In this document: one piece after another, positions 1 to 57,104 of the stretch
Layout of the letters: each line of letters starts with the position of its first letter
How positions within the stretch are numbered: position 1 is the stretch's first letter
Source of the DNA: Betaproteobacteria bacterium
Lineage (GTDB): Bacteria > Pseudomonadota > Gammaproteobacteria > Burkholderiales > JAHFQX01
Direction: 5' to 3'
DNA length: 57,104 nt
NCBI GenBank assembly: GCA_023259135.1
Contig: JAHFQX010000017.1
Location: forward strand, 1-57,104
Made by a program: the position numbers and the translations under genes
The notes under the pieces: generated by a model
Database searches by the model: none
What the model was told of the DNA's origin: nothing
The model's input: only the letters and a program-made list of their open reading frames with translations

Positions 1-1
1 C

Positions 2-3000
2 CCCACCTCGGCCGACGCCTCCTGCATCGGCGGCAACATCGCCATGAACGCCGGCGGCAAGAAGGCGGTGCTGTGGGGCACGGCGGTGGACAACCTGGCC
101 TCCTGGCGGATGGTCACCCCCGATGCCGACTGGCTGGAAGTGGAGCGCCTGGACCACAACCTGGGCAAGATTCACGACGCCGCGGTCGCTCGCTTCCGCC
201 TCACCCGCTTCGCCGCCGACGGCCGCACCCCCAAGGGCGAGCCGCAGCTCCTGGAGCTCCCCGGCAGCGCGTTCCGCAAGACGGGGCTGGGCAAGGACGT
301 CACCGACAAGGTGCTGGGCGGATTGCCGGGGGTGCAAAAAGAAGGCTGCGACGGTCTCATCACCTCCGCCCGCTTCATCCTGCACAAAATGCCGGCCCAC
401 ACCCGCACCGTCTGCCTGGAATTCTTTGGCCAGGTGCGGGAAGCGGTGCCCTCCATCGTCGAAATAGTGAACTATTTCGACGGTTGCGGGTTTCGAGTTG
501 CGAGTTCCGAGTCGGAAACCGCTCACCCGGAACTCGCAATTCCAAACTCGAAACTCGCAACCCGAAACCCGCAACCCCGAGTCTCGCTCGGCGGACTTGA
601 GCACCTGGACCACCGTTATCTCAAGGCCGTGGGCTACGCCACCAAGGCTCGGCGGGCGGGACTGCCCAGGATGGTGCTGATCGGCGACATCGTCGGCGAA
701 GACGAGAACGCGGTGGCGGAAGCCGCCTCCCAGGTAGTGCGCATCGCCAACTCCCGGCACGGGGAAGGATTCGTGGCGGTGAGCGCCGAAGCCCGCAAGC
801 AATTCTGGCTGGACCGCGGGCGCACCGCCGCCATCGCTCGGCATACCAACGCCTTCAAGATCAACGAGGACGTGGTGATCCCGCTGGAGCGGCTGGGGGA
901 TTATTCGGACGGCATCGAGCGCATCAACATCGAGTTGTCCATCGGTAACAAGCTGCGCCTGCTCGACGAACTGGAAGCCTACTTCTCCGGCGAGCTGCCG
1001 GTGGATCAGGACGAGCTGCCCCTGCCCGCCGCGGAAATCCTGGGCAGCCGGCCGCAGCAGGCCCTGGAACTGCTGCGCGCCACCCGTGTCCGCTGGAGGG
1101 AACTGCTGGATGGCCTGGACCAGCCCTATGCGGGACCCGAGGCCGGCCCCGGCCGCACCACGGTGTTCCACGCCCTACAGGACTATACCCTGCGGGTATC
1201 GTGGAAACGGGAGGTGCGGGATCCGCTGCGCGACATCTTCAGCGGCCGGACCTACCGCAGCCTGCTGGAAGGCTGCGAGGCCACCCAGCGGCGGGTGCTC
1301 AAAAGCCGGGTGTTCGTGGCGCTGCACATGCATGCCGGGGACGGCAACGTCCACACCAACATTCCGGTGAATTCCGACGACTACGGCATGCTTCGCGAAG
1401 CCGACCGGGCGGTGGCCCGCATCATGGCCCTGGCGAAGTCGCTGGGAGGCGTCATCTCCGGCGAGCACGGCATCGGCATCACCAAGCTGCAGTTCCTGGA
1501 AGCCGGGCAAGTGTCGGCCTTCGCCGCATACAAGCAGCGCGTCGATCCTCGGCAGCGCTTCAACGCCGGCAAGCTGCTGCAAGGCGGCGACCTGTCCCGG
1601 GCCTATACCCCCAGCTTTGGCTTGCTGGAAGCCGAAAGCATTATCCTGGAGCAAAGCGAGATCGGCGGCATCTCCGATTCCATCAAAGACTGCCTGCGCT
1701 GCGGCAAATGCAAGCCGGCGTGCAGCACCCACGTGCCCCGCGCCAACCTGCTCTACAGCCCGCGCAACAAGATCCTCGCCACCGGGCTGCTGATCGAAGC
1801 CTTTTTGTACGAGGAGCAGACCCGGCGCGGCGTCTCTATCAAGCATTTCGACGAGTTCGGCGATGTCGCGGATCATTGCACGGTCTGCCACAAGTGCCTC
1901 AATCCCTGCCCGGTGGACATCGACTTCGGCGACGTTTCCATCGCCATGCGCAACTTCCTGCGGCGCCAGGGCAAGAAAAAATTCAACCCCGGCACCGCGG
2001 CGGCCATGGCCTTCCTCAACGCCACCGACCCCGCCGTCATCAAGACGATCCGGACGGGCATGATCGGCGCGGGCTACCGCCTGCAGCGCTTCGCCCACCG
2101 CGCCGCCAAGCGCCTCGGTCTGCTGCGGGAGCAGACTCGGCACCCGCCGGCCACCTTGGGCCGCCCCCCGATCCGGGCCCAGGTCATCCATTTCATCAAC
2201 AAGCCCATGCCGGGGGGACTGCCCAAGAAAACCTCCCGGGCGCTGCTGGATATCGAGGACAGCCGCTACGTCCCCATCATCCGCGACCCCGCCAAGGTCA
2301 ACGAAGACTCCGACGCGGTGTTCTATTTCCCCGGCTGCGGCTCGGAGCGGCTGTTCGGCCAGGTGGGGCTGGCTACCCAGGCCATGCTGTTCGATTTGGG
2401 AGTGCAATGCGTGCTGCCGCCGGGCTACCTGTGCTGCGGCTATCCCCAGACCGCCGCCGGAGAGGAAGCAAAAGGCCAAGCCATCATCACCGACAACCGG
2501 GTGCTGTTCCACCGGGTGGCCAATACTCTCAACTACCTGGACATCAAGACGGTCATCGTGTCCTGCGGCACCTGCATGGATCAGTTGCAAAAATACGCCT
2601 TCGAAAAAATCTTTCCCGGCTGCCGGCTGCTGGACATCCACGAATATCTGCTGGAACGGGGCGTCAGGCTGGAAGGCGTGGAGGGCGTGCGCTACCTATA
2701 CCACGACCCCTGCCACACCCCCATGAAAACCCACCAGCCCCTCAAGGTGGTCAATCAACTGATGGGCGCTCCGGTGGCCCTCAACGACCGCTGCTGCGGC
2801 GAATCCGGCACCCTGGCGGTGACCCGCCCGGATATCTCCACCCAGGTGCGCTTCCGCAAGGAAGAAGCAATGCGGAAAGGCGCCGCGGCGCTGCGCCGGG
2901 ACGATTTCGCCGGAGAGGTGAAGGTGCTCACCTCCTGCCCCTCCTGCCTGCAAGGGCTGTCCCGCTATGACGACGATTCCGGCACCACCGCCGACTACAT

Positions 3001-3097
3001 CGTGGTGGAAATGGCCAAACACCTGCTGGGCCCGAGCTGGATGGCCGACTACGTCGCCAAGGCCAACCGCGGCGGCATCGAGCGGGTGCTGGTGTAG
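2..3097 (+). CDS. FAD-linked / Fe-S oxidoreductase, DUF3683 type (5' truncated)
   Basis: The frame is open from the window edge, so the N-terminal part of the FAD-binding domain is missing; an internal ATG at 44 is not the real start. The visible part carries the end of an FAD_binding_4 fold ([16 protein letters not shown]), a FAD-oxidase C-terminal region ([25 protein letters not shown]), two ferredoxin-like clusters ([11 protein letters not shown] and [12 protein letters not shown]), then two CCG domains of the GlpC/heterodisulfide-reductase kind (FPGCGSE..CCGYP, SCGTC; DPCH..CCGESG, SCPSC). This is the architecture of the large fused D-lactate/glycolate-dehydrogenase-like oxidoreductases of betaproteobacteria, which probably oxidise a 2-hydroxy acid and pass electrons to the quinone pool; the substrate is unknown. 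Residues about 161-192 of the visible part come from an in-frame heptamer repeat insertion (482-577) that I do not recall from the family. Confidence 0.85.
482..577. repeat. Inverted pair of heptamer tandem repeats inside a CDS
   Basis: Four units of GTTNCGR run from 483 to 510 and seven units of GNAAYYC run from 529 to 577. The second set is the reverse complement of the first, in the same 7-bp phase. Positions 482-508 can pair with 550-576 over about 27 bp with two mismatches, leaving a loop of about 41 nt. The frame stays open through the element ([15 protein letters not shown]...[12 protein letters not shown]), so the gene is not interrupted. The same unit, CTCNAAA, makes up the spacer at 47034-47082. 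Confidence 0.85.
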
Positions 3098-3101
3098 CTC
3101 C

Positions 3102-3662
3102 ATGGGGCGCCGACTGCTTCCCTGGATCGCGGCCGGCTTGCTCGCCCTTCCCGCCTGGGGCTTCGATGCCGCGCACACCCTGCCCGCCACCGGCACCGTG
3201 GAGCTGGCTTTCACTCCCGATGAAGCCGCCGATCGCCGGGTGATCCGCGCTATCGACGGCGCCCGCCGGCAAGTGCTGGTGCAAGCCTTCAGCTTCACCC
3301 ACGAAAAAATCGCCGACGCCCTGATCCGCGCCAAGCAGCGCGGCGTCGCCGTGGAAATCATCGCCGACGCGGAGCAGACCGAAAAAATCCCCACCACCCA
3401 AATCCCGCGCCTGGCCGCGGCCCGTATTCCGGTCTACCTGGATCGGGAACACGGCGCCGCCCACAACAAAGTCATGGTGGTGGACCTCGGCGACCCCCAG
3501 GCCGCGGTGGTCACCGGCAGCTACAATTTCACCCACGCCGCCCAGTACCGCAACGCCGAAAATCTACTGGTCCTCCGAGGCAATCCCCCCTTGACGGAAG
3601 CCTACGTCCGGAACTGGCAACGACACCGGCTCCATGCTTTGCCTTACAATCCAAGGCCATAA
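3102..3662 (+). CDS. Secreted phospholipase D-like nuclease (single HKD motif)
   Basis: This 186-residue protein begins with a signal peptide (MGRRLLPWIAAGLLALPAWG, residues 1-20). It carries one HxKxxxxD motif, HNKVMVVD at 121-128, followed by GSYNFTHAA (139-147) and NAENLLVL. That is the layout of the small Nuc/endonuclease members of the PLD superfamily, which dimerise to form the active site and cleave phosphodiester bonds. Predicted to be periplasmic or secreted. The ATG at 3102 is 5 bp after the stop of the preceding gene and is followed directly by the signal peptide; a longer frame from 2967 lies inside the upstream gene and was not used. DNA is the likely substrate, but that is an inference. 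Confidence 0.82.
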   Translation: MGRRLLPWIAAGLLALPAWGFDAAHTLPATGTVELAFTPDEAADRRVIRAIDGARRQVLVQAFSFTHEKIADALIRAKQRGVAVEIIADAEQTEKIPTTQIPRLAAARIPVYLDREHGAAHNKVMVVDLGDPQAAVVTGSYNFTHAAQYRNAENLLVLRGNPPLTEAYVRNWQRHRLHALPYNPRP

Positions 3663-3704
3663 GGTCCCATCGCGCTAGCCCCCCGGTCACCGGACGACAA
3701 GATC

Positions 3705-4994
3705 ATGCGCGCCAAAAATGAATTCCAGCGGCTCGTCGCCGACCTCCTCTCCGATCTGGGGCAAGTCGACGTGCTGTGGCAGTTGGCGGCGCTAGCGGCC
3801 AGCCTGGGGCTCGCCTGGTGGATCAGCCGGCGGCTGCGCTCGCGCATTGCCACCGAAGCCGAGGCCTGGAAGTTCGGAGCCGGCGGCCTCAACCGGGTGC
3901 TGTTTCCCCTGAGCGCCTTGCTGCTGGCGCTGCTGGGGCGGGCCATGCTGCGCGACCTTAGCTCCGTCAACCTGCTGAATCTCGCGGTTCCCCTGCTGGT
4001 CTCCCTGGCCATCGTCCGGGTAGCGGTCTATCTGCTGCGCCATGCCCTTGCCCCCTCCAGTTGGCTGTCGGGTTCGGAACGCATCGTCGGCGGGCTGGTG
4101 TGGATCGGCTTCGCCCTGCACATCACCGGCCTCTTGCCCGACATCGCCGAGTTCCTGAATGAGGTCCGCCTGCCGCTGGGCAAATACCGGATTTCCCTGC
4201 TGCTGATCCTGCAAGCCGTCCTCTCGGTGCTCGTCACCCTGCTGGCGGCGCTGTGGCTGGGCCGGATGCTGGAAGCCCGGATCATGAAAACCGAGCAGGT
4301 GGACCTCAACCTGCGGATCATGCTGTCCAAGTTGCTGCGCAGCCTGCTGGTGGTGATGGCGGTGATCATCGCCTTGCCGGCGGTGGGCATCGATCTCACG
4401 GTGCTGTCGGTGTTCGGTGGAGCCCTGGGGGTAGGGCTGGGCTTCGGGCTGCAAAAGATCGCCAGCAACTACATCTCCGGTTTCATCATTCTCATGGACC
4501 GCTCCGTGGGGCTCGGAGACATGGTCATGGTGGACAACCGCTACGGCAAGGTGGTGAAAATGAGCGCTCGCTACGTGGTGCTCCGCGCCATGGACGGGAC
4601 CGAGGCCATCATCCCCAACGAGACCCTCATCACCTCGACGGTGGTCAACGAAACCTACAGCGACGCCCGGCTACGGATCGGCCTGCCCATCCAGGTCGGC
4701 TACGATAGCGACCTGCCAGCCGCCATGGGGATCATGAAAGCCGCCGCCTCCCGCCATCCGCGGGTCTTGTCCGACCCGGCGCCGGCCGTCCTCGTCAAGC
4801 GCTGCGCCGACAACGGCATCGACCTGGAATTATGGGCGGTGATCGAAGACCCCGATGCCGGAAAAAACAACCTCGTCTCGGACCTGTACCTGGAGATCCT
4901 GAAGGAATTCAAAACCGCCGGAGTGTCCATCCCCTACCCCCAACGCGATGTGCGCATCGTCGGCGGTCCGCCTCTCGCCAGCCCGCCGGGATAG
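3705..4994 (+). CDS. Mechanosensitive channel of the MscS family
   Basis: The 429-residue protein has several N-terminal hydrophobic segments and then the MscS pore-lining helix and beta domain (GGALGVGLGFGLQKIASNYI, about residues 237-257, followed by GFIILMDRSVGLGDMV). The Gly/Ala-rich TM3 and the sequence after it are diagnostic. It is longer than E. coli MscS (286 residues) because of extra N-terminal membrane helices, like YnaI/YbdG-type channels. Function: an inner membrane channel that opens on membrane tension to release solutes after hypo-osmotic shock. It ends in a short cytoplasmic domain (PYPQRDVRIVG). It follows the nuclease gene by 42 bp. Confidence 0.88.
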   Translation: MRAKNEFQRLVADLLSDLGQVDVLWQLAALAASLGLAWWISRRLRSRIATEAEAWKFGAGGLNRVLFPLSALLLALLGRAMLRDLSSVNLLNLAVPLLVSLAIVRVAVYLLRHALAPSSWLSGSERIVGGLVWIGFALHITGLLPDIAEFLNEVRLPLGKYRISLLLILQAVLSVLVTLLAALWLGRMLEARIMKTEQVDLNLRIMLSKLLRSLLVVMAVIIALPAVGIDLTVLSVFGGALGVGLGFGLQKIASNYISGFIILMDRSVGLGDMVMVDNRYGKVVKMSARYVVLRAMDGTEAIIPNETLITSTVVNETYSDARLRIGLPIQVGYDSDLPAAMGIMKAAASRHPRVLSDPAPAVLVKRCADNGIDLELWAVIEDPDAGKNNLVSDLYLEILKEFKTAGVSIPYPQRDVRIVGGPPLASPPG

Positions 4995-5024
4995 ACCCCG
5001 GAACAGAGGTCTGGAACAGAAGTC

Positions 5025-5052
5025 TTGCCTCGGGGCAAGGTTCGGGTAGAAT
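5025..5052 (+). promoter_or_regulatory. Sigma70-type promoter candidate for the desaturase gene
   Basis: TTGCCT at 5025-5030 and TAGAAT at 5047-5052 are separated by 16 bp and lie 30 bp upstream of the ATG at 5083. The -10 matches the consensus at 5 of 6 positions and the -35 at 4 of 6. Confidence 0.5.
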
Positions 5053-5082
5053 GCCCGAGTCTCAAATATCGAGGAAACCCGG

Positions 5083-6249
5083 ATGCTCTCTGGATTGATT
5101 CAAATGCCCTGGTGGGGCTACGTGCTGACGGCCCTGGCGCTCACCCATGTGACCATCGCCGCCGTCACCATCTTTCTGCATCGTCACCAAGCCCATCGGG
5201 CGCTGGACTTGCACCCCGTGGTCAGCCACTTTTTCCGCTTCTGGCTGTGGCTCACCACCGGCATGGTCACCAAGGAATGGGCGGCCATCCATCGCAAGCA
5301 CCACGCCAAATGCGAGACCGAGGAAGACCCCCACAGTCCCCGCATCGTCGGCATCCGTACAGTCCTGCTGGAAGGCTCGGAACTGTACCGCAAGGAATCC
5401 AAGAACCGGGAAACCCTGGAAAAATACGGCCACGCCACCCCGGACGACTGGCTGGAACGCAAGCTCTACACTCCGCACAGCGCCCTCGGTATCGCCCTGA
5501 TGCTGATCGTCAACGTCGTCCTGTTCGGCGCCATCGGCATCACCATCTGGGCGGTGCAGATGCTCTGGATTCCCATCTTTGCGGCCGGGGTCATCAACGG
5601 CATCGGCCACTACTGGGGCTATCGGAGCTTTCAGGTGGAGGATGACAGCACCAACATCGTGCCCTGGGGCATCCTGATCGGCGGCGAGGAGCTCCACAAC
5701 AACCACCACGCCTATGGCAGCTCGGCCAAGCTCTCCAATAAATGGTACGAATTCGACATCGGCTGGATGTACATCCGCATCATGGAGATGCTGAGTTTGG
5801 CCAAGGTCCGTAAAGTCGCCCCCAAGCTGCGCCTGGCGAAAGGCAAAACCCAGTGCGACCTGGAAACCCTGCAAGCGGTCATCACCCACCGCTACCAGGT
5901 GCTCAGCGGCTTTGCTCAATCGGTGAAACGCACCTGCGGCGAGGAGCTGCGCAGCCTCAAGGGGCGGGCTCAACTGCGGCTCAACAAAAGCGCCCTGCGC
6001 CGCTGGCTCCACGCCGACCATGAAGTCTTGAAAGCCGAAGAGCGGGCCGAGTTCAGCAAAGCCCTGGGCATGAGCCGGGTGCTGAACACGGTCTACGCCA
6101 TGCGGCAGGATCTGGCAGGTATCTGGCAGCGCTCCAATTTAAGCCGGGAGCAACTGCTGGCGCAACTCAACGATTGGTGCCACCGAGCCGAAGCCAGCGG
6201 CATTGCCGCTCTGCAAGATTTTTCCCGACGGCTGCGCTGCTACGCCTGA
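5083..6249 (+). CDS. Acyl-lipid/acyl-CoA fatty acid desaturase
   Basis: The 388-residue membrane protein has the three histidine boxes of the delta-9 desaturase superfamily: HRHQAH (33-38), HRKHH (70-74) and HNNHH (205-209). These ligate a di-iron centre that inserts a cis double bond into a saturated acyl chain. Hydrophobic segments precede the first box and lie between the second and third. The last 130 or so residues form a charged extension after the catalytic domain, seen in betaproteobacterial members as far as I recall. It probably adjusts membrane fluidity. It stands alone with its own promoter candidate and is followed by a 94-bp spacer. Confidence 0.88.
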   Translation: MLSGLIQMPWWGYVLTALALTHVTIAAVTIFLHRHQAHRALDLHPVVSHFFRFWLWLTTGMVTKEWAAIHRKHHAKCETEEDPHSPRIVGIRTVLLEGSELYRKESKNRETLEKYGHATPDDWLERKLYTPHSALGIALMLIVNVVLFGAIGITIWAVQMLWIPIFAAGVINGIGHYWGYRSFQVEDDSTNIVPWGILIGGEELHNNHHAYGSSAKLSNKWYEFDIGWMYIRIMEMLSLAKVRKVAPKLRLAKGKTQCDLETLQAVITHRYQVLSGFAQSVKRTCGEELRSLKGRAQLRLNKSALRRWLHADHEVLKAEERAEFSKALGMSRVLNTVYAMRQDLAGIWQRSNLSREQLLAQLNDWCHRAEASGIAALQDFSRRLRCYA

Positions 6250-6343
6250 TTGGGCCGCATAACTTCGTCGTAGCCGGTTTCCGGCTGGGGAGCTCCCCGG
6301 CCCATCCCCCGGGCCCGTCCGGCAAAAGCCACCAGACCACGGC

Positions 6344-7237
6344 ATGAATCCAAGCCAACGCAAGGGCATTATCCTGGCCGGGGGCTCTGGCACCCGGCTC
6401 CATCCCGTCACCCTGGCGGTCTCCAAGCAACTGCTGCCGATCTACGACAAGCCGATGATCTACTACCCCCTCAGCACTCTCATGCTGGCGGGGATCCGGG
6501 ATATCCTGATCATTTCCACTCCCCAGGACACGCCCCGCTTTGAGCAACTCCTGGGCAGCGGCAGCCAATGGGGGCTGAATCTGCGTTACGCCGTCCAGCC
6601 CTCCCCCGATGGGCTGGCTCAAGCCTTCATCATCGGCCGGGAATTCGTCGGCAACGACCCCGCGGCGCTGATCCTCGGCGATAACATCTTCTACGGCCAT
6701 AGCCTGCAGCGCCAACTGGAAAGCGCCATGGCTCGCCCGGCGGGCGCCACCGTTTTCGCCTATCACGTGCACGACCCCAAGCGTTATGGAGTCGTCGCCT
6801 TCGATGCCGAGGGGCGCGCCACTTCCATCGAGGAAAAACCCGCCCAACCGAAATCCGGCTATGCCGTCACCGGGCTTTATTTCTACGACAACCCGGTCCT
6901 CGACATCGCCGCCGGCTTGCGGCCCTCGGCCCGCGGCGAACTGGAGATCACCGACGTGAACCGCATCTATCTGGAACGCGGCCAACTGGCCGTCGAGATC
7001 ATGGGGCGCGGCTACGCCTGGCTGGACACCGGCACCCATGAATCCCTCTTGGAAGCCAGCCAATTCATCGAAATCATCGAGCGCCGGCAGGGCCTGAAGA
7101 TCGCCTGCCCGGAAGAAATCGCCTATCGCAAGGGTTTCATCGACGCCGCCCAACTACAACGGCTTGCTGCGCCCCTGCTGAAGAACGACTACGGCCGATA
7201 CCTGATGCGGCTGCTCGGCGAGCAAGCCGCGCAATGA
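6344..7237 (+). CDS. rfbA: Glucose-1-phosphate thymidylyltransferase
   Basis: RfbA/RmlA joins dTTP and glucose-1-phosphate to make dTDP-glucose, the first step of dTDP-L-rhamnose synthesis. The 297-residue length is standard. The nucleotide-binding start ([16 protein letters not shown]), the [11 protein letters not shown] segment, LGDNIFYG, and [11 protein letters not shown] near the C-terminus are family hallmarks. It overlaps rfbC by 4 bp (ATGA), so the two are translationally coupled. The middle steps (rfbB dehydratase and rfbD reductase) are not in this window. Confidence 0.95.
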
Positions 7238-7779
7238 AAGCCATCCAGACCGCCCTCCCCGATGTTCTCCTCCTGGAGCCCAAGGTGTTCGGGGACGCAC
7301 GGGGATTCTTTTTCGAAAGCTTCAATCGCCGTGTCTTTGCCCAGATCATCGGCATAGACGCCGATTTCGTCCAGGACAATCACTGCCGTTCGGGAAAAAA
7401 CGTCCTGCGCGGACTGCATTACCAAATCCGCCAGCCCCAGGGCAAGATGGTCCGTGTGGTACGCGGCCGAGTATTCGACGTCGTGGTCGATCTCCGCAAA
7501 GCCTCTCCCGCCTTCGGCCGCTGGGCAGGCATCGAGCTCTCGGAACAGGATCATCGCCAACTGTGGATTCCGCCGGGCTTCGCCCACGGCTTTGCGGTGC
7601 TGTCGGAAACGGCGGACTTTCTCTACAAAACCACCGACTACTGGGCTCCGGAGCACGAACGCTGCATCCGCTGGGACGACCCGGACCTCGGCATCGAGTG
7701 GCCCCTGGAAGGCGAACCCCTGGTTTCCGCCAAGGACGCCCTCGGCACTCCCTTCAGCCAAGCCGAATACTTTCCCTGA
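7234..7779 (+). CDS. rfbC: dTDP-4-dehydrorhamnose 3,5-epimerase
   Basis: RfbC/RmlC epimerises C3 and C5 of dTDP-4-keto-6-deoxyglucose. The 181-residue cupin protein has the conserved RGxFFESFN segment ([10 protein letters not shown]), the catalytic-histidine stretch ([18 protein letters not shown]) and the [14 protein letters not shown] motif. The ATG overlaps the rfbA stop codon, and the two genes form a minimal dTDP-rhamnose pair. The 3' end converges on the GH57 gene 34 bp away. Confidence 0.95.
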
Positions 7780-7813
7780 CCCATGCGCAAAACAGCGGGG
7801 GACCGCATGCCGC

Positions 7814-9532
7814 CTACGAAGCCCGGCGCATGGCCCCGCCTGCCTCGGGGTCGCCGTGGCCGTGGCTGATGGGCTGACCGAGGATGCTGGGAGGCTCCAG
7901 CTTGAGGAGCCGGTAAAGATGCTCCAAATTGCGGCGGAACAAGGCATCGAAACTGGCCACCGCGTGGGCCGGGTTGTAATCGCCGAACCACCAGAACCAA
8001 TCGGAGCTTTCGCAGGTCGCCAGATGGCTTGCCGCAGCGCGGCGCTCTTCCTCGGTCAGGCGGCCGCCGCCCATGACCAGATCGAAGCTCTGCTTGGCGG
8101 CGCATAACAAATCCCAAGCCCGATTCTTGTCGGGGGAACCGATCCAGGTGGAGAAGTTTCCGTACACCCAACTGCCCGCCACCAATTTGCCGAGGACGGA
8201 GGCGGGAGGCTGTTCGGCCGTCTCGGCCAGAACCTCGTGATAAGTCATGGTGCGGATGAAGGGATGCCGCTCCAGCGCGCCGTAGAGTTCCCGCAGAAAG
8301 TAATATCCGTTGTAGGGATAGGTCTCCCAGGCGTTTTCTCCGTCGAGAGCCACGCTCACCAAAGGGGCCTCTCCCGGCGGCGCCGCTCGGGCGATGCCCT
8401 CCAGTTCGGCGATGAAATGATGGGCGGCATCCCGTCCGTTCCATTTGGCGTATTCGAAACCGATCAAATCCGACAATCGGTCGTCCCGGAAAAACAGCGT
8501 CAAGGAGGGATGTCCAGCCCACCGGTAGGGGCGGTACAAGTAGTGAGCGCGCTCCGCCGGCAGGGCCCCCACCGACCGCAGGCTGCCGGCCAGCACCCCC
8601 TCGCCGCTGGCGGTCCAGCTCAGGCCGGTATCCGCCACCATATCCAGCAAAGTCCCGCATACCCCGCCTTCGGCGGGCCACAAACCCATGGGATCGGCGC
8701 CGAAGCGGCGTCGGTGGCTGACCCGCGCCGAACGCAGGTGATACCCGACCCGGTCCCGGCCGCCGGGATAAGTCGCATTCTCCGGCAGTGCCGCGCCGGG
8801 CTGAGCCTCCCGGGCATGGGCGAAATCCAGCAGCAGCGGCGCCAGGGGATGGTGGTGGGGCGTGGTGGAAATCTCCACTTGGCCTCGCTCCATCAAGCGG
8901 CGGTAGCGGGGAATGATGCCTTGGATCAGTTCCCCGATCAGTCGGAACAATGCTTGACGCTCGTTATAAGTGAATTGACTGCCCTTGGCGATGAGCTGGG
9001 CCACCAACTGCTGCTCCCGGCGCACGGTTTCTCCGGTCCAGGCCAAGTGATACCAGGTCAGCAAGTCCCCCAGGTACTGGCCCGAAAGATAAACCAGCGC
9101 CTCCTCCCCTTGCCGCTCCACCTCATTGAAAAGCTGGTGCAGCTTTTTGTAGGAGGAAAAGGGATCCAGCATTTTGTGATGGTTGCTGCGAAAACAACTG
9201 TCCACCACCAGGCGCCGCTGTTCCTTGCTCAAGGAATCAAGATTTTCCCGAGCCAGCAAACCCAACAGCGGGTCCCGCACCTGGCCGGCGGCGAACTGGG
9301 CGGCATAATCCTCCAATTGGTCCAGCAGTACCGGCACCCAGTTGACCACCGCCTTCATGCTGGGGTGGGCCTCCAGGTGGGCCGCCATGTCGACGTAATC
9401 CTTGATGGCGTGTAGATAGGTCCAGGGCAGAATGAATTCCCGGGTCAGCGGATCCCGGTAGTCGGGCTGGTGCATATGCCACAGCAACACCAGCCGCAGC
9501 GACAGAACCGGCGCGGTCATGGGAGGCGGCAC
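7814..9532 (-). CDS. Glycoside hydrolase family 57 protein
   Basis: The 572-residue protein opens with the GH57 signature strand (LLWHMHQPDYRD, about residues 16-27). Other typical pieces are HPLAPLLLDFAHAREAQPGA, a central GLWPAEGGV segment and VSLDGENAWE. GH57 enzymes are retaining alpha-glucan amylases, 4-alpha-glucanotransferases or branching enzymes. Its position 33 bp downstream of glgC on the same strand suggests a glycogen role, either branching/trimming or turnover. The start at 9532 gives MPPPMTAP; the ATG at 9520 is an alternative. The exact activity cannot be read from sequence. Confidence 0.85.
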   Translation of the reverse strand: MPPPMTAPVLSLRLVLLWHMHQPDYRDPLTREFILPWTYLHAIKDYVDMAAHLEAHPSMKAVVNWVPVLLDQLEDYAAQFAAGQVRDPLLGLLARENLDSLSKEQRRLVVDSCFRSNHHKMLDPFSSYKKLHQLFNEVERQGEEALVYLSGQYLGDLLTWYHLAWTGETVRREQQLVAQLIAKGSQFTYNERQALFRLIGELIQGIIPRYRRLMERGQVEISTTPHHHPLAPLLLDFAHAREAQPGAALPENATYPGGRDRVGYHLRSARVSHRRRFGADPMGLWPAEGGVCGTLLDMVADTGLSWTASGEGVLAGSLRSVGALPAERAHYLYRPYRWAGHPSLTLFFRDDRLSDLIGFEYAKWNGRDAAHHFIAELEGIARAAPPGEAPLVSVALDGENAWETYPYNGYYFLRELYGALERHPFIRTMTYHEVLAETAEQPPASVLGKLVAGSWVYGNFSTWIGSPDKNRAWDLLCAAKQSFDLVMGGGRLTEEERRAAASHLATCESSDWFWWFGDYNPAHAVASFDALFRRNLEHLYRLLKLEPPSILGQPISHGHGDPEAGGAMRRAS

Positions 9533-9565
9533 GGGGCTGGAAGCCGGATGGGTCCCACGTTAGGC

Positions 9566-10888
9566 TCAGCGGACATGATGCACTTTTTGACCCAGCATTT
9601 CCGGAGTGATCAAGGTTACGCCCTTGTCGGTGACGAAGAAGCGCTTGCGATCCTGGTCGGGGTCCATCCCCGCCACTAGCCCCGGCGGAATCTTGCACAG
9701 CTTGTCCACCACCACCCGGTTGAGCACCGCATGGCGGCCGATTTCGGCGCTGGGCAGAATGACCGAGTCGCGGATGGCGCAATAACTGTGGACCCGTACG
9801 TTGGAAAACAGCAAGGACCGCTCCACCGTCGCGCCGCTGATGATGCACCCGCCGGCCACCAGGGAATCCACCGCCATGCCGCGCCGGCCATCCTGGTCGA
9901 AGACGAATTTGGCCGGGGGCAATTGCTCTTGGTGGGTCCAGATGGGCCAATCCTGGTCGTACATGTTGAAATCCGGAGTCACATGGGTCAGGTCCATGTT
10001 GGCTTCCCAATAGGCATCCACCGTGCCCACGTCCCGCCAATAGGGCACCCCCCGCACGGTATTGACGCAGCTTTGATGGAAACGGTGGGCGAATATCCGA
10101 TACCGCCCCAGCACGTGGGGAATGATGTCCTTGCCGAAATCGTGGCTGGAGCCCGGCTGGTCGGCATCCCGAATCAGTTGCTCGTACAGGAAAGGCGCAT
10201 TGAAAACGTAAATCCCCATGCTGGCCAGCGCCTGACCGGGCTGGCCGGGAATCGGCTGGGGATGCGCCGGCTTTTCCTGGAAGCCGGTGACCCGGCCGTC
10301 AGGGTTGACCTGCATCACGCCAAAGGCCGGAGCATCCGCCAAGGGCACCTCGATGCACGCCACGCTCATGTCGGCGCCGCGCGATACATGGTCCGCCAGC
10401 ATCCTGCCGTAGTCCATTTTGTAGACGTGGTCCCCCGCCAGCACCAGCACGAACTCCGTCCCGTGGCGGCGCAGCACGTCCAGATTCTGGAACACCGCGT
10501 CGGCGGTCCCTTGGTACCACTCCTCCTTGATCCATTGCTGGGCCGGCAGCAATTCGACGAACTCCCCCAGTCGGCCGTCGAGAAAGCTCCAACCCCGCTG
10601 CAAGTGGCGGATCAGGCTCTGGGCCTTGTATTGCGTCGCCACGCCGATCCGGCGAATGCCGGAATTGACGCAATTGCTCAAGGGAAAATCGATGATGCGG
10701 AACTTGCCGCCGAAAGGCACCGACGGCTTGGCCCGCCAATCGGTGAGATGCCGCAAGCGGCTGCCCCGCCCGCCGGCCAGCACCAACGCGAAGGTATTCT
10801 TGGCGATGTGGCTGATGAAACGCGGCAAAGCCTGCTCGTTGACCGGACAAAATTCCCCGGATGAGTATTGCTGAGTTTGTGCGCTCAT
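9566..10888 (-). CDS. glgC: Glucose-1-phosphate adenylyltransferase
   Basis: GlgC makes ADP-glucose, the committed precursor of glycogen. The 440-residue protein has the nucleotide-binding loop ([17 protein letters not shown], about 34-50), the [14 protein letters not shown] stretch, YYQGTADAV-like [24 protein letters not shown], and a C-terminal left-handed beta-helix region with [15 protein letters not shown] chose the ATG at 10888 ([13 protein letters not shown]) because the longer frame to 11140 runs into the divergent typA gene. It is followed by the GH57 gene in a likely operon. No glycogen synthase (glgA) is visible here. Confidence 0.93.
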
Positions 10889-11040
10889 CGCTCGGCAGAT
10901 GCCCCAAAAAGATGTAAGTCTCACTGACGCCCTCGACATTTTTAAGAATACCCGGTAATTCCGCAGCCGCCAATCGCCCTTCCCAAATTCTCGCCAGCGC
11001 AGCGGCTCGCCCTGGTCCCGGCCTGTTTTCCCCCGTGTGA

Positions 11041-11046
11041 TAGAAT
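11041..11046 (+). promoter_or_regulatory. -10 element candidate for typA
   Basis: TAGAAT followed by CCGCCC lies 29 bp upstream of the ATG at 11076. Because it sits downstream of the in-frame ATG at 11037, it argues for 11076 as the true start. No good -35 is visible. Confidence 0.4.
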
Positions 11047-11075
11047 CCGCCCTCGCTTTTGACCGGCCGTCCCTC

Positions 11076-12923
11076 ATGTCTTCCGTTCCCGCTATTCGCA
11101 ACATCGCCATCATCGCCCACGTGGACCACGGCAAAACCACGCTGGTGGACCAATTGCTGCGCCAGGCGGGGATTTTCGCTCCCCATCAACAGCTTACCGA
11201 ACGGGTGATGGACTCCAGCGATCTGGAGCAGGAGCGGGGCATCACCATCCTGGCCAAGAACACCGCGGTGGATTATCGCGGAGTGCACATCAATATCGTC
11301 GATACCCCCGGCCACCGGGATTTCGGCGGAGAAGTGGAGCGGGTGCTGTCCATGGTGGATGGAGTACTGCTCTTGGTGGACGCGGTGGAGGGCCCTATGC
11401 CCCAGACCCGTTTCGTCACCGGCAAGGCCCTGGCCCTGGGCTTGCAGCCCATCGTGGTGATCAACAAAATAGACCGGGATGGGGCCCGCCCCGACTGGGT
11501 GGTGAACGCCACCTTCGATCTGTTCGACCGGCTGGGCGCCAGCGAAGCCCAGTTGGATTTTCCGGTAGTGTATGCTTCCGCCCTGCTGGGCTGGGCTACC
11601 TTGGATGCCTCCCGGCCGGGCGCCGACATGACGCCGCTGTTCGAGGCTGTCCTGGCCCATGTTCCGCCCCCCGCCGGAGACCCGGACGGGCCCTTGCAAC
11701 TGCAAATCAGCGCGCTGGATTATTCCAGCTATGTGGGCCGCATCGGCGTGGGCCGCATCGCCCGCGGCCGCGTCCGCCCCGGCCAGGAAGTCACGGTGCT
11801 GGGCGCGGGGCCGTCCCCGGTCCGGGCCAAGATCGGGCAAGTCTTCGGCTTCCGGGGCCTGAGCCGGGTTCCCCTGGAGCAAGGCGCCCAGGCCGGAGAC
11901 ATCGTGCAGGTCACCGGGGTGGAAGCAGTCGCCATCGGCGTCACCTTGGCCGACCCGGAACGCCCCGAGGCGCTGCCCATGCTGACGGTGGACGAGCCCA
12001 CCCTGACCATGACCTTCCAGGTCAACACCTCGCCCCTGGCGGGCCGGGAAGGCCGCTTCGTCACCAGCCGCCAGTTGCGCGAACGGCTTTTCAAGGAACT
12101 GCACGTGAACGTCGCCCTGCGGGTGGAGGAAACCGCCGATCCCGATATCTTCCGGGTCTCCGGCCGCGGGGAGCTGCATCTGACCATCCTCTTGGAAAAC
12201 CTGCGCCGCGAAGGCTACGAGATGGCCGTGGGGCGCCCGGAAGTGATCACTCGGCAACAGGACGGGGCGATTTGGGAGCCCTTCGAAGCCCTCACTGCCG
12301 ATATGGACGCCCATTATCAGGGCGCGGTGATGGAAGCCCTGGGAACGCGCCGCGGCGAGCTGGCGGACATGGCCTCCGATGGCCGGGGGCGAACCCGGCT
12401 GGAATACCGCATCCCGGCCCGGGGGCTGATCGGGTTTCAGAACGAATTTCTCAACCTGACCCGGGGCACCGGCGTCATGAGCCATCTATTCGACGGCTAC
12501 GGCCCCATGAAGGCCGATCTGCCTGGGCGGCGCAACGGCGTGCTGATCTCCGCCGAAGACGGCGAGGCGGTAGCCTATGCCCTGTGGAAGCTCCAGGAGC
12601 GGGGCCGCATGTTCGTCAAGCCGGGGGACAAGGTTTACGAGGGCATGGTCATCGGCATCCACGCCCGCGACAACGACCTGGTTGTCAATCCGGTGAAGAC
12701 CAAGCAGCTCACCAATGTCCGCGCCTCCGGCAAGGACGAAGCCATCATGCTAACACCGCCGATTCAGCTCACCCTGGAATACGCGGTGGAATTCATCGCT
12801 GACGACGAGGTGGTGGAAATCACCCCCCAGTCCATCCGCATCCGCAAGCGTCATCTCAAGGAACACGAAAGAAAGCGCGCCTCCCGCGGCGCCGAACGGC
12901 TCGACCCCGCCGCCGTTTCTTAG
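11076..12923 (+). CDS. typA: Ribosome-associated translational GTPase TypA/BipA
   Basis: BipA is an EF-G-like GTPase that acts in ribosome assembly and stress or cold adaptation. At 615 residues the length fits. The G1 loop (AHVDHGKTT, 14-22), switch region with [39 protein letters not shown] and the C-terminal BipA region ([29 protein letters not shown]) are all present. The ATG at 11037 would add 13 residues but overlaps the likely -10 element, so 11076 is preferred. It is divergent from glgC across 187 bp. Confidence 0.95.
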
Positions 12924-12938
12924 CCCCCGGTCCAGAGG

Positions 12939-12944
12939 TAGAAT
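12939..12944 (+). promoter_or_regulatory. -10 element directly before cutA (leaderless candidate)
   Basis: TAGAAT is followed by CCCGCC and then the cutA ATG at 12951. A start site 6-7 nt after the -10 would fall on the A of the ATG. No Shine-Dalgarno sequence is seen. The -35 region is weak. Confidence 0.4.
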
Positions 12945-12950
12945 CCCGCC

Positions 12951-13277
12951 ATGGATATTTTGCTCGTCCTCACCAACCTGCCGGACCGGGACAGCGCCGC
13001 CCGCTTGGCCCAAGATCTGGTGGAACAGCGGCTGGCTGCCTGCGTCAATATCCTGGAAGGGTGCGCTTCGGTCTACCGCTGGCAAGGCCGGCTGGAGAAT
13101 GCCGCCGAAGTGCCCATGCTCATCAAAACCCGCGCCGATCTTTATCCCGCCCTGGAACAAGCTATCCGGCAACGGCATCCCTACGAGGTTCCGGAAATCA
13201 TCGCCTGGCCCCTCGTGGCCGGATTCGCCGAATATCTGGACTGGGTGGCGGCGGAAACGCGCCCCTCCGCCCCATGA
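12951..13277 (+). CDS. cutA: Divalent-cation tolerance protein CutA
   Basis: The 108-residue protein is a small trimeric PII-like fold. Family landmarks are the opening VLTNLPDRDSAARLA, QRLAACVNIL, the YRWQGRLENAAEVPMLIKT strand and RHPYEVPEIIAWP. Mutants of E. coli cutA were linked to copper tolerance, though the protein's biochemical job is unclear. It overlaps dsbD by 4 bp (ATGA), the common cutA-dsbD arrangement, which fits a link between metal stress and periplasmic thiol redox. Confidence 0.95.
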   Translation: MDILLVLTNLPDRDSAARLAQDLVEQRLAACVNILEGCASVYRWQGRLENAAEVPMLIKTRADLYPALEQAIRQRHPYEVPEIIAWPLVAGFAEYLDWVAAETRPSAP

Positions 13278-15079
13278 CTTCGCGCCTGTTCTGGCTGTTG
13301 CTGGGCTGGCTGCCGCTGCTGGCCCAGGCCGCCCCCAGCCTATTGCCGGCCGAGGAGGCTTTCCGCTTCGCCGCCCGCGTCGCCGATCCCAGCCATATCG
13401 AAGTGCGCTATCGCATCGCGCCGGGCTATTACCTGTATCGGGACAAATTCGATTTCCAGATCCAGCCCGCCGAGCATGTCCTGGGGGCCGCGGAACTGCC
13501 TCCGGGCCAACGCAAGCGCGACGAATTTTTCGGCGACGTGGAAATCCACCGAGGCGAATTGTCCATCCGGATTCCGGTGAGCCCGCCCTTGACCAACGCT
13601 CGCCCGCTGACCCTCAAAGCCACCTCCCAAGGCTGCGCCGACATAGGAATCTGCTACCCCCCCCAGCAGCAGCAGGCTGCCTTGACCTTGGCCTCTGCCC
13701 CGTTTTCCGAAGCGCCCGCCGGCGGACTCGCCGCGTTGCTGGGCCAGGAGACACCGAATGCCGCCGTGGACAATGCTTTCTACGACTCGGGCCAAGTGGC
13801 GCGCCTGCTCCAGCAGGGCAAATTCTGGTGGATCGTCGCCAGTTTCTTCGGTTTCGGGCTGCTGCTGTCCCTCACCCCCTGCATGCTCCCCATGCTCCCC
13901 ATCGTTTCCGGCATCGTGGCGGGGCAAGGAAAGCATGGCGACAAGCGGCGCGCCTTGATCCTGTCCTCCAGCTATGTGCTGGGGATGTCCATGGCCTACG
14001 CTATTGCCGGCGTAGCCGCGGGCTTCACCGGCAGCATGCTGGCCGGGGCGCTGCAAAACCCCTGGGTGCTGGGAGGATTCGCGGCGCTGTTCGTGATGCT
14101 GGCGCTCTCCTTGTTCGGCCTGTACGAATTGCAGCCCCCCGGCTTCATCCAGAGCCGGCTGTCGGACGCCAGCAACCGCCTGCACAAGGGACATATCGCC
14201 GGGTCCTTCGGCATGGGCGCGCTGTCGGCCCTCATCGTCGGCTCCTGCGTCGCCGCGCCCCTGGCCGGGGCGCTGCTCTACATCGGCCGCAGCGGAAACG
14301 GGATATTGGGCGGGACCGCCTTATTCGCCATGGGATGGGGTATGGGACTGCCCCTCATCGCCGTGGCGCTGTCGGCCGGAGCGCTCTTGCCCAAGGCCGG
14401 GCCGTGGATGGAATCGGTGCAGCGCTTCTTCGGCGTCTTGCTGCTGGGGGCCGCCATCTGGATGGTCGCTCCGCTGCTGCCGATAGCGGCGCAAATGCTG
14501 TCCTGGGCAACGCTGCTGATCATCTCGGCGATCTATCTGCATGCCCTCGATCCCTTGCCCCACGGCGTCTCGGGTTGGCGCAAGCTTTGGAAAGGCATGG
14601 GGATCATCGCCCTGCTGCTGGGAGCGGCTTTGCTGGTGGGCGCGCTTAGCGGATCGCGGGATATCCTGCAGCCGCTGTCGGGCTTGCGTAGGGCGGCAGC
14701 CCCCGCCCAGGCCGCGTCCATCGGTTTTCAGCGAGTGCGAAACAGCGCCGAATTGGATGAGCGGCTGCGTTCCGCCGGCCGGCCGGCGATGCTGGATTTC
14801 TATGCCGACTGGTGCGTTTCCTGCAAGGAAATGGAGCGCTTTACCTTCAGTGATCCCCGGGTGCGGGAACGCTTGGCCGGCATGCTGCTGCTGCAAGCCG
14901 ACGTCACCGCCAATACCCCGGAAGACGTGGCTCTCATGAAGCGCTTCGGCTTCTTTGGCCCTCCGGGGATTTTGTTTTTCGATGCCCAAGGCAAGGAGCT
15001 ACGGGAACCGCGGGTAATCGGCTACCTGCCGGCGGAGCGGTTTCTGAAAGTCCTCGACTCGGTCATGGGAACCTCGTGA
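13274..15079 (+). CDS. dsbD: Thiol:disulfide interchange protein DsbD
   Basis: DsbD carries electrons from cytoplasmic thioredoxin across the inner membrane to periplasmic DsbC and CcmG-type proteins. All six redox cysteines are visible in this 601-residue protein: Cys121/Cys127 in the N-terminal periplasmic domain (CADIGIC), Cys203 (TPCMLPMLP) and Cys325 (GSCVAAP) in the membrane domain, and Cys514/Cys517 (CVSC) in the C-terminal thioredoxin domain. A signal peptide covers residues 1-20. The start at 13274 overlaps the cutA stop; the longer frame from 13061 lies inside cutA and was rejected. The next gene overlaps its stop codon by 4 bp. Confidence 0.95.
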   Translation: MTSRLFWLLLGWLPLLAQAAPSLLPAEEAFRFAARVADPSHIEVRYRIAPGYYLYRDKFDFQIQPAEHVLGAAELPPGQRKRDEFFGDVEIHRGELSIRIPVSPPLTNARPLTLKATSQGCADIGICYPPQQQQAALTLASAPFSEAPAGGLAALLGQETPNAAVDNAFYDSGQVARLLQQGKFWWIVASFFGFGLLLSLTPCMLPMLPIVSGIVAGQGKHGDKRRALILSSSYVLGMSMAYAIAGVAAGFTGSMLAGALQNPWVLGGFAALFVMLALSLFGLYELQPPGFIQSRLSDASNRLHKGHIAGSFGMGALSALIVGSCVAAPLAGALLYIGRSGNGILGGTALFAMGWGMGLPLIAVALSAGALLPKAGPWMESVQRFFGVLLLGAAIWMVAPLLPIAAQMLSWATLLIISAIYLHALDPLPHGVSGWRKLWKGMGIIALLLGAALLVGALSGSRDILQPLSGLRRAAAPAQAASIGFQRVRNSAELDERLRSAGRPAMLDFYADWCVSCKEMERFTFSDPRVRERLAGMLLLQADVTANTPEDVALMKRFGFFGPPGILFFDAQGKELREPRVIGYLPAERFLKVLDSVMGTS

Positions 15080-15615
15080 GCCGCCCCAAAACCAGCTTGA
15101 TTATCACGGCAATCGCCCTGGCGGCATTGGCCGCCGGCTATTTGGCGCGTGATCGGCAGACGCAGCCCCGGTCCGGCGAGAATTTCGATTCCGCCCCGCT
15201 GCTGGCGGCCTCTCTGCCCGACCTCGATGGCCGGCCGACCACTCTCGGCGCTTGGCCGGGCCAAGTGCGGGTGGTGAATTTCTGGGCCACCTGGTGCCCG
15301 CCCTGCCGGGAAGAGATTCCCGAATTCATCCGGCTCCAGGAAAAATACCGGGCCTCGGGCGTGACCTTCGTCGGACTCGCCATCGACACCCCGGACAGGG
15401 TCGCCCCTTATGCCAAGCAAATGGGCATCAACTATCCGATCCTGATCGGGGAAATAGAAGCCATGGAACTCGCCCGGCAAGCCGGAAACAGCCACGGGGC
15501 GCTGCCCTACACCGTGGTGCTGGACCGCGCCGGCAAGGTGGCCGTCACTCACCTGGGCATCTTCAAAACCCCGCAACTGGAAGCCGCCCTGGCTCCGCTG
15601 TTGCAAGCCCCTTAA
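15076..15615 (+). CDS. TlpA-family membrane-anchored thioredoxin-like protein
   Basis: The 179-residue protein has an N-terminal membrane anchor (about residues 7-22) and a periplasmic thioredoxin fold with the WCPPC motif (Cys74, Cys77) and a cis-proline region (GALPYTVV). TlpA/ResA/CcmG proteins reduce disulfides in the periplasm, often for cytochrome c or copper-site maturation, and are re-reduced by DsbD. The GTG start at 15076 overlaps the dsbD stop, so supply of reductant and user are coupled. It is not clearly CcmG, because no ccm genes are nearby. Confidence 0.88.
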   Translation: MSRPKTSLIITAIALAALAAGYLARDRQTQPRSGENFDSAPLLAASLPDLDGRPTTLGAWPGQVRVVNFWATWCPPCREEIPEFIRLQEKYRASGVTFVGLAIDTPDRVAPYAKQMGINYPILIGEIEAMELARQAGNSHGALPYTVVLDRAGKVAVTHLGIFKTPQLEAALAPLLQAP

Positions 15616-15701
15616 GCCATATCCGCAGGGGATACCCAGCCACGCTCAGCACGAGCAGGCGTGCCGAGCTTGGCCTGCAAGAAATAACCATGGACAGACC
15701 G
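15616..15701. other. Intergenic, no gene seen
   Basis: This stretch lies between the TlpA-like gene and the convergent tiny gene. It has a weak dyad (CACGCTC..GGCGTG) but no T-rich tract, and I see no coding sequence. Confidence 0.5.
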
Positions 15702-15842
15702 CTATTTCTTTTTACCGGGAACGGGCGCGGGAGCAGATGCTTTGGTCTGCGTCACTATAGATGATGCCGGTAAAGCAGCGCCCTTTTTCGCTTGCTTGGG
15801 CTTCTTCTGTTCACGATTGCTGCGTTGTTGACCCTTGGCCAT
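15702..15842 (-). CDS. Tiny Lys/Gln-rich basic protein, 46 residues
   Basis: The frame encodes a 46-residue, strongly basic protein starting MAKGQQRSNREQKKPKQAKK and ending PVPGKKK. A good Shine-Dalgarno sequence, GAGGAG (complement of 15850-15855), sits 7 nt before the ATG. The opening MAKGQxRSNRExKKPK matches, from memory, short uncharacterised proteins found widely in proteobacteria, which supports it being a real gene. There is no signal peptide or membrane segment. The charge suggests nucleic-acid binding, but that is only a guess. It stands alone between convergent genes. Confidence 0.7.
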   Translation of the reverse strand: MAKGQQRSNREQKKPKQAKKGAALPASSIVTQTKASAPAPVPGKKK

Positions 15843-15965
15843 TTAAGTTCTCCTCAATGAGGCGGATTCGGGCATCGCCCGGCAACCGTCCGGGTTGTGA
15901 TTGGGAAATGCCGGTCTTCTGTTAATCGGAAAGGATCCAGTCTACGGCAATATTGAAACCACAAG
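15843..15965. other. Intergenic region upstream of the tiny basic gene
   Basis: These 123 bp hold the leader and presumed promoter of the tiny minus-strand gene and the 3' flank of the CoA-transferase gene. I see no hairpin or convincing promoter hexamers. Confidence 0.4.
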
Positions 15966-17180
15966 CTAGATCTCTTTCGAGAACAGCACCCCTGAACGGG
16001 ACAGGCTTTCGACCCGTTCCGCGGTGTAGCCCAGATGCCGGCTTAATATATCCAGATTGTGCTCGCCCAGCAGCGGCGCCGGCCTGCCGGTATGCCTGGG
16101 AAACTGCGCCGTGCTGATGGGCATGCCGGCGATCTGCACATCCCCGATGATGGGATCCTTGACGCTCCGAAGCGTCTGCCGCTCCACCAGGTGGGGATGC
16201 TTCATCGCCTGCTCCACACTAAGCACCGGCGCCCCCGGAATACGCTGTTTTGTCAGAAGCGCGACCACCTCCTCCACGGTACCCACCGATTGCATCCAAT
16301 TTTCTATTTCTTGGACCAGCGCCTTGACGTTTTTCACTCGCATCTCGTTATCGGCAAAGCGGGGATCGTGTTCCAGTTCCGGCCTGCCCATCGCCTCGCA
16401 CAAGCGGGGCCATAGGCCGCTGGGAACGGTCAATCCGACGTAGCCGTCCTGCGCCTTGAAGTATCCCACCGGGGCGTAGGCTCCGGAGTGAGAACCACAG
16501 CGGTTGGGCTTGAAGGTTCCGCCGCTGATGCTGTGCATCTCGACGTTGACTTCGTGGCCGCGGAACAGAAAATCCAGCAAGGAGGATTCGACGCGGGTTC
16601 CCACCCCGGTCCGCTCGCGGCGGAACAGGGCGGCGTTGATGGCCGCCAGCGCCGACATGCCGGCCCCCACGTCCCCCAAGGCCACCCCCATCAGCGCCGG
16701 CGCCCCATCCGGATCCCCCACCATGCTGGCGACACCGGCGTAGGCTTGTCCGGTGAAATCGAAACCCGGCAGCCGGGACAGGGGGCCGGTCTGGCCGAAG
16801 GCGGAGACCGAACACATCACCAGCCTGGGGTTGAGCTGGTGAGCCGCTTCCCAGCCAAAGCCGAGCTTGGCGATGACGCCGGGAGAAAAATTCTCCACCA
16901 TGACGTCGGCTTTCTTGAGCAGCTCCGCGACCAGGCTCTTGCCCTCCGGCCGGTTGATGTCCAGGCACAGGCTTTTCTTGGCGGTATTTTGCTGGATGAA
17001 ATAGCCGCTTCTGTTTTGCTTGATCATCGGCAGGTAGCGCCCTTGATCGCCGAGGGGCGCCAGCTCCACCTTGATGACCTCGGCCCCCATTTCCGCCATG
17101 CTTTGCGTCACCACCGGGCCGGCAAGAAATTGGGTGAAATCGACGACCGTGATACCGGTCAACAGATGATCTTCCGCCAT
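15966..17180 (-). CDS. CaiB/BaiF family CoA-transferase (class III)
   Basis: Class III CoA-transferases move CoA between carboxylic acids. The 404-residue protein has the family's opening (GITVVDFTQFLAGP), the NRSGYFIQQN segment, NFSPGVIAKLGFGWE and the catalytic aspartate in GVALGDVGAGMSA (Asp170, the position of Asp169 in formyl-CoA transferase). I chose the ATG at 17180 because GAGGGA lies 8-9 nt before it; a TTG at 17216 would add 12 residues. With the LivK-like gene upstream on the same strand it may activate an imported organic acid. The substrate is unknown. Confidence 0.88.
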   Translation of the reverse strand: MAEDHLLTGITVVDFTQFLAGPVVTQSMAEMGAEVIKVELAPLGDQGRYLPMIKQNRSGYFIQQNTAKKSLCLDINRPEGKSLVAELLKKADVMVENFSPGVIAKLGFGWEAAHQLNPRLVMCSVSAFGQTGPLSRLPGFDFTGQAYAGVASMVGDPDGAPALMGVALGDVGAGMSALAAINAALFRRERTGVGTRVESSLLDFLFRGHEVNVEMHSISGGTFKPNRCGSHSGAYAPVGYFKAQDGYVGLTVPSGLWPRLCEAMGRPELEHDPRFADNEMRVKNVKALVQEIENWMQSVGTVEEVVALLTKQRIPGAPVLSVEQAMKHPHLVERQTLRSVKDPIIGDVQIAGMPISTAQFPRHTGRPAPLLGEHNLDILSRHLGYTAERVESLSRSGVLFSKEI

Positions 17181-17282
17181 TTGCAAGAGTCCCTCTATCA
17201 AGGAAGTTCCGAACAAGCCCGCCGCTCGTCCTGAGCTGTACGGTCCAAGGGCCGGCCCCGCCGCTCTCGGAAGTCATGATCC

Positions 17283-17316
17283 AAAAACGGCCTGGCGGGT
17301 CGCCCCAGCCAGGCCG
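17283..17316 (-). terminator. Rho-independent terminator after the LivK-like gene
   Basis: On the minus strand, CGGCCTGGC (complement of 17308-17316) pairs with GCCAGGCCG (complement of 17288-17296) and is followed by TTTTT (17283-17287). The 9-bp GC stem plus U tract lies just after the LivK-like stop codon, so the CoA-transferase gene probably has its own promoter. Confidence 0.75.
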
Positions 17317-17336
17317 GCGTGTCTTGCTCTACCCTG

Positions 17337-18680
17337 CTATTTCTCCTTGGAGCAATCCCGCAGCGCCATGTTTTTCTCCTTGGCATACTTGAGAGACTGC
17401 TCTTCGACGATGGGCCGCACCACAGCCGGATCACTGGGAATCCAGTCGGTGATGACGATCCACTTCTTGCCATCCCATTGCTGGAACTTCACCGCGCCCC
17501 CGCCCTCATGGTTCTGGCACGAGAGCTTCATCGGCTGGGCCAAGCCGAAGGCTCCCAACTGCCGAAGCCTAGCGTTGTCGAGGGTCACATGTTCCAACCC
17601 CCACTGGATCTGCTCGCCGTTAAGGGGCTTCTTGCCGAATTTCCCCTGGGCCGCGCGGATTGCCTCCGTCACGATGATGGCGTGGACGATGCCCCGGTTG
17701 TAATAGGAACTGCCGACGCGCTTGGGATCCTCCATATTGCCCTTTTTCCCGCCAGCGTAAAACCGCTTCCAGATGTCCTGAATCACCGGAAAACCGGTCT
17801 CGCTGGGTCCCAAAGTGGTGCTGATGTAGCCCTTGGCGCCTTCTCCTACTCCGACCACGTCCTCTTCGGCTCCGGCGAACCACCATCCCACTATCCTATC
17901 CATGGGGTAACCCACTTTCTGGGCGGTTTTCAAGGCTGCCGGCCCCGCCACCCCGGCGGTACGCAAAACCACCCAATCGGGCCGAATCTGCCGCACTTGC
18001 AGCCATTGGGATTGCTGCTCCACCCCGGGAAGGGCAAGCTCGATATTGTGGATCTCAAAACCGTATTGCTTGGCCTGTTTGTCCATCAGCGGGATGGATT
18101 CCTTGGCGGCGGCAATGCCGAGATAAACGTGGGCGATCTTTTTGCCCTTCAGCTTATCGAAGCCGCCTTCCCGCTGAGCAATGTAGTTGACGATGGCGAC
18201 ATGCTCGCTCAAGTAGTTGGTGGCCAAGGGAAATACATAGGGAAAAACCCGGCCGTCGGAAGAATCGGTGCGCCCGGAACCGACCGCCACCAAGGGAAAT
18301 TTGTCCGCCCTGGCCCGCTCGGTCAGGGCATAGGTGACACCGGTGTGGTAATTGCTTAATACGGTGGCGCCACCCTTGGCCTTAAACCGCTCGTAGCACT
18401 CCACGCCCCGGTCAACTTGGTAGGCGGTCTCGCATTCCTCCCAGACCAGCTTCACCCCGTTGATGCCCCCATCCCGCTGGTTCAGCAGAGTCATATAGTC
18501 TATGAAGCCCCCGAAGATCCCCGTTCCGATAGGGGCGATCGGTCCCGTCCGAATGGCCGGCAGGGGGATGAATTGCTCTCCCGTCGCCCCACTGGCCGGA
18601 GCAGCCATTCCCAGCAGGGCCGTGACCGCGCCCCCTACCGCCATGCAAATTCCGGATCGCAAATTTCGAAATATCATCAC
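17337..18680 (-). CDS. ABC transporter substrate-binding protein, LivK/branched-chain amino acid type
   Basis: The 447-residue protein starts with a signal peptide (about residues 1-32, ending PASGATG) and has the periplasmic binding fold type I seen in LivK/HAAT proteins: a leading GPIAPIGTGIFGGFIDY, the ligand-contact area SNYHTGVTYALTERA, PLVAVGSGRTD and a C-terminal QQWDGKKWIVITDW. Such proteins in this group often bind aromatic or small organic acids rather than amino acids. GGAGGAG precedes the ATG. No permease or ATPase genes are adjacent, so its transporter partners are elsewhere or lost. A decayed copy of its C-terminal region lies 127 bp upstream. Confidence 0.87.
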   Translation of the reverse strand: MMIFRNLRSGICMAVGGAVTALLGMAAPASGATGEQFIPLPAIRTGPIAPIGTGIFGGFIDYMTLLNQRDGGINGVKLVWEECETAYQVDRGVECYERFKAKGGATVLSNYHTGVTYALTERARADKFPLVAVGSGRTDSSDGRVFPYVFPLATNYLSEHVAIVNYIAQREGGFDKLKGKKIAHVYLGIAAAKESIPLMDKQAKQYGFEIHNIELALPGVEQQSQWLQVRQIRPDWVVLRTAGVAGPAALKTAQKVGYPMDRIVGWWFAGAEEDVVGVGEGAKGYISTTLGPSETGFPVIQDIWKRFYAGGKKGNMEDPKRVGSSYYNRGIVHAIIVTEAIRAAQGKFGKKPLNGEQIQWGLEHVTLDNARLRQLGAFGLAQPMKLSCQNHEGGGAVKFQQWDGKKWIVITDWIPSDPAVVRPIVEEQSLKYAKEKNMALRDCSKEK

Positions 18681-18724
18681 CGCTCCTCCAAGTTAAGCCC
18701 ACGCCGAAATGGCGTAACGTCACG

Positions 18725-18744
18725 CCCCGCGAATCTTCGCGGGG
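18725..18744. other. Perfect stem-loop between LivK gene and its remnant
   Basis: CCCCGCGA (18725-18732) and TCGCGGGG (18737-18744) form a perfect 8-bp stem with an ATCT loop. No T tract follows on either strand, so it is not a standard terminator. It lies in the leader/promoter interval of the LivK-like gene. Confidence 0.55.
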
Positions 18745-18807
18745 AACACCATCGAACCTAAAACCAGCGCCTATCGCACACCCCGCCCGTTTCACGTCCC
18801 GGGGCCT

Positions 18808-19072
18808 TCACGATTCCTTGGAGCAGTCCCGGGGCGTAATTCCTTTTTCTTTGGCATACTTCGCCGCGGATTCCTCGATCAGGGGCGCACGATGGATTGG
18901 TCGGAAGGGACCCAGTCGCTAATCACCACCCACTTCTGGCCGTCCCACTGCTGGAACTTCACCGCCCCCCCCTTCGTGATTCAAACAGGAGGTTTTGACG
19001 GGCTGCAGCAGCCCGCTGGCCCCCAGTTTCCTCAGCCGAGCTTCATCGGGGCATGCTATCTCCAAAGCCCCC
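18808..19072 (-). pseudogene. Truncated, frameshifted remnant of a second LivK-like gene
   Basis: Read on the minus strand, this region encodes pieces matching the last 85 or so residues of the intact neighbour: DEARLRKLGASGLLQPVK, then NHEGGG, then VKFQQWDGQKWVVISDWVPSD, then IEESAAKYAKEKGITPRDCSKE and a stop. The pieces are in different frames. One shift falls in a run of eight G (complement of about 18965-18972) and another near 18886-18890, where a deleted base creates TGA. Nothing upstream of about 19072 resembles the rest of the gene, so the 5' three quarters are gone. It is a paralogue of the intact gene, left by a decayed tandem copy. Confidence 0.85.
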
Positions 19073-19119
19073 TAGCCGCAAGTATGGACAAACTTACTTC
19101 GGACAAACAGGCGAGCGTC

Positions 19120-19146
19120 GGCGGTCTCCTTGTTCAGGAGACCGCC
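19120..19146. other. Long perfect hairpin downstream of pntB
   Basis: GGCGGTCTCCT (19120-19130) and AGGAGACCGCC (19136-19146) form an 11-bp perfect stem with a 5-nt loop. It lies about 80 bp past the pntB stop in the direction of transcription. No T tract follows, so it may stabilise the mRNA 3' end or assist termination. The rest of 19073-19228 shows no gene. Confidence 0.55.
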
Positions 19147-19228
19147 TTCATGCGAGACGGAAAAATCAGCGAGAGAACAACGGGCAGGAAGCGGGCAGGA
19201 CGCTCCGCCCCCGGCCGGAGGAGCAGGC

Positions 19229-20611
19229 TCAGAGCGCCTTGACCAACCCCTCCACCACCTTCTTGGCGTCGCCGAACACCATCATGGTCTTGCCCATGTA
19301 GAACAACTCGTTATCCAGGCCGGCGTAGCCGGCGGCCATGCTGCGCTTGACCACGATCACGGTGCGGGCTTTTTGGACTTCGAGAATCGGCATGCCGTAG
19401 ATGGGGCTGCCGGGGACCTTGGCGGCGGGGTTCACCACGTCGTTGGCGCCGATCACCAGCACCACGTCGGTGCTGGAGAATTCGTTGTTGATCTCCTCCA
19501 TCTCGAACACTTGGTCATAAGGCACCTCGGCCTCCGCCAGCAGCACGTTCATATGGCCAGGCATGCGTCCCGCCACCGGATGGATGGCGTAACGCACCTT
19601 GACCCCCTTCTCATGCAGCAGGTCGGCCATCTCCTTCAGGGCGTGTTGCGCCCGGGCCACCGCCAAGCCGTAGCCGGGAACGATCACCACGCTCTCGGCA
19701 TTGCCCATCAGGAAGGCGGCGTCCTCCGGGCTGCCGCTCTTGACGTTGCGCTGGGCGCCGGCGGCTCCCCCGGCTGCCGCGCTGTCCCCGCCAAATCCGC
19801 CCAGCAGCACATTGATAATGGAGCGGTTCATGGCCTTGCACATCACATAGCTCAGAATCGCGCCGGAACTGCCCACCAGGGAGCCGGCGATGATCAGCAT
19901 GGCGTTGTTGAGGGAAAATCCGATCCCCGCCGCCGCCCAACCGGAATAGGAATTGAGCATGGATACCACCACCGGCATGTCGGCGCCGCCAATGGGAACG
20001 ATAATGAGCACCCCCAGCAGCAGGGCCATGCCGGCCATCACCAGGAACGGCGTCCAATCCTGGGTGACGAAGAACGCCACGCCGAAGCCCAGCATCGCCA
20101 GGGCGAGGATCAGATTCACCCCATGCTGCCCGCGGAACACCAGGGGCGCCGCGCCGATCCTGCCCGACAGCTTGCCGAAGGCCACCACCGAGCCGCTGAA
20201 GGTGATGGCTCCCACAAAAGTGCCGATGAATAATTCGACCCGGCTGCCGCCGTGCAGCGTTCCGTCGGCGGCGGCGATGCCGTAGGCCACCGGGTTATGC
20301 ACCGCCGAAATGGCGATCAGCACCGCCGCCAGCCCCACCAGCGAGTGCATGGCGGCCACCAGTTCCGGCATCGAGGTCATCTCGATGCGGCGCGCCACCA
20401 CGGCGCCGATGCTGCCGCCGGCGGCGATGCCCAGCACGATCAGCATCCAGTTGCGGGTCAGGGATAAAGTAGTCAACACCGCGATCGTCATCCCCAGAAT
20501 GCCGAACAGATTGCCGCGCCGGGCGGAGACCGGAGAGCTCAGCCCCTTCAGGGACAGGATGAAAAACACCGAGGCGACGAGATAGGCCAGGGCGACCTGA
20601 TTCATGGACAT
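19229..20611 (-). CDS. pntB: NAD(P) transhydrogenase subunit beta
   Basis: PntB holds the membrane proton channel helices and the NADP(H)-binding domain III of the proton-translocating transhydrogenase, which makes NADPH from NADH using proton motive force. The 460-residue protein has many N-terminal hydrophobic helices and the NADP loop (VPGYGLAVARAQHALKEM), then VAGRMPGHMNVLLAEA and GANDVVNPAA, all diagnostic. GGAG lies before the ATG. It follows pntAB by 19 bp. Confidence 0.96.
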   Translation of the reverse strand: MSMNQVALAYLVASVFFILSLKGLSSPVSARRGNLFGILGMTIAVLTTLSLTRNWMLIVLGIAAGGSIGAVVARRIEMTSMPELVAAMHSLVGLAAVLIAISAVHNPVAYGIAAADGTLHGGSRVELFIGTFVGAITFSGSVVAFGKLSGRIGAAPLVFRGQHGVNLILALAMLGFGVAFFVTQDWTPFLVMAGMALLLGVLIIVPIGGADMPVVVSMLNSYSGWAAAGIGFSLNNAMLIIAGSLVGSSGAILSYVMCKAMNRSIINVLLGGFGGDSAAAGGAAGAQRNVKSGSPEDAAFLMGNAESVVIVPGYGLAVARAQHALKEMADLLHEKGVKVRYAIHPVAGRMPGHMNVLLAEAEVPYDQVFEMEEINNEFSSTDVVLVIGANDVVNPAAKVPGSPIYGMPILEVQKARTVIVVKRSMAAGYAGLDNELFYMGKTMMVFGDAKKVVEGLVKAL

Positions 20612-20630
20612 GGCGGACTCCCTATTTAAT

Positions 20631-20924
20631 TTATTTTTTCTTCTTGAACATGTCTAGCATGCGCTGGGTCACCAGGAACCCTCCGAATACGTTGACCGCC
20701 GCCAGGACCACGGCGACGAACCCCGACAGGGAGCCGAAATCCATCTCCGCCGGCGCCGCCGCCAGCATGGCGCCGACGATGATGATGCCGGAGATGGCGT
20801 TGGTCACCGACATCAGCGGCGTATGCAATGCCGGCGTGACGTTCCAGACCACGTGGTAGCCGACGAAAATCGCCAGCACGAACACCGTCAGATTGATGAT
20901 GAAAGGATCGACCGTCCCGCCCAT
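20631..20924 (-). CDS. pntAB: NAD(P) transhydrogenase subunit alpha, membrane part
   Basis: This 97-residue protein corresponds to the C-terminal membrane part of E. coli PntA (domain II helices). Three to four hydrophobic helices are visible ([50 protein letters not shown]), and it ends in the typical [12 protein letters not shown] tail. As in many alpha- and betaproteobacteria, the alpha subunit is split into two genes. Confidence 0.95.
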
Positions 20925-20969
20925 TTTAGCGTGCTCCCGAAAGTAACTGCTTGCCGTGCCGAGGGAAAC

Positions 20970-22091
20970 TCATGCTCCGCTCGGCTGGATGGTTCCCTGA
21001 TGGCAAACCAGGGCGCCCCGAATGATCTCGTCTTCCATGGGGATGTTGAGGGCCCCAGTCTTGGGGTCCAGCAGCAGGCCCAGGAAATTCAGCAGATTCC
21101 GGGCATACAGGGCGCTGGCGTCCGCCGCCACCATGGAAGGCAGGTTGGAAAATCCCACCAAGGTCACGCCGTGCCGCTCCACCACCTGGTCGGTCTCCGT
21201 CAAGGGACAATTGCCCCCCGCCTCCACCGCCAAGTCGACGATCACCGAACCGAGCTTCATGGCTTTCACGGTATCCTCGGAAATCAGCGCCGGGGCGGGT
21301 TTGCCGGGAATCAAGGCGGTGGTGATCACCACGTCGGCCGCCTGCGCTCGCTGGTGAATCAACTCGGCCTGCCGCCGCTGATAATCCTCCGACATCTCCT
21401 TGGCATAACCCCCGGCCGTTTCGCCTGAATCCCCGGGCGCCGCCGGGACTTCGACGAATTTGGCTCCCAGGCTCTCGACCTGCTCCTTCACCGCGGCCCG
21501 CACGTCGAAAGCTTCCACCACCGACCCCAGCCGCTTGGCGGTGGCGATGGCCTGCAAGCCGGCGACCCCGGCCCCCAACACCAGCACCCGAGCCGCCTTG
21601 ACCGTGCCGGCGGCGGTCATCAGCATGGGGAAGAAGCGCCGGTAATAATGGGCGGCCAACAGCACCGCCTTGTAGCCGCCGATGTTGGCCTGGGACGAGA
21701 GCGCGTCCATGCCTTGGGCGCGGGAGATGCGGGGCAAGCGCTCCATGGCGAAGGCGGTCAAGCCGTGCTGGGCGTAAGCCTGCATGAGATCCTGACGATG
21801 GGGAGTCAGCAACCCCACCAGCACGGTTCCGGAGCGCAGCGCCCGGATTTCCTCGGGCTCCGGACCGCGAACTTTCAGGGTCATGTCGGCTGCCGCGTAA
21901 ACATCGGCCGCGGTTTCCGCCAACTGGGCGCCGGCTGCCGCGAAATCCGAATCAGAAAAAAACGCTCCGGCCCCGGCGCCCTTTTGCACCAGCACCGTGT
22001 TGCCGCCGGCGCAAAGCTTCTTGACAGTCTCCGGCGTAGCGGCGACCCGCCGCTCTCCGGGGCGGGTTTCCGCCGGAATGCCTATACGCAC
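20970..22091 (-). CDS. pntAA: NAD(P) transhydrogenase subunit alpha, NAD-binding part
   Basis: PntAA is the cytoplasmic NAD(H)-binding domain I. The Rossmann motif VLGAGVAGLQAIATAKRLG, RVAATPETV near the N-terminus, and SQANIGGYKAVL identify it. I set the start at the GTG at 22091 (MRIGIPAETRPGERRVAATP, 373 residues). That matches the usual PntA N-terminus and puts AGGGAGG at the right distance; the GTG at 22097 would touch the Shine-Dalgarno sequence. A 45-bp spacer separates it from pntAB. Confidence 0.93.
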   Translation of the reverse strand: MRIGIPAETRPGERRVAATPETVKKLCAGGNTVLVQKGAGAGAFFSDSDFAAAGAQLAETAADVYAAADMTLKVRGPEPEEIRALRSGTVLVGLLTPHRQDLMQAYAQHGLTAFAMERLPRISRAQGMDALSSQANIGGYKAVLLAAHYYRRFFPMLMTAAGTVKAARVLVLGAGVAGLQAIATAKRLGSVVEAFDVRAAVKEQVESLGAKFVEVPAAPGDSGETAGGYAKEMSEDYQRRQAELIHQRAQAADVVITTALIPGKPAPALISEDTVKAMKLGSVIVDLAVEAGGNCPLTETDQVVERHGVTLVGFSNLPSMVAADASALYARNLLNFLGLLLDPKTGALNIPMEDEIIRGALVCHQGTIQPSGA

Positions 22092-22096
22092 TTCCA

Positions 22097-22103
22097 CCTC
22101 CCT
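22097..22103 (-). promoter_or_regulatory. Shine-Dalgarno that decides the pntAA start
   Basis: AGGGAGG on the minus strand ends 5 nt before the GTG at 22091. It overlaps the alternative GTG at 22097, which is therefore unlikely to be used. Confidence 0.7.
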
Positions 22104-22157
22104 GCGAATCTGTTCGGACCGGCACGGCTTCGACAGCCTGCTCCGGAAAAGTTTCGG

Positions 22158-22163
22158 ATTATA
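22158..22163 (-). promoter_or_regulatory. -10 element candidate for the pnt operon
   Basis: A perfect TATAAT on the minus strand, set in CTTATATAATCC, lies about 67 nt before the pntAA start. The -35 region (TATGAC at a 17-bp distance) is weak. Confidence 0.5.
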
Positions 22164-22242
22164 TAAGGTTAGCGCGGTCGGTCATAGGCGGACCGTGCGC
22201 TTGGGTTCAGGAATCAACTCCGCGATTGATATACCTTAGGGT

Positions 22243-22270
22243 TTGACTATGATACTTATCAGTATATATT
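22243..22270 (+). promoter_or_regulatory. Promoter with internal palindrome for the BVMO gene cluster
   Basis: TTGACT (22243-22248) and TATATT (22265-22270) are spaced by 16 bp and lie 30 bp before the ATG at 22301. The spacer holds the perfect dyad ATACT-TATC-AGTAT (22252-22265). That is a natural operator position for the TetR-type regulator encoded downstream at 25954. The surrounding 60 bp are much more AT-rich than the neighbouring genes. Confidence 0.6.
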
Positions 22271-22300
22271 CTTCGCCTTTCCAAATAATTTCCAAAAATC

Positions 22301-24265
22301 ATGGTCGATTTCAAAAAAACCGTCGCTGACGAGGTCCTGCTGCGGGATGCGCTGGAGGCAGCCGACATCGTGCCCCTCGCCATCGCCCTGGTCCACTTGA
22401 CCGGACAACCGGAAATCCTCGATACGCTGCAGCCCCATGTCCACGGCCCCTGGGATTATTCCGAATCCATCCCTGCCGAGCTCAAACGGGAAGTGCGCGA
22501 GCGGCTGGCTGCGGCGCTCAAGGAGTATGCCGCCGCCGATCGCCCCGAGCCCCCCGCGCCCCCGCCGGAAGTGCTGCGAAAAATGATGCGCCTCGCCGCC
22601 GGGCAGCCTATCCCCGACGAATATGCCCCCATGATGCTGGAGCAGATGGCCCTCGACGGTCCCGCCCATGGCGTTTCCGGGTGGCAAAAAAAACCCGCCG
22701 CCACGGCGCCGAACCAGTTCAAAGTAGCCATTATCGGCAGCGGCATGTCCGGCCTGTGCGCCGCGATCAAGCTCAAGGAAGCCAGCATCCCCTTCGTGAT
22801 ATTCGAGAAGAACGACACCGTCGGCGGCACCTGGCACGAGAACCCTTACCCCGGGTGCGGGGTCGATACCCCCAACCACTTCTACTCCTATTCCTTCGAG
22901 CCCAACCACGATTGGTCCCACTATTTCTCCAAGCGCGAGGAGCTGTGGGCCTATTTCGAGCGCTGCGCGGACAAGTACGGCATCCGCCCCTCGATTCGCT
23001 TCAATACCGAAGTCACCGCGGCGCACTATGACGCATCCCGCGAATGCTGGCGGATCACCGCCCGCTCCAAGGAGGGCCGCGAAGAGGCCATCCAGGCCCA
23101 TGCCGTCATTTCCGCGGTGGGCCAGCTCAACCGCCCCTCTATCCCGAAAATCCCCGGGCTGGAATCCTTCTACGGCCCGGTGTTCCATACCGCCCAATGG
23201 GACACCGAGCAGGATATCAAGGGACGCCGCGTGGCGATGATCGGCACCGGCGCCAGCGGCATGCAGGTCGCCCCGACCATTGCCGCGGACGTCGAGCGGC
23301 TGCTGATCTTCCAGCGCTCGCCCCATTGGGTGGTGCCGAACCCGAATTATCACCGCTCGGTCAGCGATGCGAAGCGCTGGGTGCTGAAGAACATTCCGTT
23401 CTATGCACAGTGGTACCGGTTTCAGCTTTTCTGGGGTTTTGCCGACGGCCTGTATCCGGCGCTGCAAATCGATCCGGATTGGCCCATGTCCGACGTTTCG
23501 CTGAATGCTATCAACGAGCGCTATCGGCAAAACATGATTCGCCACATTAAGCGGGAAATCGGCGACGATCCGGAACTGCTACAAAAAGTGATTCCGACCT
23601 ACCCTCCCTACGGCAAGCGCATTCTGATCGACAACCATTGGTATCGGACGTTGAAGCGCGACAATGTGAATTTGATCACCGCCGACATCGATCACGTCGA
23701 AGCCGGCGCCATCGTTACCCGGGACGGCCAATCCCATGCGGCGGACTTGGTCGTGCTTGCCACCGGCTTCCAAGCCGGGCGCATGCTATGGCCGATGGAT
23801 ATTCGCGGGCGGGACGGCCACAGCCTGCGCGACCTCTGGGGCGACGACGATCCTCGAGCTTACATGGGCATTACGGTCCCGGGATTCCCGAATTTTTTTA
23901 TCCTTTACGGCCCCAACACCAACCTCGGCCATGGAGGCAGCGCGATTTTCCATGCCGAGTGCCAAGTCAAATACACCATCCAATGCCTGCGGGCCTTGTT
24001 CGAAAATGGCTGGGCCTCCCTTGAATGCCGTCAGGATGTTCACGACAGCTACAATCAGCGGGTCGACGAAGCCCATCGGCGCATGGTTTGGTCCCATCCG
24101 GGAATGAATACCTGGTACAGGAACAAAAACGGCCGCGTCATCACCAACTCCCCCTGGCGGCTGGTCGACTATTGGAAAATGACCGGGCACTTAAACTTGG
24201 ACGACTACCTCGTCCGGCAACACGACCGCGCTTCCCAACCCGCCGCCGGAACATTCGACCGCTAA
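22301..24265 (+). CDS. Type I Baeyer-Villiger-like flavin monooxygenase
   Basis: The 654-residue enzyme has two nucleotide-binding motifs, GSGMSG (146-151) for FAD and GTGASG (315-320) for NADPH. Between them is FYGPVFHTAQWD (290-301), which fits the type I BVMO fingerprint FxGxxxHTxxW[P/D]. The 140-residue N-terminal extension before the FAD motif and the total length resemble 4-hydroxyacetophenone monooxygenase. Such enzymes insert oxygen next to a ketone to give an ester or lactone. No Shine-Dalgarno sequence is visible at the ATG. It is the first gene of a plus-strand run with a luciferase-like enzyme, a flavin reductase and a regulator. The substrate is unknown. Confidence 0.88.
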   Translation: MVDFKKTVADEVLLRDALEAADIVPLAIALVHLTGQPEILDTLQPHVHGPWDYSESIPAELKREVRERLAAALKEYAAADRPEPPAPPPEVLRKMMRLAAGQPIPDEYAPMMLEQMALDGPAHGVSGWQKKPAATAPNQFKVAIIGSGMSGLCAAIKLKEASIPFVIFEKNDTVGGTWHENPYPGCGVDTPNHFYSYSFEPNHDWSHYFSKREELWAYFERCADKYGIRPSIRFNTEVTAAHYDASRECWRITARSKEGREEAIQAHAVISAVGQLNRPSIPKIPGLESFYGPVFHTAQWDTEQDIKGRRVAMIGTGASGMQVAPTIAADVERLLIFQRSPHWVVPNPNYHRSVSDAKRWVLKNIPFYAQWYRFQLFWGFADGLYPALQIDPDWPMSDVSLNAINERYRQNMIRHIKREIGDDPELLQKVIPTYPPYGKRILIDNHWYRTLKRDNVNLITADIDHVEAGAIVTRDGQSHAADLVVLATGFQAGRMLWPMDIRGRDGHSLRDLWGDDDPRAYMGITVPGFPNFFILYGPNTNLGHGGSAIFHAECQVKYTIQCLRALFENGWASLECRQDVHDSYNQRVDEAHRRMVWSHPGMNTWYRNKNGRVITNSPWRLVDYWKMTGHLNLDDYLVRQHDRASQPAAGTFDR

Positions 24266-24298
24266 CCCACTATTAACCCACCCAGAGGAGTCATCACC

Positions 24299-25360
24299 GT
24301 GGAATTCGGCATGCTGCATTTATTCGAGAACCCCGTCGGCAAAACCGAAGGGCAAGTTATCAAGGAACAGATGGAATTGATGATGGCCGCGGAATCTCTG
24401 GGATTCGATTCCACTTGGCCGGCAGAGCATCATTTCAGCGAATATGGTTTTTGCGCTTCTCCCCAGGTTTCCTTGGCAGCGGTGGCGGTCAAAACCCAAA
24501 AAATCCGGCTGGCCACGGGCGTGGTGGTGCTGCCCTTCCACCATCCGGTGCGGGTCGCCGAGGACTTCGCTTTCCTCGATCATCTGAGCGAAGGCCGCAT
24601 CAGTCTCGGCCTCGGGCGCGGTTATCAACCCATCGAATACCAGGGCTTCAACATCGACCAAACCCAATCCCGGGAGATTTTCCGGGAAGGCGTCGAGATT
24701 ATTCGCAAGGCGTGGACCGAGGATCGCGTCAATTTCGAGGGCAAGCATTATCAAGTGCGGGATCTGGAAGTCCGCCCACATCCCTACCAAAAACCCACTC
24801 CGCCCATGTACATGGCGGTGCTGTCCCCGGAATCCTTTACCCTGGCCGGAGAATCCGGCATGCACCTGATGATGTCCGCCGCCTTCGGCCTATCCGCCGA
24901 AAACGCCCGCAAGGGAGTCGCCGCTTACAAGGAAGGCCGTAAACGAGTGGGCCTGGACCCCGAGGGCGGCCGCATCGCCTGCCTGTTCATGATGTACCCC
25001 GGCGACACCATGGAGAAGGCCCGCAAGGAATTCAAGGACCCGGTGGAATGGTATTTCCGCACCATCGCCAAATACGTCGCCCCCAAGGGCGAGGCGGTGA
25101 AAGGCTACGAAAACTACAAGAAATCCCAGCAGTTCGCCGAGGAAGTCACCTTCGAAGCCCTGGTGGACACCAACGCGGTGGTGTGCGGCGATTCGGAGTA
25201 CTGCGTCGAGAAGCTGCTGCGCCTGGTCAGGGAATATGGCTTCAACGAATTGCTGGTATGGACCCGGCTGGGCGGCCTCGACACCAAGAACGTGCTGCGC
25301 GCCATGGAACTGATCAGCGGCGACGTCATGCCCGCCGTCCGCAAGGCGATTTCCCGTTGA
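24299..25360 (+). CDS. LLM-class (luciferase-like) flavin-dependent monooxygenase
   Basis: The 353-residue protein is a bacterial luciferase-like TIM barrel: GMLHLFENP at the start, STWPAEHHFSEYGF, KIRLATGVVVLPFHHPVRVAED and GRISLGLGRGYQPIEY. These enzymes use reduced FMN supplied by a separate reductase; the next gene encodes one. The GTG start at 24299 has GAGGAG 9 nt upstream. It lies 33 bp after the BVMO gene in the same operon. Confidence 0.9.
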   Translation: MEFGMLHLFENPVGKTEGQVIKEQMELMMAAESLGFDSTWPAEHHFSEYGFCASPQVSLAAVAVKTQKIRLATGVVVLPFHHPVRVAEDFAFLDHLSEGRISLGLGRGYQPIEYQGFNIDQTQSREIFREGVEIIRKAWTEDRVNFEGKHYQVRDLEVRPHPYQKPTPPMYMAVLSPESFTLAGESGMHLMMSAAFGLSAENARKGVAAYKEGRKRVGLDPEGGRIACLFMMYPGDTMEKARKEFKDPVEWYFRTIAKYVAPKGEAVKGYENYKKSQQFAEEVTFEALVDTNAVVCGDSEYCVEKLLRLVREYGFNELLVWTRLGGLDTKNVLRAMELISGDVMPAVRKAISR

Positions 25361-25947
25361 GCCTTTATGCATATCGGTTGATCGACCCTGATGCGACCCC
25401 GGCCTTGAAAAATCCCCTTTGCACCCCCGGCGAATTCCGGGCCGGCATGCGCAAGCTGGCCGCCGCCGTGTCGATCATCACGGCCGACAGCGGGGGGCGC
25501 CGCAACGGACTCACGGCCACGGCGGTCATGTCCTTGACCGCCAAGCCGCCGCGCCTGGTCATCGCGATCAACAAGGATGCCAGCGCCTATGCGGTCATCG
25601 TGGGCAGCGGCAGCTTCTGCGTCAACGTGCTGGCAGCGGAACAAGTGGATATTGCCCGGCGATTCGCCGGCGATGTGAAGGGGGAGGAGCGGTTTGCCCT
25701 CGGGCACTGGGGCATCCTGGAAACGGGATCCCCAGTGCTTGAAGGGGCCGTCACCAACTTCGATTGCGATCTGTCGGAGACCGTCGATTGCGGAACCCAC
25801 GCCTTGCTCATCGGCCTGGTCAAACGAGTCCTTGTCAACGCCCAGGCCAGTCCGCTACTCTACGCGGACAGCCAGTGGCGCCGATTGGCCGAACCCGCTG
25901 CCGACAACCCGACACTGCAAACCGCCCCCACCCGCAAAACGGGTTAA
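25357..25947 (+). CDS. Flavin reductase-like domain protein
   Basis: The protein has the FMN-binding split-barrel fold of the flavin reductase family: FRAGMRKLAAAVSIITA, NGLTATAVMSLTAKPPRLVIAI, GSFCVNVLAAEQ and the late GTHALLIGLVKRVLVN. It would supply reduced flavin to the luciferase-like oxygenase. The start is uncertain. I give the TTG at 25357, which overlaps the previous stop codon (TTGA) and yields 196 residues; the TTG at 25405 (KNPLCTPGEF) is also reasonable. A frame extending back to 25048 runs inside the upstream gene. Confidence 0.82.
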   Translation: MSLYAYRLIDPDATPALKNPLCTPGEFRAGMRKLAAAVSIITADSGGRRNGLTATAVMSLTAKPPRLVIAINKDASAYAVIVGSGSFCVNVLAAEQVDIARRFAGDVKGEERFALGHWGILETGSPVLEGAVTNFDCDLSETVDCGTHALLIGLVKRVLVNAQASPLLYADSQWRRLAEPAADNPTLQTAPTRKTG

Positions 25948-25953
25948 GCCATC

Positions 25954-26610
25954 ATGCCCACCGGCAAGCCCCGTCTCCGTCCGCCCAGGAAAACCGCTCC
26001 AGACACTCCCTCCTCCATGCGGGAGGAACTGCGCTCCTTCAAGCGCGAGCGCATCCTGGAAGAAGCCGGCCGCTTGTTCTACGAGCGGGGCTACCACGGC
26101 ACCAGCCTGGACGCCATCGCCGAACGGCTGGGAGTGACCAAGCCCTTCATCTACTATCACTACCACAACAAAACCGAATTGCTGACGGAAATCTATAGCC
26201 GGGTGGTGGATTACTCCCTGGACTGCCTCCGGCTGGCTCGGCAAGCCGGAGGCTCTCCGGTGGATATGATGAGCAGTTTCGCCCGCCACTTCGCCCGTCT
26301 CACCATCCAGCAACAAGCGGTGGTGGCCGTGTTCTTCCAGGAAGTCAGCAACATCCCGACCGATCACCTGAACGCCATCAACCGCCTGAAAAAGCAATTC
26401 GACGACCAGCTCGCTGACCTGATCCGGGAAGGCAATGCCCAAGGCGTATTCCGAGCCGATGATCCCCGCCTGGCGGCCCTGGCCATCACCGGCATGATCA
26501 GTTGGGTCTATACTTGGTACCGAAGCCATGGTCGCCTGGGTACCGAGGAAATCTGCGAACACATGGCGAATTTCGCCCTGCGTATCGTTCAAGCAGCCGG
26601 AGGCAAATAA
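25954..26610 (+). CDS. TetR/AcrR family transcriptional regulator
   Basis: The 218-residue protein has an N-terminal TetR helix-turn-helix (ILEEAGRLFYERGYHGTSLD, then IAERLGVTKPFIYYHYHNKTELL; about residues 34-77) and a helical ligand domain with WVYTWYRSHGRL near the end, as in TetR_C regulators of fatty-acid or aromatic catabolism. The ATG at 22 codons in (26017) is an alternative start. It is 6 bp after the flavin reductase gene, so it is co-transcribed with the enzymes and may repress its own operon through the palindrome at 22252-22265. Confidence 0.9.
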   Translation: MPTGKPRLRPPRKTAPDTPSSMREELRSFKRERILEEAGRLFYERGYHGTSLDAIAERLGVTKPFIYYHYHNKTELLTEIYSRVVDYSLDCLRLARQAGGSPVDMMSSFARHFARLTIQQQAVVAVFFQEVSNIPTDHLNAINRLKKQFDDQLADLIREGNAQGVFRADDPRLAALAITGMISWVYTWYRSHGRLGTEEICEHMANFALRIVQAAGGK

Positions 26611-26670
26611 CGCCGCCGGGTTTGGCATGTCAAAAACCGCTGTTAGGCGATTCTCAAGGAGGAGTACATT

Positions 26671-27657
26671 ATGCATTCGCGACTGATCCGATTCATCATT
26701 GCCGCAACCGGGACGATCCTGCTGGGAACGGTCTCTTCACCCGCCGCCTGGGCCCAGGCCTATCCCAGCAAGCCCATCCGCATCATCGTCCCGGCGGCGG
26801 CCGGGGGCATCACCGACATTCTCGGACGGGCCGTGGGCCAAAAGCTTTCCGAACAAATTGGCCAGCCGGTGGTGATCGATAACAAACCGGGGGCCAACGG
26901 CATCATCGGCATGGAGGCCGCCGCCAAGGCGGCCCCGGACGGCCACACCTTGGTCGTGGGTTACACCGCCACCCTGGCCATCAACCCCGGCCTCTACAGT
27001 AAACTCCCTTACGATCCGGTCAAGGATTTCGCCCCCATCACTCCGGCCCTCTCTCTTTCCTTGGTATTGATTGCCCACCCTTCGGTCCCCGCCAAGAATC
27101 TCAAAGAATTGATCGCTCTGGGCAAGGCCAAGCCCGGCCAACTCAACTATGGCACGGCGGGCATCGGGGCCACCGGGCATTTGGCGATGGAATTGTTCAA
27201 AACCTTGACCGGAGCCGATTTCACCCACGTGCCTTACAAAGGCAATGCTCCGGCCTATACCGATCTACTGGCGGGCCAAGTGCAGCTCATGTTTGCCGAT
27301 GTGCCCGGTTCCCTGGGCTATATCAAAGCCAACAGGGTCCATGCCTTCGCCATTACGTCGCCCAAACGCAGCCCGATGATTCCCGATATCCCGACCGTCA
27401 CCGAGGCCGGCCTTACCGGATTCGAGCCCAATATCGTGTTTGGTTTCCTGGCCCCGGCCGGCACCCCCAAGGACATCGTCACTCGGCTAAACACCGAAAT
27501 AATCAAAGTGCTCAAGGATCCGGCTTTCGGCCAGCGCTTCGCCGCCCAGGCCGCCGATGTCGTTCACAGCAGCCCCGAGGAGTACGCCGGATACATCAAG
27601 GCCGAGATTCCCAAGTGGACCAAGGTCGTGAAAGCCTCCGGCGCCAAGGCCGACTGA
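26671..27657 (+). CDS. Bug-family tripartite tricarboxylate receptor (first copy)
   Basis: The 328-residue periplasmic receptor has a signal peptide ending near AWAQA, followed by the family hallmark YPSKPIRIIVPAAAGG. Further hallmarks are QPVVIDNKPGANG, LNYGTAGIGATGHLAMELFK and HVPYKGNAPAYTDLLAGQVQ. AGGAG lies 6 nt before the ATG. Bug proteins deliver carboxylates to TctAB-type transporters, but most are orphans, as here. It precedes an acyl-CoA ligase by 16 bp, suggesting uptake followed by CoA activation. Confidence 0.92.
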   Translation: MHSRLIRFIIAATGTILLGTVSSPAAWAQAYPSKPIRIIVPAAAGGITDILGRAVGQKLSEQIGQPVVIDNKPGANGIIGMEAAAKAAPDGHTLVVGYTATLAINPGLYSKLPYDPVKDFAPITPALSLSLVLIAHPSVPAKNLKELIALGKAKPGQLNYGTAGIGATGHLAMELFKTLTGADFTHVPYKGNAPAYTDLLAGQVQLMFADVPGSLGYIKANRVHAFAITSPKRSPMIPDIPTVTEAGLTGFEPNIVFGFLAPAGTPKDIVTRLNTEIIKVLKDPAFGQRFAAQAADVVHSSPEEYAGYIKAEIPKWTKVVKASGAKAD

Positions 27658-27673
27658 GCGAGCAAGGCGTAAC

Positions 27674-29182
27674 ATGTCCCTCCCCCTTGCCGTAGCGCTG
27701 CGACTCAATGCGCGCCGCTTCCCACGCAGGCCCGCATTGCGTTTCGGGCAATGGGAGTGGGGCTACGCCGAGCTCTACGCCAAGGTGTGCCGGCTCATGA
27801 ATGCGCTGATGGCCCAAGGCCTGGGCCCCCGGGATCACGTGGCACTGTTGCCTCCCAACCACCCCGATACTCTAGTGGCCTATTTCGCTCTGACCGGCAT
27901 AGGCGCCATTCCGGTTCCCATCAACCACCAGTTGGACGACGAAGACCTCGTTTACATCGCCCGCAAGGCCGACACCACCGCGGCAATCCTCCTGCCGGAA
28001 ACGGCGGACAAGCTGGGGACGATGCGCGGCGTAACCGGCCGGCTCTATTTTCTGGGAGAGCCCGATCCCGGCGCGACGGGAGTCACCTGGCTCGATCCCC
28101 TGATGGAGCGGGCGGGAGATGAAGAGCCCTCCCTGGAACACGCCCATCAACGAGTCCTGTCCCATACCTCCGGCACCACCGGCCGCCCCAAATGCCCGCT
28201 GCGGGGAGAATGGGCCTTTGAGGAGCGGGCCATCGAGCAAGGTTTTTCCTCGGACGATTACGCCCTATCGGCCATTCCCCTGTGCGTGGGGATCGGCCTG
28301 ACCTATACCTTGCAGTCCCTTTACCTGGGAGCCACGGTGCGCCTCATGCCATCCTTCGATCCCGCGGCGGCCATGGACATCATCGACCGGGAGGCTATCA
28401 CCGCCACTACCCTGCTGCCCTTCATGCTGCGCAAGATGATGGAGGCGCCGCAATTTCAGAGCTTTTCCGGAAGATCCCTGAAGCTGATCCAATCCGGGGC
28501 CGGGGTGGTGGAAGCCGACATACGTCACGCCTTTCATGCCAAGACCGGACCGGTGTTGAGCATCTACGCCGCCTCCACCGAAGTGGGCCCCATCGCCAAT
28601 CTCAAGGGAGAAGACGTGGTGCGCTACGCCGAAGGCAATTGCGTCGGCCGGCCTTTCTTCGGCGTGGAGGTCAAACTGCTGGACGATGATCTCAAGGAAG
28701 TGCCGGTCGGGGAAGTGGGAGAAATCTGCGCCCGCAGCCATACCCAATACGAAGGCTACTACGGCGATCCGGAACTCACCGAGGAAACCCGCCGCGGCGA
28801 CTATTACACCGTGGGGGATCTAGGACGCTTCGATGCCGACGGCTATCTTTATTTCGTCGGCCGCAAGGGGGATGTCATTCGGATCGGCGGCACGCCCATC
28901 TTCGCCACCGAGATCGAGGAAACCCTGATGGCCCATCCCGGCGTCGCCGAAGTGGCCTGCGTGGATCTTCCCGATACCGGCGGCGTGACGGTTCTGTGGG
29001 CCGCCGTGGTCCCCAAGCCCGGCTGCACCGAAGCGGATCTGCAAACCCACTGCGCACAACGGCTGCCCGTCCACAAGCGCCCGGCGCGCTTCGCGTTGCT
29101 GGATGCCTTGCCCCGTACCGTCACCGGACGGGTCATTAAAAACCGCCTGAAAACCCTGCTCCATGAACAGGCCGTATCCTGA
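27674..29182 (+). CDS. AMP-binding acyl-CoA ligase/synthetase
   Basis: The 502-residue enzyme of the ANL superfamily has the P-loop TSGTTGRPK (165-173), the YAASTEVG motif, YTVGDLG, the hinge GRKGDVIRIGG and the C-terminal catalytic lysine region (TGRVIKNRL, Lys489). It would adenylate a carboxylic acid and transfer it to CoA. One oddity is that the residue after the P-loop lysine is Cys174 where the family usually has Gly. It is flanked by Bug receptors on both sides, so its substrate is likely an imported organic acid. The substrate class cannot be assigned. Confidence 0.87.
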   Translation: MSLPLAVALRLNARRFPRRPALRFGQWEWGYAELYAKVCRLMNALMAQGLGPRDHVALLPPNHPDTLVAYFALTGIGAIPVPINHQLDDEDLVYIARKADTTAAILLPETADKLGTMRGVTGRLYFLGEPDPGATGVTWLDPLMERAGDEEPSLEHAHQRVLSHTSGTTGRPKCPLRGEWAFEERAIEQGFSSDDYALSAIPLCVGIGLTYTLQSLYLGATVRLMPSFDPAAAMDIIDREAITATTLLPFMLRKMMEAPQFQSFSGRSLKLIQSGAGVVEADIRHAFHAKTGPVLSIYAASTEVGPIANLKGEDVVRYAEGNCVGRPFFGVEVKLLDDDLKEVPVGEVGEICARSHTQYEGYYGDPELTEETRRGDYYTVGDLGRFDADGYLYFVGRKGDVIRIGGTPIFATEIEETLMAHPGVAEVACVDLPDTGGVTVLWAAVVPKPGCTEADLQTHCAQRLPVHKRPARFALLDALPRTVTGRVIKNRLKTLLHEQAVS

Positions 29183-29237
29183 TCATGGCCCCTCGAAAAC
29201 CATCTCTTGGAAAAACACACCGATAAGGGAGCTCCCA

Positions 29238-30206
29238 ATGAAGATCTCTTCTCAACTCGTACTGTCCGCCCTGCTGCTTGCCGCAAGTTCCAGTGCGTTT
29301 CCCCAGGCTTACCCAACCAAACCTATCCGGATTGTCGTGCCCTTGTCTGCCGGAGGCACCACCGATGTGGTCATGCGGCTGATCTCACCGAAGCTCTCGG
29401 AAAGCCTCGGCCAGCAAGTCGTCATCGATAACCGGCCCGGCGCCGGCGGCAACATCGGAGCCAACGTGGTGGCCAAGGCCGCGCCCGATGGCTATACACT
29501 GCTGATGGGCACCAGCAGCAGCCACGGCACCAACGTCACCCTCTACAGCAAGATGCCGTACGACGCAGTCAACGATTTCACCCCCATCACCCTGGTAGGC
29601 TACGTGCCTTTCATTATGATGGTCCACCCCTCCCTCGGGGTGACGTCCGTTAAAGAACTTATCGCGCTGGCGAAATCCAAGCCGGGCCAGATCAATTACG
29701 CCTCGTCGGGCAATGGCACTTCATCCCACCTGGGGATGGAAATGCTCAAGACCATGGCGGGCATCGACCTCATCCACATCCCCTACAAGGGCACTGCCCC
29801 GGCCAACCAGGATCTCCTGGCGGGACACGTTTCCATCCAGTTCGATGGAGTGCCGGCCGCCCTGCCCTTTATCCGCTCCGGCAAAGTGCGGGGCTTGGCG
29901 GTTACCAGCCCCAAGCGTATTTCAGCGGCTCCCGAGCTTCCCACCATCGCCGAATCCGGCGTGCCGGGATTCGAATATACCGCTTGGGTGGGCATCATGG
30001 CGCCGGCCGGAATACCCCGGGAAATCGTGGCCCGGCTAAACACCGAGATAACCCGTATCCTTAACCTCCCGGAAATCAAGGACCGGCTGCTGGCCCTCGG
30101 ATTCGAAGCGGCTCCCTCCACTCCCGAGCAATTCGCCACCCATATCAAGGCGGAAATCGCCAAGTGGGAGAAAGTGGTCAAAGCTTCCGGGGCCCGCCTC
30201 GATTGA
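29238..30206 (+). CDS. Bug-family tripartite tricarboxylate receptor (second copy)
   Basis: The 322-residue protein has a signal peptide (MKISSQLVLSALLLAASSSA) and the same landmarks as the first copy: YPTKPIRIVVPLSAGGTTDV, IDNRPGAGGNIG, INYASSGNGTSSHLGMEMLK and HIPYKGTAPANQDLLAGHV. GGGAG lies 7 nt before the ATG at 29238; a longer frame from 29163 overlaps the ligase and lacks a signal peptide at its start. The two Bug proteins are clearly diverged, so this is not a recent duplication. Confidence 0.92.
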   Translation: MKISSQLVLSALLLAASSSAFPQAYPTKPIRIVVPLSAGGTTDVVMRLISPKLSESLGQQVVIDNRPGAGGNIGANVVAKAAPDGYTLLMGTSSSHGTNVTLYSKMPYDAVNDFTPITLVGYVPFIMMVHPSLGVTSVKELIALAKSKPGQINYASSGNGTSSHLGMEMLKTMAGIDLIHIPYKGTAPANQDLLAGHVSIQFDGVPAALPFIRSGKVRGLAVTSPKRISAAPELPTIAESGVPGFEYTAWVGIMAPAGIPREIVARLNTEITRILNLPEIKDRLLALGFEAAPSTPEQFATHIKAEIAKWEKVVKASGARLD

Positions 30207-30219
30207 TGAGAAAGAGTAA

Positions 30220-30953
30220 ATGATCGAGGCCCAAAAAATAGCCGGCGCCCTGGGCGCCGAAATCCATGGAGTGGATCTGTCCCGGCATTCCGACCCATAC
30301 ATGGCCTTAGCCCGGACCATGGGCGAGCCCATGGAATATCCCTTCCTGAAGGGATTGCCGGGGCATCCCGAGATCACCCAAGTGGCCAAATTCGAGCGCG
30401 AGCGGGCCAACTTCGGCGGGGTTTGGCATTCCGACACCACTTACCTGGAAATTCCGCCCATGGGCTCCATGCTGCTGGCCCGTGAGGTGCCTGCCGGCCG
30501 GCAGGGATTACACTATTCGCCAATCAGTACCTGGCCTACGAAGCGCTCTCGCCAGGCATGCAACGCATGCTAGCGGGGTTGACGGGAGTCAGCAGCTCGG
30601 CCCGGGCCGACGTCACCAAATCCCGGGAGGATCGGATCAAATCCGACGGCCGTGAAGAGGCGCAGCAGGAATACCTCACCGAACATCCCGCGGTCCGCAC
30701 CCACCCTGAAACCGGCCGCAAATCCCTGTTCGTCAATTACGTCCATACGATTCGGTTCAAGGATATGAGCGAAGAGGAAAGCGCCCCGCTGCTCAATTAT
30801 TTGTTCCAGCACCAAATCCGGCCCGCGTTCACTTGCCGGCTCCCTGGCCTTCTTGGGACAACCGCTGCGCCCTGTACAATCCAAGTCAACGACTACCACG
30901 GCTATCGCCGCGTCATGCACCGCATCACCCTGGCCGGCGACAAACCGCGCTGA
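30220..30953 (+). pseudogene. Broken TauD/TfdA-family dioxygenase
   Basis: The pieces add up to an Fe(II)/2-oxoglutarate dioxygenase: GALGAEIHGVDLSR at the N-terminus, FLKGLPGHPEI, FGGVWHSDTTYLE (the HxD iron motif), then LFANQYLAYEALSPGMQ, VRTHPETGRKSLFVN, RPAFTC, WDNRCALYN and NDYHGYRRVMHRIT. They are spread over all three frames. The N-terminal part lacks about 35 codons after DLSRHSD. One extra base near 30505-30510 shifts the frame before LFANQY. Further lesions at 30837-30895 remove the segment after FTC and shift the frame twice. A working enzyme cannot be made. It follows the second Bug gene by 13 bp. Confidence 0.88.
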
Positions 30954-30978
30954 CCCGGGCTCTTGCTAAGTCGCCGCG

Positions 30979-31467
30979 CTATCCTGATGATCCCTCGCGG
31001 CTGCGGCGGTTTACTTCCGACTGTAGTTTTTGGATGTCCGGCGGCCAAGCACTCTTGACGTAAGCCAGCACCGCCCGGATTTCCTCGTCGGTAAGGGCGC
31101 CGCCGAAGGCCGGCATATCGCTCCGGTAGCCCGGCGGCGCATATTTTCCCGGGACCAATCCCTCCTTGATGATCCCCAACAGAATGCCGTCCGGATGATG
31201 CCAGGTGTGGCCCGTCTGATCGTGGGGCGGCGCGGGCATGCGCCCATTGGGGAGGCGTTCCCGCCAATGGGCTTGACCTTCGAGTTTCGCGCCATGACAA
31301 GCGGCGCAGTAACGGTCATAGACCTCCCGGCCCAGTCCCACCTGCTTGGCGTCGGCCGGGTTGATGGGTAATTCCCCGTCCTGCCGCAGAGCAAACGCGA
31401 TCGCGCCGGCGAGAAATACCACTACCCCGCCGAGCAGCCAGTGAAATAGCCGATTTCCTTGATTCAT
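30979..31467 (-). CDS. Membrane-anchored monohaem cytochrome c
   Basis: The 162-residue protein has one N-terminal membrane anchor (WLLGGVVVFLAGAIAFAL, about 10-27) and a haem c site CAACH (54-58). A likely axial methionine lies in YRSDMPAFGG, and the C-terminal class I cytochrome motif is LTDEEIRAVLAYVKSAWP. The ATG at 31467 has GGGA 8 nt upstream; the ATG at 31488 is an alternative. It probably shuttles electrons in the periplasm. It is convergent with the broken dioxygenase. Confidence 0.85.
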   Translation of the reverse strand: MNQGNRLFHWLLGGVVVFLAGAIAFALRQDGELPINPADAKQVGLGREVYDRYCAACHGAKLEGQAHWRERLPNGRMPAPPHDQTGHTWHHPDGILLGIIKEGLVPGKYAPPGYRSDMPAFGGALTDEEIRAVLAYVKSAWPPDIQKLQSEVNRRSREGSSG

Positions 31468-31766
31468 TCGCGAATCCCATCGAGACATCCATCCGCGGCC
31501 AACCGCGCATCAGCCGCCTGTCGACAGGATGCCAGCTTTGCACGCTACGGAAAAGGGCGCGAAAGGATGGTGGGGGATGGGTCCTGAAGACCCTGTGCGC
31601 CCGGATCGAAGGGGCGCCGTAGGGCGCCTCGCCACCGCCCGGCAGATTCCGGAAAATGGGCGGTCCTATTATTCGTCATGACGCGTTGTGGATTTTCCAT
31701 GCCGGTCCATGGCAAACTGGAGCTTGTCGCCGGTTATCCAAGGCCCGTTTCATTTAGAGACTCATC
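31468..31766. other. Divergent intergenic region, cytochrome c / ppdK
   Basis: About 300 bp without a gene. It holds a GGCGCC-GTAG-GGCGCC dyad near 31610-31630 and an AT-richer patch with TATTAT near 31668. No confident promoter could be placed. Confidence 0.4.
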
Positions 31767-34559
31767 ATGAATACTGGAAAATTCGTTTTCGATTTCGAGG
31801 AAGGTGATGGCAAGAACAAGATGCTGCTGGGAGGCAAGGGCGCCAATTTGTGCGAGATGACCCAGATCGGCCTGAATGTGCCGCCCGGCTTCACCGTGAC
31901 CACCGAGGCCTGCCTTGCCTATTTGGAGCGGAACCGGCTGCCGGACGGCCTGATGGCGGAGATCCAATCCCACATGCAGGCGCTGGAGCAGAAAACCGGC
32001 AAGGGCTTCGGCAGCACCGACAATCCCTTGCTGGTTTCGGTGCGCTCGGGCTCGGCGGTCTCCATGCCGGGCATGATGGATACCATCCTCAATCTGGGGC
32101 TCAATGAAAATTCCCTGGCGGGCCTGATCGCCCAAACCGGAAATGCGCGCTTCGCTTACGACGCCTACCGCCGTTTCATCCAACTGTTCGGCAAAATCGC
32201 GCTGGGCATCCCCGATGAAGCGTTCGACGAAAAAATGCACGCCATCAAGAAGCAATACGGGGCCCTGCAGGACGTGGACCTGACCGTCGAACACCTGCGG
32301 GAACTCTGCACTGAATTTTCCGCCATCATCCAGCGCCACACCGGCAAGCCGCTCCCCCAGGATCCCCTTGAGCAACTGGAAATCGCCGTGGGCGCGGTGT
32401 TCCGCTCCTGGATGGGCAAACGCGCGGTGGATTACCGCAAGCAGTTCAAGATCACTCGAGACGTGGCGAACGGCACCGCGGTAAACGTCTGCGCCATGGT
32501 GTTCGGCAACATGGGCAACGATTCCGGAACCGGCGTCGGCTTCACGCGCAATCCCGGCACCGGAGAAAATCTCATCTACGGCGAATACCTCACCAATGCC
32601 CAAGGCGAGGATGTGGTGGCCGGCATACGCACGCCGAAACCCATCGCCGAGATGGAAAAGGAAATGCCGGAGATCTATCGCCAATTGACGGAATTGCACA
32701 GCCGGCTCGAATCCCACTACGGCGAAGTCCAGGATTTCGAATTCACCATCGAGAAGGGGCGGCTCTACTGCCTGCAAACGCGCAACGGCAAGATGAACGC
32801 GCGGGCCATGGTGCGCACCTCGGTGGAAATGTTCCGCGAAGGCTTGATCAGCAAGGAGCGCGCCCTGCTGCGCATCGAGCCCGGCATGCTGGAGCAACTG
32901 CTGGTGCCGCAACTTGCTCCGTCGTTCCGCGGCAAGTCGCTGGCCCAGGGACTACCGGCCTCCCCCGGCGCCGCATCCGGCAAGATCGTATTCGATGCCG
33001 ACACCGCCGAGGCCCGCGGCAGAACAGGCGAAAGAATTATCCTGGTGCGCGAGGAAACCAAGCCCGAGGACATTCACGGCTTCTTCCAGGCGCAAGGTAT
33101 TCTCACCAGCCGCGGCGGCAAGACCTCCCATGCCGCGGTGGTGGCGCGGGGCATGGGCAAACCCTGCGTCTCCGGCTGCGAGCAGATCACCATCGACGTC
33201 ATCGCCCGCCGCGCCGTAATCGGCGAAGCCACCCTGCACGAAGGCGATGTCATCACCATCGACGGCGGCAGCGGCCACGTCTATGCCGGAGAAGTGCCCA
33301 CCGTGGAAGCTCAGGTCAGCGACGAAATGACCACCCTGCTCGCCTGGGCCGACGGAGTTTCCCGCCTGCAAGTCATGGCCAACGCCGACACCCCCGAGGA
33401 CGCTGCCCGAGCACGCGCTTTCGGCGCCACCGGCATCGGCCTGTGCCGCACCGAACGCATGTTCAACAGTACCGATCGCTTGCCTATCGTGCAGGAAATG
33501 ATCCTGGCGGAAACGGTGGAAGAGCGCCAGGCCGCGCTGGACCGCCTGCTGCCTATCCAGCGGGCCGATTTCAAGGGTATCTTCAAGGCGATGAAGGGAT
33601 TGCCGGTGACGGTGCGCCTGCTGGATCCGCCCGTCCACGAATTTCTTCCCACCACCGCGCAACTGGAACTGGAAATCGCCCACCTGCACCACATGCGCGA
33701 CACCATCAATGGGTTGGAAGAGCTTCCGGAAACCCTGAAGCTGCTCAACCCCAAGCTTTACCAGCAATACGCCGACGGCCTGGTGAAACTGATGGATGGC
33801 CTGCATGTCTTCAAGGAATCCCACTTGGAGGAAGATGTCATCGCCAAGAAGGAGAAAATGCTCAAGAAGGTGCGGGCGCTGGCGGAGGTCAACCCGATGC
33901 TGGGTCACCGCGGCGTGCGCCTGGGCGTGACTTACCCCGAGATCTATTCGATGCAGATTCAGGCGATTCTGGAAGCCGCCGCCCTGTGCGCCAGGGAAGG
34001 ATTGGAAATCTATCCCGAGATCATGGTGCCCCAGGTCGCCACGGTCGAGGAGCTGCGCCGCATCCACGGCTATGTGCTGGGCATCCACAAGAAGGTCGAG
34101 CTCACCCACGGCATCAACGTCCGCTACAAATTCGGCTCGATGCTGGAAGTAGTGCGCGCCTGTATCCGCGCCGGCCGCATGGCGGAAATCGCCGAATTCT
34201 TCTCGTTCGGCACCAACGATCTGACCCAGGCGACCTTCTCCTTCAGCCGCGAGGATGCGGAGAACAAGTTCCTGCCCGCCTACAATGCGACCGGCATCCT
34301 GGAGGACAATCCCTTCGAGGTGCTGGATGTCAAGGGTGTCGGCCAGGTCATGAGAATCGCCGTGGAAAACGGCCGCAATACCCGCCCCGACCTCAAGATA
34401 GGCATCTGCGGCGAGCACGGCGGCCATCCGGCATCAATCCGTTTCTTCCACCACATCGGCCTCAACTACGTGTCCTGCTCCGGCCCCCGGGTGCCGATCG
34501 CCCGGCTGGCGGCGGCCCAGGCCAAGCTGCTGGAAGAACAATACGCCGATTCAAATTGA
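31767..34559 (+). CDS. ppdK: Pyruvate, phosphate dikinase
   Basis: PPDK interconverts pyruvate + ATP + Pi and PEP + AMP + PPi. The 930-residue protein has the N-terminal ATP-grasp part (LGGKGANLCEMTQIGLNVPP), the phosphorylated histidine in GGKTSHAAVVARGMGKP (His455, the same number as in the Clostridium symbiosum enzyme) and the PEP/pyruvate barrel with GICGEHGGHP (Cys881). It is about 50 residues longer than that 874-residue enzyme in the C-terminal half; the extra part seems to lie about residues 635-690 (HLHHMRDTINGLEEL...). No Shine-Dalgarno sequence stands out before the ATG. Confidence 0.95.
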   Translation: MNTGKFVFDFEEGDGKNKMLLGGKGANLCEMTQIGLNVPPGFTVTTEACLAYLERNRLPDGLMAEIQSHMQALEQKTGKGFGSTDNPLLVSVRSGSAVSMPGMMDTILNLGLNENSLAGLIAQTGNARFAYDAYRRFIQLFGKIALGIPDEAFDEKMHAIKKQYGALQDVDLTVEHLRELCTEFSAIIQRHTGKPLPQDPLEQLEIAVGAVFRSWMGKRAVDYRKQFKITRDVANGTAVNVCAMVFGNMGNDSGTGVGFTRNPGTGENLIYGEYLTNAQGEDVVAGIRTPKPIAEMEKEMPEIYRQLTELHSRLESHYGEVQDFEFTIEKGRLYCLQTRNGKMNARAMVRTSVEMFREGLISKERALLRIEPGMLEQLLVPQLAPSFRGKSLAQGLPASPGAASGKIVFDADTAEARGRTGERIILVREETKPEDIHGFFQAQGILTSRGGKTSHAAVVARGMGKPCVSGCEQITIDVIARRAVIGEATLHEGDVITIDGGSGHVYAGEVPTVEAQVSDEMTTLLAWADGVSRLQVMANADTPEDAARARAFGATGIGLCRTERMFNSTDRLPIVQEMILAETVEERQAALDRLLPIQRADFKGIFKAMKGLPVTVRLLDPPVHEFLPTTAQLELEIAHLHHMRDTINGLEELPETLKLLNPKLYQQYADGLVKLMDGLHVFKESHLEEDVIAKKEKMLKKVRALAEVNPMLGHRGVRLGVTYPEIYSMQIQAILEAAALCAREGLEIYPEIMVPQVATVEELRRIHGYVLGIHKKVELTHGINVRYKFGSMLEVVRACIRAGRMAEIAEFFSFGTNDLTQATFSFSREDAENKFLPAYNATGILEDNPFEVLDVKGVGQVMRIAVENGRNTRPDLKIGICGEHGGHPASIRFFHHIGLNYVSCSGPRVPIARLAAAQAKLLEEQYADSN

Positions 34560-34651
34560 AGGCAGGCGGGATGAAACCAGCCGCCCCTCCCGTTTAACAA
34601 GTCGCCATGCCGCGCCGAAGATGCCCGGCGCGATCATCGGCAATCTCCGGG

Positions 34652-36568
34652 TTAAGCCCCCACCGCCCCGCCGTCGCTCCTGAATATCGCCACCGTGGCG
34701 GAACGCGGCCGTCCGCCCGCCGGACCGTCGGGCCAGGTGCTGACGGCCTGGGGAGCGGCGGGGTCGGAGCGTTCTCCGGCCGTTTCGCCGGGATGCTGAA
34801 TGTTGACAAACAAGGTTCGGCCGTCGGGGCTGGCGGTCACGCCGGTCACCTCGCAGCCGCGGGGGCCGGCGAGGAATCTGCGGGCCTCGCCGCTGGCCGG
34901 GTCGCAAGCCAGCATCTGGTTGTTGCCGAACCTGGCGTAATCGCCCTTGTTGAGGGCAGAGGTGGACACGTCGGTCTGGATCCACAGCACCCCCCGGGCA
35001 TCGAACCACAAGCCGTCGGGACTGCCGAATAGGTCGCCCCGCAGGCTGCCGCGCTTGTTTTGGTCTGCATGCTCGGGGTCGCCGCACAGCAGGAACGCTT
35101 CCCAGCGGAATGCCGTAGCCGCGGCGTCGGCGTTTTGCTCGGACCAGCGCAGGATGTGGCCGTAGACGTTGCCGGGACGGGGGTTGGCCGGGTCCGCGCC
35201 GGGCTTGCCGGCGGCGCCCCGCTGGCTGTTGTTGGTCAGCGTGCAGTAGACATCCCGGCTTTGGGGATGGACGGCGATCCATTCGGGACGGTCCATCGGG
35301 GTGGCTCCCACCCGGTCCGCCGCCTGACGGGTTTTCACCAGCACTTCGGCTTGGCTGGCGAAACCGTGCTCGGCGATCAGGCCATTGGCGCCATGGACCA
35401 GGGGAATCCAGCGGCCGGCGCCAGTCGGCTCGAAGCGGGCCACGTACAGGATGCCGTGGTCCAACAAATCCTTGCGGGGCAAGGTGGGATCGTAGCGGTC
35501 GCGGCTGACGAATTTGTAAATGTATTCGAAGCGCTCGTCGTCCCCCATGTACACCACCACCCGGCCGTCGGCAGCCAGCACCGCCATCGCGCCCTCGTGC
35601 TTGATGCGGCCCAGGGCGGTGCGCTTCACCGGCGCGCTGCCGGGATCGAACGGGTCGATCACCACCACCCAGCCGAAACGGTGGGGCTCGTTGGGCTGGG
35701 TCGCGGCATCGAAGCGCAGATCGAACTCGTGCCAGCGGTATCCGGCCCCCTTGGCGCTGATGCCGTAGCGCCGCTGCGCTTCGGGAATCGCCCCGGAACG
35801 GTTGACGAAATAGCCGTTCCAGTTTTCCTCGCAGGTCAGATAAGTGCCCCAAGGCGTAAATCCGTTGGCGCAATTGTTGAGGGTCCCCAGGACCGACAGG
35901 CCCGAAGGATCGGCGGCGGTCTTGAGCAGGGCATCTCCTGACGCCGGACCGGAAAGCCGCATGGGGCTGGCCGCCGTGACGCGGCGGGCATAGCGGGAGG
36001 GGCGCACCACCTCCCAACGGTTGCCGCGGCGGCGCACTTCGATGACGGATACGCCGTGGGCCGCTTGGGATTTGCGGACCTTCTCGGCGTTCCAGCTCGC
36101 CATGCCGTCGGGATGCAGCAGACCGTCGTCGGTGTATTCATGATTGACAACCAGCAGGCCGGCATCCCCAACCCAGCCCCCGGCGCCGTCCCGGAACGGA
36201 AAGAAATGCAAGCCGTCGTGATGCATCCCGGCTTGCAGAGCCTGCTCCTCGGCGCTGTTGCCGGCATCGGGGCGAAAGGCCGGCCCCGCCGACACCGGGT
36301 CTCCCCAGGCATACAGCACCTGGGCCACGTACCCGACGGGCACCCGTAGTGCGTCCTCGGTATGGGCAGGAATACCGGGAAAACCCAGCAGCGGCCCGGT
36401 GCTCCCTGATCGGGGCACCGTCCCGGCGCAGCCGAACAAGGCGGTCAAGGCCACCGACAACCCACCCTGCAGAGCCTGGCGGCGCGTCAAGGAGGCGGCG
36501 CCCAGCCAATCCTCCAGTCGCGGATTGGAAGAAGCGTTGCAGCAAGGCTCGTCGTACGGATATCCCAC
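34652..36568 (-). CDS. PhoX-family alkaline phosphatase, Tat-exported
   Basis: The 638-residue protein belongs to the PhoX/DUF839 family of Ca/Fe-dependent phosphatases that release phosphate from organic esters in the periplasm. A twin-arginine signal is visible (SLTRRQALQGGLSVALTAL, about 27-45), followed by FGCAG, which could be a lipobox. Family landmarks are MHHDGLHFFPF, LLVVNHEYTD, NCANGFTPWGTYLTCEENW, DGLWFDARGVLWIQTD and the late CEVTGVTASPDGRTLFVNIQHPGE. It is convergent with ppdK (92-bp gap). No Pho box was identified upstream. Confidence 0.9.
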   Translation of the reverse strand: MGYPYDEPCCNASSNPRLEDWLGAASLTRRQALQGGLSVALTALFGCAGTVPRSGSTGPLLGFPGIPAHTEDALRVPVGYVAQVLYAWGDPVSAGPAFRPDAGNSAEEQALQAGMHHDGLHFFPFRDGAGGWVGDAGLLVVNHEYTDDGLLHPDGMASWNAEKVRKSQAAHGVSVIEVRRRGNRWEVVRPSRYARRVTAASPMRLSGPASGDALLKTAADPSGLSVLGTLNNCANGFTPWGTYLTCEENWNGYFVNRSGAIPEAQRRYGISAKGAGYRWHEFDLRFDAATQPNEPHRFGWVVVIDPFDPGSAPVKRTALGRIKHEGAMAVLAADGRVVVYMGDDERFEYIYKFVSRDRYDPTLPRKDLLDHGILYVARFEPTGAGRWIPLVHGANGLIAEHGFASQAEVLVKTRQAADRVGATPMDRPEWIAVHPQSRDVYCTLTNNSQRGAAGKPGADPANPRPGNVYGHILRWSEQNADAAATAFRWEAFLLCGDPEHADQNKRGSLRGDLFGSPDGLWFDARGVLWIQTDVSTSALNKGDYARFGNNQMLACDPASGEARRFLAGPRGCEVTGVTASPDGRTLFVNIQHPGETAGERSDPAAPQAVSTWPDGPAGGRPRSATVAIFRSDGGAVGA

Positions 36569-36669
36569 AATCGCTCCTCGGTTTTAGGGTTACGGATTAC
36601 CTCTTGAATTTACCTGGGCCCGGTTACCGAAATGCTGCAGGACCCTCTCCCTCCCCATCTTTTTATTAT

Positions 36670-36684
36670 TGATAACTATTCTCA
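36670..36684. promoter_or_regulatory. Fur box upstream of the iron transporter operon
   Basis: TGATAAC-T-ATTCTCA closely matches the 7-1-7 Fur motif TGATAAT-N-ATTATCA, with two mismatches in 14 positions. It lies 55 bp before the ATG of the ferric-binding protein gene, in an AT-rich patch with TATATG/TATGAT at 36707-36713 as a possible -10. Confidence 0.7.
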
Positions 36685-36738
36685 TATCTGTTAAGCTTCA
36701 TGGCACTATATGATTTTTTAACTCAAGGAGCGCAGCCC

Positions 36739-37734
36739 ATGTTTCGACTATTCCCCGCCCTGCTGCTGGGCTTGGCCGCAATCATCGCCCACGCCGACGA
36801 AGTGGTGGTTTACTCGGCCCGCAACGAGCAGCTCATCAAGCCGCTGTTCGACGCCTACACCCAGGCAACGGGGGTGGCCGTCAAGTTCGTCACCGACAAG
36901 GAAGGCGCGCTGCTGGAGCGCCTCAAGGCCGAAGGCGCCAACACCCCAGCGGATATGCTCATCACCGTGGATGCCGGCAATCTCTGGCAGGCCGCTCAAG
37001 AAGGCTTGCTCAAACCGGTCTCCTCCAAAACGCTGGCCGCCAACGTGCCCGTCCATCTGCGGGATCCCCTGAACCGCTGGTTCGGGCTGTCGCTGCGCTC
37101 CCGCACGCTGTTCTACAATACCCGAAAAGTGAAGCCCGCCGATCTTTCCAGCTACGAGGATCTAGGCAACCCCAAATGGCAGGGCCGGCTATGCCTGCGG
37201 ACTTCCAAGAAGGTCTACAACCAATCCTTGGTCGCCATGCTGATCGCTCAGCACGGCGAAGCCCAAACCGAAAAAATCGTCCGCTCCTGGGTGGCGAACC
37301 TGGCCACCGATCCGTTCTCCGACGACACTAAAATGCTGGAAGCCATCGCCGCCGGGCAATGCGACGTGGGCCTCGCCAACACTTATTATTATGGCCGGCT
37401 CATGGAAAAATTCCCCCAGCTTCCCTTGGCGCTGTTCTGGGCCAATCAGGCCAAAGGACAAGGCGGCGTCCATGTCAACGTGTCCGGCGCCGGGATCACG
37501 CTTCACGCCAAGCATCCGGAAGCGGCGGTGAAGCTGCTGGAATGGCTATCCTCGGAAAAAGCCCAAAATCTGTTCGCCGACGCGAACCTGGAATTCCCGG
37601 TCAATCGGAAGGTGCGGCCTGCCGCCGCAGTGGCGGCTTGGGGCAAATTCCGGCAAAGCACCCTCAATCTCGCCAAGGCCGGAGAATTGCAGGTCGCGGC
37701 GGTGAAACTGATGGACCGGGCCGGGTACAAATAA
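36739..37734 (+). CDS. Ferric iron ABC transporter, periplasmic binding protein
   Basis: The 331-residue protein has a signal peptide ([19 protein letters not shown]) and the FbpA/FutA/IdiA fold: [19 protein letters not shown] at the start, [25 protein letters not shown], and the tyrosine cluster [10 protein letters not shown] that supplies iron ligands. AAGGAG (36725-36730) is 8 nt before the ATG at 36739; the frame to 36700 lacks these features. It is the first gene of a three-gene operon and a Fur box lies upstream, so iron-repressed expression is expected. Confidence 0.92.
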
Positions 37735-37741
37735 TCGCCTC

Positions 37742-39391
37742 GTGAAAGCGGCCGCCCTGCCCTTTTTCCCCTCTCCTCGCCGGCTGCCGGCAATCGACCC
37801 GTGGCGGGCACTGCCCTGGCTGTTCGCGGGCATGGTGCTGGCGCCGGTGGCGGTGGTGGCCTCGGCGTTTTTCACTCCCGCCGGGGACGTGTGGCGCCAC
37901 CTCGCTCAGACCACTCTGACGGAAACCCTGCTCAACACCCTATGGCTCGCCCTGGGAGTGGGGACCGGCGCCACCCTGATCGGGACGGGCTTGGCCTGGC
38001 TCACCGCCTGCTGCGAGTTTCCGGGCAGGCGGTTTTTTTCCTGGGCGCTGCTGCTGCCGCTGGCGGTGCCCGCCTATGTCACGGCTTTCGTCGCCGTGGG
38101 CCTGCTGGACTACGCCGGACCGGTGCAGACCGCGCTGCGCGGTTGGCTGGGGGGACCGCTGGGGTGGTTTCCCGCCATCCGCGGCCGGGGTGGAGCCATC
38201 GCGGTGATGACCCTGGCCCTTTATCCTTACGTTTACATCCTGGCTCGCAACGCTTTTCTCACCCAGGGGCGCCGCGCCCTGGAAGCCGCCCAGACGCTGG
38301 GACTGTCCCGCACCCAGGGCTTCTTCCGGGTCGCCCTGCCGCTGGCCCGCCCCTGGATCGCGGCGGGGGCCATGCTGGCGCTGATGGAAACCCTCGCCGA
38401 TTTCGGCACCGTCTCGGTGTTCAACGTCGATACCCTCACCACCGCCATATACAAAGCGTGGTTCGCTCTATTTTCCCTGCCGGCGGCGGCCCAGATGGCC
38501 TCATTGCTGGTGCTGGTGGCTTTCGCCGCGCTGCTGGCCGAACAGCAGTCCCGCTCCCGCATGCGCTACGGCGATACGCGGCCGGGTCCGGGGCTGGGCC
38601 GCATCCCCTTGACCGGCGCCCGCCGCTGGCTGGCTTTGGGTTTTGCCCTGACGGTGTGGAGCGCCGGCTTCCTGATCCCGGTGGCCAAACTCACCGCCTG
38701 GGCGGCAACCGTGTGGGCACGGGACCTGGACCGGCGCTACCTGGATTTCGTCTGGCACTCGGTGCTGTTGTCGGCACTGGCGGCGGGATTGACGGTCACG
38801 GCCGGGCTGCTGGTGGCCTATGCCAGCCGCCGCCACGGCGACCTCCTCACTCGGGCTGCGGTGCGGCTGGCCACCATGGGCTACGCCCTGCCGGGGGCGG
38901 TGTTGGCGGTGGGCATCGTCATTCCCCTGGCGTGGCTCGACCGGCATTTGAGCGAAGTGGCCCAGCATTTTCTGCAAGCGCGGCCCGGACTGCTGATCCA
39001 AGGTACCCTGGCCGCCATGCTGGTGGCCTATGTCTGCCGTTTCCTGGCGGTGGCCCACGGCCCGGTGGACAGCGCCATGCAGCGCATCACCCCCAACCTG
39101 GACGCCGCCGCCACCACCCTGGGGCTGTCCGGTGGCGCGGTGCTGGCCCGCGTGCATCTGCCCATGCTGCGGGGCGGCCTGCTCACCGGCGCGGTGCTGG
39201 TGTTCGTGGACGTGATGAAGGAAATGCCCATCACGCTCATGACCCGGCCCTTCGGCTGGGACACGCTGGCAATCCGCATCTTCGAGATGACCTCGGAAGG
39301 CGAATGGGAACGCGCCGCGCTGCCCGCCCTGGCCCTGGTGCTGGTGGGCCTGCTGCCCATCGCCCACCTGATTCGCCGCACCGAAGCTTAA
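37742..39391 (+). CDS. Ferric iron ABC transporter, fused permease
   Basis: The 549-residue membrane protein has two homologous permease halves, as in FbpB/SfuB. Each half has the EAA-type cytoplasmic loop (LEAAQTLGLSRTQGFFRVALP in the first; LDAAATTLGLSGGAVLARVHLP in the second). About a dozen hydrophobic segments are visible. The start is GTG at 37742, 7 bp after the binding protein gene. It moves Fe3+ across the inner membrane. Confidence 0.92.
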   Translation: MKAAALPFFPSPRRLPAIDPWRALPWLFAGMVLAPVAVVASAFFTPAGDVWRHLAQTTLTETLLNTLWLALGVGTGATLIGTGLAWLTACCEFPGRRFFSWALLLPLAVPAYVTAFVAVGLLDYAGPVQTALRGWLGGPLGWFPAIRGRGGAIAVMTLALYPYVYILARNAFLTQGRRALEAAQTLGLSRTQGFFRVALPLARPWIAAGAMLALMETLADFGTVSVFNVDTLTTAIYKAWFALFSLPAAAQMASLLVLVAFAALLAEQQSRSRMRYGDTRPGPGLGRIPLTGARRWLALGFALTVWSAGFLIPVAKLTAWAATVWARDLDRRYLDFVWHSVLLSALAAGLTVTAGLLVAYASRRHGDLLTRAAVRLATMGYALPGAVLAVGIVIPLAWLDRHLSEVAQHFLQARPGLLIQGTLAAMLVAYVCRFLAVAHGPVDSAMQRITPNLDAAATTLGLSGGAVLARVHLPMLRGGLLTGAVLVFVDVMKEMPITLMTRPFGWDTLAIRIFEMTSEGEWERAALPALALVLVGLLPIAHLIRRTEA

Positions 39392-39416
39392 CTTTCTGCC
39401 GGGGCGATGTTATAAC
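39388..39416 (+). promoter_or_regulatory. Internal promoter candidate before the iron transporter ATPase
   Basis: TTAACT (39388-39393) and TATAAC (39411-39416) are separated by 17 bp. The -10 is followed by CCCGCC and directly by the ATG at 39423, the same arrangement as at cutA. A transcript starting here would be leaderless. Confidence 0.45.
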
Positions 39417-39422
39417 CCCGCC

Positions 39423-40514
39423 ATGAATACGCTGCTGGAATTGCAAAACGTCGGCTTCGCCTACGCCGGCCGCACGGTGCTGGAGGGACTCTCCTTCCGG
39501 CTGGAGCGCGGCCGGGTGGGTTGTCTGCTGGGGCCCAGCGGCTGCGGCAAAACCACCGCGTTGCGTCTCATCGCCGGCTTCGAGCCGGTCATGGCGGGCG
39601 AAATCCGCATCGGCGGCCAGGTGGTGAGCGGCCCCGCGGTCCATCTGCCCGCCGAGCGGCGCCGAGTCGGCATGGTATTCCAGGATTACGCCCTGTTCCC
39701 CCACCTGTCGGTGGCGGACAACGTGGGTTTCGGGTTGCGCCGCCTGGATCGCGCCATCCGCCGCCGGCGGGTCGCCGAACTGCTGGAGGTGGTGGGTCTT
39801 GCCGGACTCCCGGAGAAGTTTCCCCACGAGTTATCCGGCGGCCAGCAGCAGCGGGTGGCGCTGGCCCGGGCGCTGGCGCCGCGGCCGGAACTGCTGCTGT
39901 TGGACGAGCCTTTCTCCAACCTGGACGTAGACCTCAAGGAGCGCCTGGGACGGGAAGTCCGGGATATCCTGAAGCAGCAGAACGCCACGGCGGTGCTGGT
40001 CACTCACGATCAGCGGGAAGCCTTCGCCATCGCCGACGAGGTAGGTATCCTCCATGGGGGGCGCTTGCTGCAATGGGACACCCCTTACAACCTCTACCAT
40101 CGTCCGGCCGACCGTTTTGTCGCCGACTTCATCGGCGAGGGAGTGCTGCTGCCCGGAGCGGTACTGAATTCCCATACCGTGCAAATAGAACTCGGCGCGC
40201 TGGAAGGGGAAGTGCCCCACGAGTGCCTGCAAGGCTGCGCCGCCTGCGGCCGGGGCTGCCATGTGGAGGTGCTGCTGCGGCCCGACGACGTGATCCACGA
40301 CGATGCCAGTCCTTTGCTGGCGGAAGTCGCCGCCAAGGCCTTCCGCGGCGCGGAAATCCTCTACACCCTGAAGCTCCCCAGCGGCGCCACTGCGTTATCC
40401 CTGGTGCCCAGCCACCACAACCACGCTATCGGCGAGAAAATCGGCATCCGCCTCGAGGCCGATCACATGGTGGCGTTTCGGGCGCCCTCTGAGCACCACG
40501 CTCCTAATTTTTGA
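39423..40514 (+). CDS. Ferric iron ABC transporter, ATP-binding protein
   Basis: The 363-residue FbpC-like ATPase has Walker A GPSGCGKT (37-44), signature LSGGQ (137-141), Walker B LLLLDEP (157-163) and the H-loop VLVTHDQREA. A C-terminal TOBE-like regulatory region follows. There it has an unusual cluster of four cysteines, CLQGCAACGRGC (Cys268, 272, 275, 279; spacing CX3CX2CX3C), just before LLRPDDV, where most relatives I know have none. It powers Fe3+ import with the two preceding genes; a promoter-like sequence in the 31-bp gap may give it separate expression. Confidence 0.92.
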   Translation: MNTLLELQNVGFAYAGRTVLEGLSFRLERGRVGCLLGPSGCGKTTALRLIAGFEPVMAGEIRIGGQVVSGPAVHLPAERRRVGMVFQDYALFPHLSVADNVGFGLRRLDRAIRRRRVAELLEVVGLAGLPEKFPHELSGGQQQRVALARALAPRPELLLLDEPFSNLDVDLKERLGREVRDILKQQNATAVLVTHDQREAFAIADEVGILHGGRLLQWDTPYNLYHRPADRFVADFIGEGVLLPGAVLNSHTVQIELGALEGEVPHECLQGCAACGRGCHVEVLLRPDDVIHDDASPLLAEVAAKAFRGAEILYTLKLPSGATALSLVPSHHNHAIGEKIGIRLEADHMVAFRAPSEHHAPNF

Positions 40515-40540
40515 ACCCGTCCCTCGGTCTGAGGTAATAT
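40511..40540 (+). promoter_or_regulatory. Promoter candidate for the SDR gene
   Basis: TTGAAC (40511-40516) and TAATAT (40535-40540) are 18 bp apart, each matching the consensus at 4 of 6 positions. They lie 91 bp before the ATG at 40632. Confidence 0.35.
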
Positions 40541-40631
40541 CCGGGAGAGTTCCAGGTTCGGACAACCGGCCAAGCCCCGGCGGTTCGCCGAGGTGATTCG
40601 CTTATTCCAACAACGTTTCAAGGAGATCGAA

Positions 40632-41579
40632 ATGAATCTGCAAGGTAAATCGGCAATCGTCACGGGCGCGGGGCGCGGCATCGGGCGCGAAGTCGCCCTG
40701 CTGCTGGCCAAGGAAGGCGCCAGCGTCATCGTCAACGATCCCGGCGGGGATCGCAGCGGCGCCGGCGAAGACCGGGGAGTGGCGGAAGCGGTGGTGAAGG
40801 AAATCGTCGATGCCGGCGGCAAGGCCCGGCCCAACTTCAACTCGGTCACCGACTACAGCCAGGCGGAACAGATCATCAAGCAATGCACCGATAATTTCGG
40901 CAAGCTCGATATCCTGGTCAACGTCGCCGGCTTCCTGCGCGAGCGCATGATCTGGAACATGACCGAGGACGACTGGGACTCCGTCATCCAAGTCCATCTC
41001 AAGGGCCACTGGAACATGTGCCACCATGCCTCGAAAGTCATGCGCGGCCAACGCTCCGGCCGCATCATCAACTTCTCCTCGGATGCCTTCAAGGGCTCGG
41101 TGGGCCAATGCAACTACGCCGCCGCCAAGGGGGGCATCATCAGCCTGACCCGCTCCCTGGCCAAGGAACTGGGGCGTTTCGGCATCACCGCCAATGCCAT
41201 TTGCCCCATGGCCGCCACCCGCATGACCATGAACGACAAAGTCATCGAGGGCATGAAGAAGCGGCTGGAAATGGGCCTGGTCACCCAGGAGATGTACAAC
41301 ACCATCATGGCCATGCCCGGGCCCGAGTTCATCGCTCCCATGGTCGCCTATCTGGCCACCGACGCCGCCAAGGACGTCAACAGCCAGGTGTTCCACGTAG
41401 AGAAGGGCAAGATCAATACCTACGCCGAACCGGTGGAGGCGCGGGCGCTGTGCAAGTTCGACAACGACGGCATGTTCTCCGTGGATGAACTGATCAAGGC
41501 CGTCCCGGCCTCCCTGATGGCCGGCATCCCCAACCCGGCCCCGCAGCAGGCGGAAGAGAAGGAAGCCAAGGCCTCGTAA
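40632..41579 (+). CDS. Short-chain dehydrogenase/reductase
   Basis: The 315-residue SDR has the NAD(P) motif TGAGRGIG near residue 10, the LVNVAGFLRE stretch, the catalytic serine region INFSSDAFKG and YAAAK. It resembles the dehydrogenase part of peroxisomal multifunctional beta-oxidation enzymes and hydroxysteroid dehydrogenase-like SDRs, with a C-terminal extension of about 50 residues rich in Glu/Ala (QQAEEKEAKAS). AGGAG (40621-40625) is 6 nt before the ATG, which fixes the start; the frame to 40593 was rejected. Substrate unknown, possibly a 3-hydroxyacyl-CoA. It is closed by a strong terminator. Confidence 0.88.
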   Translation: MNLQGKSAIVTGAGRGIGREVALLLAKEGASVIVNDPGGDRSGAGEDRGVAEAVVKEIVDAGGKARPNFNSVTDYSQAEQIIKQCTDNFGKLDILVNVAGFLRERMIWNMTEDDWDSVIQVHLKGHWNMCHHASKVMRGQRSGRIINFSSDAFKGSVGQCNYAAAKGGIISLTRSLAKELGRFGITANAICPMAATRMTMNDKVIEGMKKRLEMGLVTQEMYNTIMAMPGPEFIAPMVAYLATDAAKDVNSQVFHVEKGKINTYAEPVEARALCKFDNDGMFSVDELIKAVPASLMAGIPNPAPQQAEEKEAKAS

Positions 41580-41605
41580 AGCCAGGAAGTTCTCCTGCTC
41601 AACGG

Positions 41606-41646
41606 ACCGGGGGCGCGGGTGGATTCACCCGCGCCCCCGGTCTTTT
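41606..41646 (+). terminator. Very strong rho-independent terminator
   Basis: A perfect 16-bp GC-rich stem (41606-41621 with 41626-41641) with a GATT loop is followed by CTTTT. It ends the SDR transcript and insulates the convergent deacetylase gene. Confidence 0.9.
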
Positions 41647-41665
41647 CGCTGGGCTGGCCCCGACC

Positions 41666-42601
41666 TCAAAGCCCCATCAGCGCCCGCAAATGAGCCTCCA
41701 CCGAACGGGCCGTGGCATCCAACTCGTAGCCGCCTTCCAACAACGAAATCACGCGCCCGCCGGCATGCCGGTCGGCGACTTCCCGAATGCGCTCGGTGAC
41801 CCAAGCATAATCGGCCTCGGTGAAGTTCAGGGAGGCCATATCGTCCGCCCGGTGGGCGTCGAAACCGGCGGAGACGAAAATCAGTTCCGGCCGGAACGCC
41901 TCCAGGGCCGGCAGCCAATGCCGCTCCACCGCGGCGCGCAATTCGGCGCCCCCGCTGTAGGCCCGCAACGGAATGTTCACCATGCGCTCGGAGCGGCCCT
42001 CGATGCCCATGTAAGGATAGAAGGGATGCTGAAAGACGGAGACCATCGTGACCCGAGGATCGTCGCGGAAGATTTCCTCGGTGCCGTTGCCGTGGTGCAC
42101 GTCGAAATCCACCACCGCCACCCGCTTCAGGCCATGCTGGGCCAGGGCGTGGGCCACCCCCACCACCAAGTTGTTGTAGAAACAAAAGCCCATGGCTCGA
42201 TTCGATTCGGCATGGTGCCCCGGCGGACGCACCGAGCAAAATGCCGTGCGAGCCTGGCCGCCGACCACCAGATCCACAGCCAGCGCCGCCGCCCCCGCCG
42301 CCCGCCGGGCCGCGGCCAGGGTGTGGGGATTCATCACGGTATCGGGGTCCAGATGGCGGATTCCGGAGATGGGGGCAAGTTGCTCCAAGGAATCCAGATA
42401 AGCTGCGGCATGCACGCGCCGCAACTGCTCCCGAGTGACTTCCGGGGCCTCCAACTCCCACAGAAAATCCACCAAGCGGGCCGCCACCAGCCGGTCGTGA
42501 ATGGCTCGCAGCCGATCCGGGCACTCGGGGTGATGTTCCCCCATGTCATGCAGCAGGCAATCGGGATGGGAAATGAAAGCAGTCCGCACGGGCAATCTCA
42601 C
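41666..42601 (-). CDS. Histone deacetylase-like (AcuC/HDAC class II) amidohydrolase
   Basis: The 311-residue zinc enzyme has the HDAC motifs HHPECPDRL near the N-terminus, RPPGHHAESNRAMGFCFYNN, VVDFDVHHGNGTEEIF (zinc ligands) and VSAGFDAHRADD. Bacterial members act on acetylated polyamines, acetoin-pathway enzymes or other acetyl-amides. The GTG at 42601 is used here; the GTG at 42589 (RTAFISHPDCLLHDMG) is equally plausible. It stands alone between convergent and divergent neighbours. Confidence 0.92.
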   Translation of the reverse strand: MRLPVRTAFISHPDCLLHDMGEHHPECPDRLRAIHDRLVAARLVDFLWELEAPEVTREQLRRVHAAAYLDSLEQLAPISGIRHLDPDTVMNPHTLAAARRAAGAAALAVDLVVGGQARTAFCSVRPPGHHAESNRAMGFCFYNNLVVGVAHALAQHGLKRVAVVDFDVHHGNGTEEIFRDDPRVTMVSVFQHPFYPYMGIEGRSERMVNIPLRAYSGGAELRAAVERHWLPALEAFRPELIFVSAGFDAHRADDMASLNFTEADYAWVTERIREVADRHAGGRVISLLEGGYELDATARSVEAHLRALMGL

Positions 42602-42790
42602 GACTCATCGAATGGGCAAGGGCGCCGGAATGTTATAGCCTGCTTCGCTTTAAGTCCATTCGCCCGCCTCGCTCATGATATCCGGCGGCGATCCGGATGA
42701 CTTGGCGGATTCCCGGCGGCTGCCCGACGGCACGCCGCGGTGGACCCGGTGGCTGGGAATCCGACCCTCGGGCAGGTCCTGAAAATACTG

Positions 42791-42796
42791 TAGAAT
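42791..42796 (+). promoter_or_regulatory. -10 element candidate for moxR
   Basis: TAGAAT in CTGTAGAATGGCC lies 28 bp before the ATG at 42825. It overlaps the earlier in-frame ATG at 42795, which argues against that start. The rest of 42602-42790 shows no gene. Confidence 0.4.
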
Positions 42797-42824
42797 GGCC
42801 GCCCGCAACCGTTCCGCGCCCACC

Positions 42825-43745
42825 ATGTCCCACCCCATCGAACAGGTCGTCCGCCAAGTCGGCCAAGTCATTCTGGGCAAGCAGCACCAGATCCGGCTGG
42901 CCCTGGCCTGCCTGCTGGCCCGCGGGCATTTGCTCATCGAGGATCAGCCAGGCGTGGGCAAGACCACCCTGGCCCATGCCTTGGCCACCAGCCTGGGCCT
43001 GGAATTCCAGCGCATCCAGTTCACCAGCGACCTGCTGCCCGCCGACGTGTTGGGGGTGTCCATATACGACCGCGACACCGGGCTGTTCAAATTTCATCCC
43101 GGACCGATTTTTCATCAGTTGATCCTGGCCGACGAGATTAACCGCGCCACCCCCAAGACCCAGAGCGCCCTGCTGGAAGCCATGGAGGAACGCCAAGTCA
43201 CCATCGAGGGCGAAACCCGCAAGCTGCCCCAGCCGTTCTTCGTCGTCGCCACCCAGAATCCCTCCAATCAAATAGGGACTTTTCCCCTGCCCGAGTCCCA
43301 AATGGACCGCTTTCTGATGCGCATCGAGCTCGGCTACCCGGACCGGGCGGCCGAGCGGGAGCTGCTGCAAGGCTCCGACCGGCGGGACATGATCGCCGCG
43401 CTGAGCGCCTGCATCGCTCCGGAGGAACTGCCCATGATGCAACGCCAGGCCAGGGAGGTCCATGCCTCCGCCGCCTTGCTGGATTACCTGCAAGCGCTGG
43501 TCAACCATAGCCGCCAAGCGCCGCGCTACGCCGCCGGGTTGAGCCCGCGGGCGGGGCTGGGATTGCTGGGGGCGGCTCGCGCCTGGGCCATGCTGGAAGG
43601 CCGTCACCAAGTGCTGCCGGAAGACGTGCAAGCCATTCTGCCGGCGGTGGCGGGCCACCGCCTGAGTGCCGCCGACTCGGCAACCGGCGCCGCGGGGGCC
43701 GCACTGGCGGCGGAATTGATCAAGGAAGTCCCCATTCCTTATTGA
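42825..43745 (+). CDS. MoxR-family AAA+ ATPase
   Basis: MoxR ATPases act as chaperones for maturation of metal- or vWA-domain protein complexes. The 306-residue protein has Walker A PGVGKTT (42-48), Walker B LILADEIN (99-106), the sensor stretch FVVATQNPSNQIGTFPLPESQMDRF (split in the text for clarity) and the C-terminal lid with GLSPRAGLGLL. MoxR is usually followed by a DUF58 protein and a transglutaminase-like protein; here the next gene is mnmH, so it is an orphan. The ATG at 42825 is chosen because the earlier ATG overlaps the -10 element. Confidence 0.9.
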   Translation: MSHPIEQVVRQVGQVILGKQHQIRLALACLLARGHLLIEDQPGVGKTTLAHALATSLGLEFQRIQFTSDLLPADVLGVSIYDRDTGLFKFHPGPIFHQLILADEINRATPKTQSALLEAMEERQVTIEGETRKLPQPFFVVATQNPSNQIGTFPLPESQMDRFLMRIELGYPDRAAERELLQGSDRRDMIAALSACIAPEELPMMQRQAREVHASAALLDYLQALVNHSRQAPRYAAGLSPRAGLGLLGAARAWAMLEGRHQVLPEDVQAILPAVAGHRLSAADSATGAAGAALAAELIKEVPIPY

Positions 43746-43860
43746 GCATGACCCAAGTGGATGCCGCCGTTTGCCCTGCGATTCCAAAGTCGAGGGCTGT
43801 ATTCGCGAACCGTTCATGCCGTCGCGATGGGCTAAGGAAAGATTCGTTGTCGTCTCAACA

Positions 43861-44928
43861 ATGACCCGGAGAATAGTTCTGGCCTTGGAAAAAAAAGCCG
43901 CCGTCGCCCAGCTTTTTACCTTTGATGCCCTCATCGACACGCGCTCCCCCGCAGAATACCGGGAGGACCACATTCCCGGCGCCATGAACTGCCCGGTGCT
44001 GTCCGACGAAGAATGGGCCCGGGTCGGCACCCTTTACAAGCAAGTCTCCCCCTTCGAGGCCCGCAAGCTGGGAGCGGCCCTGGTCTCGCGCAACATCGCC
44101 GGGCATCTGGAGACGCTGTTCCGCGACAAACCCCGGGATTGGCGCCCCTTAGTCTATTGTTGGCGAGGCGGCCAGCGCAGCGGCGCCATGACCCATGTGC
44201 TGCGGGAAGTCGGCTGGGATGCCCACCGGCTGGAAGGCGGCTACAAGGCTTACCGCCGGCGGGTGGCGGCGGATCTGGCGGTCTGGCCCGAGGGCTTGCG
44301 CTGGCGGGTGATCTGCGGCCCCACCGGTTCCGGCAAGAGTCGCCTCTTGGAAGCGCTGGCGCGGGCCGGCGCCCAGACCCTGGACCTGGAGGGGCTGGCG
44401 GCCCACCGGGGCTCGGTGCTGGGGGCCTTGCCCGATGCGCCGCAGCCCAGCCAAAAGGCTTTCGAGACCCGCCTGTGGGATGCCCTGCGCCGGATCGATG
44501 CGGAACAGCCGGTGTTCGTCGAGGCGGAAAGCAAGAAAATCGGCGCGGTGCGTCTGCCCGAGGCGCTGGCGGCGGCCATGCGGCAAGGAGCATGCGTTCG
44601 GCTGGAAGCCAACCTGGCCACCCGCATCGCCCTGCTCAAGGACGAATACCGCCATTTTCTGGAAAACCTCGATGCCCTGGGGGATCGCCTGGATTGCTTG
44701 CGGCGCTTCCACGGCGCCGCCGTGATCGCCGAGTGGAAAGATCTGGCGCAACGCGGCGCCTGGGACGAACTGGTGGCGGAGTTGCTGATCCGCCATTACG
44801 ACCCGGCCTATCTCCGCTCCACGGTAAGCCACTATCCCCGGCTGGCGGGGGCCCCCGTACTGGCCCTGGAGGCGCCCGGCGCCAACGCCTTCGACCCCCT
44901 GGCGCGGCGGCTGCTGGAAGTCGGCTGA
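43861..44928 (+). CDS. mnmH: tRNA 2-selenouridine synthase
   Basis: MnmH (SelU/YbbB) geranylates and then selenates 2-thiouridine at the wobble position of tRNAs for Lys, Glu and Gln, using selenophosphate. The 355-residue protein has an N-terminal rhodanese domain (DALIDTRSPAEYREDHIPGA; catalytic Cys100 in YCWRGGQRS) and a C-terminal P-loop domain (GPTGSGKS, 153-160). The start is uncertain: 43816 or 43771 would add 15 or 30 residues, and no Shine-Dalgarno sequence helps. Its presence implies a selenophosphate synthetase elsewhere in the genome. Confidence 0.92.
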   Translation: MTRRIVLALEKKAAVAQLFTFDALIDTRSPAEYREDHIPGAMNCPVLSDEEWARVGTLYKQVSPFEARKLGAALVSRNIAGHLETLFRDKPRDWRPLVYCWRGGQRSGAMTHVLREVGWDAHRLEGGYKAYRRRVAADLAVWPEGLRWRVICGPTGSGKSRLLEALARAGAQTLDLEGLAAHRGSVLGALPDAPQPSQKAFETRLWDALRRIDAEQPVFVEAESKKIGAVRLPEALAAAMRQGACVRLEANLATRIALLKDEYRHFLENLDALGDRLDCLRRFHGAAVIAEWKDLAQRGAWDELVAELLIRHYDPAYLRSTVSHYPRLAGAPVLALEAPGANAFDPLARRLLEVG

Positions 44929-44942
44929 CCCTGGGGCCATGC

Positions 44943-44948
44943 TATACT
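44943..44948 (+). promoter_or_regulatory. -10 element candidate for the arn operon
   Basis: TATACT lies 48 bp before the TTG start of arnT and 15 bp after the mnmH stop. No clear -35 and no PmrA-like CTTAAG repeat is visible. Confidence 0.35.
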
Positions 44949-44995
44949 TCCGACCGTTTCACGCATCCCCGACCCCCTGAAAACGGCCAGCGACC

Positions 44996-46657
44996 TTGCC
45001 CTCCTTGCCCCTTTCCCGCACCGTTCTGTTCGTGTTTTTCACCGCGGCGCTGGCGGTGTGGTTCGGCAACCTGGAGTTCCGCAAGCTGGTGCGCCCCGAC
45101 GAAGGCCGCTACGCCGAGATCCCCCGGGAGATGACGGCCGGCGGCGATTGGGTCACCCCGCGTCTAAACGGCATCAAGTATTTCGAAAAACCCCCCTTGC
45201 AGTATTGGGCCACCGCCGTTGCCTACACGGCCTTCGGCCAGCATCACTGGACCGCCCGGCTGTGGCCGGCGCTGACGGGCCTGTTGGGCGTGCTGCTGGT
45301 GGGCTGGATCGGCGGCCTGCTGTTCGGCCCCGGCGCCGGGCCGTACGCCGCCTTGGCGCTGGGCAGCAGCGTGCTGTACACCCTCATCGCCCACATCAAT
45401 ACCCTGGACATGGGGGTGACGTTTTTTCTCACCGCCGCCCTGGCGGGTTTTCTCTACGCCCAGCGGCCCGAAGCCACCCCGGCGCAGCAGCGGTACGGCA
45501 TGGCCTGGGCCTGGGCCGCTCTCGGCGGATCGGTACTCTCCAAGGGGCTGATGGGCCTGGCGGTGCCGGGAGGAGCGCTGCTGACCTACAGCCTGCTGGC
45601 CCGGGATTTCGGGGTGTGGCGGCGCTTGCGCCTCGGCCTCGGCCTGCCGCTGTTGCTGCTGCTCACGGTGCCGTGGTTCGTGACGGTTTCCCTCGCCAAC
45701 CCCGAATTTCCCCGCTTCTTCTTCATCCACGAGCATTTCGAACGCTTCCTCACCCGGGCCCACGGCCGCTATCAGCCCGGGTGGTATTTCGTCCCCATTT
45801 TGTTGCTGGGGATCCTGCCCTGGCTGGTTACCCTGTTGAGCGCCCTCCGCCAAGCTTGGCAAGACAAGAAAAGCGGATTCCACCCACAGCGCTTCCTGCT
45901 GGCATGGGTCGGGTTCACTTTCGCGTTCTTCAGCGCCTCGGGCTCCAAGCTGCCGTCCTACATCCTGCCGCTATTCCCCGCCGCCGCGCTGCTGATGGGC
46001 TGGCATCTGACCCAATTGTCCGGCCGGCAATTGTCCTGGCATGCGCTGCCCGCCATCGCCGCCGGGGCGGTGGGGCTGGCCTTGGTTCCCCAGGTCACCC
46101 GGTTGGCCAGCATCGAGGTCCCGGAGCCCCTTTACCAGGCTTATCGGCCTTGGCTCACGGCGGCGGCCCTGACCGCGCTGGCGACGGGCGGCGCGGCGTT
46201 CGTGCTGGCTCGCCAAAGGCGCTGCGCCGCGGCGGTGCTGGCGCTGGCGGCGGGCGGGCTGGGAGCGGCGCAACTGGGACTCACTGGCCACGACGCCTTG
46301 TCGCCGGCGAGTTCGGCCTACCACTTGGCCCAGCAAATTCGTCCCCACCTCAAGCCGGGGATCCCGTTTTACAGCGTGGCCACCTATGAGCAGACCTTGC
46401 CGTTTTACATCGAACGAACCGTCACCCTGGTGGCCTACCGCGACGAGTTGAGTTTCGGTTTGGACCAGGAGCCCGGCTTGGGGCTGCCCGACTTGGCGGC
46501 CTTCCGGCGCGCCTGGCGGGAACAGCCCGAGGCCCTGGCGCTGATGAGCCCGCAGACCTATGCGCAATTGGCGGCCGAGGGGCTGCCCATGGCGGTGGTG
46601 GCCCGGGACACCCGCCGGGTGGTGGTCAAAACCCTGCCGCCGGCAATCCGGAGCTGA
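44996..46657 (+). CDS. arnT: Undecaprenyl-phosphate-Ara4N lipid A transferase
   Basis: ArnT moves 4-amino-4-deoxy-L-arabinose from undecaprenyl phosphate to lipid A in the periplasmic leaflet, lowering the negative charge and giving polymyxin resistance. The 553-residue membrane protein (E. coli 550) has the first-loop motif RPDEGRYAEIPREM (33-46), then GDWVTPRLNGIKYFEKPPL. About twelve hydrophobic segments and a C-terminal periplasmic domain follow. The start is TTG at 44996, with TTG at 45005 as an alternative; neither has a good Shine-Dalgarno sequence. It is the first gene of the arn operon here, whereas in enterics it is near the end. Confidence 0.92.
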   Translation: MPSLPLSRTVLFVFFTAALAVWFGNLEFRKLVRPDEGRYAEIPREMTAGGDWVTPRLNGIKYFEKPPLQYWATAVAYTAFGQHHWTARLWPALTGLLGVLLVGWIGGLLFGPGAGPYAALALGSSVLYTLIAHINTLDMGVTFFLTAALAGFLYAQRPEATPAQQRYGMAWAWAALGGSVLSKGLMGLAVPGGALLTYSLLARDFGVWRRLRLGLGLPLLLLLTVPWFVTVSLANPEFPRFFFIHEHFERFLTRAHGRYQPGWYFVPILLLGILPWLVTLLSALRQAWQDKKSGFHPQRFLLAWVGFTFAFFSASGSKLPSYILPLFPAAALLMGWHLTQLSGRQLSWHALPAIAAGAVGLALVPQVTRLASIEVPEPLYQAYRPWLTAAALTALATGGAAFVLARQRRCAAAVLALAAGGLGAAQLGLTGHDALSPASSAYHLAQQIRPHLKPGIPFYSVATYEQTLPFYIERTVTLVAYRDELSFGLDQEPGLGLPDLAAFRRAWREQPEALALMSPQTYAQLAAEGLPMAVVARDTRRVVVKTLPPAIRS

Positions 46658-46661
46658 GCCG

Positions 46662-47033
46662 ATGAATTCCCTCAGTTTTGCTCTGGTGTTGACGGGAGTG
46701 CTGCTCAACGCCGCCGCCCAACTGCTTTTAAAGGCAGGCGCCGGCCGGGTGGGGCATTTTGAATTCGCTTGGAGCAACGCCGGGCCGGTGGGCTGGCAGT
46801 TGGCCACCGAACCCGCCATCCTGGGCGGGTTGGCGTGCTACGTGGTGAGCGTGGTGGTGTGGATCATGGCGCTGTCACGGGTGGAGGTCAGCATCGCCTA
46901 CCCGATGCTCTCCATCGGCTACGTGGTGAACGCCGTCGCCGCCTGGTATCTGTTCGGCGAGGCGGTATCCCCCCTGCGGCTGACCGGCATCGGCATCATC
47001 GTCGTCGGCGTTTACATCGTGGCGAGAAGCTAG
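46662..47033 (+). CDS. ArnE/ArnF-like small multidrug-resistance-type flippase subunit
   Basis: The 123-residue protein has four hydrophobic helices and the SMR/EamA layout (LNAAAQLLLKAGA, YVVSVVVWIMALSRVEVSIAYP, GYVVNAVAAWYLFGE, GIGIIVVGVYIVA). In E. coli ArnE and ArnF form a heterodimer that flips undecaprenyl-P-Ara4N. Only one such gene is present, so a homodimer is likely. The ATG at 46662 is 4 bp after the arnT stop. A heptamer repeat begins immediately after its stop codon. Confidence 0.87.
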   Translation: MNSLSFALVLTGVLLNAAAQLLLKAGAGRVGHFEFAWSNAGPVGWQLATEPAILGGLACYVVSVVVWIMALSRVEVSIAYPMLSIGYVVNAVAAWYLFGEAVSPLRLTGIGIIVVGVYIVARS

Positions 47034-47082
47034 TTTCAAACTCAAAACTGGAAACTCTGGACTCAAAACCCGAAACTCAAAA
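47034..47082. repeat. Seven-unit heptamer tandem repeat filling the arnE/F-arnB spacer
   Basis: The 49 bp between the TAG stop (47031-47033) and the GTG start (47083) are exactly seven 7-mers: TTTCAAA, CTCAAAA, CTGGAAA, CTCTGGA, CTCAAAA, CCCGAAA, CTCAAAA. The consensus is CTCNAAA, the same unit as in the element at 482-577. The spacer has no Shine-Dalgarno sequence. Confidence 0.85.
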
Positions 47083-48207
47083 GTGACCCCCCTCCCCTTC
47101 ACCCGCCCCAGCATCGACGAGGACACCATTCAGTCGGTGGCGGCGGTGCTGCGCTCGGGCTGGCTGACCGGCGGGCCCAAGGTACGGGAATTCGAGGCGG
47201 CGCTTTCCGCCTACCTGGGGGGACGGCCGGTGCGCAGCTTCAATTCCGGCACCGCCGCCCTGGAGGTGGCGTTGCGGTTGTGCGGCATCGGCGCCGGCGA
47301 CGAGGTCATCACCACGCCGCTGTCCTGGGTGGCCACCGCCAACGTGATTCTGAACGTCGGGGCCAAGCCGGTGTTCGTCGATGTCGATCCGGCCACCCGC
47401 AACATCGATCCGGAGCGGCTGCAAGCCGCCATCACTCCCGCCACCCGAGCGATCATCCCGGTGGACCTGGCGGGTCTGCCGGTGGATCGCGACCAGCTCT
47501 ACGCCATCGCCCGGTCTTCCGGTCTGCGGGTCATCGAGGATGCGGCTCAATCCATGGGGGCTTGCTGGCGCGGCCAAAGGATCGGCTCTTTCGGCGATCT
47601 GATCTGCATCAGCTTCCATGCCAACAAGAACATGACCACCGGCGAGGGCGGCTGCCTGGTGCTGGCCGACGAGAGCCAGATTCCGCTGGCGGAAAAGCTG
47701 CGGCTGCAAGGCGTGGTGCGCTCCCCGGACGGCGGCATGGAAGTGGACGTGGCCGGGGGCAAATTCAATCTCACCGACATCGCCGCCGCCATCGGCCTGG
47801 GCCAACTGCGGCAACTGGAGAGCTTCACCGCCCGCCGCCGGGAACTGGCGCGGCGCTACTTCGAGCGCTTCGACCGGACCCTGGGCTGCGGCCTGCCGGT
47901 TGCAAACTTCACCGACAGCAACTGGCACATGTTCCAGATCCTGCTGCCGCTGGGGCGGCTGCGGATTTCCCGGGGCGAATTCCTGGAGCGCATGCGCGCA
48001 CGGGAGATCGGCGTAGGCGTCCACTATCCCGCCATGCACTTGTTCAGCCTGTATCGGGCCATGGGCTACAAACAAGGGGATTTTCCCCACGCCGAAAAAA
48101 TCGGCCGGGAGATCGTCACCCTGCCGCTGTTTCCCGCCATGCAGGATGCCGACGTGGACCGGGTATGCGTCGCGGCGGCGGAAATTTTGCGAGAGGCCCA
48201 AGGATGA
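47083..48207 (+). CDS. arnB: UDP-4-amino-4-deoxy-L-arabinose aminotransferase
   Basis: ArnB is a PLP enzyme that transaminates UDP-4-keto-arabinose to UDP-Ara4N. The 374-residue DegT/DnrJ/EryC1 protein has the opening PFTRPSIDEDTI, FNSGTAALEVAL, TTPLSWVATANVI and the PLP-lysine stretch SFHANKNMTTGEGG (Lys182). The GTG start directly follows the heptamer array and has no Shine-Dalgarno sequence, so translation may rely on coupling to the upstream gene. It overlaps arnC by 4 bp. Confidence 0.95.
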   Translation: MTPLPFTRPSIDEDTIQSVAAVLRSGWLTGGPKVREFEAALSAYLGGRPVRSFNSGTAALEVALRLCGIGAGDEVITTPLSWVATANVILNVGAKPVFVDVDPATRNIDPERLQAAITPATRAIIPVDLAGLPVDRDQLYAIARSSGLRVIEDAAQSMGACWRGQRIGSFGDLICISFHANKNMTTGEGGCLVLADESQIPLAEKLRLQGVVRSPDGGMEVDVAGGKFNLTDIAAAIGLGQLRQLESFTARRRELARRYFERFDRTLGCGLPVANFTDSNWHMFQILLPLGRLRISRGEFLERMRAREIGVGVHYPAMHLFSLYRAMGYKQGDFPHAEKIGREIVTLPLFPAMQDADVDRVCVAAAEILREAQG

Positions 48208-49142
48208 ACCCACCCCGGCTTTCCGTGATCGTCCCCGTGTACAACGAGGAAGCCGGGCTGGCCGCCTTGTTCGCCCGGCTCTATCCCGCCCTGGATGCCT
48301 TGGGTGTGTCCTATGAAGTGGTGTTCGTGGACGACGGCAGCGGCGACCGTTCCGCCGCGCTCCTGCGGCGGCAGTTCCAGGCCCGGCCGGAATGCACCCG
48401 GGTGGTTTTCTTCAAGGGCAACTTCGGCCAGCACATGGCCATCATGGCGGGCTTCGAACATTGCCGGGGACAGCGCATCGTCACCCTGGACGCCGATCTG
48501 CAAAACCCGCCGGAAGAGATCGGCAAGCTGCTGGAGGCCATGGATCGAGGCCACGATTATGTCGGCACGATTCGGCAGGGCCGCCGGGACAACTGGTGGC
48601 GGCGTTGGGCATCCCGCGCCATGAACCGCTTGCGCGAACGCATCACCCATATCCGCATGACCGACCAGGGTTGCATGCTGCGGGCCTACGACCGGGACGT
48701 GGTGGAAGCCATTACCCAGAGCCGGGAGGTCAACACCTTCATCCCGGCTCTGGCCTATCTCTATGCCCGCAACCCCACCGAAGTTCCGGTGCGCCATGAG
48801 GAGCGGGCGGCGGGGGAATCCAAGTATTCCCTCTACAAGCTGATCCGGCTCAACTTCGATCTGGTGACGGGATTCTCGGTGGCGCCGCTGCAAATGTTTT
48901 CCTTCGTCGGCATCGTCGTCTCTCTCCTCTCGACCTTGTTCGTGATCTATCTGGTCTACCGGCGCCTGGCGGTGGGACCGGAAGCGGAAGGGGTATTCAC
49001 CCTATTCGCCATTATCTTTCTGCTCATCGGCATCATGCTGTTCGGCATCGGACTGTTGGGGGAATACGTGGGCCGCATCTATCAGCAAGTACGCCAGCGG
49101 CCCCGCTATGTCGTGCAAGCCGTGCTGGAGCAAGCTTCATGA
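48204..49142 (+). CDS. arnC: Undecaprenyl-phosphate 4-deoxy-4-formamido-L-arabinose transferase
   Basis: ArnC attaches the formylated sugar to undecaprenyl phosphate on the cytoplasmic face. The 312-residue GT2 protein has LSVIVPVYNEEAGL at the start, VFVDDGSGDRS, the metal site TLDADLQNPPEE and two C-terminal membrane helices (FSFVGIVVSLLSTLFVIYLV; LFAIIFLLIGIMLFGIG). AGG lies close before the ATG and the start overlaps the arnB stop. Confidence 0.94.
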   Translation: MNPPRLSVIVPVYNEEAGLAALFARLYPALDALGVSYEVVFVDDGSGDRSAALLRRQFQARPECTRVVFFKGNFGQHMAIMAGFEHCRGQRIVTLDADLQNPPEEIGKLLEAMDRGHDYVGTIRQGRRDNWWRRWASRAMNRLRERITHIRMTDQGCMLRAYDRDVVEAITQSREVNTFIPALAYLYARNPTEVPVRHEERAAGESKYSLYKLIRLNFDLVTGFSVAPLQMFSFVGIVVSLLSTLFVIYLVYRRLAVGPEAEGVFTLFAIIFLLIGIMLFGIGLLGEYVGRIYQQVRQRPRYVVQAVLEQAS

Positions 49143-50062
49143 GCCGGGCGGTGGTGTTCGCCTATCACAACGTCGGGGTGCGCTGCCTGTCGGTGCTGCT
49201 GGCCGGCGGAGTGGACGTGCCCCTGGTGCTGACCCACCCGGATGACCCCCGCGAACGCATCTGGTTCGACAGCGTGGCCCGGCTGGCGCAACTGCACGAC
49301 ATCCCGGTCATCACCCCGGCGAACCCCAATACCCCGGAGGTGCTGGAGCGGGTGCGCGGCGAACGGCCCGATTTTCTGTTTTCCTTCTACTACCGGCACA
49401 TGCTCAAGCCCGAGTTGCTGGCGCTGCCGGGGGCCGGCGCGCTCAACATGCATGGCTCGCTGCTGCCCCGCTACCGGGGCCGAGTGCCGGTGAACTGGGC
49501 GGTCATTCACGGCGAAACCGAAACCGGCGCCACGCTGCACTATATGACGGTCAAGCCCGACGCCGGCGATATCGTGGACCGGCAGGCGGTGCCCATCCTG
49601 CCCAACGACACGGCGGGCGAAGTGTTTCACAAGGTCACCTGGGCCGCGGAACTCGTCCTGCACCGCTCGCTTCCCGACCTGCTGAACGGCACCGCGCCCC
49701 GCCTGCCCCAAGACCTTGCGGCGGGAAGCTATTTTGGCGGACGCCGGCCCGAGGACGGATTAATCCGTTGGAACGATCCGGCCCGCCACATCCACAACCT
49801 GGTGCGAGGCGTCGCGCCTCCTTATCCCGGAGCGTTCACGCGGCTGCGCGGCAAGCTCCTGAAAATCTTCAGCACCCTGCCGGCCCCCGGCCGCCCGCCC
49901 CGTTTCGGCCGCCCCACCCTATCCTGCGAAGCATCCGGTTGTTACGCGGAATGCGGCGATGGAGCCGCGTTGCGGCTGTTGGAATTGGAATTGGACGGCG
50001 TCCCCGTGGACGCCGCCGCCTTGGGCGCGTTCCTGGAAGGCCGCCCGGAACCCCTCTGCTGA
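49139..50062 (+). CDS. UDP-Ara4N formyltransferase (stand-alone ArnA N-terminal domain)
   Basis: This enzyme formylates UDP-Ara4N with 10-formyl-tetrahydrofolate. In E. coli it is the N-terminal half of bifunctional ArnA; here it is a separate 307-residue protein. The catalytic triad is visible: Asn103 and His105 in NMHGSLLPRYRGR and Asp141 in KPDAGDIVD, each one residue off the E. coli numbers (102, 104, 140). It overlaps arnC by 4 bp and precedes the decarboxylase gene by 12 bp. Confidence 0.93.
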   Translation: MSRAVVFAYHNVGVRCLSVLLAGGVDVPLVLTHPDDPRERIWFDSVARLAQLHDIPVITPANPNTPEVLERVRGERPDFLFSFYYRHMLKPELLALPGAGALNMHGSLLPRYRGRVPVNWAVIHGETETGATLHYMTVKPDAGDIVDRQAVPILPNDTAGEVFHKVTWAAELVLHRSLPDLLNGTAPRLPQDLAAGSYFGGRRPEDGLIRWNDPARHIHNLVRGVAPPYPGAFTRLRGKLLKIFSTLPAPGRPPRFGRPTLSCEASGCYAECGDGAALRLLELELDGVPVDAAALGAFLEGRPEPLC

Positions 50063-50074
50063 CTGGAAGTCCCC

Positions 50075-51118
50075 ATGAAGAAGATCCTGATCCTCGGCGT
50101 CAACGGCTTCATCGGCCACCATCTGTCCCAGCGCATCATCCAGGCCACCGATTGGGAGGTCCACGGCATGGACATGCAAAACGAGCGGGTGGCGGATCTG
50201 CTGGAGGAACCGCGCTTCCATTTCTTCGAAGGCGACATCACCATCAACAAGGAATGGATCGAGTATCACATCCGCAAATGCGATACGGTGCTGCCCCTGG
50301 TAGCCATCGCCACCCCCGCCACTTACGTGAAAGAACCCCTGCGGGTCTTCGAGCTGGATTTCGAGGCCAACCTGCCCATCGTGCGGTCCTGCGTCAAGTA
50401 CCGCAAGCGCGTGGTGTTCCCGAGCACCTCCGAGGTCTACGGCATGTGCCGCGACGAGCAATTCGATCCGGAGCGCTCCGACCTGGTACTGGGCCCCATC
50501 GCCAAGCAACGCTGGATCTACGCGTGCAGCAAGCAACTGATGGATCGGGTGATCTGGGCCTACGGCAGCCAGGGGCAACTGGATTTCACGCTGTTCCGGC
50601 CCTTCAACTGGATCGGCGCGGGGCTCGATTCGATCCACACGCCAAAGGAAGGCAGCTCCCGGGTCATCACCCAGTTCCTGGGCCACATCGTCCGGGGGGA
50701 AGACATCCAACTGGTGGACGGCGGCCGTCAGAAGCGTTCTTTTACTTACGTGGACGACGGTATCGATGCCCTGCTCAAAATCATCGACAACCGGGACGGC
50801 ATCGCTACCGGCAAGATTTACAACATCGGCAACCCCGACAACAATTTCTCGGTGCGGGAACTGGCCGAGAGGATGCTGAAGCTGGCGCTAAGCTATCCCG
50901 AATACCGGGAGGCGGCCCAACAAGTTCGGCTCGTCGAAGTTTCGGCCCAGGACTACTACGGCTCCGGCTACCAGGACGTGCAGAACCGGGTGCCGAAGAT
51001 CGACAATACCTGCCGCGAGCTGGACTGGGCGCCCCGGGTGAACATGGAAGAGGCCCTGGTGCAGATTTTCGAGTCCTACCGGCACCATGTGGCCGACGCC
51101 CGCAGGTTGACGGAGTGA
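50075..51118 (+). CDS. arnA: UDP-glucuronate decarboxylase (stand-alone ArnA C-terminal domain)
   Basis: The 347-residue extended SDR oxidises and decarboxylates UDP-glucuronic acid to UDP-4-keto-arabinose. It has the NAD motif GVNGFIGHHL (8-17), the catalytic pair Ser119-Glu120 in PSTSEVYG, matching Ser433/Glu434 of E. coli ArnA, and Tyr149/Lys153 in YACSK. RSFTYVDDGIDAL is conserved. As a free protein it cannot channel substrate to a fused formyltransferase as the hexameric enteric ArnA may. Confidence 0.93.
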   Translation: MKKILILGVNGFIGHHLSQRIIQATDWEVHGMDMQNERVADLLEEPRFHFFEGDITINKEWIEYHIRKCDTVLPLVAIATPATYVKEPLRVFELDFEANLPIVRSCVKYRKRVVFPSTSEVYGMCRDEQFDPERSDLVLGPIAKQRWIYACSKQLMDRVIWAYGSQGQLDFTLFRPFNWIGAGLDSIHTPKEGSSRVITQFLGHIVRGEDIQLVDGGRQKRSFTYVDDGIDALLKIIDNRDGIATGKIYNIGNPDNNFSVRELAERMLKLALSYPEYREAAQQVRLVEVSAQDYYGSGYQDVQNRVPKIDNTCRELDWAPRVNMEEALVQIFESYRHHVADARRLTE

Positions 51119-51161
51119 TGCGCCGCAAGCCAGCGTCGCTCGACAAGCGGCGGGGCCACCG

Positions 51162-52085
51162 GTGAGCTTGCTCGCCCTCAAGGTGGACGTGGACACCTAC
51201 CGCGGCACCCGGCAAGGCGTGCCGCGCCTGGTGGAGCGGTTGCGGGCCCACGATGCCGGCGCCAGCTTTTTGTTCAGCCTGGGGCCGGACCATACCGGCC
51301 GGGCCATGCGTCGGGCATTCCGGCGCGGCTTCATGAAGAAAGTATCCCGCACCTCGGTGCTGAGGCACTACGGGCTCAAGACTCTTCTCTACGGCACCCT
51401 GCTGCCCGGCCCCGACATCGGCGAAACCTGCCGGGAAGTATTGCGCTCGGTGCGGGCGGCCGGTTTCGAAACCGGGGTCCATGCCTACGACCACGTCAAA
51501 TGGCAGGATTATGTCGAGCGGCAAAACGCCGCCTGGACCGAAAAGCAACTCATGCTCGCCGTGGATCGCTATACCGGCATCTTCGGCGAAGCGCCGCGGG
51601 TGCACGGCGCCGCCGGCTGGCAAACCAACATCCATGCGCTGCGGCTTGCCCAGCGGCTCGGCTTCGATTACTGCTCCGACAGTCGCGGCGCCTATCCTTT
51701 CATGCCGATCATGCGAGGCGAAATCATCGCTTGTCCGCAGCTCCCCACCACCTTGCCCACCTTGGATGAACTCATCGGCACCGACGGCCTCACCGAGGAC
51801 AACGTCCATCTGCGGCTCCTGGAGCTCACCTGCGAGCCGCCCGCCACCGGCCATGTCTACACCCTCCACGCGGAGCTGGAGGGCATGGCGCTGGCGCCGG
51901 TATTCGAGCGGCTGCTGGAAGGCTGGCGGGCCCAAGGCTATCGGCTGGTGGCGATGCAAGACCTGTTCGAGACCTTGGACCGGGGCCGGTTGCCCCGTCA
52001 CGAAATCGTCATGGCCGAAATTGCCGGCCGATCTGGCATACTAGCCACCCAGGGGGAAGAATTCCTGGCCGAATACGGCCCCTGA
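51162..52085 (+). CDS. arnD: 4-deoxy-4-formamido-Ara-phosphoundecaprenol deformylase
   Basis: ArnD removes the formyl group before the lipid-linked sugar is flipped. The 307-residue NodB-like deacetylase has the metal Asp motif LKVDVDTYRG near the N-terminus, FLFSLGPDHTGRA, and ETGVHAYDHVKWQ with the metal histidines. The GTG start at 51162 lies 43 bp after the decarboxylase stop, without a clear Shine-Dalgarno sequence. It completes the pathway encoded by the preceding six genes. Confidence 0.93.
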   Translation: MSLLALKVDVDTYRGTRQGVPRLVERLRAHDAGASFLFSLGPDHTGRAMRRAFRRGFMKKVSRTSVLRHYGLKTLLYGTLLPGPDIGETCREVLRSVRAAGFETGVHAYDHVKWQDYVERQNAAWTEKQLMLAVDRYTGIFGEAPRVHGAAGWQTNIHALRLAQRLGFDYCSDSRGAYPFMPIMRGEIIACPQLPTTLPTLDELIGTDGLTEDNVHLRLLELTCEPPATGHVYTLHAELEGMALAPVFERLLEGWRAQGYRLVAMQDLFETLDRGRLPRHEIVMAEIAGRSGILATQGEEFLAEYGP

Positions 52086-52101
52086 ACCGGAGACGGGGAC
52101 G

Positions 52102-53142
52102 ATGAACAAAAGACAGTTGGGCGGCAGCGAGCTTCAGGTATCTGAGCTGTGCCTGGGAACCATGACCTTCGGCCAGCAGAATACCCAAGACCAAGCCCAC
52201 GCTCTGCTGGACTGCGCCGTGGAGCACGGCGTCAACTTCATCGACGCCGCCGAGATGTACCCGGTGCCGGCCCGGGCCGAAACCCAGGGGCGCACCGAGT
52301 CCATCATCGGCCAATGGCTCAAGCGCCAGCCCCGGGACCGCTTCATCCTCGCCACCAAGGTCACCGGTCGCCAGCGCGGCATGCCCTGGCTGCGCGGCGA
52401 ACAGCGCAAGGTGGACCGGGCCAATATCCGGGCCGCCGTCGAAGGCAGCCTGCAACGGCTGCAAACCGACTCTATCGACCTCTACCAAATCCATTGGCCG
52501 GAACGCAACGTGCCGATGTTCGGCCGAGCGGATTTCGAGCCCGTCAGGGAATATCCCGCCACCCCCATCCGCGACCAATTGGAGGCCCTGGCGGAGCTGG
52601 TGAAAGAGGGGAAAATCCGTTACGTCGGTTTAAGCAACGAAACCCCATGGGGAGTCTGCGCCTTCGTCAAGGCCGCCGAGATTTACGGCCTGCCCCGAAT
52701 CGTTTCGATCCAGAACGCCTACAGCCTGCTCAATCGCACTTATGAGAACGGCCTCGCGGAAGTGGGCTTCCGCGAGCAAGTCGGACTGCTGGCCTACAGC
52801 CCCCTGGCGTTCGGCCTGCTGTCGGGAAAATATCTGGATGACGCCCGCCCCTCTGGCGCTCGGCTGGTGGCGTTTCCCGAGTTCGGCGCCCGCTACCGCA
52901 AGTCGGGGGTACCGGAGGCGGTGCGGGCCTACCGCGATCTGGCCCGCGTCCACGGATTGAGCCCGGCGGTGATGGCCTTGGCTTTCGCGCGCTCCCGCTG
53001 GTTCGTCGCCAGCACCCTCATCGGCGCCACCACCCTGGAGCAATTGCGGGAAAACCTGTCCAGCGCCCACGTCAAACTGTCTCCGGAAACCCTGCAAGGC
53101 ATAGCCGCAATCCACCGCCAGTATTACAATCTCACCCCTTGA
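52102..53142 (+). CDS. tas: Aldo/keto reductase, Tas-like
   Basis: The 346-residue protein is very close in pattern to E. coli Tas: LCLGTMTFGQQNTQDQAHAL, FIDAAEMYPVPARAETQGRTE, DLYQIHWPERNVPMFG, RYVGLSNETPWGV and ASTLIGATTLEQL. It is a likely NADPH-dependent reductase with a (beta/alpha)8 barrel and a catalytic Tyr in AEMYP. GGAG lies upstream of the ATG. It is 16 bp after arnD and may be read through from the arn operon, but has no known part in Ara4N synthesis. Confidence 0.9.
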   Translation: MNKRQLGGSELQVSELCLGTMTFGQQNTQDQAHALLDCAVEHGVNFIDAAEMYPVPARAETQGRTESIIGQWLKRQPRDRFILATKVTGRQRGMPWLRGEQRKVDRANIRAAVEGSLQRLQTDSIDLYQIHWPERNVPMFGRADFEPVREYPATPIRDQLEALAELVKEGKIRYVGLSNETPWGVCAFVKAAEIYGLPRIVSIQNAYSLLNRTYENGLAEVGFREQVGLLAYSPLAFGLLSGKYLDDARPSGARLVAFPEFGARYRKSGVPEAVRAYRDLARVHGLSPAVMALAFARSRWFVASTLIGATTLEQLRENLSSAHVKLSPETLQGIAAIHRQYYNLTP

Positions 53143-53307
53143 TGGGCGTCTTCATCCAACTCCTCCCCAGGCCGCTTGCCACGGCCCCTCCCCAGCTTCC
53201 CCCGCAATTCCCCGATGCTAAAGGCATGCTCCGCAAAGAGTGGCGAGGAGTCAAGGTTCCAGGCCACGCCGTCGGCGGGCTGGAGTTCGTGAAAACACTG
53301 TAACCCC

Positions 53308-53312
53308 AGGAG
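53308..53312 (+). promoter_or_regulatory. Shine-Dalgarno that decides the phoH TTG start
   Basis: AGGAG lies 6 nt before the TTG at 53319. No in-frame ATG exists before the PIN domain. Confidence 0.7.
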
Positions 53313-53318
53313 CCCTCG

Positions 53319-54734
53319 TTGAACGCCAAGAAAACCGCCGCGCCACCGTCTCCGACGAAGTTGTTCGTGCTGGACACCAATGTGCTGATGCACGACCCCA
53401 TCAGTCTGTTCCGCTTCCAGGAGCACGACATCTACCTGCCCATGGTCATCCTCGAGGAATTGGACAACAACAAGAAAGGCATGTCGGAGGTGGCCCGCAA
53501 CGCCCGGCAGGCCAGCCGCTTCCTCGACGAGATCGTCAGCCACGCCCCCAACGGCATCGAGGACGGCATCTCCCTGACCAGCCACGGGACCCGGGAGGCC
53601 ACCGGCCGGCTGTTCCTCCAGACCAAAACCATCAACAGCGAACTGCCCGCCAGCTTGGCTGTCGGCCGCGCCGACAACCAGATCATCGGGGTGGTGAAGC
53701 ATTTGCAGGAAGCCCGGTCCGGCCGGCAAGTGATCCTGGTGAGCAAGGACATCAACATGCGCATCAAGGCGCGGGCTTTGGGGCTCCCCGCCGAGGACTA
53801 TTTCAGCGACAAGGCGCTGGAGGATACCGACCTGCTCTATACCGGGCTTCGGGCACTTCCCGCTGATTTTTGGGAAAACCACGGCGCGGCCATGGAATCC
53901 TGGCAGCACGGCGGGCATACCTACTATCGCCTGACGGGACCGCTGTGCGAAAGCTTGTTTGTGAATGAGTTCGTCTATCTGGAAGCGGGCGACAGGCCGT
54001 TCTTCGCCACCGTCAAGGAACAAAACGGCCGGACCTCGGTGCTGGCCACCATCCGCGATTACACCCAACCCAAGAGCAACGTGTGGGGCATCACGGCGCG
54101 CAACCGAGAGCAGAATTTCGCTCTCAACCTGCTCATGAATCCGGACATCGATTTCGTCACCCTGGTGGGTCAAGCCGGCACCGGCAAGACTCTGCTGACC
54201 CTGGCCACCGGGCTCATGCAAACCCTGGAGCACAAGCTCTACACCGAAATCATCATGACCCGGGTCACGGTGCCGGTGGGCGAGGACATCGGCTTTCTGC
54301 CCGGCACCGAGGAAGAAAAAATGACTCCTTGGATGGGAGCCCTGGACGACAATCTCGACATCCTCAACAACACCGACGAGGAAGCCGGGGAATGGGGCCG
54401 GGCCGCCACCCGCGACCTGATCCGCTCCCGCATCAAGGTAAAATCCCTCAACTTCATGCGGGGCCGCACCTTCATCAACAAGTATCTGATCATCGACGAG
54501 GCGCAAAACCTGACGCCCAAGCAGATGAAGACTCTTATCACCCGCGCCGGACCCGGCACCAAGGTGGTCTGCCTGGGCAACATCTCCCAGATCGACACCC
54601 CTTATCTCACCGAGGGCAGCTCCGGCCTCACCTACGTGGTGGACCGCTTCAAGGGCTGGAGCCACAGCGGCCACGTCACCCTGCAACGCGGGGAGCGCTC
54701 CCGGCTCGCCGATTACGCCGCGGATGCGCTATGA
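53319..54734 (+). CDS. PIN domain-PhoH ATPase fusion protein
   Basis: The 471-residue protein joins a PIN nuclease domain (KLFVLDTNVLMHDP at about residue 14, MVILEELDNNKKG, and DLLYTGL) to a PhoH P-loop ATPase (GQAGTGKT at 284-291; YLIIDEAQNLTPKQMKTLI; GNISQIDTPYL). This is the PhoH2/YlaK architecture, shown for mycobacterial PhoH2 to unwind and cut RNA. The start is TTG, supported by AGGAG. The 176 bp upstream (53143-53318) contain no gene. Confidence 0.92.
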   Translation: MNAKKTAAPPSPTKLFVLDTNVLMHDPISLFRFQEHDIYLPMVILEELDNNKKGMSEVARNARQASRFLDEIVSHAPNGIEDGISLTSHGTREATGRLFLQTKTINSELPASLAVGRADNQIIGVVKHLQEARSGRQVILVSKDINMRIKARALGLPAEDYFSDKALEDTDLLYTGLRALPADFWENHGAAMESWQHGGHTYYRLTGPLCESLFVNEFVYLEAGDRPFFATVKEQNGRTSVLATIRDYTQPKSNVWGITARNREQNFALNLLMNPDIDFVTLVGQAGTGKTLLTLATGLMQTLEHKLYTEIIMTRVTVPVGEDIGFLPGTEEEKMTPWMGALDDNLDILNNTDEEAGEWGRAATRDLIRSRIKVKSLNFMRGRTFINKYLIIDEAQNLTPKQMKTLITRAGPGTKVVCLGNISQIDTPYLTEGSSGLTYVVDRFKGWSHSGHVTLQRGERSRLADYAADAL

Positions 54735-54765
54735 TGCGGGCATGGCTCCGGAGCAAGGTCGCCCG

Positions 54766-56091
54766 GTGAATTTCACCCGGGCCTGGATCGCGGCGGGGAC
54801 CGGGGTTCTGGCCCTGGTTTGGAGCGCCGCTCTCGCCGTCGAATCCGGCACTGTCCCCGACCCCACCGCTCTTCCCACCGAAACCCGCCCAACGCCGCGA
54901 GGCTTCCGCTGGCAAGCGTTGCCCGGCGAAACGCCGGCCGGCCTCGCCGCCACCCTGTTCCCGAAGAACCCCACCTTGCAGCGCAAGTTGCTGCAGGGCA
55001 TGAGACGGGCCAATCCCGACCTGGCCCTGGAGGATCCCGCGCTGCCCTTGCCGCCCGGAACCCCGTTCCGGCTTCCCGACCTGCGGGACGCCTACCGGGA
55101 AGTCCTGCCCATCGAGGCTCCCGCTCCGCGCCCCCGCGGCACTCCCCCGGCCGCTTCGGGGCTTCGCGAGCGGTTCGTGGCGGTTGCCCCGGCCCCGCTG
55201 GCGCGCTTGTTCAGCGCGGGAGAAGGCCTGATGCTAAAACTTTCGGCGGGGGAATTGGACCTGAGCTTTGCCCGCCGCGCCACCGAGGAACAGCGCCTGG
55301 GATACCGGCAGATTCGCCAACGCCTGACGGCGGAGGATCAAAATGGCGCGATTCTGGATCTGCAAAGCCGCATCGCCCGGCTGGAAACCTTGGTGGATAG
55401 CGTGCGGCAAAGCATCGCCCGGCTGCCTGCCGCCCCCCCGCTTCCCGCCACGGCCCCGCCCTGGCGGGATGGGCTGCTGCTGGGAACAGGCGGACTGGCG
55501 GCATTGATTTTGGCCGCGGCGGCCCTCTGGCTGCGCCGGCGCCACCGACAGGCCGCCCTGTGGGACGCGGAACTTTTCCCCGCCGCTCTCCCTCCTGCGG
55601 CAACCACCGCCGCTCCGGATTTTTCCCTGGAACCAGACAATGCCCCCGACCACGGTCCGGCGGCCGGCCCCGCCTCGGCTCTCCCTTCCGCCAAACCGCC
55701 GGCCACGGAACAGGACATCGATCTGGAGGAGCTGCTCAACCCCACCCGCTCCATCATCGGCGACGTCGACCGCTACATCGCCCTGGGCCGCCCCCAGAGC
55801 GCCATCAGCCTGCTCAAGAGCCAAATCGAGAAAGACCCCCAGGACCGGCTGGCGTGGGCCAAGCTGCTGTTGCTGTATCGCACTCAAGGAGGCATGCGGA
55901 GATCCTTCGACAACACCGCCGAACAGTTCGCCGTGCGCTTCCCCGATCCCGCCTCGCGGAATCTGCTGCAAAAGCTCATGCGCTTCGGCGAGGATGATGC
56001 GCAGCCGAAAGACGCGGAACTGGCCCGCACCGTCATCCTGTCGCGGGAGCAGGCGGAGGCCTCCCGCTCCGAAACCGACGCTCCCCGGTAA
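54766..56091 (+). CDS. FimV-like membrane protein with TPR-like C-terminus
   Basis: The protein (441 residues from GTG 54766) has an N-terminal signal/anchor (RAWIAAGTGVLALVWSAALA), then LysM-like text (WQALPGETPAGLAATLF...MRRANPDL), which resembles the periplasmic part of FimV. A Glu/Gln-rich helix (IARLETLVDSVRQSIARL), a second membrane helix (LGTGGLAALILAAAALWLRRR) and a cytoplasmic TPR-like domain (IGDVDRYIALGRPQSAISLL, KDPQDRLAWAKLLLLY) follow. FimV anchors pole and pilus assembly proteins. It is shorter than FimV proper. I chose the GTG because AAGG precedes it and the signal peptide follows; ATGs at 54724 and 54742 are alternatives. Confidence 0.75.
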   Translation: MNFTRAWIAAGTGVLALVWSAALAVESGTVPDPTALPTETRPTPRGFRWQALPGETPAGLAATLFPKNPTLQRKLLQGMRRANPDLALEDPALPLPPGTPFRLPDLRDAYREVLPIEAPAPRPRGTPPAASGLRERFVAVAPAPLARLFSAGEGLMLKLSAGELDLSFARRATEEQRLGYRQIRQRLTAEDQNGAILDLQSRIARLETLVDSVRQSIARLPAAPPLPATAPPWRDGLLLGTGGLAALILAAAALWLRRRHRQAALWDAELFPAALPPAATTAAPDFSLEPDNAPDHGPAAGPASALPSAKPPATEQDIDLEELLNPTRSIIGDVDRYIALGRPQSAISLLKSQIEKDPQDRLAWAKLLLLYRTQGGMRRSFDNTAEQFAVRFPDPASRNLLQKLMRFGEDDAQPKDAELARTVILSREQAEASRSETDAPR

Positions 56092-56113
56092 GCAAACCGC
56101 CCGCCGCCGGAGT

Positions 56114-56119
56114 TACAAT
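56114..56119 (+). promoter_or_regulatory. -10 element candidate for the last gene
   Basis: TACAAT followed by CCTGCC lies 35 bp before the ATG at 56155. The -35 region is not convincing. Confidence 0.35.
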
Positions 56120-56154
56120 CCTGCCGGTATCGTCCACCCTTTGGGAGAAACATC

Positions 56155-57066
56155 ATGAAACCATCTCCAATCCTGCGCCTGTTGTTTTGCTGCCTTCCGG
56201 CCATGGCGGCTTATGCCGCGCCGCCCGCCGCCGCCCAGGAACTTTCCGGGACGCTGAAAAAAATCAAGGACGCCAAGACCATCGTTCTGGCCCACCGGGA
56301 ATCGTCCATCCCGTTTTCCTACTATGACGATCGGCAGCAGGTCGTAGGCTACTCCCATGAACTGGCCCTGAAAATCGTCGAAGCGGTCAAGCGGCGGATC
56401 AATCTCCCCGATTTGCGGGTGAAACTCAACCCCGTCACCTCCCAGACCCGCATCCCCCTCATGACCAACGGCACCATCGACCTGGAGTGCGGCTCCACCA
56501 CCAACAATACCGAACGGCAAAGACAGGTGGCCTTTTCCAACACTCTCTTCCTCATCGGCACCCGGTTGCTGGCCCGCAAGAATTCCGGCATCCGGGATTT
56601 TCCCGACCTTTCCGGGAAGACCGTAGTCACCACCGCCGGCACCACTTCCGAGCGCCTGCTGCGCAAAATGAACGAAGAGAAAAAGATGAACATGAACATC
56701 ATCAGCGCCAAGGATCACGGCGAAGCGTTCCTCGTCGTGGAAAGCGGCCGGGCGGCGGCCTTCATGATGGACGACGCGCTGCTCTACGGGGAATTGGCCA
56801 AGGCCAAGAATCCGGGGGAGTGGGTGGTCACCGGCAAGCCGGCCTCCTTCGAAGCCTATGGCTGCATGCTGCGCAAGGACGACCCCCAGTTCAAGAAGCT
56901 GGTGGACGACACTTTAGCGGGCATCATGAAAAGCGGCGAGATCGAACGCATCTACAACAAGTGGTTCATGAGCCCGGTGCCCCCCAAGGGGCTGAATCTC
57001 AACTTCCCCATGAGCGACGAGCTGCGGGCGCTGTTCAAGAACCCCAACGACAAGGCTTTCGAATAA
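56155..57066 (+). CDS. Amino acid ABC transporter periplasmic binding protein (GltI-like)
   Basis: The 303-residue protein has a signal peptide ending near AAAQ and a type II solute-binding fold: TIVLAHRESSIPFSYYDD, VGYSHELALKIVEAV, LMTNGTIDLECGSTTNNTERQRQV and YNKWFMSPVPPKGLNLNFPM. The last stretch and the ECGSTTNN segment are typical of glutamate/aspartate-binding GltI. GGGAG lies 9 nt before the ATG. Permease and ATPase genes probably follow beyond the window edge; the last 38 bp hold no gene. Confidence 0.9.
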   Translation: MKPSPILRLLFCCLPAMAAYAAPPAAAQELSGTLKKIKDAKTIVLAHRESSIPFSYYDDRQQVVGYSHELALKIVEAVKRRINLPDLRVKLNPVTSQTRIPLMTNGTIDLECGSTTNNTERQRQVAFSNTLFLIGTRLLARKNSGIRDFPDLSGKTVVTTAGTTSERLLRKMNEEKKMNMNIISAKDHGEAFLVVESGRAAAFMMDDALLYGELAKAKNPGEWVVTGKPASFEAYGCMLRKDDPQFKKLVDDTLAGIMKSGEIERIYNKWFMSPVPPKGLNLNFPMSDELRALFKNPNDKAFE

Positions 57067-57104
57067 ATCCCGGCATGCCCTGATCGGCGGCGCGGCAGCG
57101 GCAT

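Follow-up and report, generated by a model that had tools for sequence, protein, structure and literature searches.

What is the tandem repeat that interrupts an oxidoreductase gene at the edge of this contig, and how did it come to lie there? We examined the repeat within the whole stretch of DNA analysed, 57,104 bases long (the window), in the rest of its genome, and in other genomes. Our preferred answer, to which we give a probability of about 0.57, is that positions 482–579 hold a bare hairpin of heptamers belonging to a widespread class, whose fuller form encloses a gene for S23p, the 23S rRNA intervening-sequence protein (PF05635). The features on which the argument turns are the following.

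2–3094, plus strand: host gene, an FAD-binding oxidoreductase (FAD/4Fe-4S), its 5' end cut by the contig edge.
482–512, plus strand: 5' arm, four heptamer units and a partial one, NCGRRTT on the plus strand and AAYYCGN on the minus strand; minus-strand reading GACTCGG AACTCGC AACTCGA AACCCGC AACC.
513–523, no strand: centre between the opposed arrays, by its sequence too short for an S23p gene.
524–579, plus strand: 3' arm, eight AAYYCGN units, five exact and three with one mismatch; reading CACCCGG AACTCGC AATTCCA AACTCGA AACTCGC AACCCGA AACCCGC AACCCCG.

The element consists of two opposed arrays of degenerate AAYYCGN heptamers, 12 units in total around an 11-nt centre, with 8 of the 12 matching the unit exactly and 4 carrying one mismatch. 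Its arms (482–512 and 546–576, 31 nt each and spaced 33 nt apart) are complementary at 29 of 31 positions (94%), both mismatches being A-C on the plus strand, and the 5' arm is G-rich and the 3' arm C-rich, as in the arms of S23p elements. The highest period-7 score of the entire window falls here (27/35 at lag 7). The RNA of 482–579 has a predicted folding energy of −66.2 kcal/mol (z −7.6), which none of 200 shuffled sequences equalled; together with the 35 matches to the repeat in the genome, against 0 for the control pattern, this led us to reject a chance origin. No S23p (PF05635) gene lies between the arms, where only about 11 nt separate the arrays. A search of the element against Rfam returned no known family, the matches below the gathering score being to microRNA families and VA RNA. 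The 5' arm holds a single run of three G; the unit is AAYYCGN, and the G-quadruplex unit GGGANTN is absent.

Is the repeat part of the protein, or was it added to it? The host oxidoreductase matches FAD_binding_4, FAD-oxidase_C, Fer4, CCG, and a C-terminal DUF3400, and its reading frame stays open through the array, which occupies approximately residues 161–193 of the frame. Orthologues were sought in 60 relatives from the order, none of the same family, of which 47 had a match; 30 loci were compared, one being the window itself, which leaves 29. All 29 lack the inserted segment, with 26–29 of its residues aligning to gaps, and we therefore reject a conserved protein segment. The element is an insertion in the oxidoreductase gene, and the earlier note's description of an inverted heptamer element inserted in frame is borne out: neither of the two observations that the note named as refuting it was made, the segment being carried by no orthologue read (0/29) and further arrays being present in the genome. 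The insertion place is a short variable loop in the orthologues, lengthened by unrelated residues in a few. Because the orthologues are at most ~67% identical to the host protein, the junction of the insert is approximate and not exactly readable, and the fact that no target duplication was seen has to be read against nearest empty sites that are themselves only at most ~67% identical. The hairpin array was correctly recognized in the note, and its dimensions need correction: it ends near 579 rather than 577, and the net insert is about 29 residues rather than about 30. An assembly error at the element is unlikely, because the oxidoreductase gene runs on to either side of it; the 5' part of the gene is found on contig C53, whose end overlaps window positions 1–85 exactly, over 85 bases. 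A search of solved structures with the host protein gave no alignment spanning the insert.

The statement in the note that selection must have retained a tolerated length goes too far. One length in three keeps the frame, and AAYYCGV units (A, C, or G at position 7), in any mixture, contain no stop codon in any of the six frames. Because the unit is stop-free, an AAYYCG copy whose length is divisible by three leaves the frame whole in either orientation. The heptamers beside the order's S23p genes contrast with this: 43 of 58 have a stop in some frame (composition-matched random, 39%). We considered whether T is avoided at position 7 as a form of selection against stops and dropped the idea, since C is as rare there as T among the listed public arrays (C 18 and T 15 of 986 positions, from a scan pattern that itself fixed some letters).

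Does the repeat occur elsewhere in this genome? A scan with three units and at most one mismatch gave 35 overlapping matches at 10 sites including the window, compared with 0 for the reversed pattern; the other arrays for which the note proposed a check are present. These copies are degenerate rather than near-identical to one another. The sites outside the window, together with the sole S23p gene, are as follows.

C13: intergenic hairpin.
C72: hairpin directly upstream of a pyruvate kinase gene.
C27: array in the gap upstream of an M3 peptidase gene.
C31, at 27.6 kb: array close to a gene end.
C31, 37913–38005, 38568–38608, and 39750–39776: arrays in the leaders of three neighbouring prepilin-like genes (L063).
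C29: array inside the nucleotidyl-transferase domain of a ManC-like gene.
C36: one of the ten sites.
C26, 10883–11432: the sole S23p gene of the genome (L207), between chemotaxis-like genes (named by inspection).

The arrays in the prepilin-like leaders are in frame, ahead of the hydrophobic segment; one of the three genes has a Pfam N_methyl match, and the other two were assigned from their sequence by inspection. Weaker sites appear with a two-unit pattern, such as a hairpin on C70. The S23p gene on C26 is flanked on either side by arrays of a different heptamer, GCRRGAR, with an inverted array after the downstream one, and the GCRRGAR pattern has no match elsewhere in the genome beyond this locus. 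Any action of S23p on the AACYCGN arrays of this genome is therefore putative, with the GCRRGAR arrays of its only S23p gene standing against it.

How widespread are such arrays? The four-unit pattern is uncommon in the order. Of 399 genomes 8 carry it, several by exact repetition of a single unit, and mixed units occur in the window's genome and in two others (G319 and G350). Public genomes hold at least 119 stretches with AACYCGN arrays. Titles were obtained for 80 and, among the matches listed, include Acidobacteria, Bacteroidales, Planctomycetes, Omnitrophota, Cloacimonadota, Desulfobulbaceae, Betaproteobacteria, and one archaeal bin, with the proviso that genome bins among them may be contaminated. 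Also among the matches listed, neighbouring arrays within 1 kb of each other have the order "minus then plus" in 41 cases, "plus then minus" in 1, and the same orientation in 20, and by the strict pattern a close minus–plus pair is found at only 31 of 119 loci. Elsewhere, too, copies lie inside genes: L142 has one within a polysaccharide deacetylase domain, and in L161 the array falls between UvrA domains. Of eleven further open frames tested that run through arrays, 4 have a Pfam match; the other 7, lacking one, may not be genes. The UvrA-like frame, from a member of the Gemmataceae, is 2394 residues long and was seen to contain two separate in-frame heptamer hairpins, at ~1584–1686 and ~6975–7141.

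What lies between the opposed arrays where they are farther apart? S23p, a link missing from the reading in the earlier note, occurs in 7 of the 119 AACYCGN stretches among the matches listed. In five of these seven S23p-bearing stretches it lies within 100 bp of an array, versus 0.99 expected, and four of the seven minus–plus gaps of 151–600 bp hold it (both among the matches listed). At four loci S23p sits exactly between a minus and a plus AACYCGN array: L095 (Bacteroidales), L105 (Desulfobulbaceae), L141 (Gemmatimonas), and L197, of which L330 is the same element. Three of these four belong to named other phyla. This speaks for the preferred reading, as the same unit, in the same minus-then-plus order, bounds S23p in four loci of other genomes. 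At a further locus (L357), S23p lies between two AACYCGN-type arrays of one orientation rather than opposed ones. Arms of AACYCGN type were found at S23p in L095, L105, L141, L197, and L357 and are absent at this genome's own S23p; across the order, none of 83 S23p loci has even two AAYYCGN units within 200 bp.

We then asked whether S23p is associated with heptamer arrays of any sequence. S23p is present in 69 of 300 genomes of the order, at 113 listed places, of which we read 83, leaving out split halves, some duplicates, and weak matches; flanks were 200 bp, and the downstream one was usable in 81. A period-7 array lies upstream in 41 of 83 loci and downstream in 51 of 81, as against 6 of 628 distant segments; 58 of 83 have one on either side and 35 of 83 on both. 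At the same threshold, lags 4, 5, 10, and 11 gave 0 near S23p and at most 2 of 628 far from it, and lag 6 gave 2/83 upstream, 1/81 downstream, and 17/628 far. Lag 8 was raised (7/83 upstream, 6/81 downstream, and 2/628 far), and lag 9 gave 7/83, 2/81, and 15/628, respectively. The remaining 25 of 83 loci have no period-7 array at this threshold, some having 8- or 9-nt units instead. The two flanks of an S23p gene form inverted repeats (score 16) with their own partner in 47 of 83 loci, compared with 12 of 830 for swapped partners and 5 of 83 for direct repeats. We also read 30 loci from named genomes and 29 from a draw from the phylum. The phylum draw gave a period-7 array at 25 of 29 loci (20/29 upstream and 23/28 downstream; far, 7/224), and the named genomes at 21 of 30 (18/30 upstream and 17/28 downstream; far, 9/220). 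Most S23p loci read in the order and the phylum thus show a heptamer array in at least one flank, and at about half of them the arrays are paired and inverted. Units of 8 nt, and in one case 9 nt, were also seen in the same inverted plan, in S23p elements or bare hairpins (L215, L226, L242, L465, L490, and L216).

Co-occurrence within genomes is a less telling measure than position. S23p is found in 42 of 44 genomes chosen solely by their AACYCGN pattern, two array-bearing genomes lacking it. For comparison, S23p occurs in 69 of 300 genomes of the order and in 37 of the 200 drawn from the phylum, and its base rate reaches 42 of 60 genomes in the order to which a Bacteroidales bin belongs. The co-occurrence is weakened because S23p is common anyway in some groups, and we therefore weighted position instead. 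As a control for position we used PF13366 genes, which are also short inserted genes, often in S23p-bearing genomes. Their flanks, taken at 260 bp versus 200 bp for S23p, contained period-7 arrays in 0 of 30 cases upstream and 0 of 29 downstream (one at the next lower threshold; far, 2/174). These GxxExxY-type genes do have arrays of their own: inverted arrays of 8–10-nt units were recognized in six loci of the series L298–L327 (e.g., L298, L300, L304, and L308), where the inversion was judged by eye alone. In the PF13366 flanks lag 8 is raised (4/30 and 3/29; far, 0/174), and lag 9 more weakly (3/30 and 5/29; far, 7/174). PF13366 genes with such 8–10-nt inverted arrays are a probable sister class.

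Do elements with and without S23p occupy the same places? Among 142 S23p loci, 23 groups have common flanks on both sides, the largest being at the gap between dnaK and dnaJ, with 13. Many S23p elements, and many bare hairpins, lie in operon gaps such as dnaK–dnaJ, nuoC–nuoD, and guaB–guaA (gene names read by inspection of the translated flanks). To compare arms and proteins we could use 131 of the 142 S23p proteins and 76 of the 142 elements with both arms. For 56 of 79 elements at shared sites the nearest S23p relative is at the same site, and many S23p elements look old for this reason. The dnaK–dnaJ gap was then sampled in its own right, with 90 gaps from 289 genomes with DnaJ. Six of the 90 hold S23p, an undercount because six genomes already known to have S23p there were skipped, and a period-7 array is present in 6 of the 84 that lack S23p (L453, L454, L471, L486, L489, and L493). 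These counts are independent of the assigned end of dnaK, which was misplaced in some gaps. Two of these bare arrays (L453 and L454) come from the same genus (g73) as L231, which bears S23p at dnaK–dnaJ. In the bare gaps, lags 7, 8, and 9 are about equally frequent (6/84, 5/84, and 4/84), the signal at lags 8 and 9 stemming partly from 8-nt hairpins and PF13366-type arrays. Arrays resembling the PF13366 type were also seen bare in dnaK–dnaJ gaps L458, L460, L461, L463, and L472. The heptamer hairpin thus occurs at one site in two states, with S23p and without it.

The arms of an element seem to change together: heptamers differ by 0.92 between the arms of one element (39 elements), as against 1.95 between the upstream unit of one element and the downstream unit of another at the same site (142 pairs), and by 3.23 between different sites. 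What keeps them alike? If pairing in the sense transcript maintained the arms, G-U mismatches should exceed A-C mismatches. Among the 102 of 142 elements with alignable arms, we counted 120 G-U and 159 A-C mismatches on the sense strand, with 27 elements leaning to G-U and 44 to A-C (p 0.06). Upkeep by RNA pairing is therefore unsupported, and the result fits copying between the arms at the level of DNA.

Palindrome arms can be corrected by template switching between them, and under the preferred reading such arm-to-arm copying may be what keeps the two arrays at 482–579 alike. The bare hairpin would spread by the same process as the S23p-bearing form, or would be left behind by it; the fuller, S23p-enclosing form shares its plan with the intervening sequences of some 23S rRNA genes. 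In the host gene, the ribosome might simply read through the hairpin, adding a loop that the protein tolerates.

Could the repeat instead have arisen in place, without any element or protein? A heptamer occurring by chance in the gene might have grown by ordinary slippage, with the inverted arm then copied by template switching. Slippage has been proposed for heptamer repeats, which are over-represented in many bacteria (work cited in the excerpted text of PMC4692102 and PMC4679880), the two arms nearly duplicate one another, differing at 2 of 31 positions, and copying between arms agrees with the absent G-U bias. Slippage alone, however, predicts no common unit, no polarity, and no attachment to one protein family, whereas the ten sites here and genomes of many phyla have one degenerate AACYCGN unit in common, and opposed neighbours favour one polarity by 41 to 1 among the matches listed. 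We regard this origin as somewhat unlikely. Quite unlikely, in our estimate, is a role of the arrays as structural signals in RNA or DNA—for attenuation, mRNA processing, or nucleoid or protein binding—that are under selection and bound by S23p, the copy in the oxidoreductase gene being a stray one. The matching arms, the strong predicted fold, and the many operon-gap positions would suit such signals, but the sense strand does not tolerate G-U pairs in preference to A-C, and here the array lies in a coding domain without an obvious signalling role. That the insert has a function in the protein and was selected for the residues it contributes is highly improbable: the kept frame agrees with it, but these residues simply translate the repeat and are missing from every orthologue read, and the same repeat stands in gaps and in other genes.

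How does the element compare with known systems? REP/BIME and MITE sequences are likewise short palindromes inserted at dispersed sites, and some come with a gene of their own. Unlike them, the heptamer elements have arms of tandem units that differ between elements, with no fixed terminal sequence; of the features of MITEs, the copies here are degenerate, and no target duplication was seen at the empty sites discussed above. The earlier note had proposed a proteobacterial counterpart, able to enter coding DNA, of the cyanobacterial heptamer repeats known as STRRs; the entry in frame stands, but the novelty does not, as heptamer repeats of Xanthomonas and Beggiatoaceae were already published. 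The Xanthomonas GGGAATC heptamers form inverted pairs (70 cases in Xcc and 75 in Xac), are degenerate and dispersed, preferably between aligned genes, and were treated as G-quadruplex repeats, generally without mobile elements; a search of that paper's text for S23 found none (PMC4692102). Heptamer arrays in Proteobacteria, with inverted pairs among them, are already known. Like those repeats, 482–579 has tandem, degenerate 7-nt units in two close, opposed arrays; unlike them, its unit is AACYCGN and it lies in frame within a gene. Nostoc heptamer repeats have few inverted pairs (excerpts of PMC4692102), and TAACTGA heptamers of Beggiatoaceae, Cyanobacteria, and Bacteroidetes are chiefly direct, with one inverted repeat (excerpts of PMC4679880). 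Like the present element, the Nostoc, other cyanobacterial, and TAACTGA repeats have 7-nt tandem units common to several phyla, but in the excerpted accounts the Nostoc and TAACTGA repeats are chiefly direct arrays in gaps. Read forward, moreover, TAACTGA stops translation, whereas AAYYCGV does not. Size-constrained tandem repeats in Bacillus have other periods (PMC8161180).

The closest precedent for the fuller form is the Coxiella 23S rRNA intervening sequence, in which S23p lies between inverted ends that form a 28-bp stem, GACAGAT heptamers precede the S23p start in numbers that vary between strains, and the protein family is described as having no known function (excerpts of PMC4990558). 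Unlike this intervening sequence, which is in rRNA, the element at 482–579 interrupts a protein-coding gene and encloses no S23p. No paper joining S23p genes with flanking heptamers in general was among the matches listed from the open-licence literature, the Coxiella paper being the nearest, and a search of the same literature for the repeat's own letters gave one match, to a cloning primer. That S23p genes tend to lie between inverted heptamer arrays is new relative to these listed matches.

Bacterial heptamer repeats have been described genome by genome, and their origin is not agreed. The association ties these repeats and S23p together, each gaining a testable partner, and the repeat studied here probably represents, in bare form, a genetic element that is widespread and has been little studied. 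Its in-frame copies show that the element can add low-complexity protein segments that annotation would mistake for real ones, and the rRNA intervening sequences, so far a peculiarity of a few genera, would become one instance of a general element. A broader generalization can be offered only tentatively, and we incline to doubt it as a whole: heptamer hairpins would be one mobile class across bacteria, with S23p as the protein dedicated to them (perhaps at one protomer for every 7 nt of single strand), with 23S rRNA intervening sequences as those that landed in rRNA, with arm-to-arm copying keeping each element palindromic while its heptamer drifts, and with the PF13366 8–10-nt arrays as a sister class. 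Relatives of S23p with solved structures are 2gsc and 2rld.
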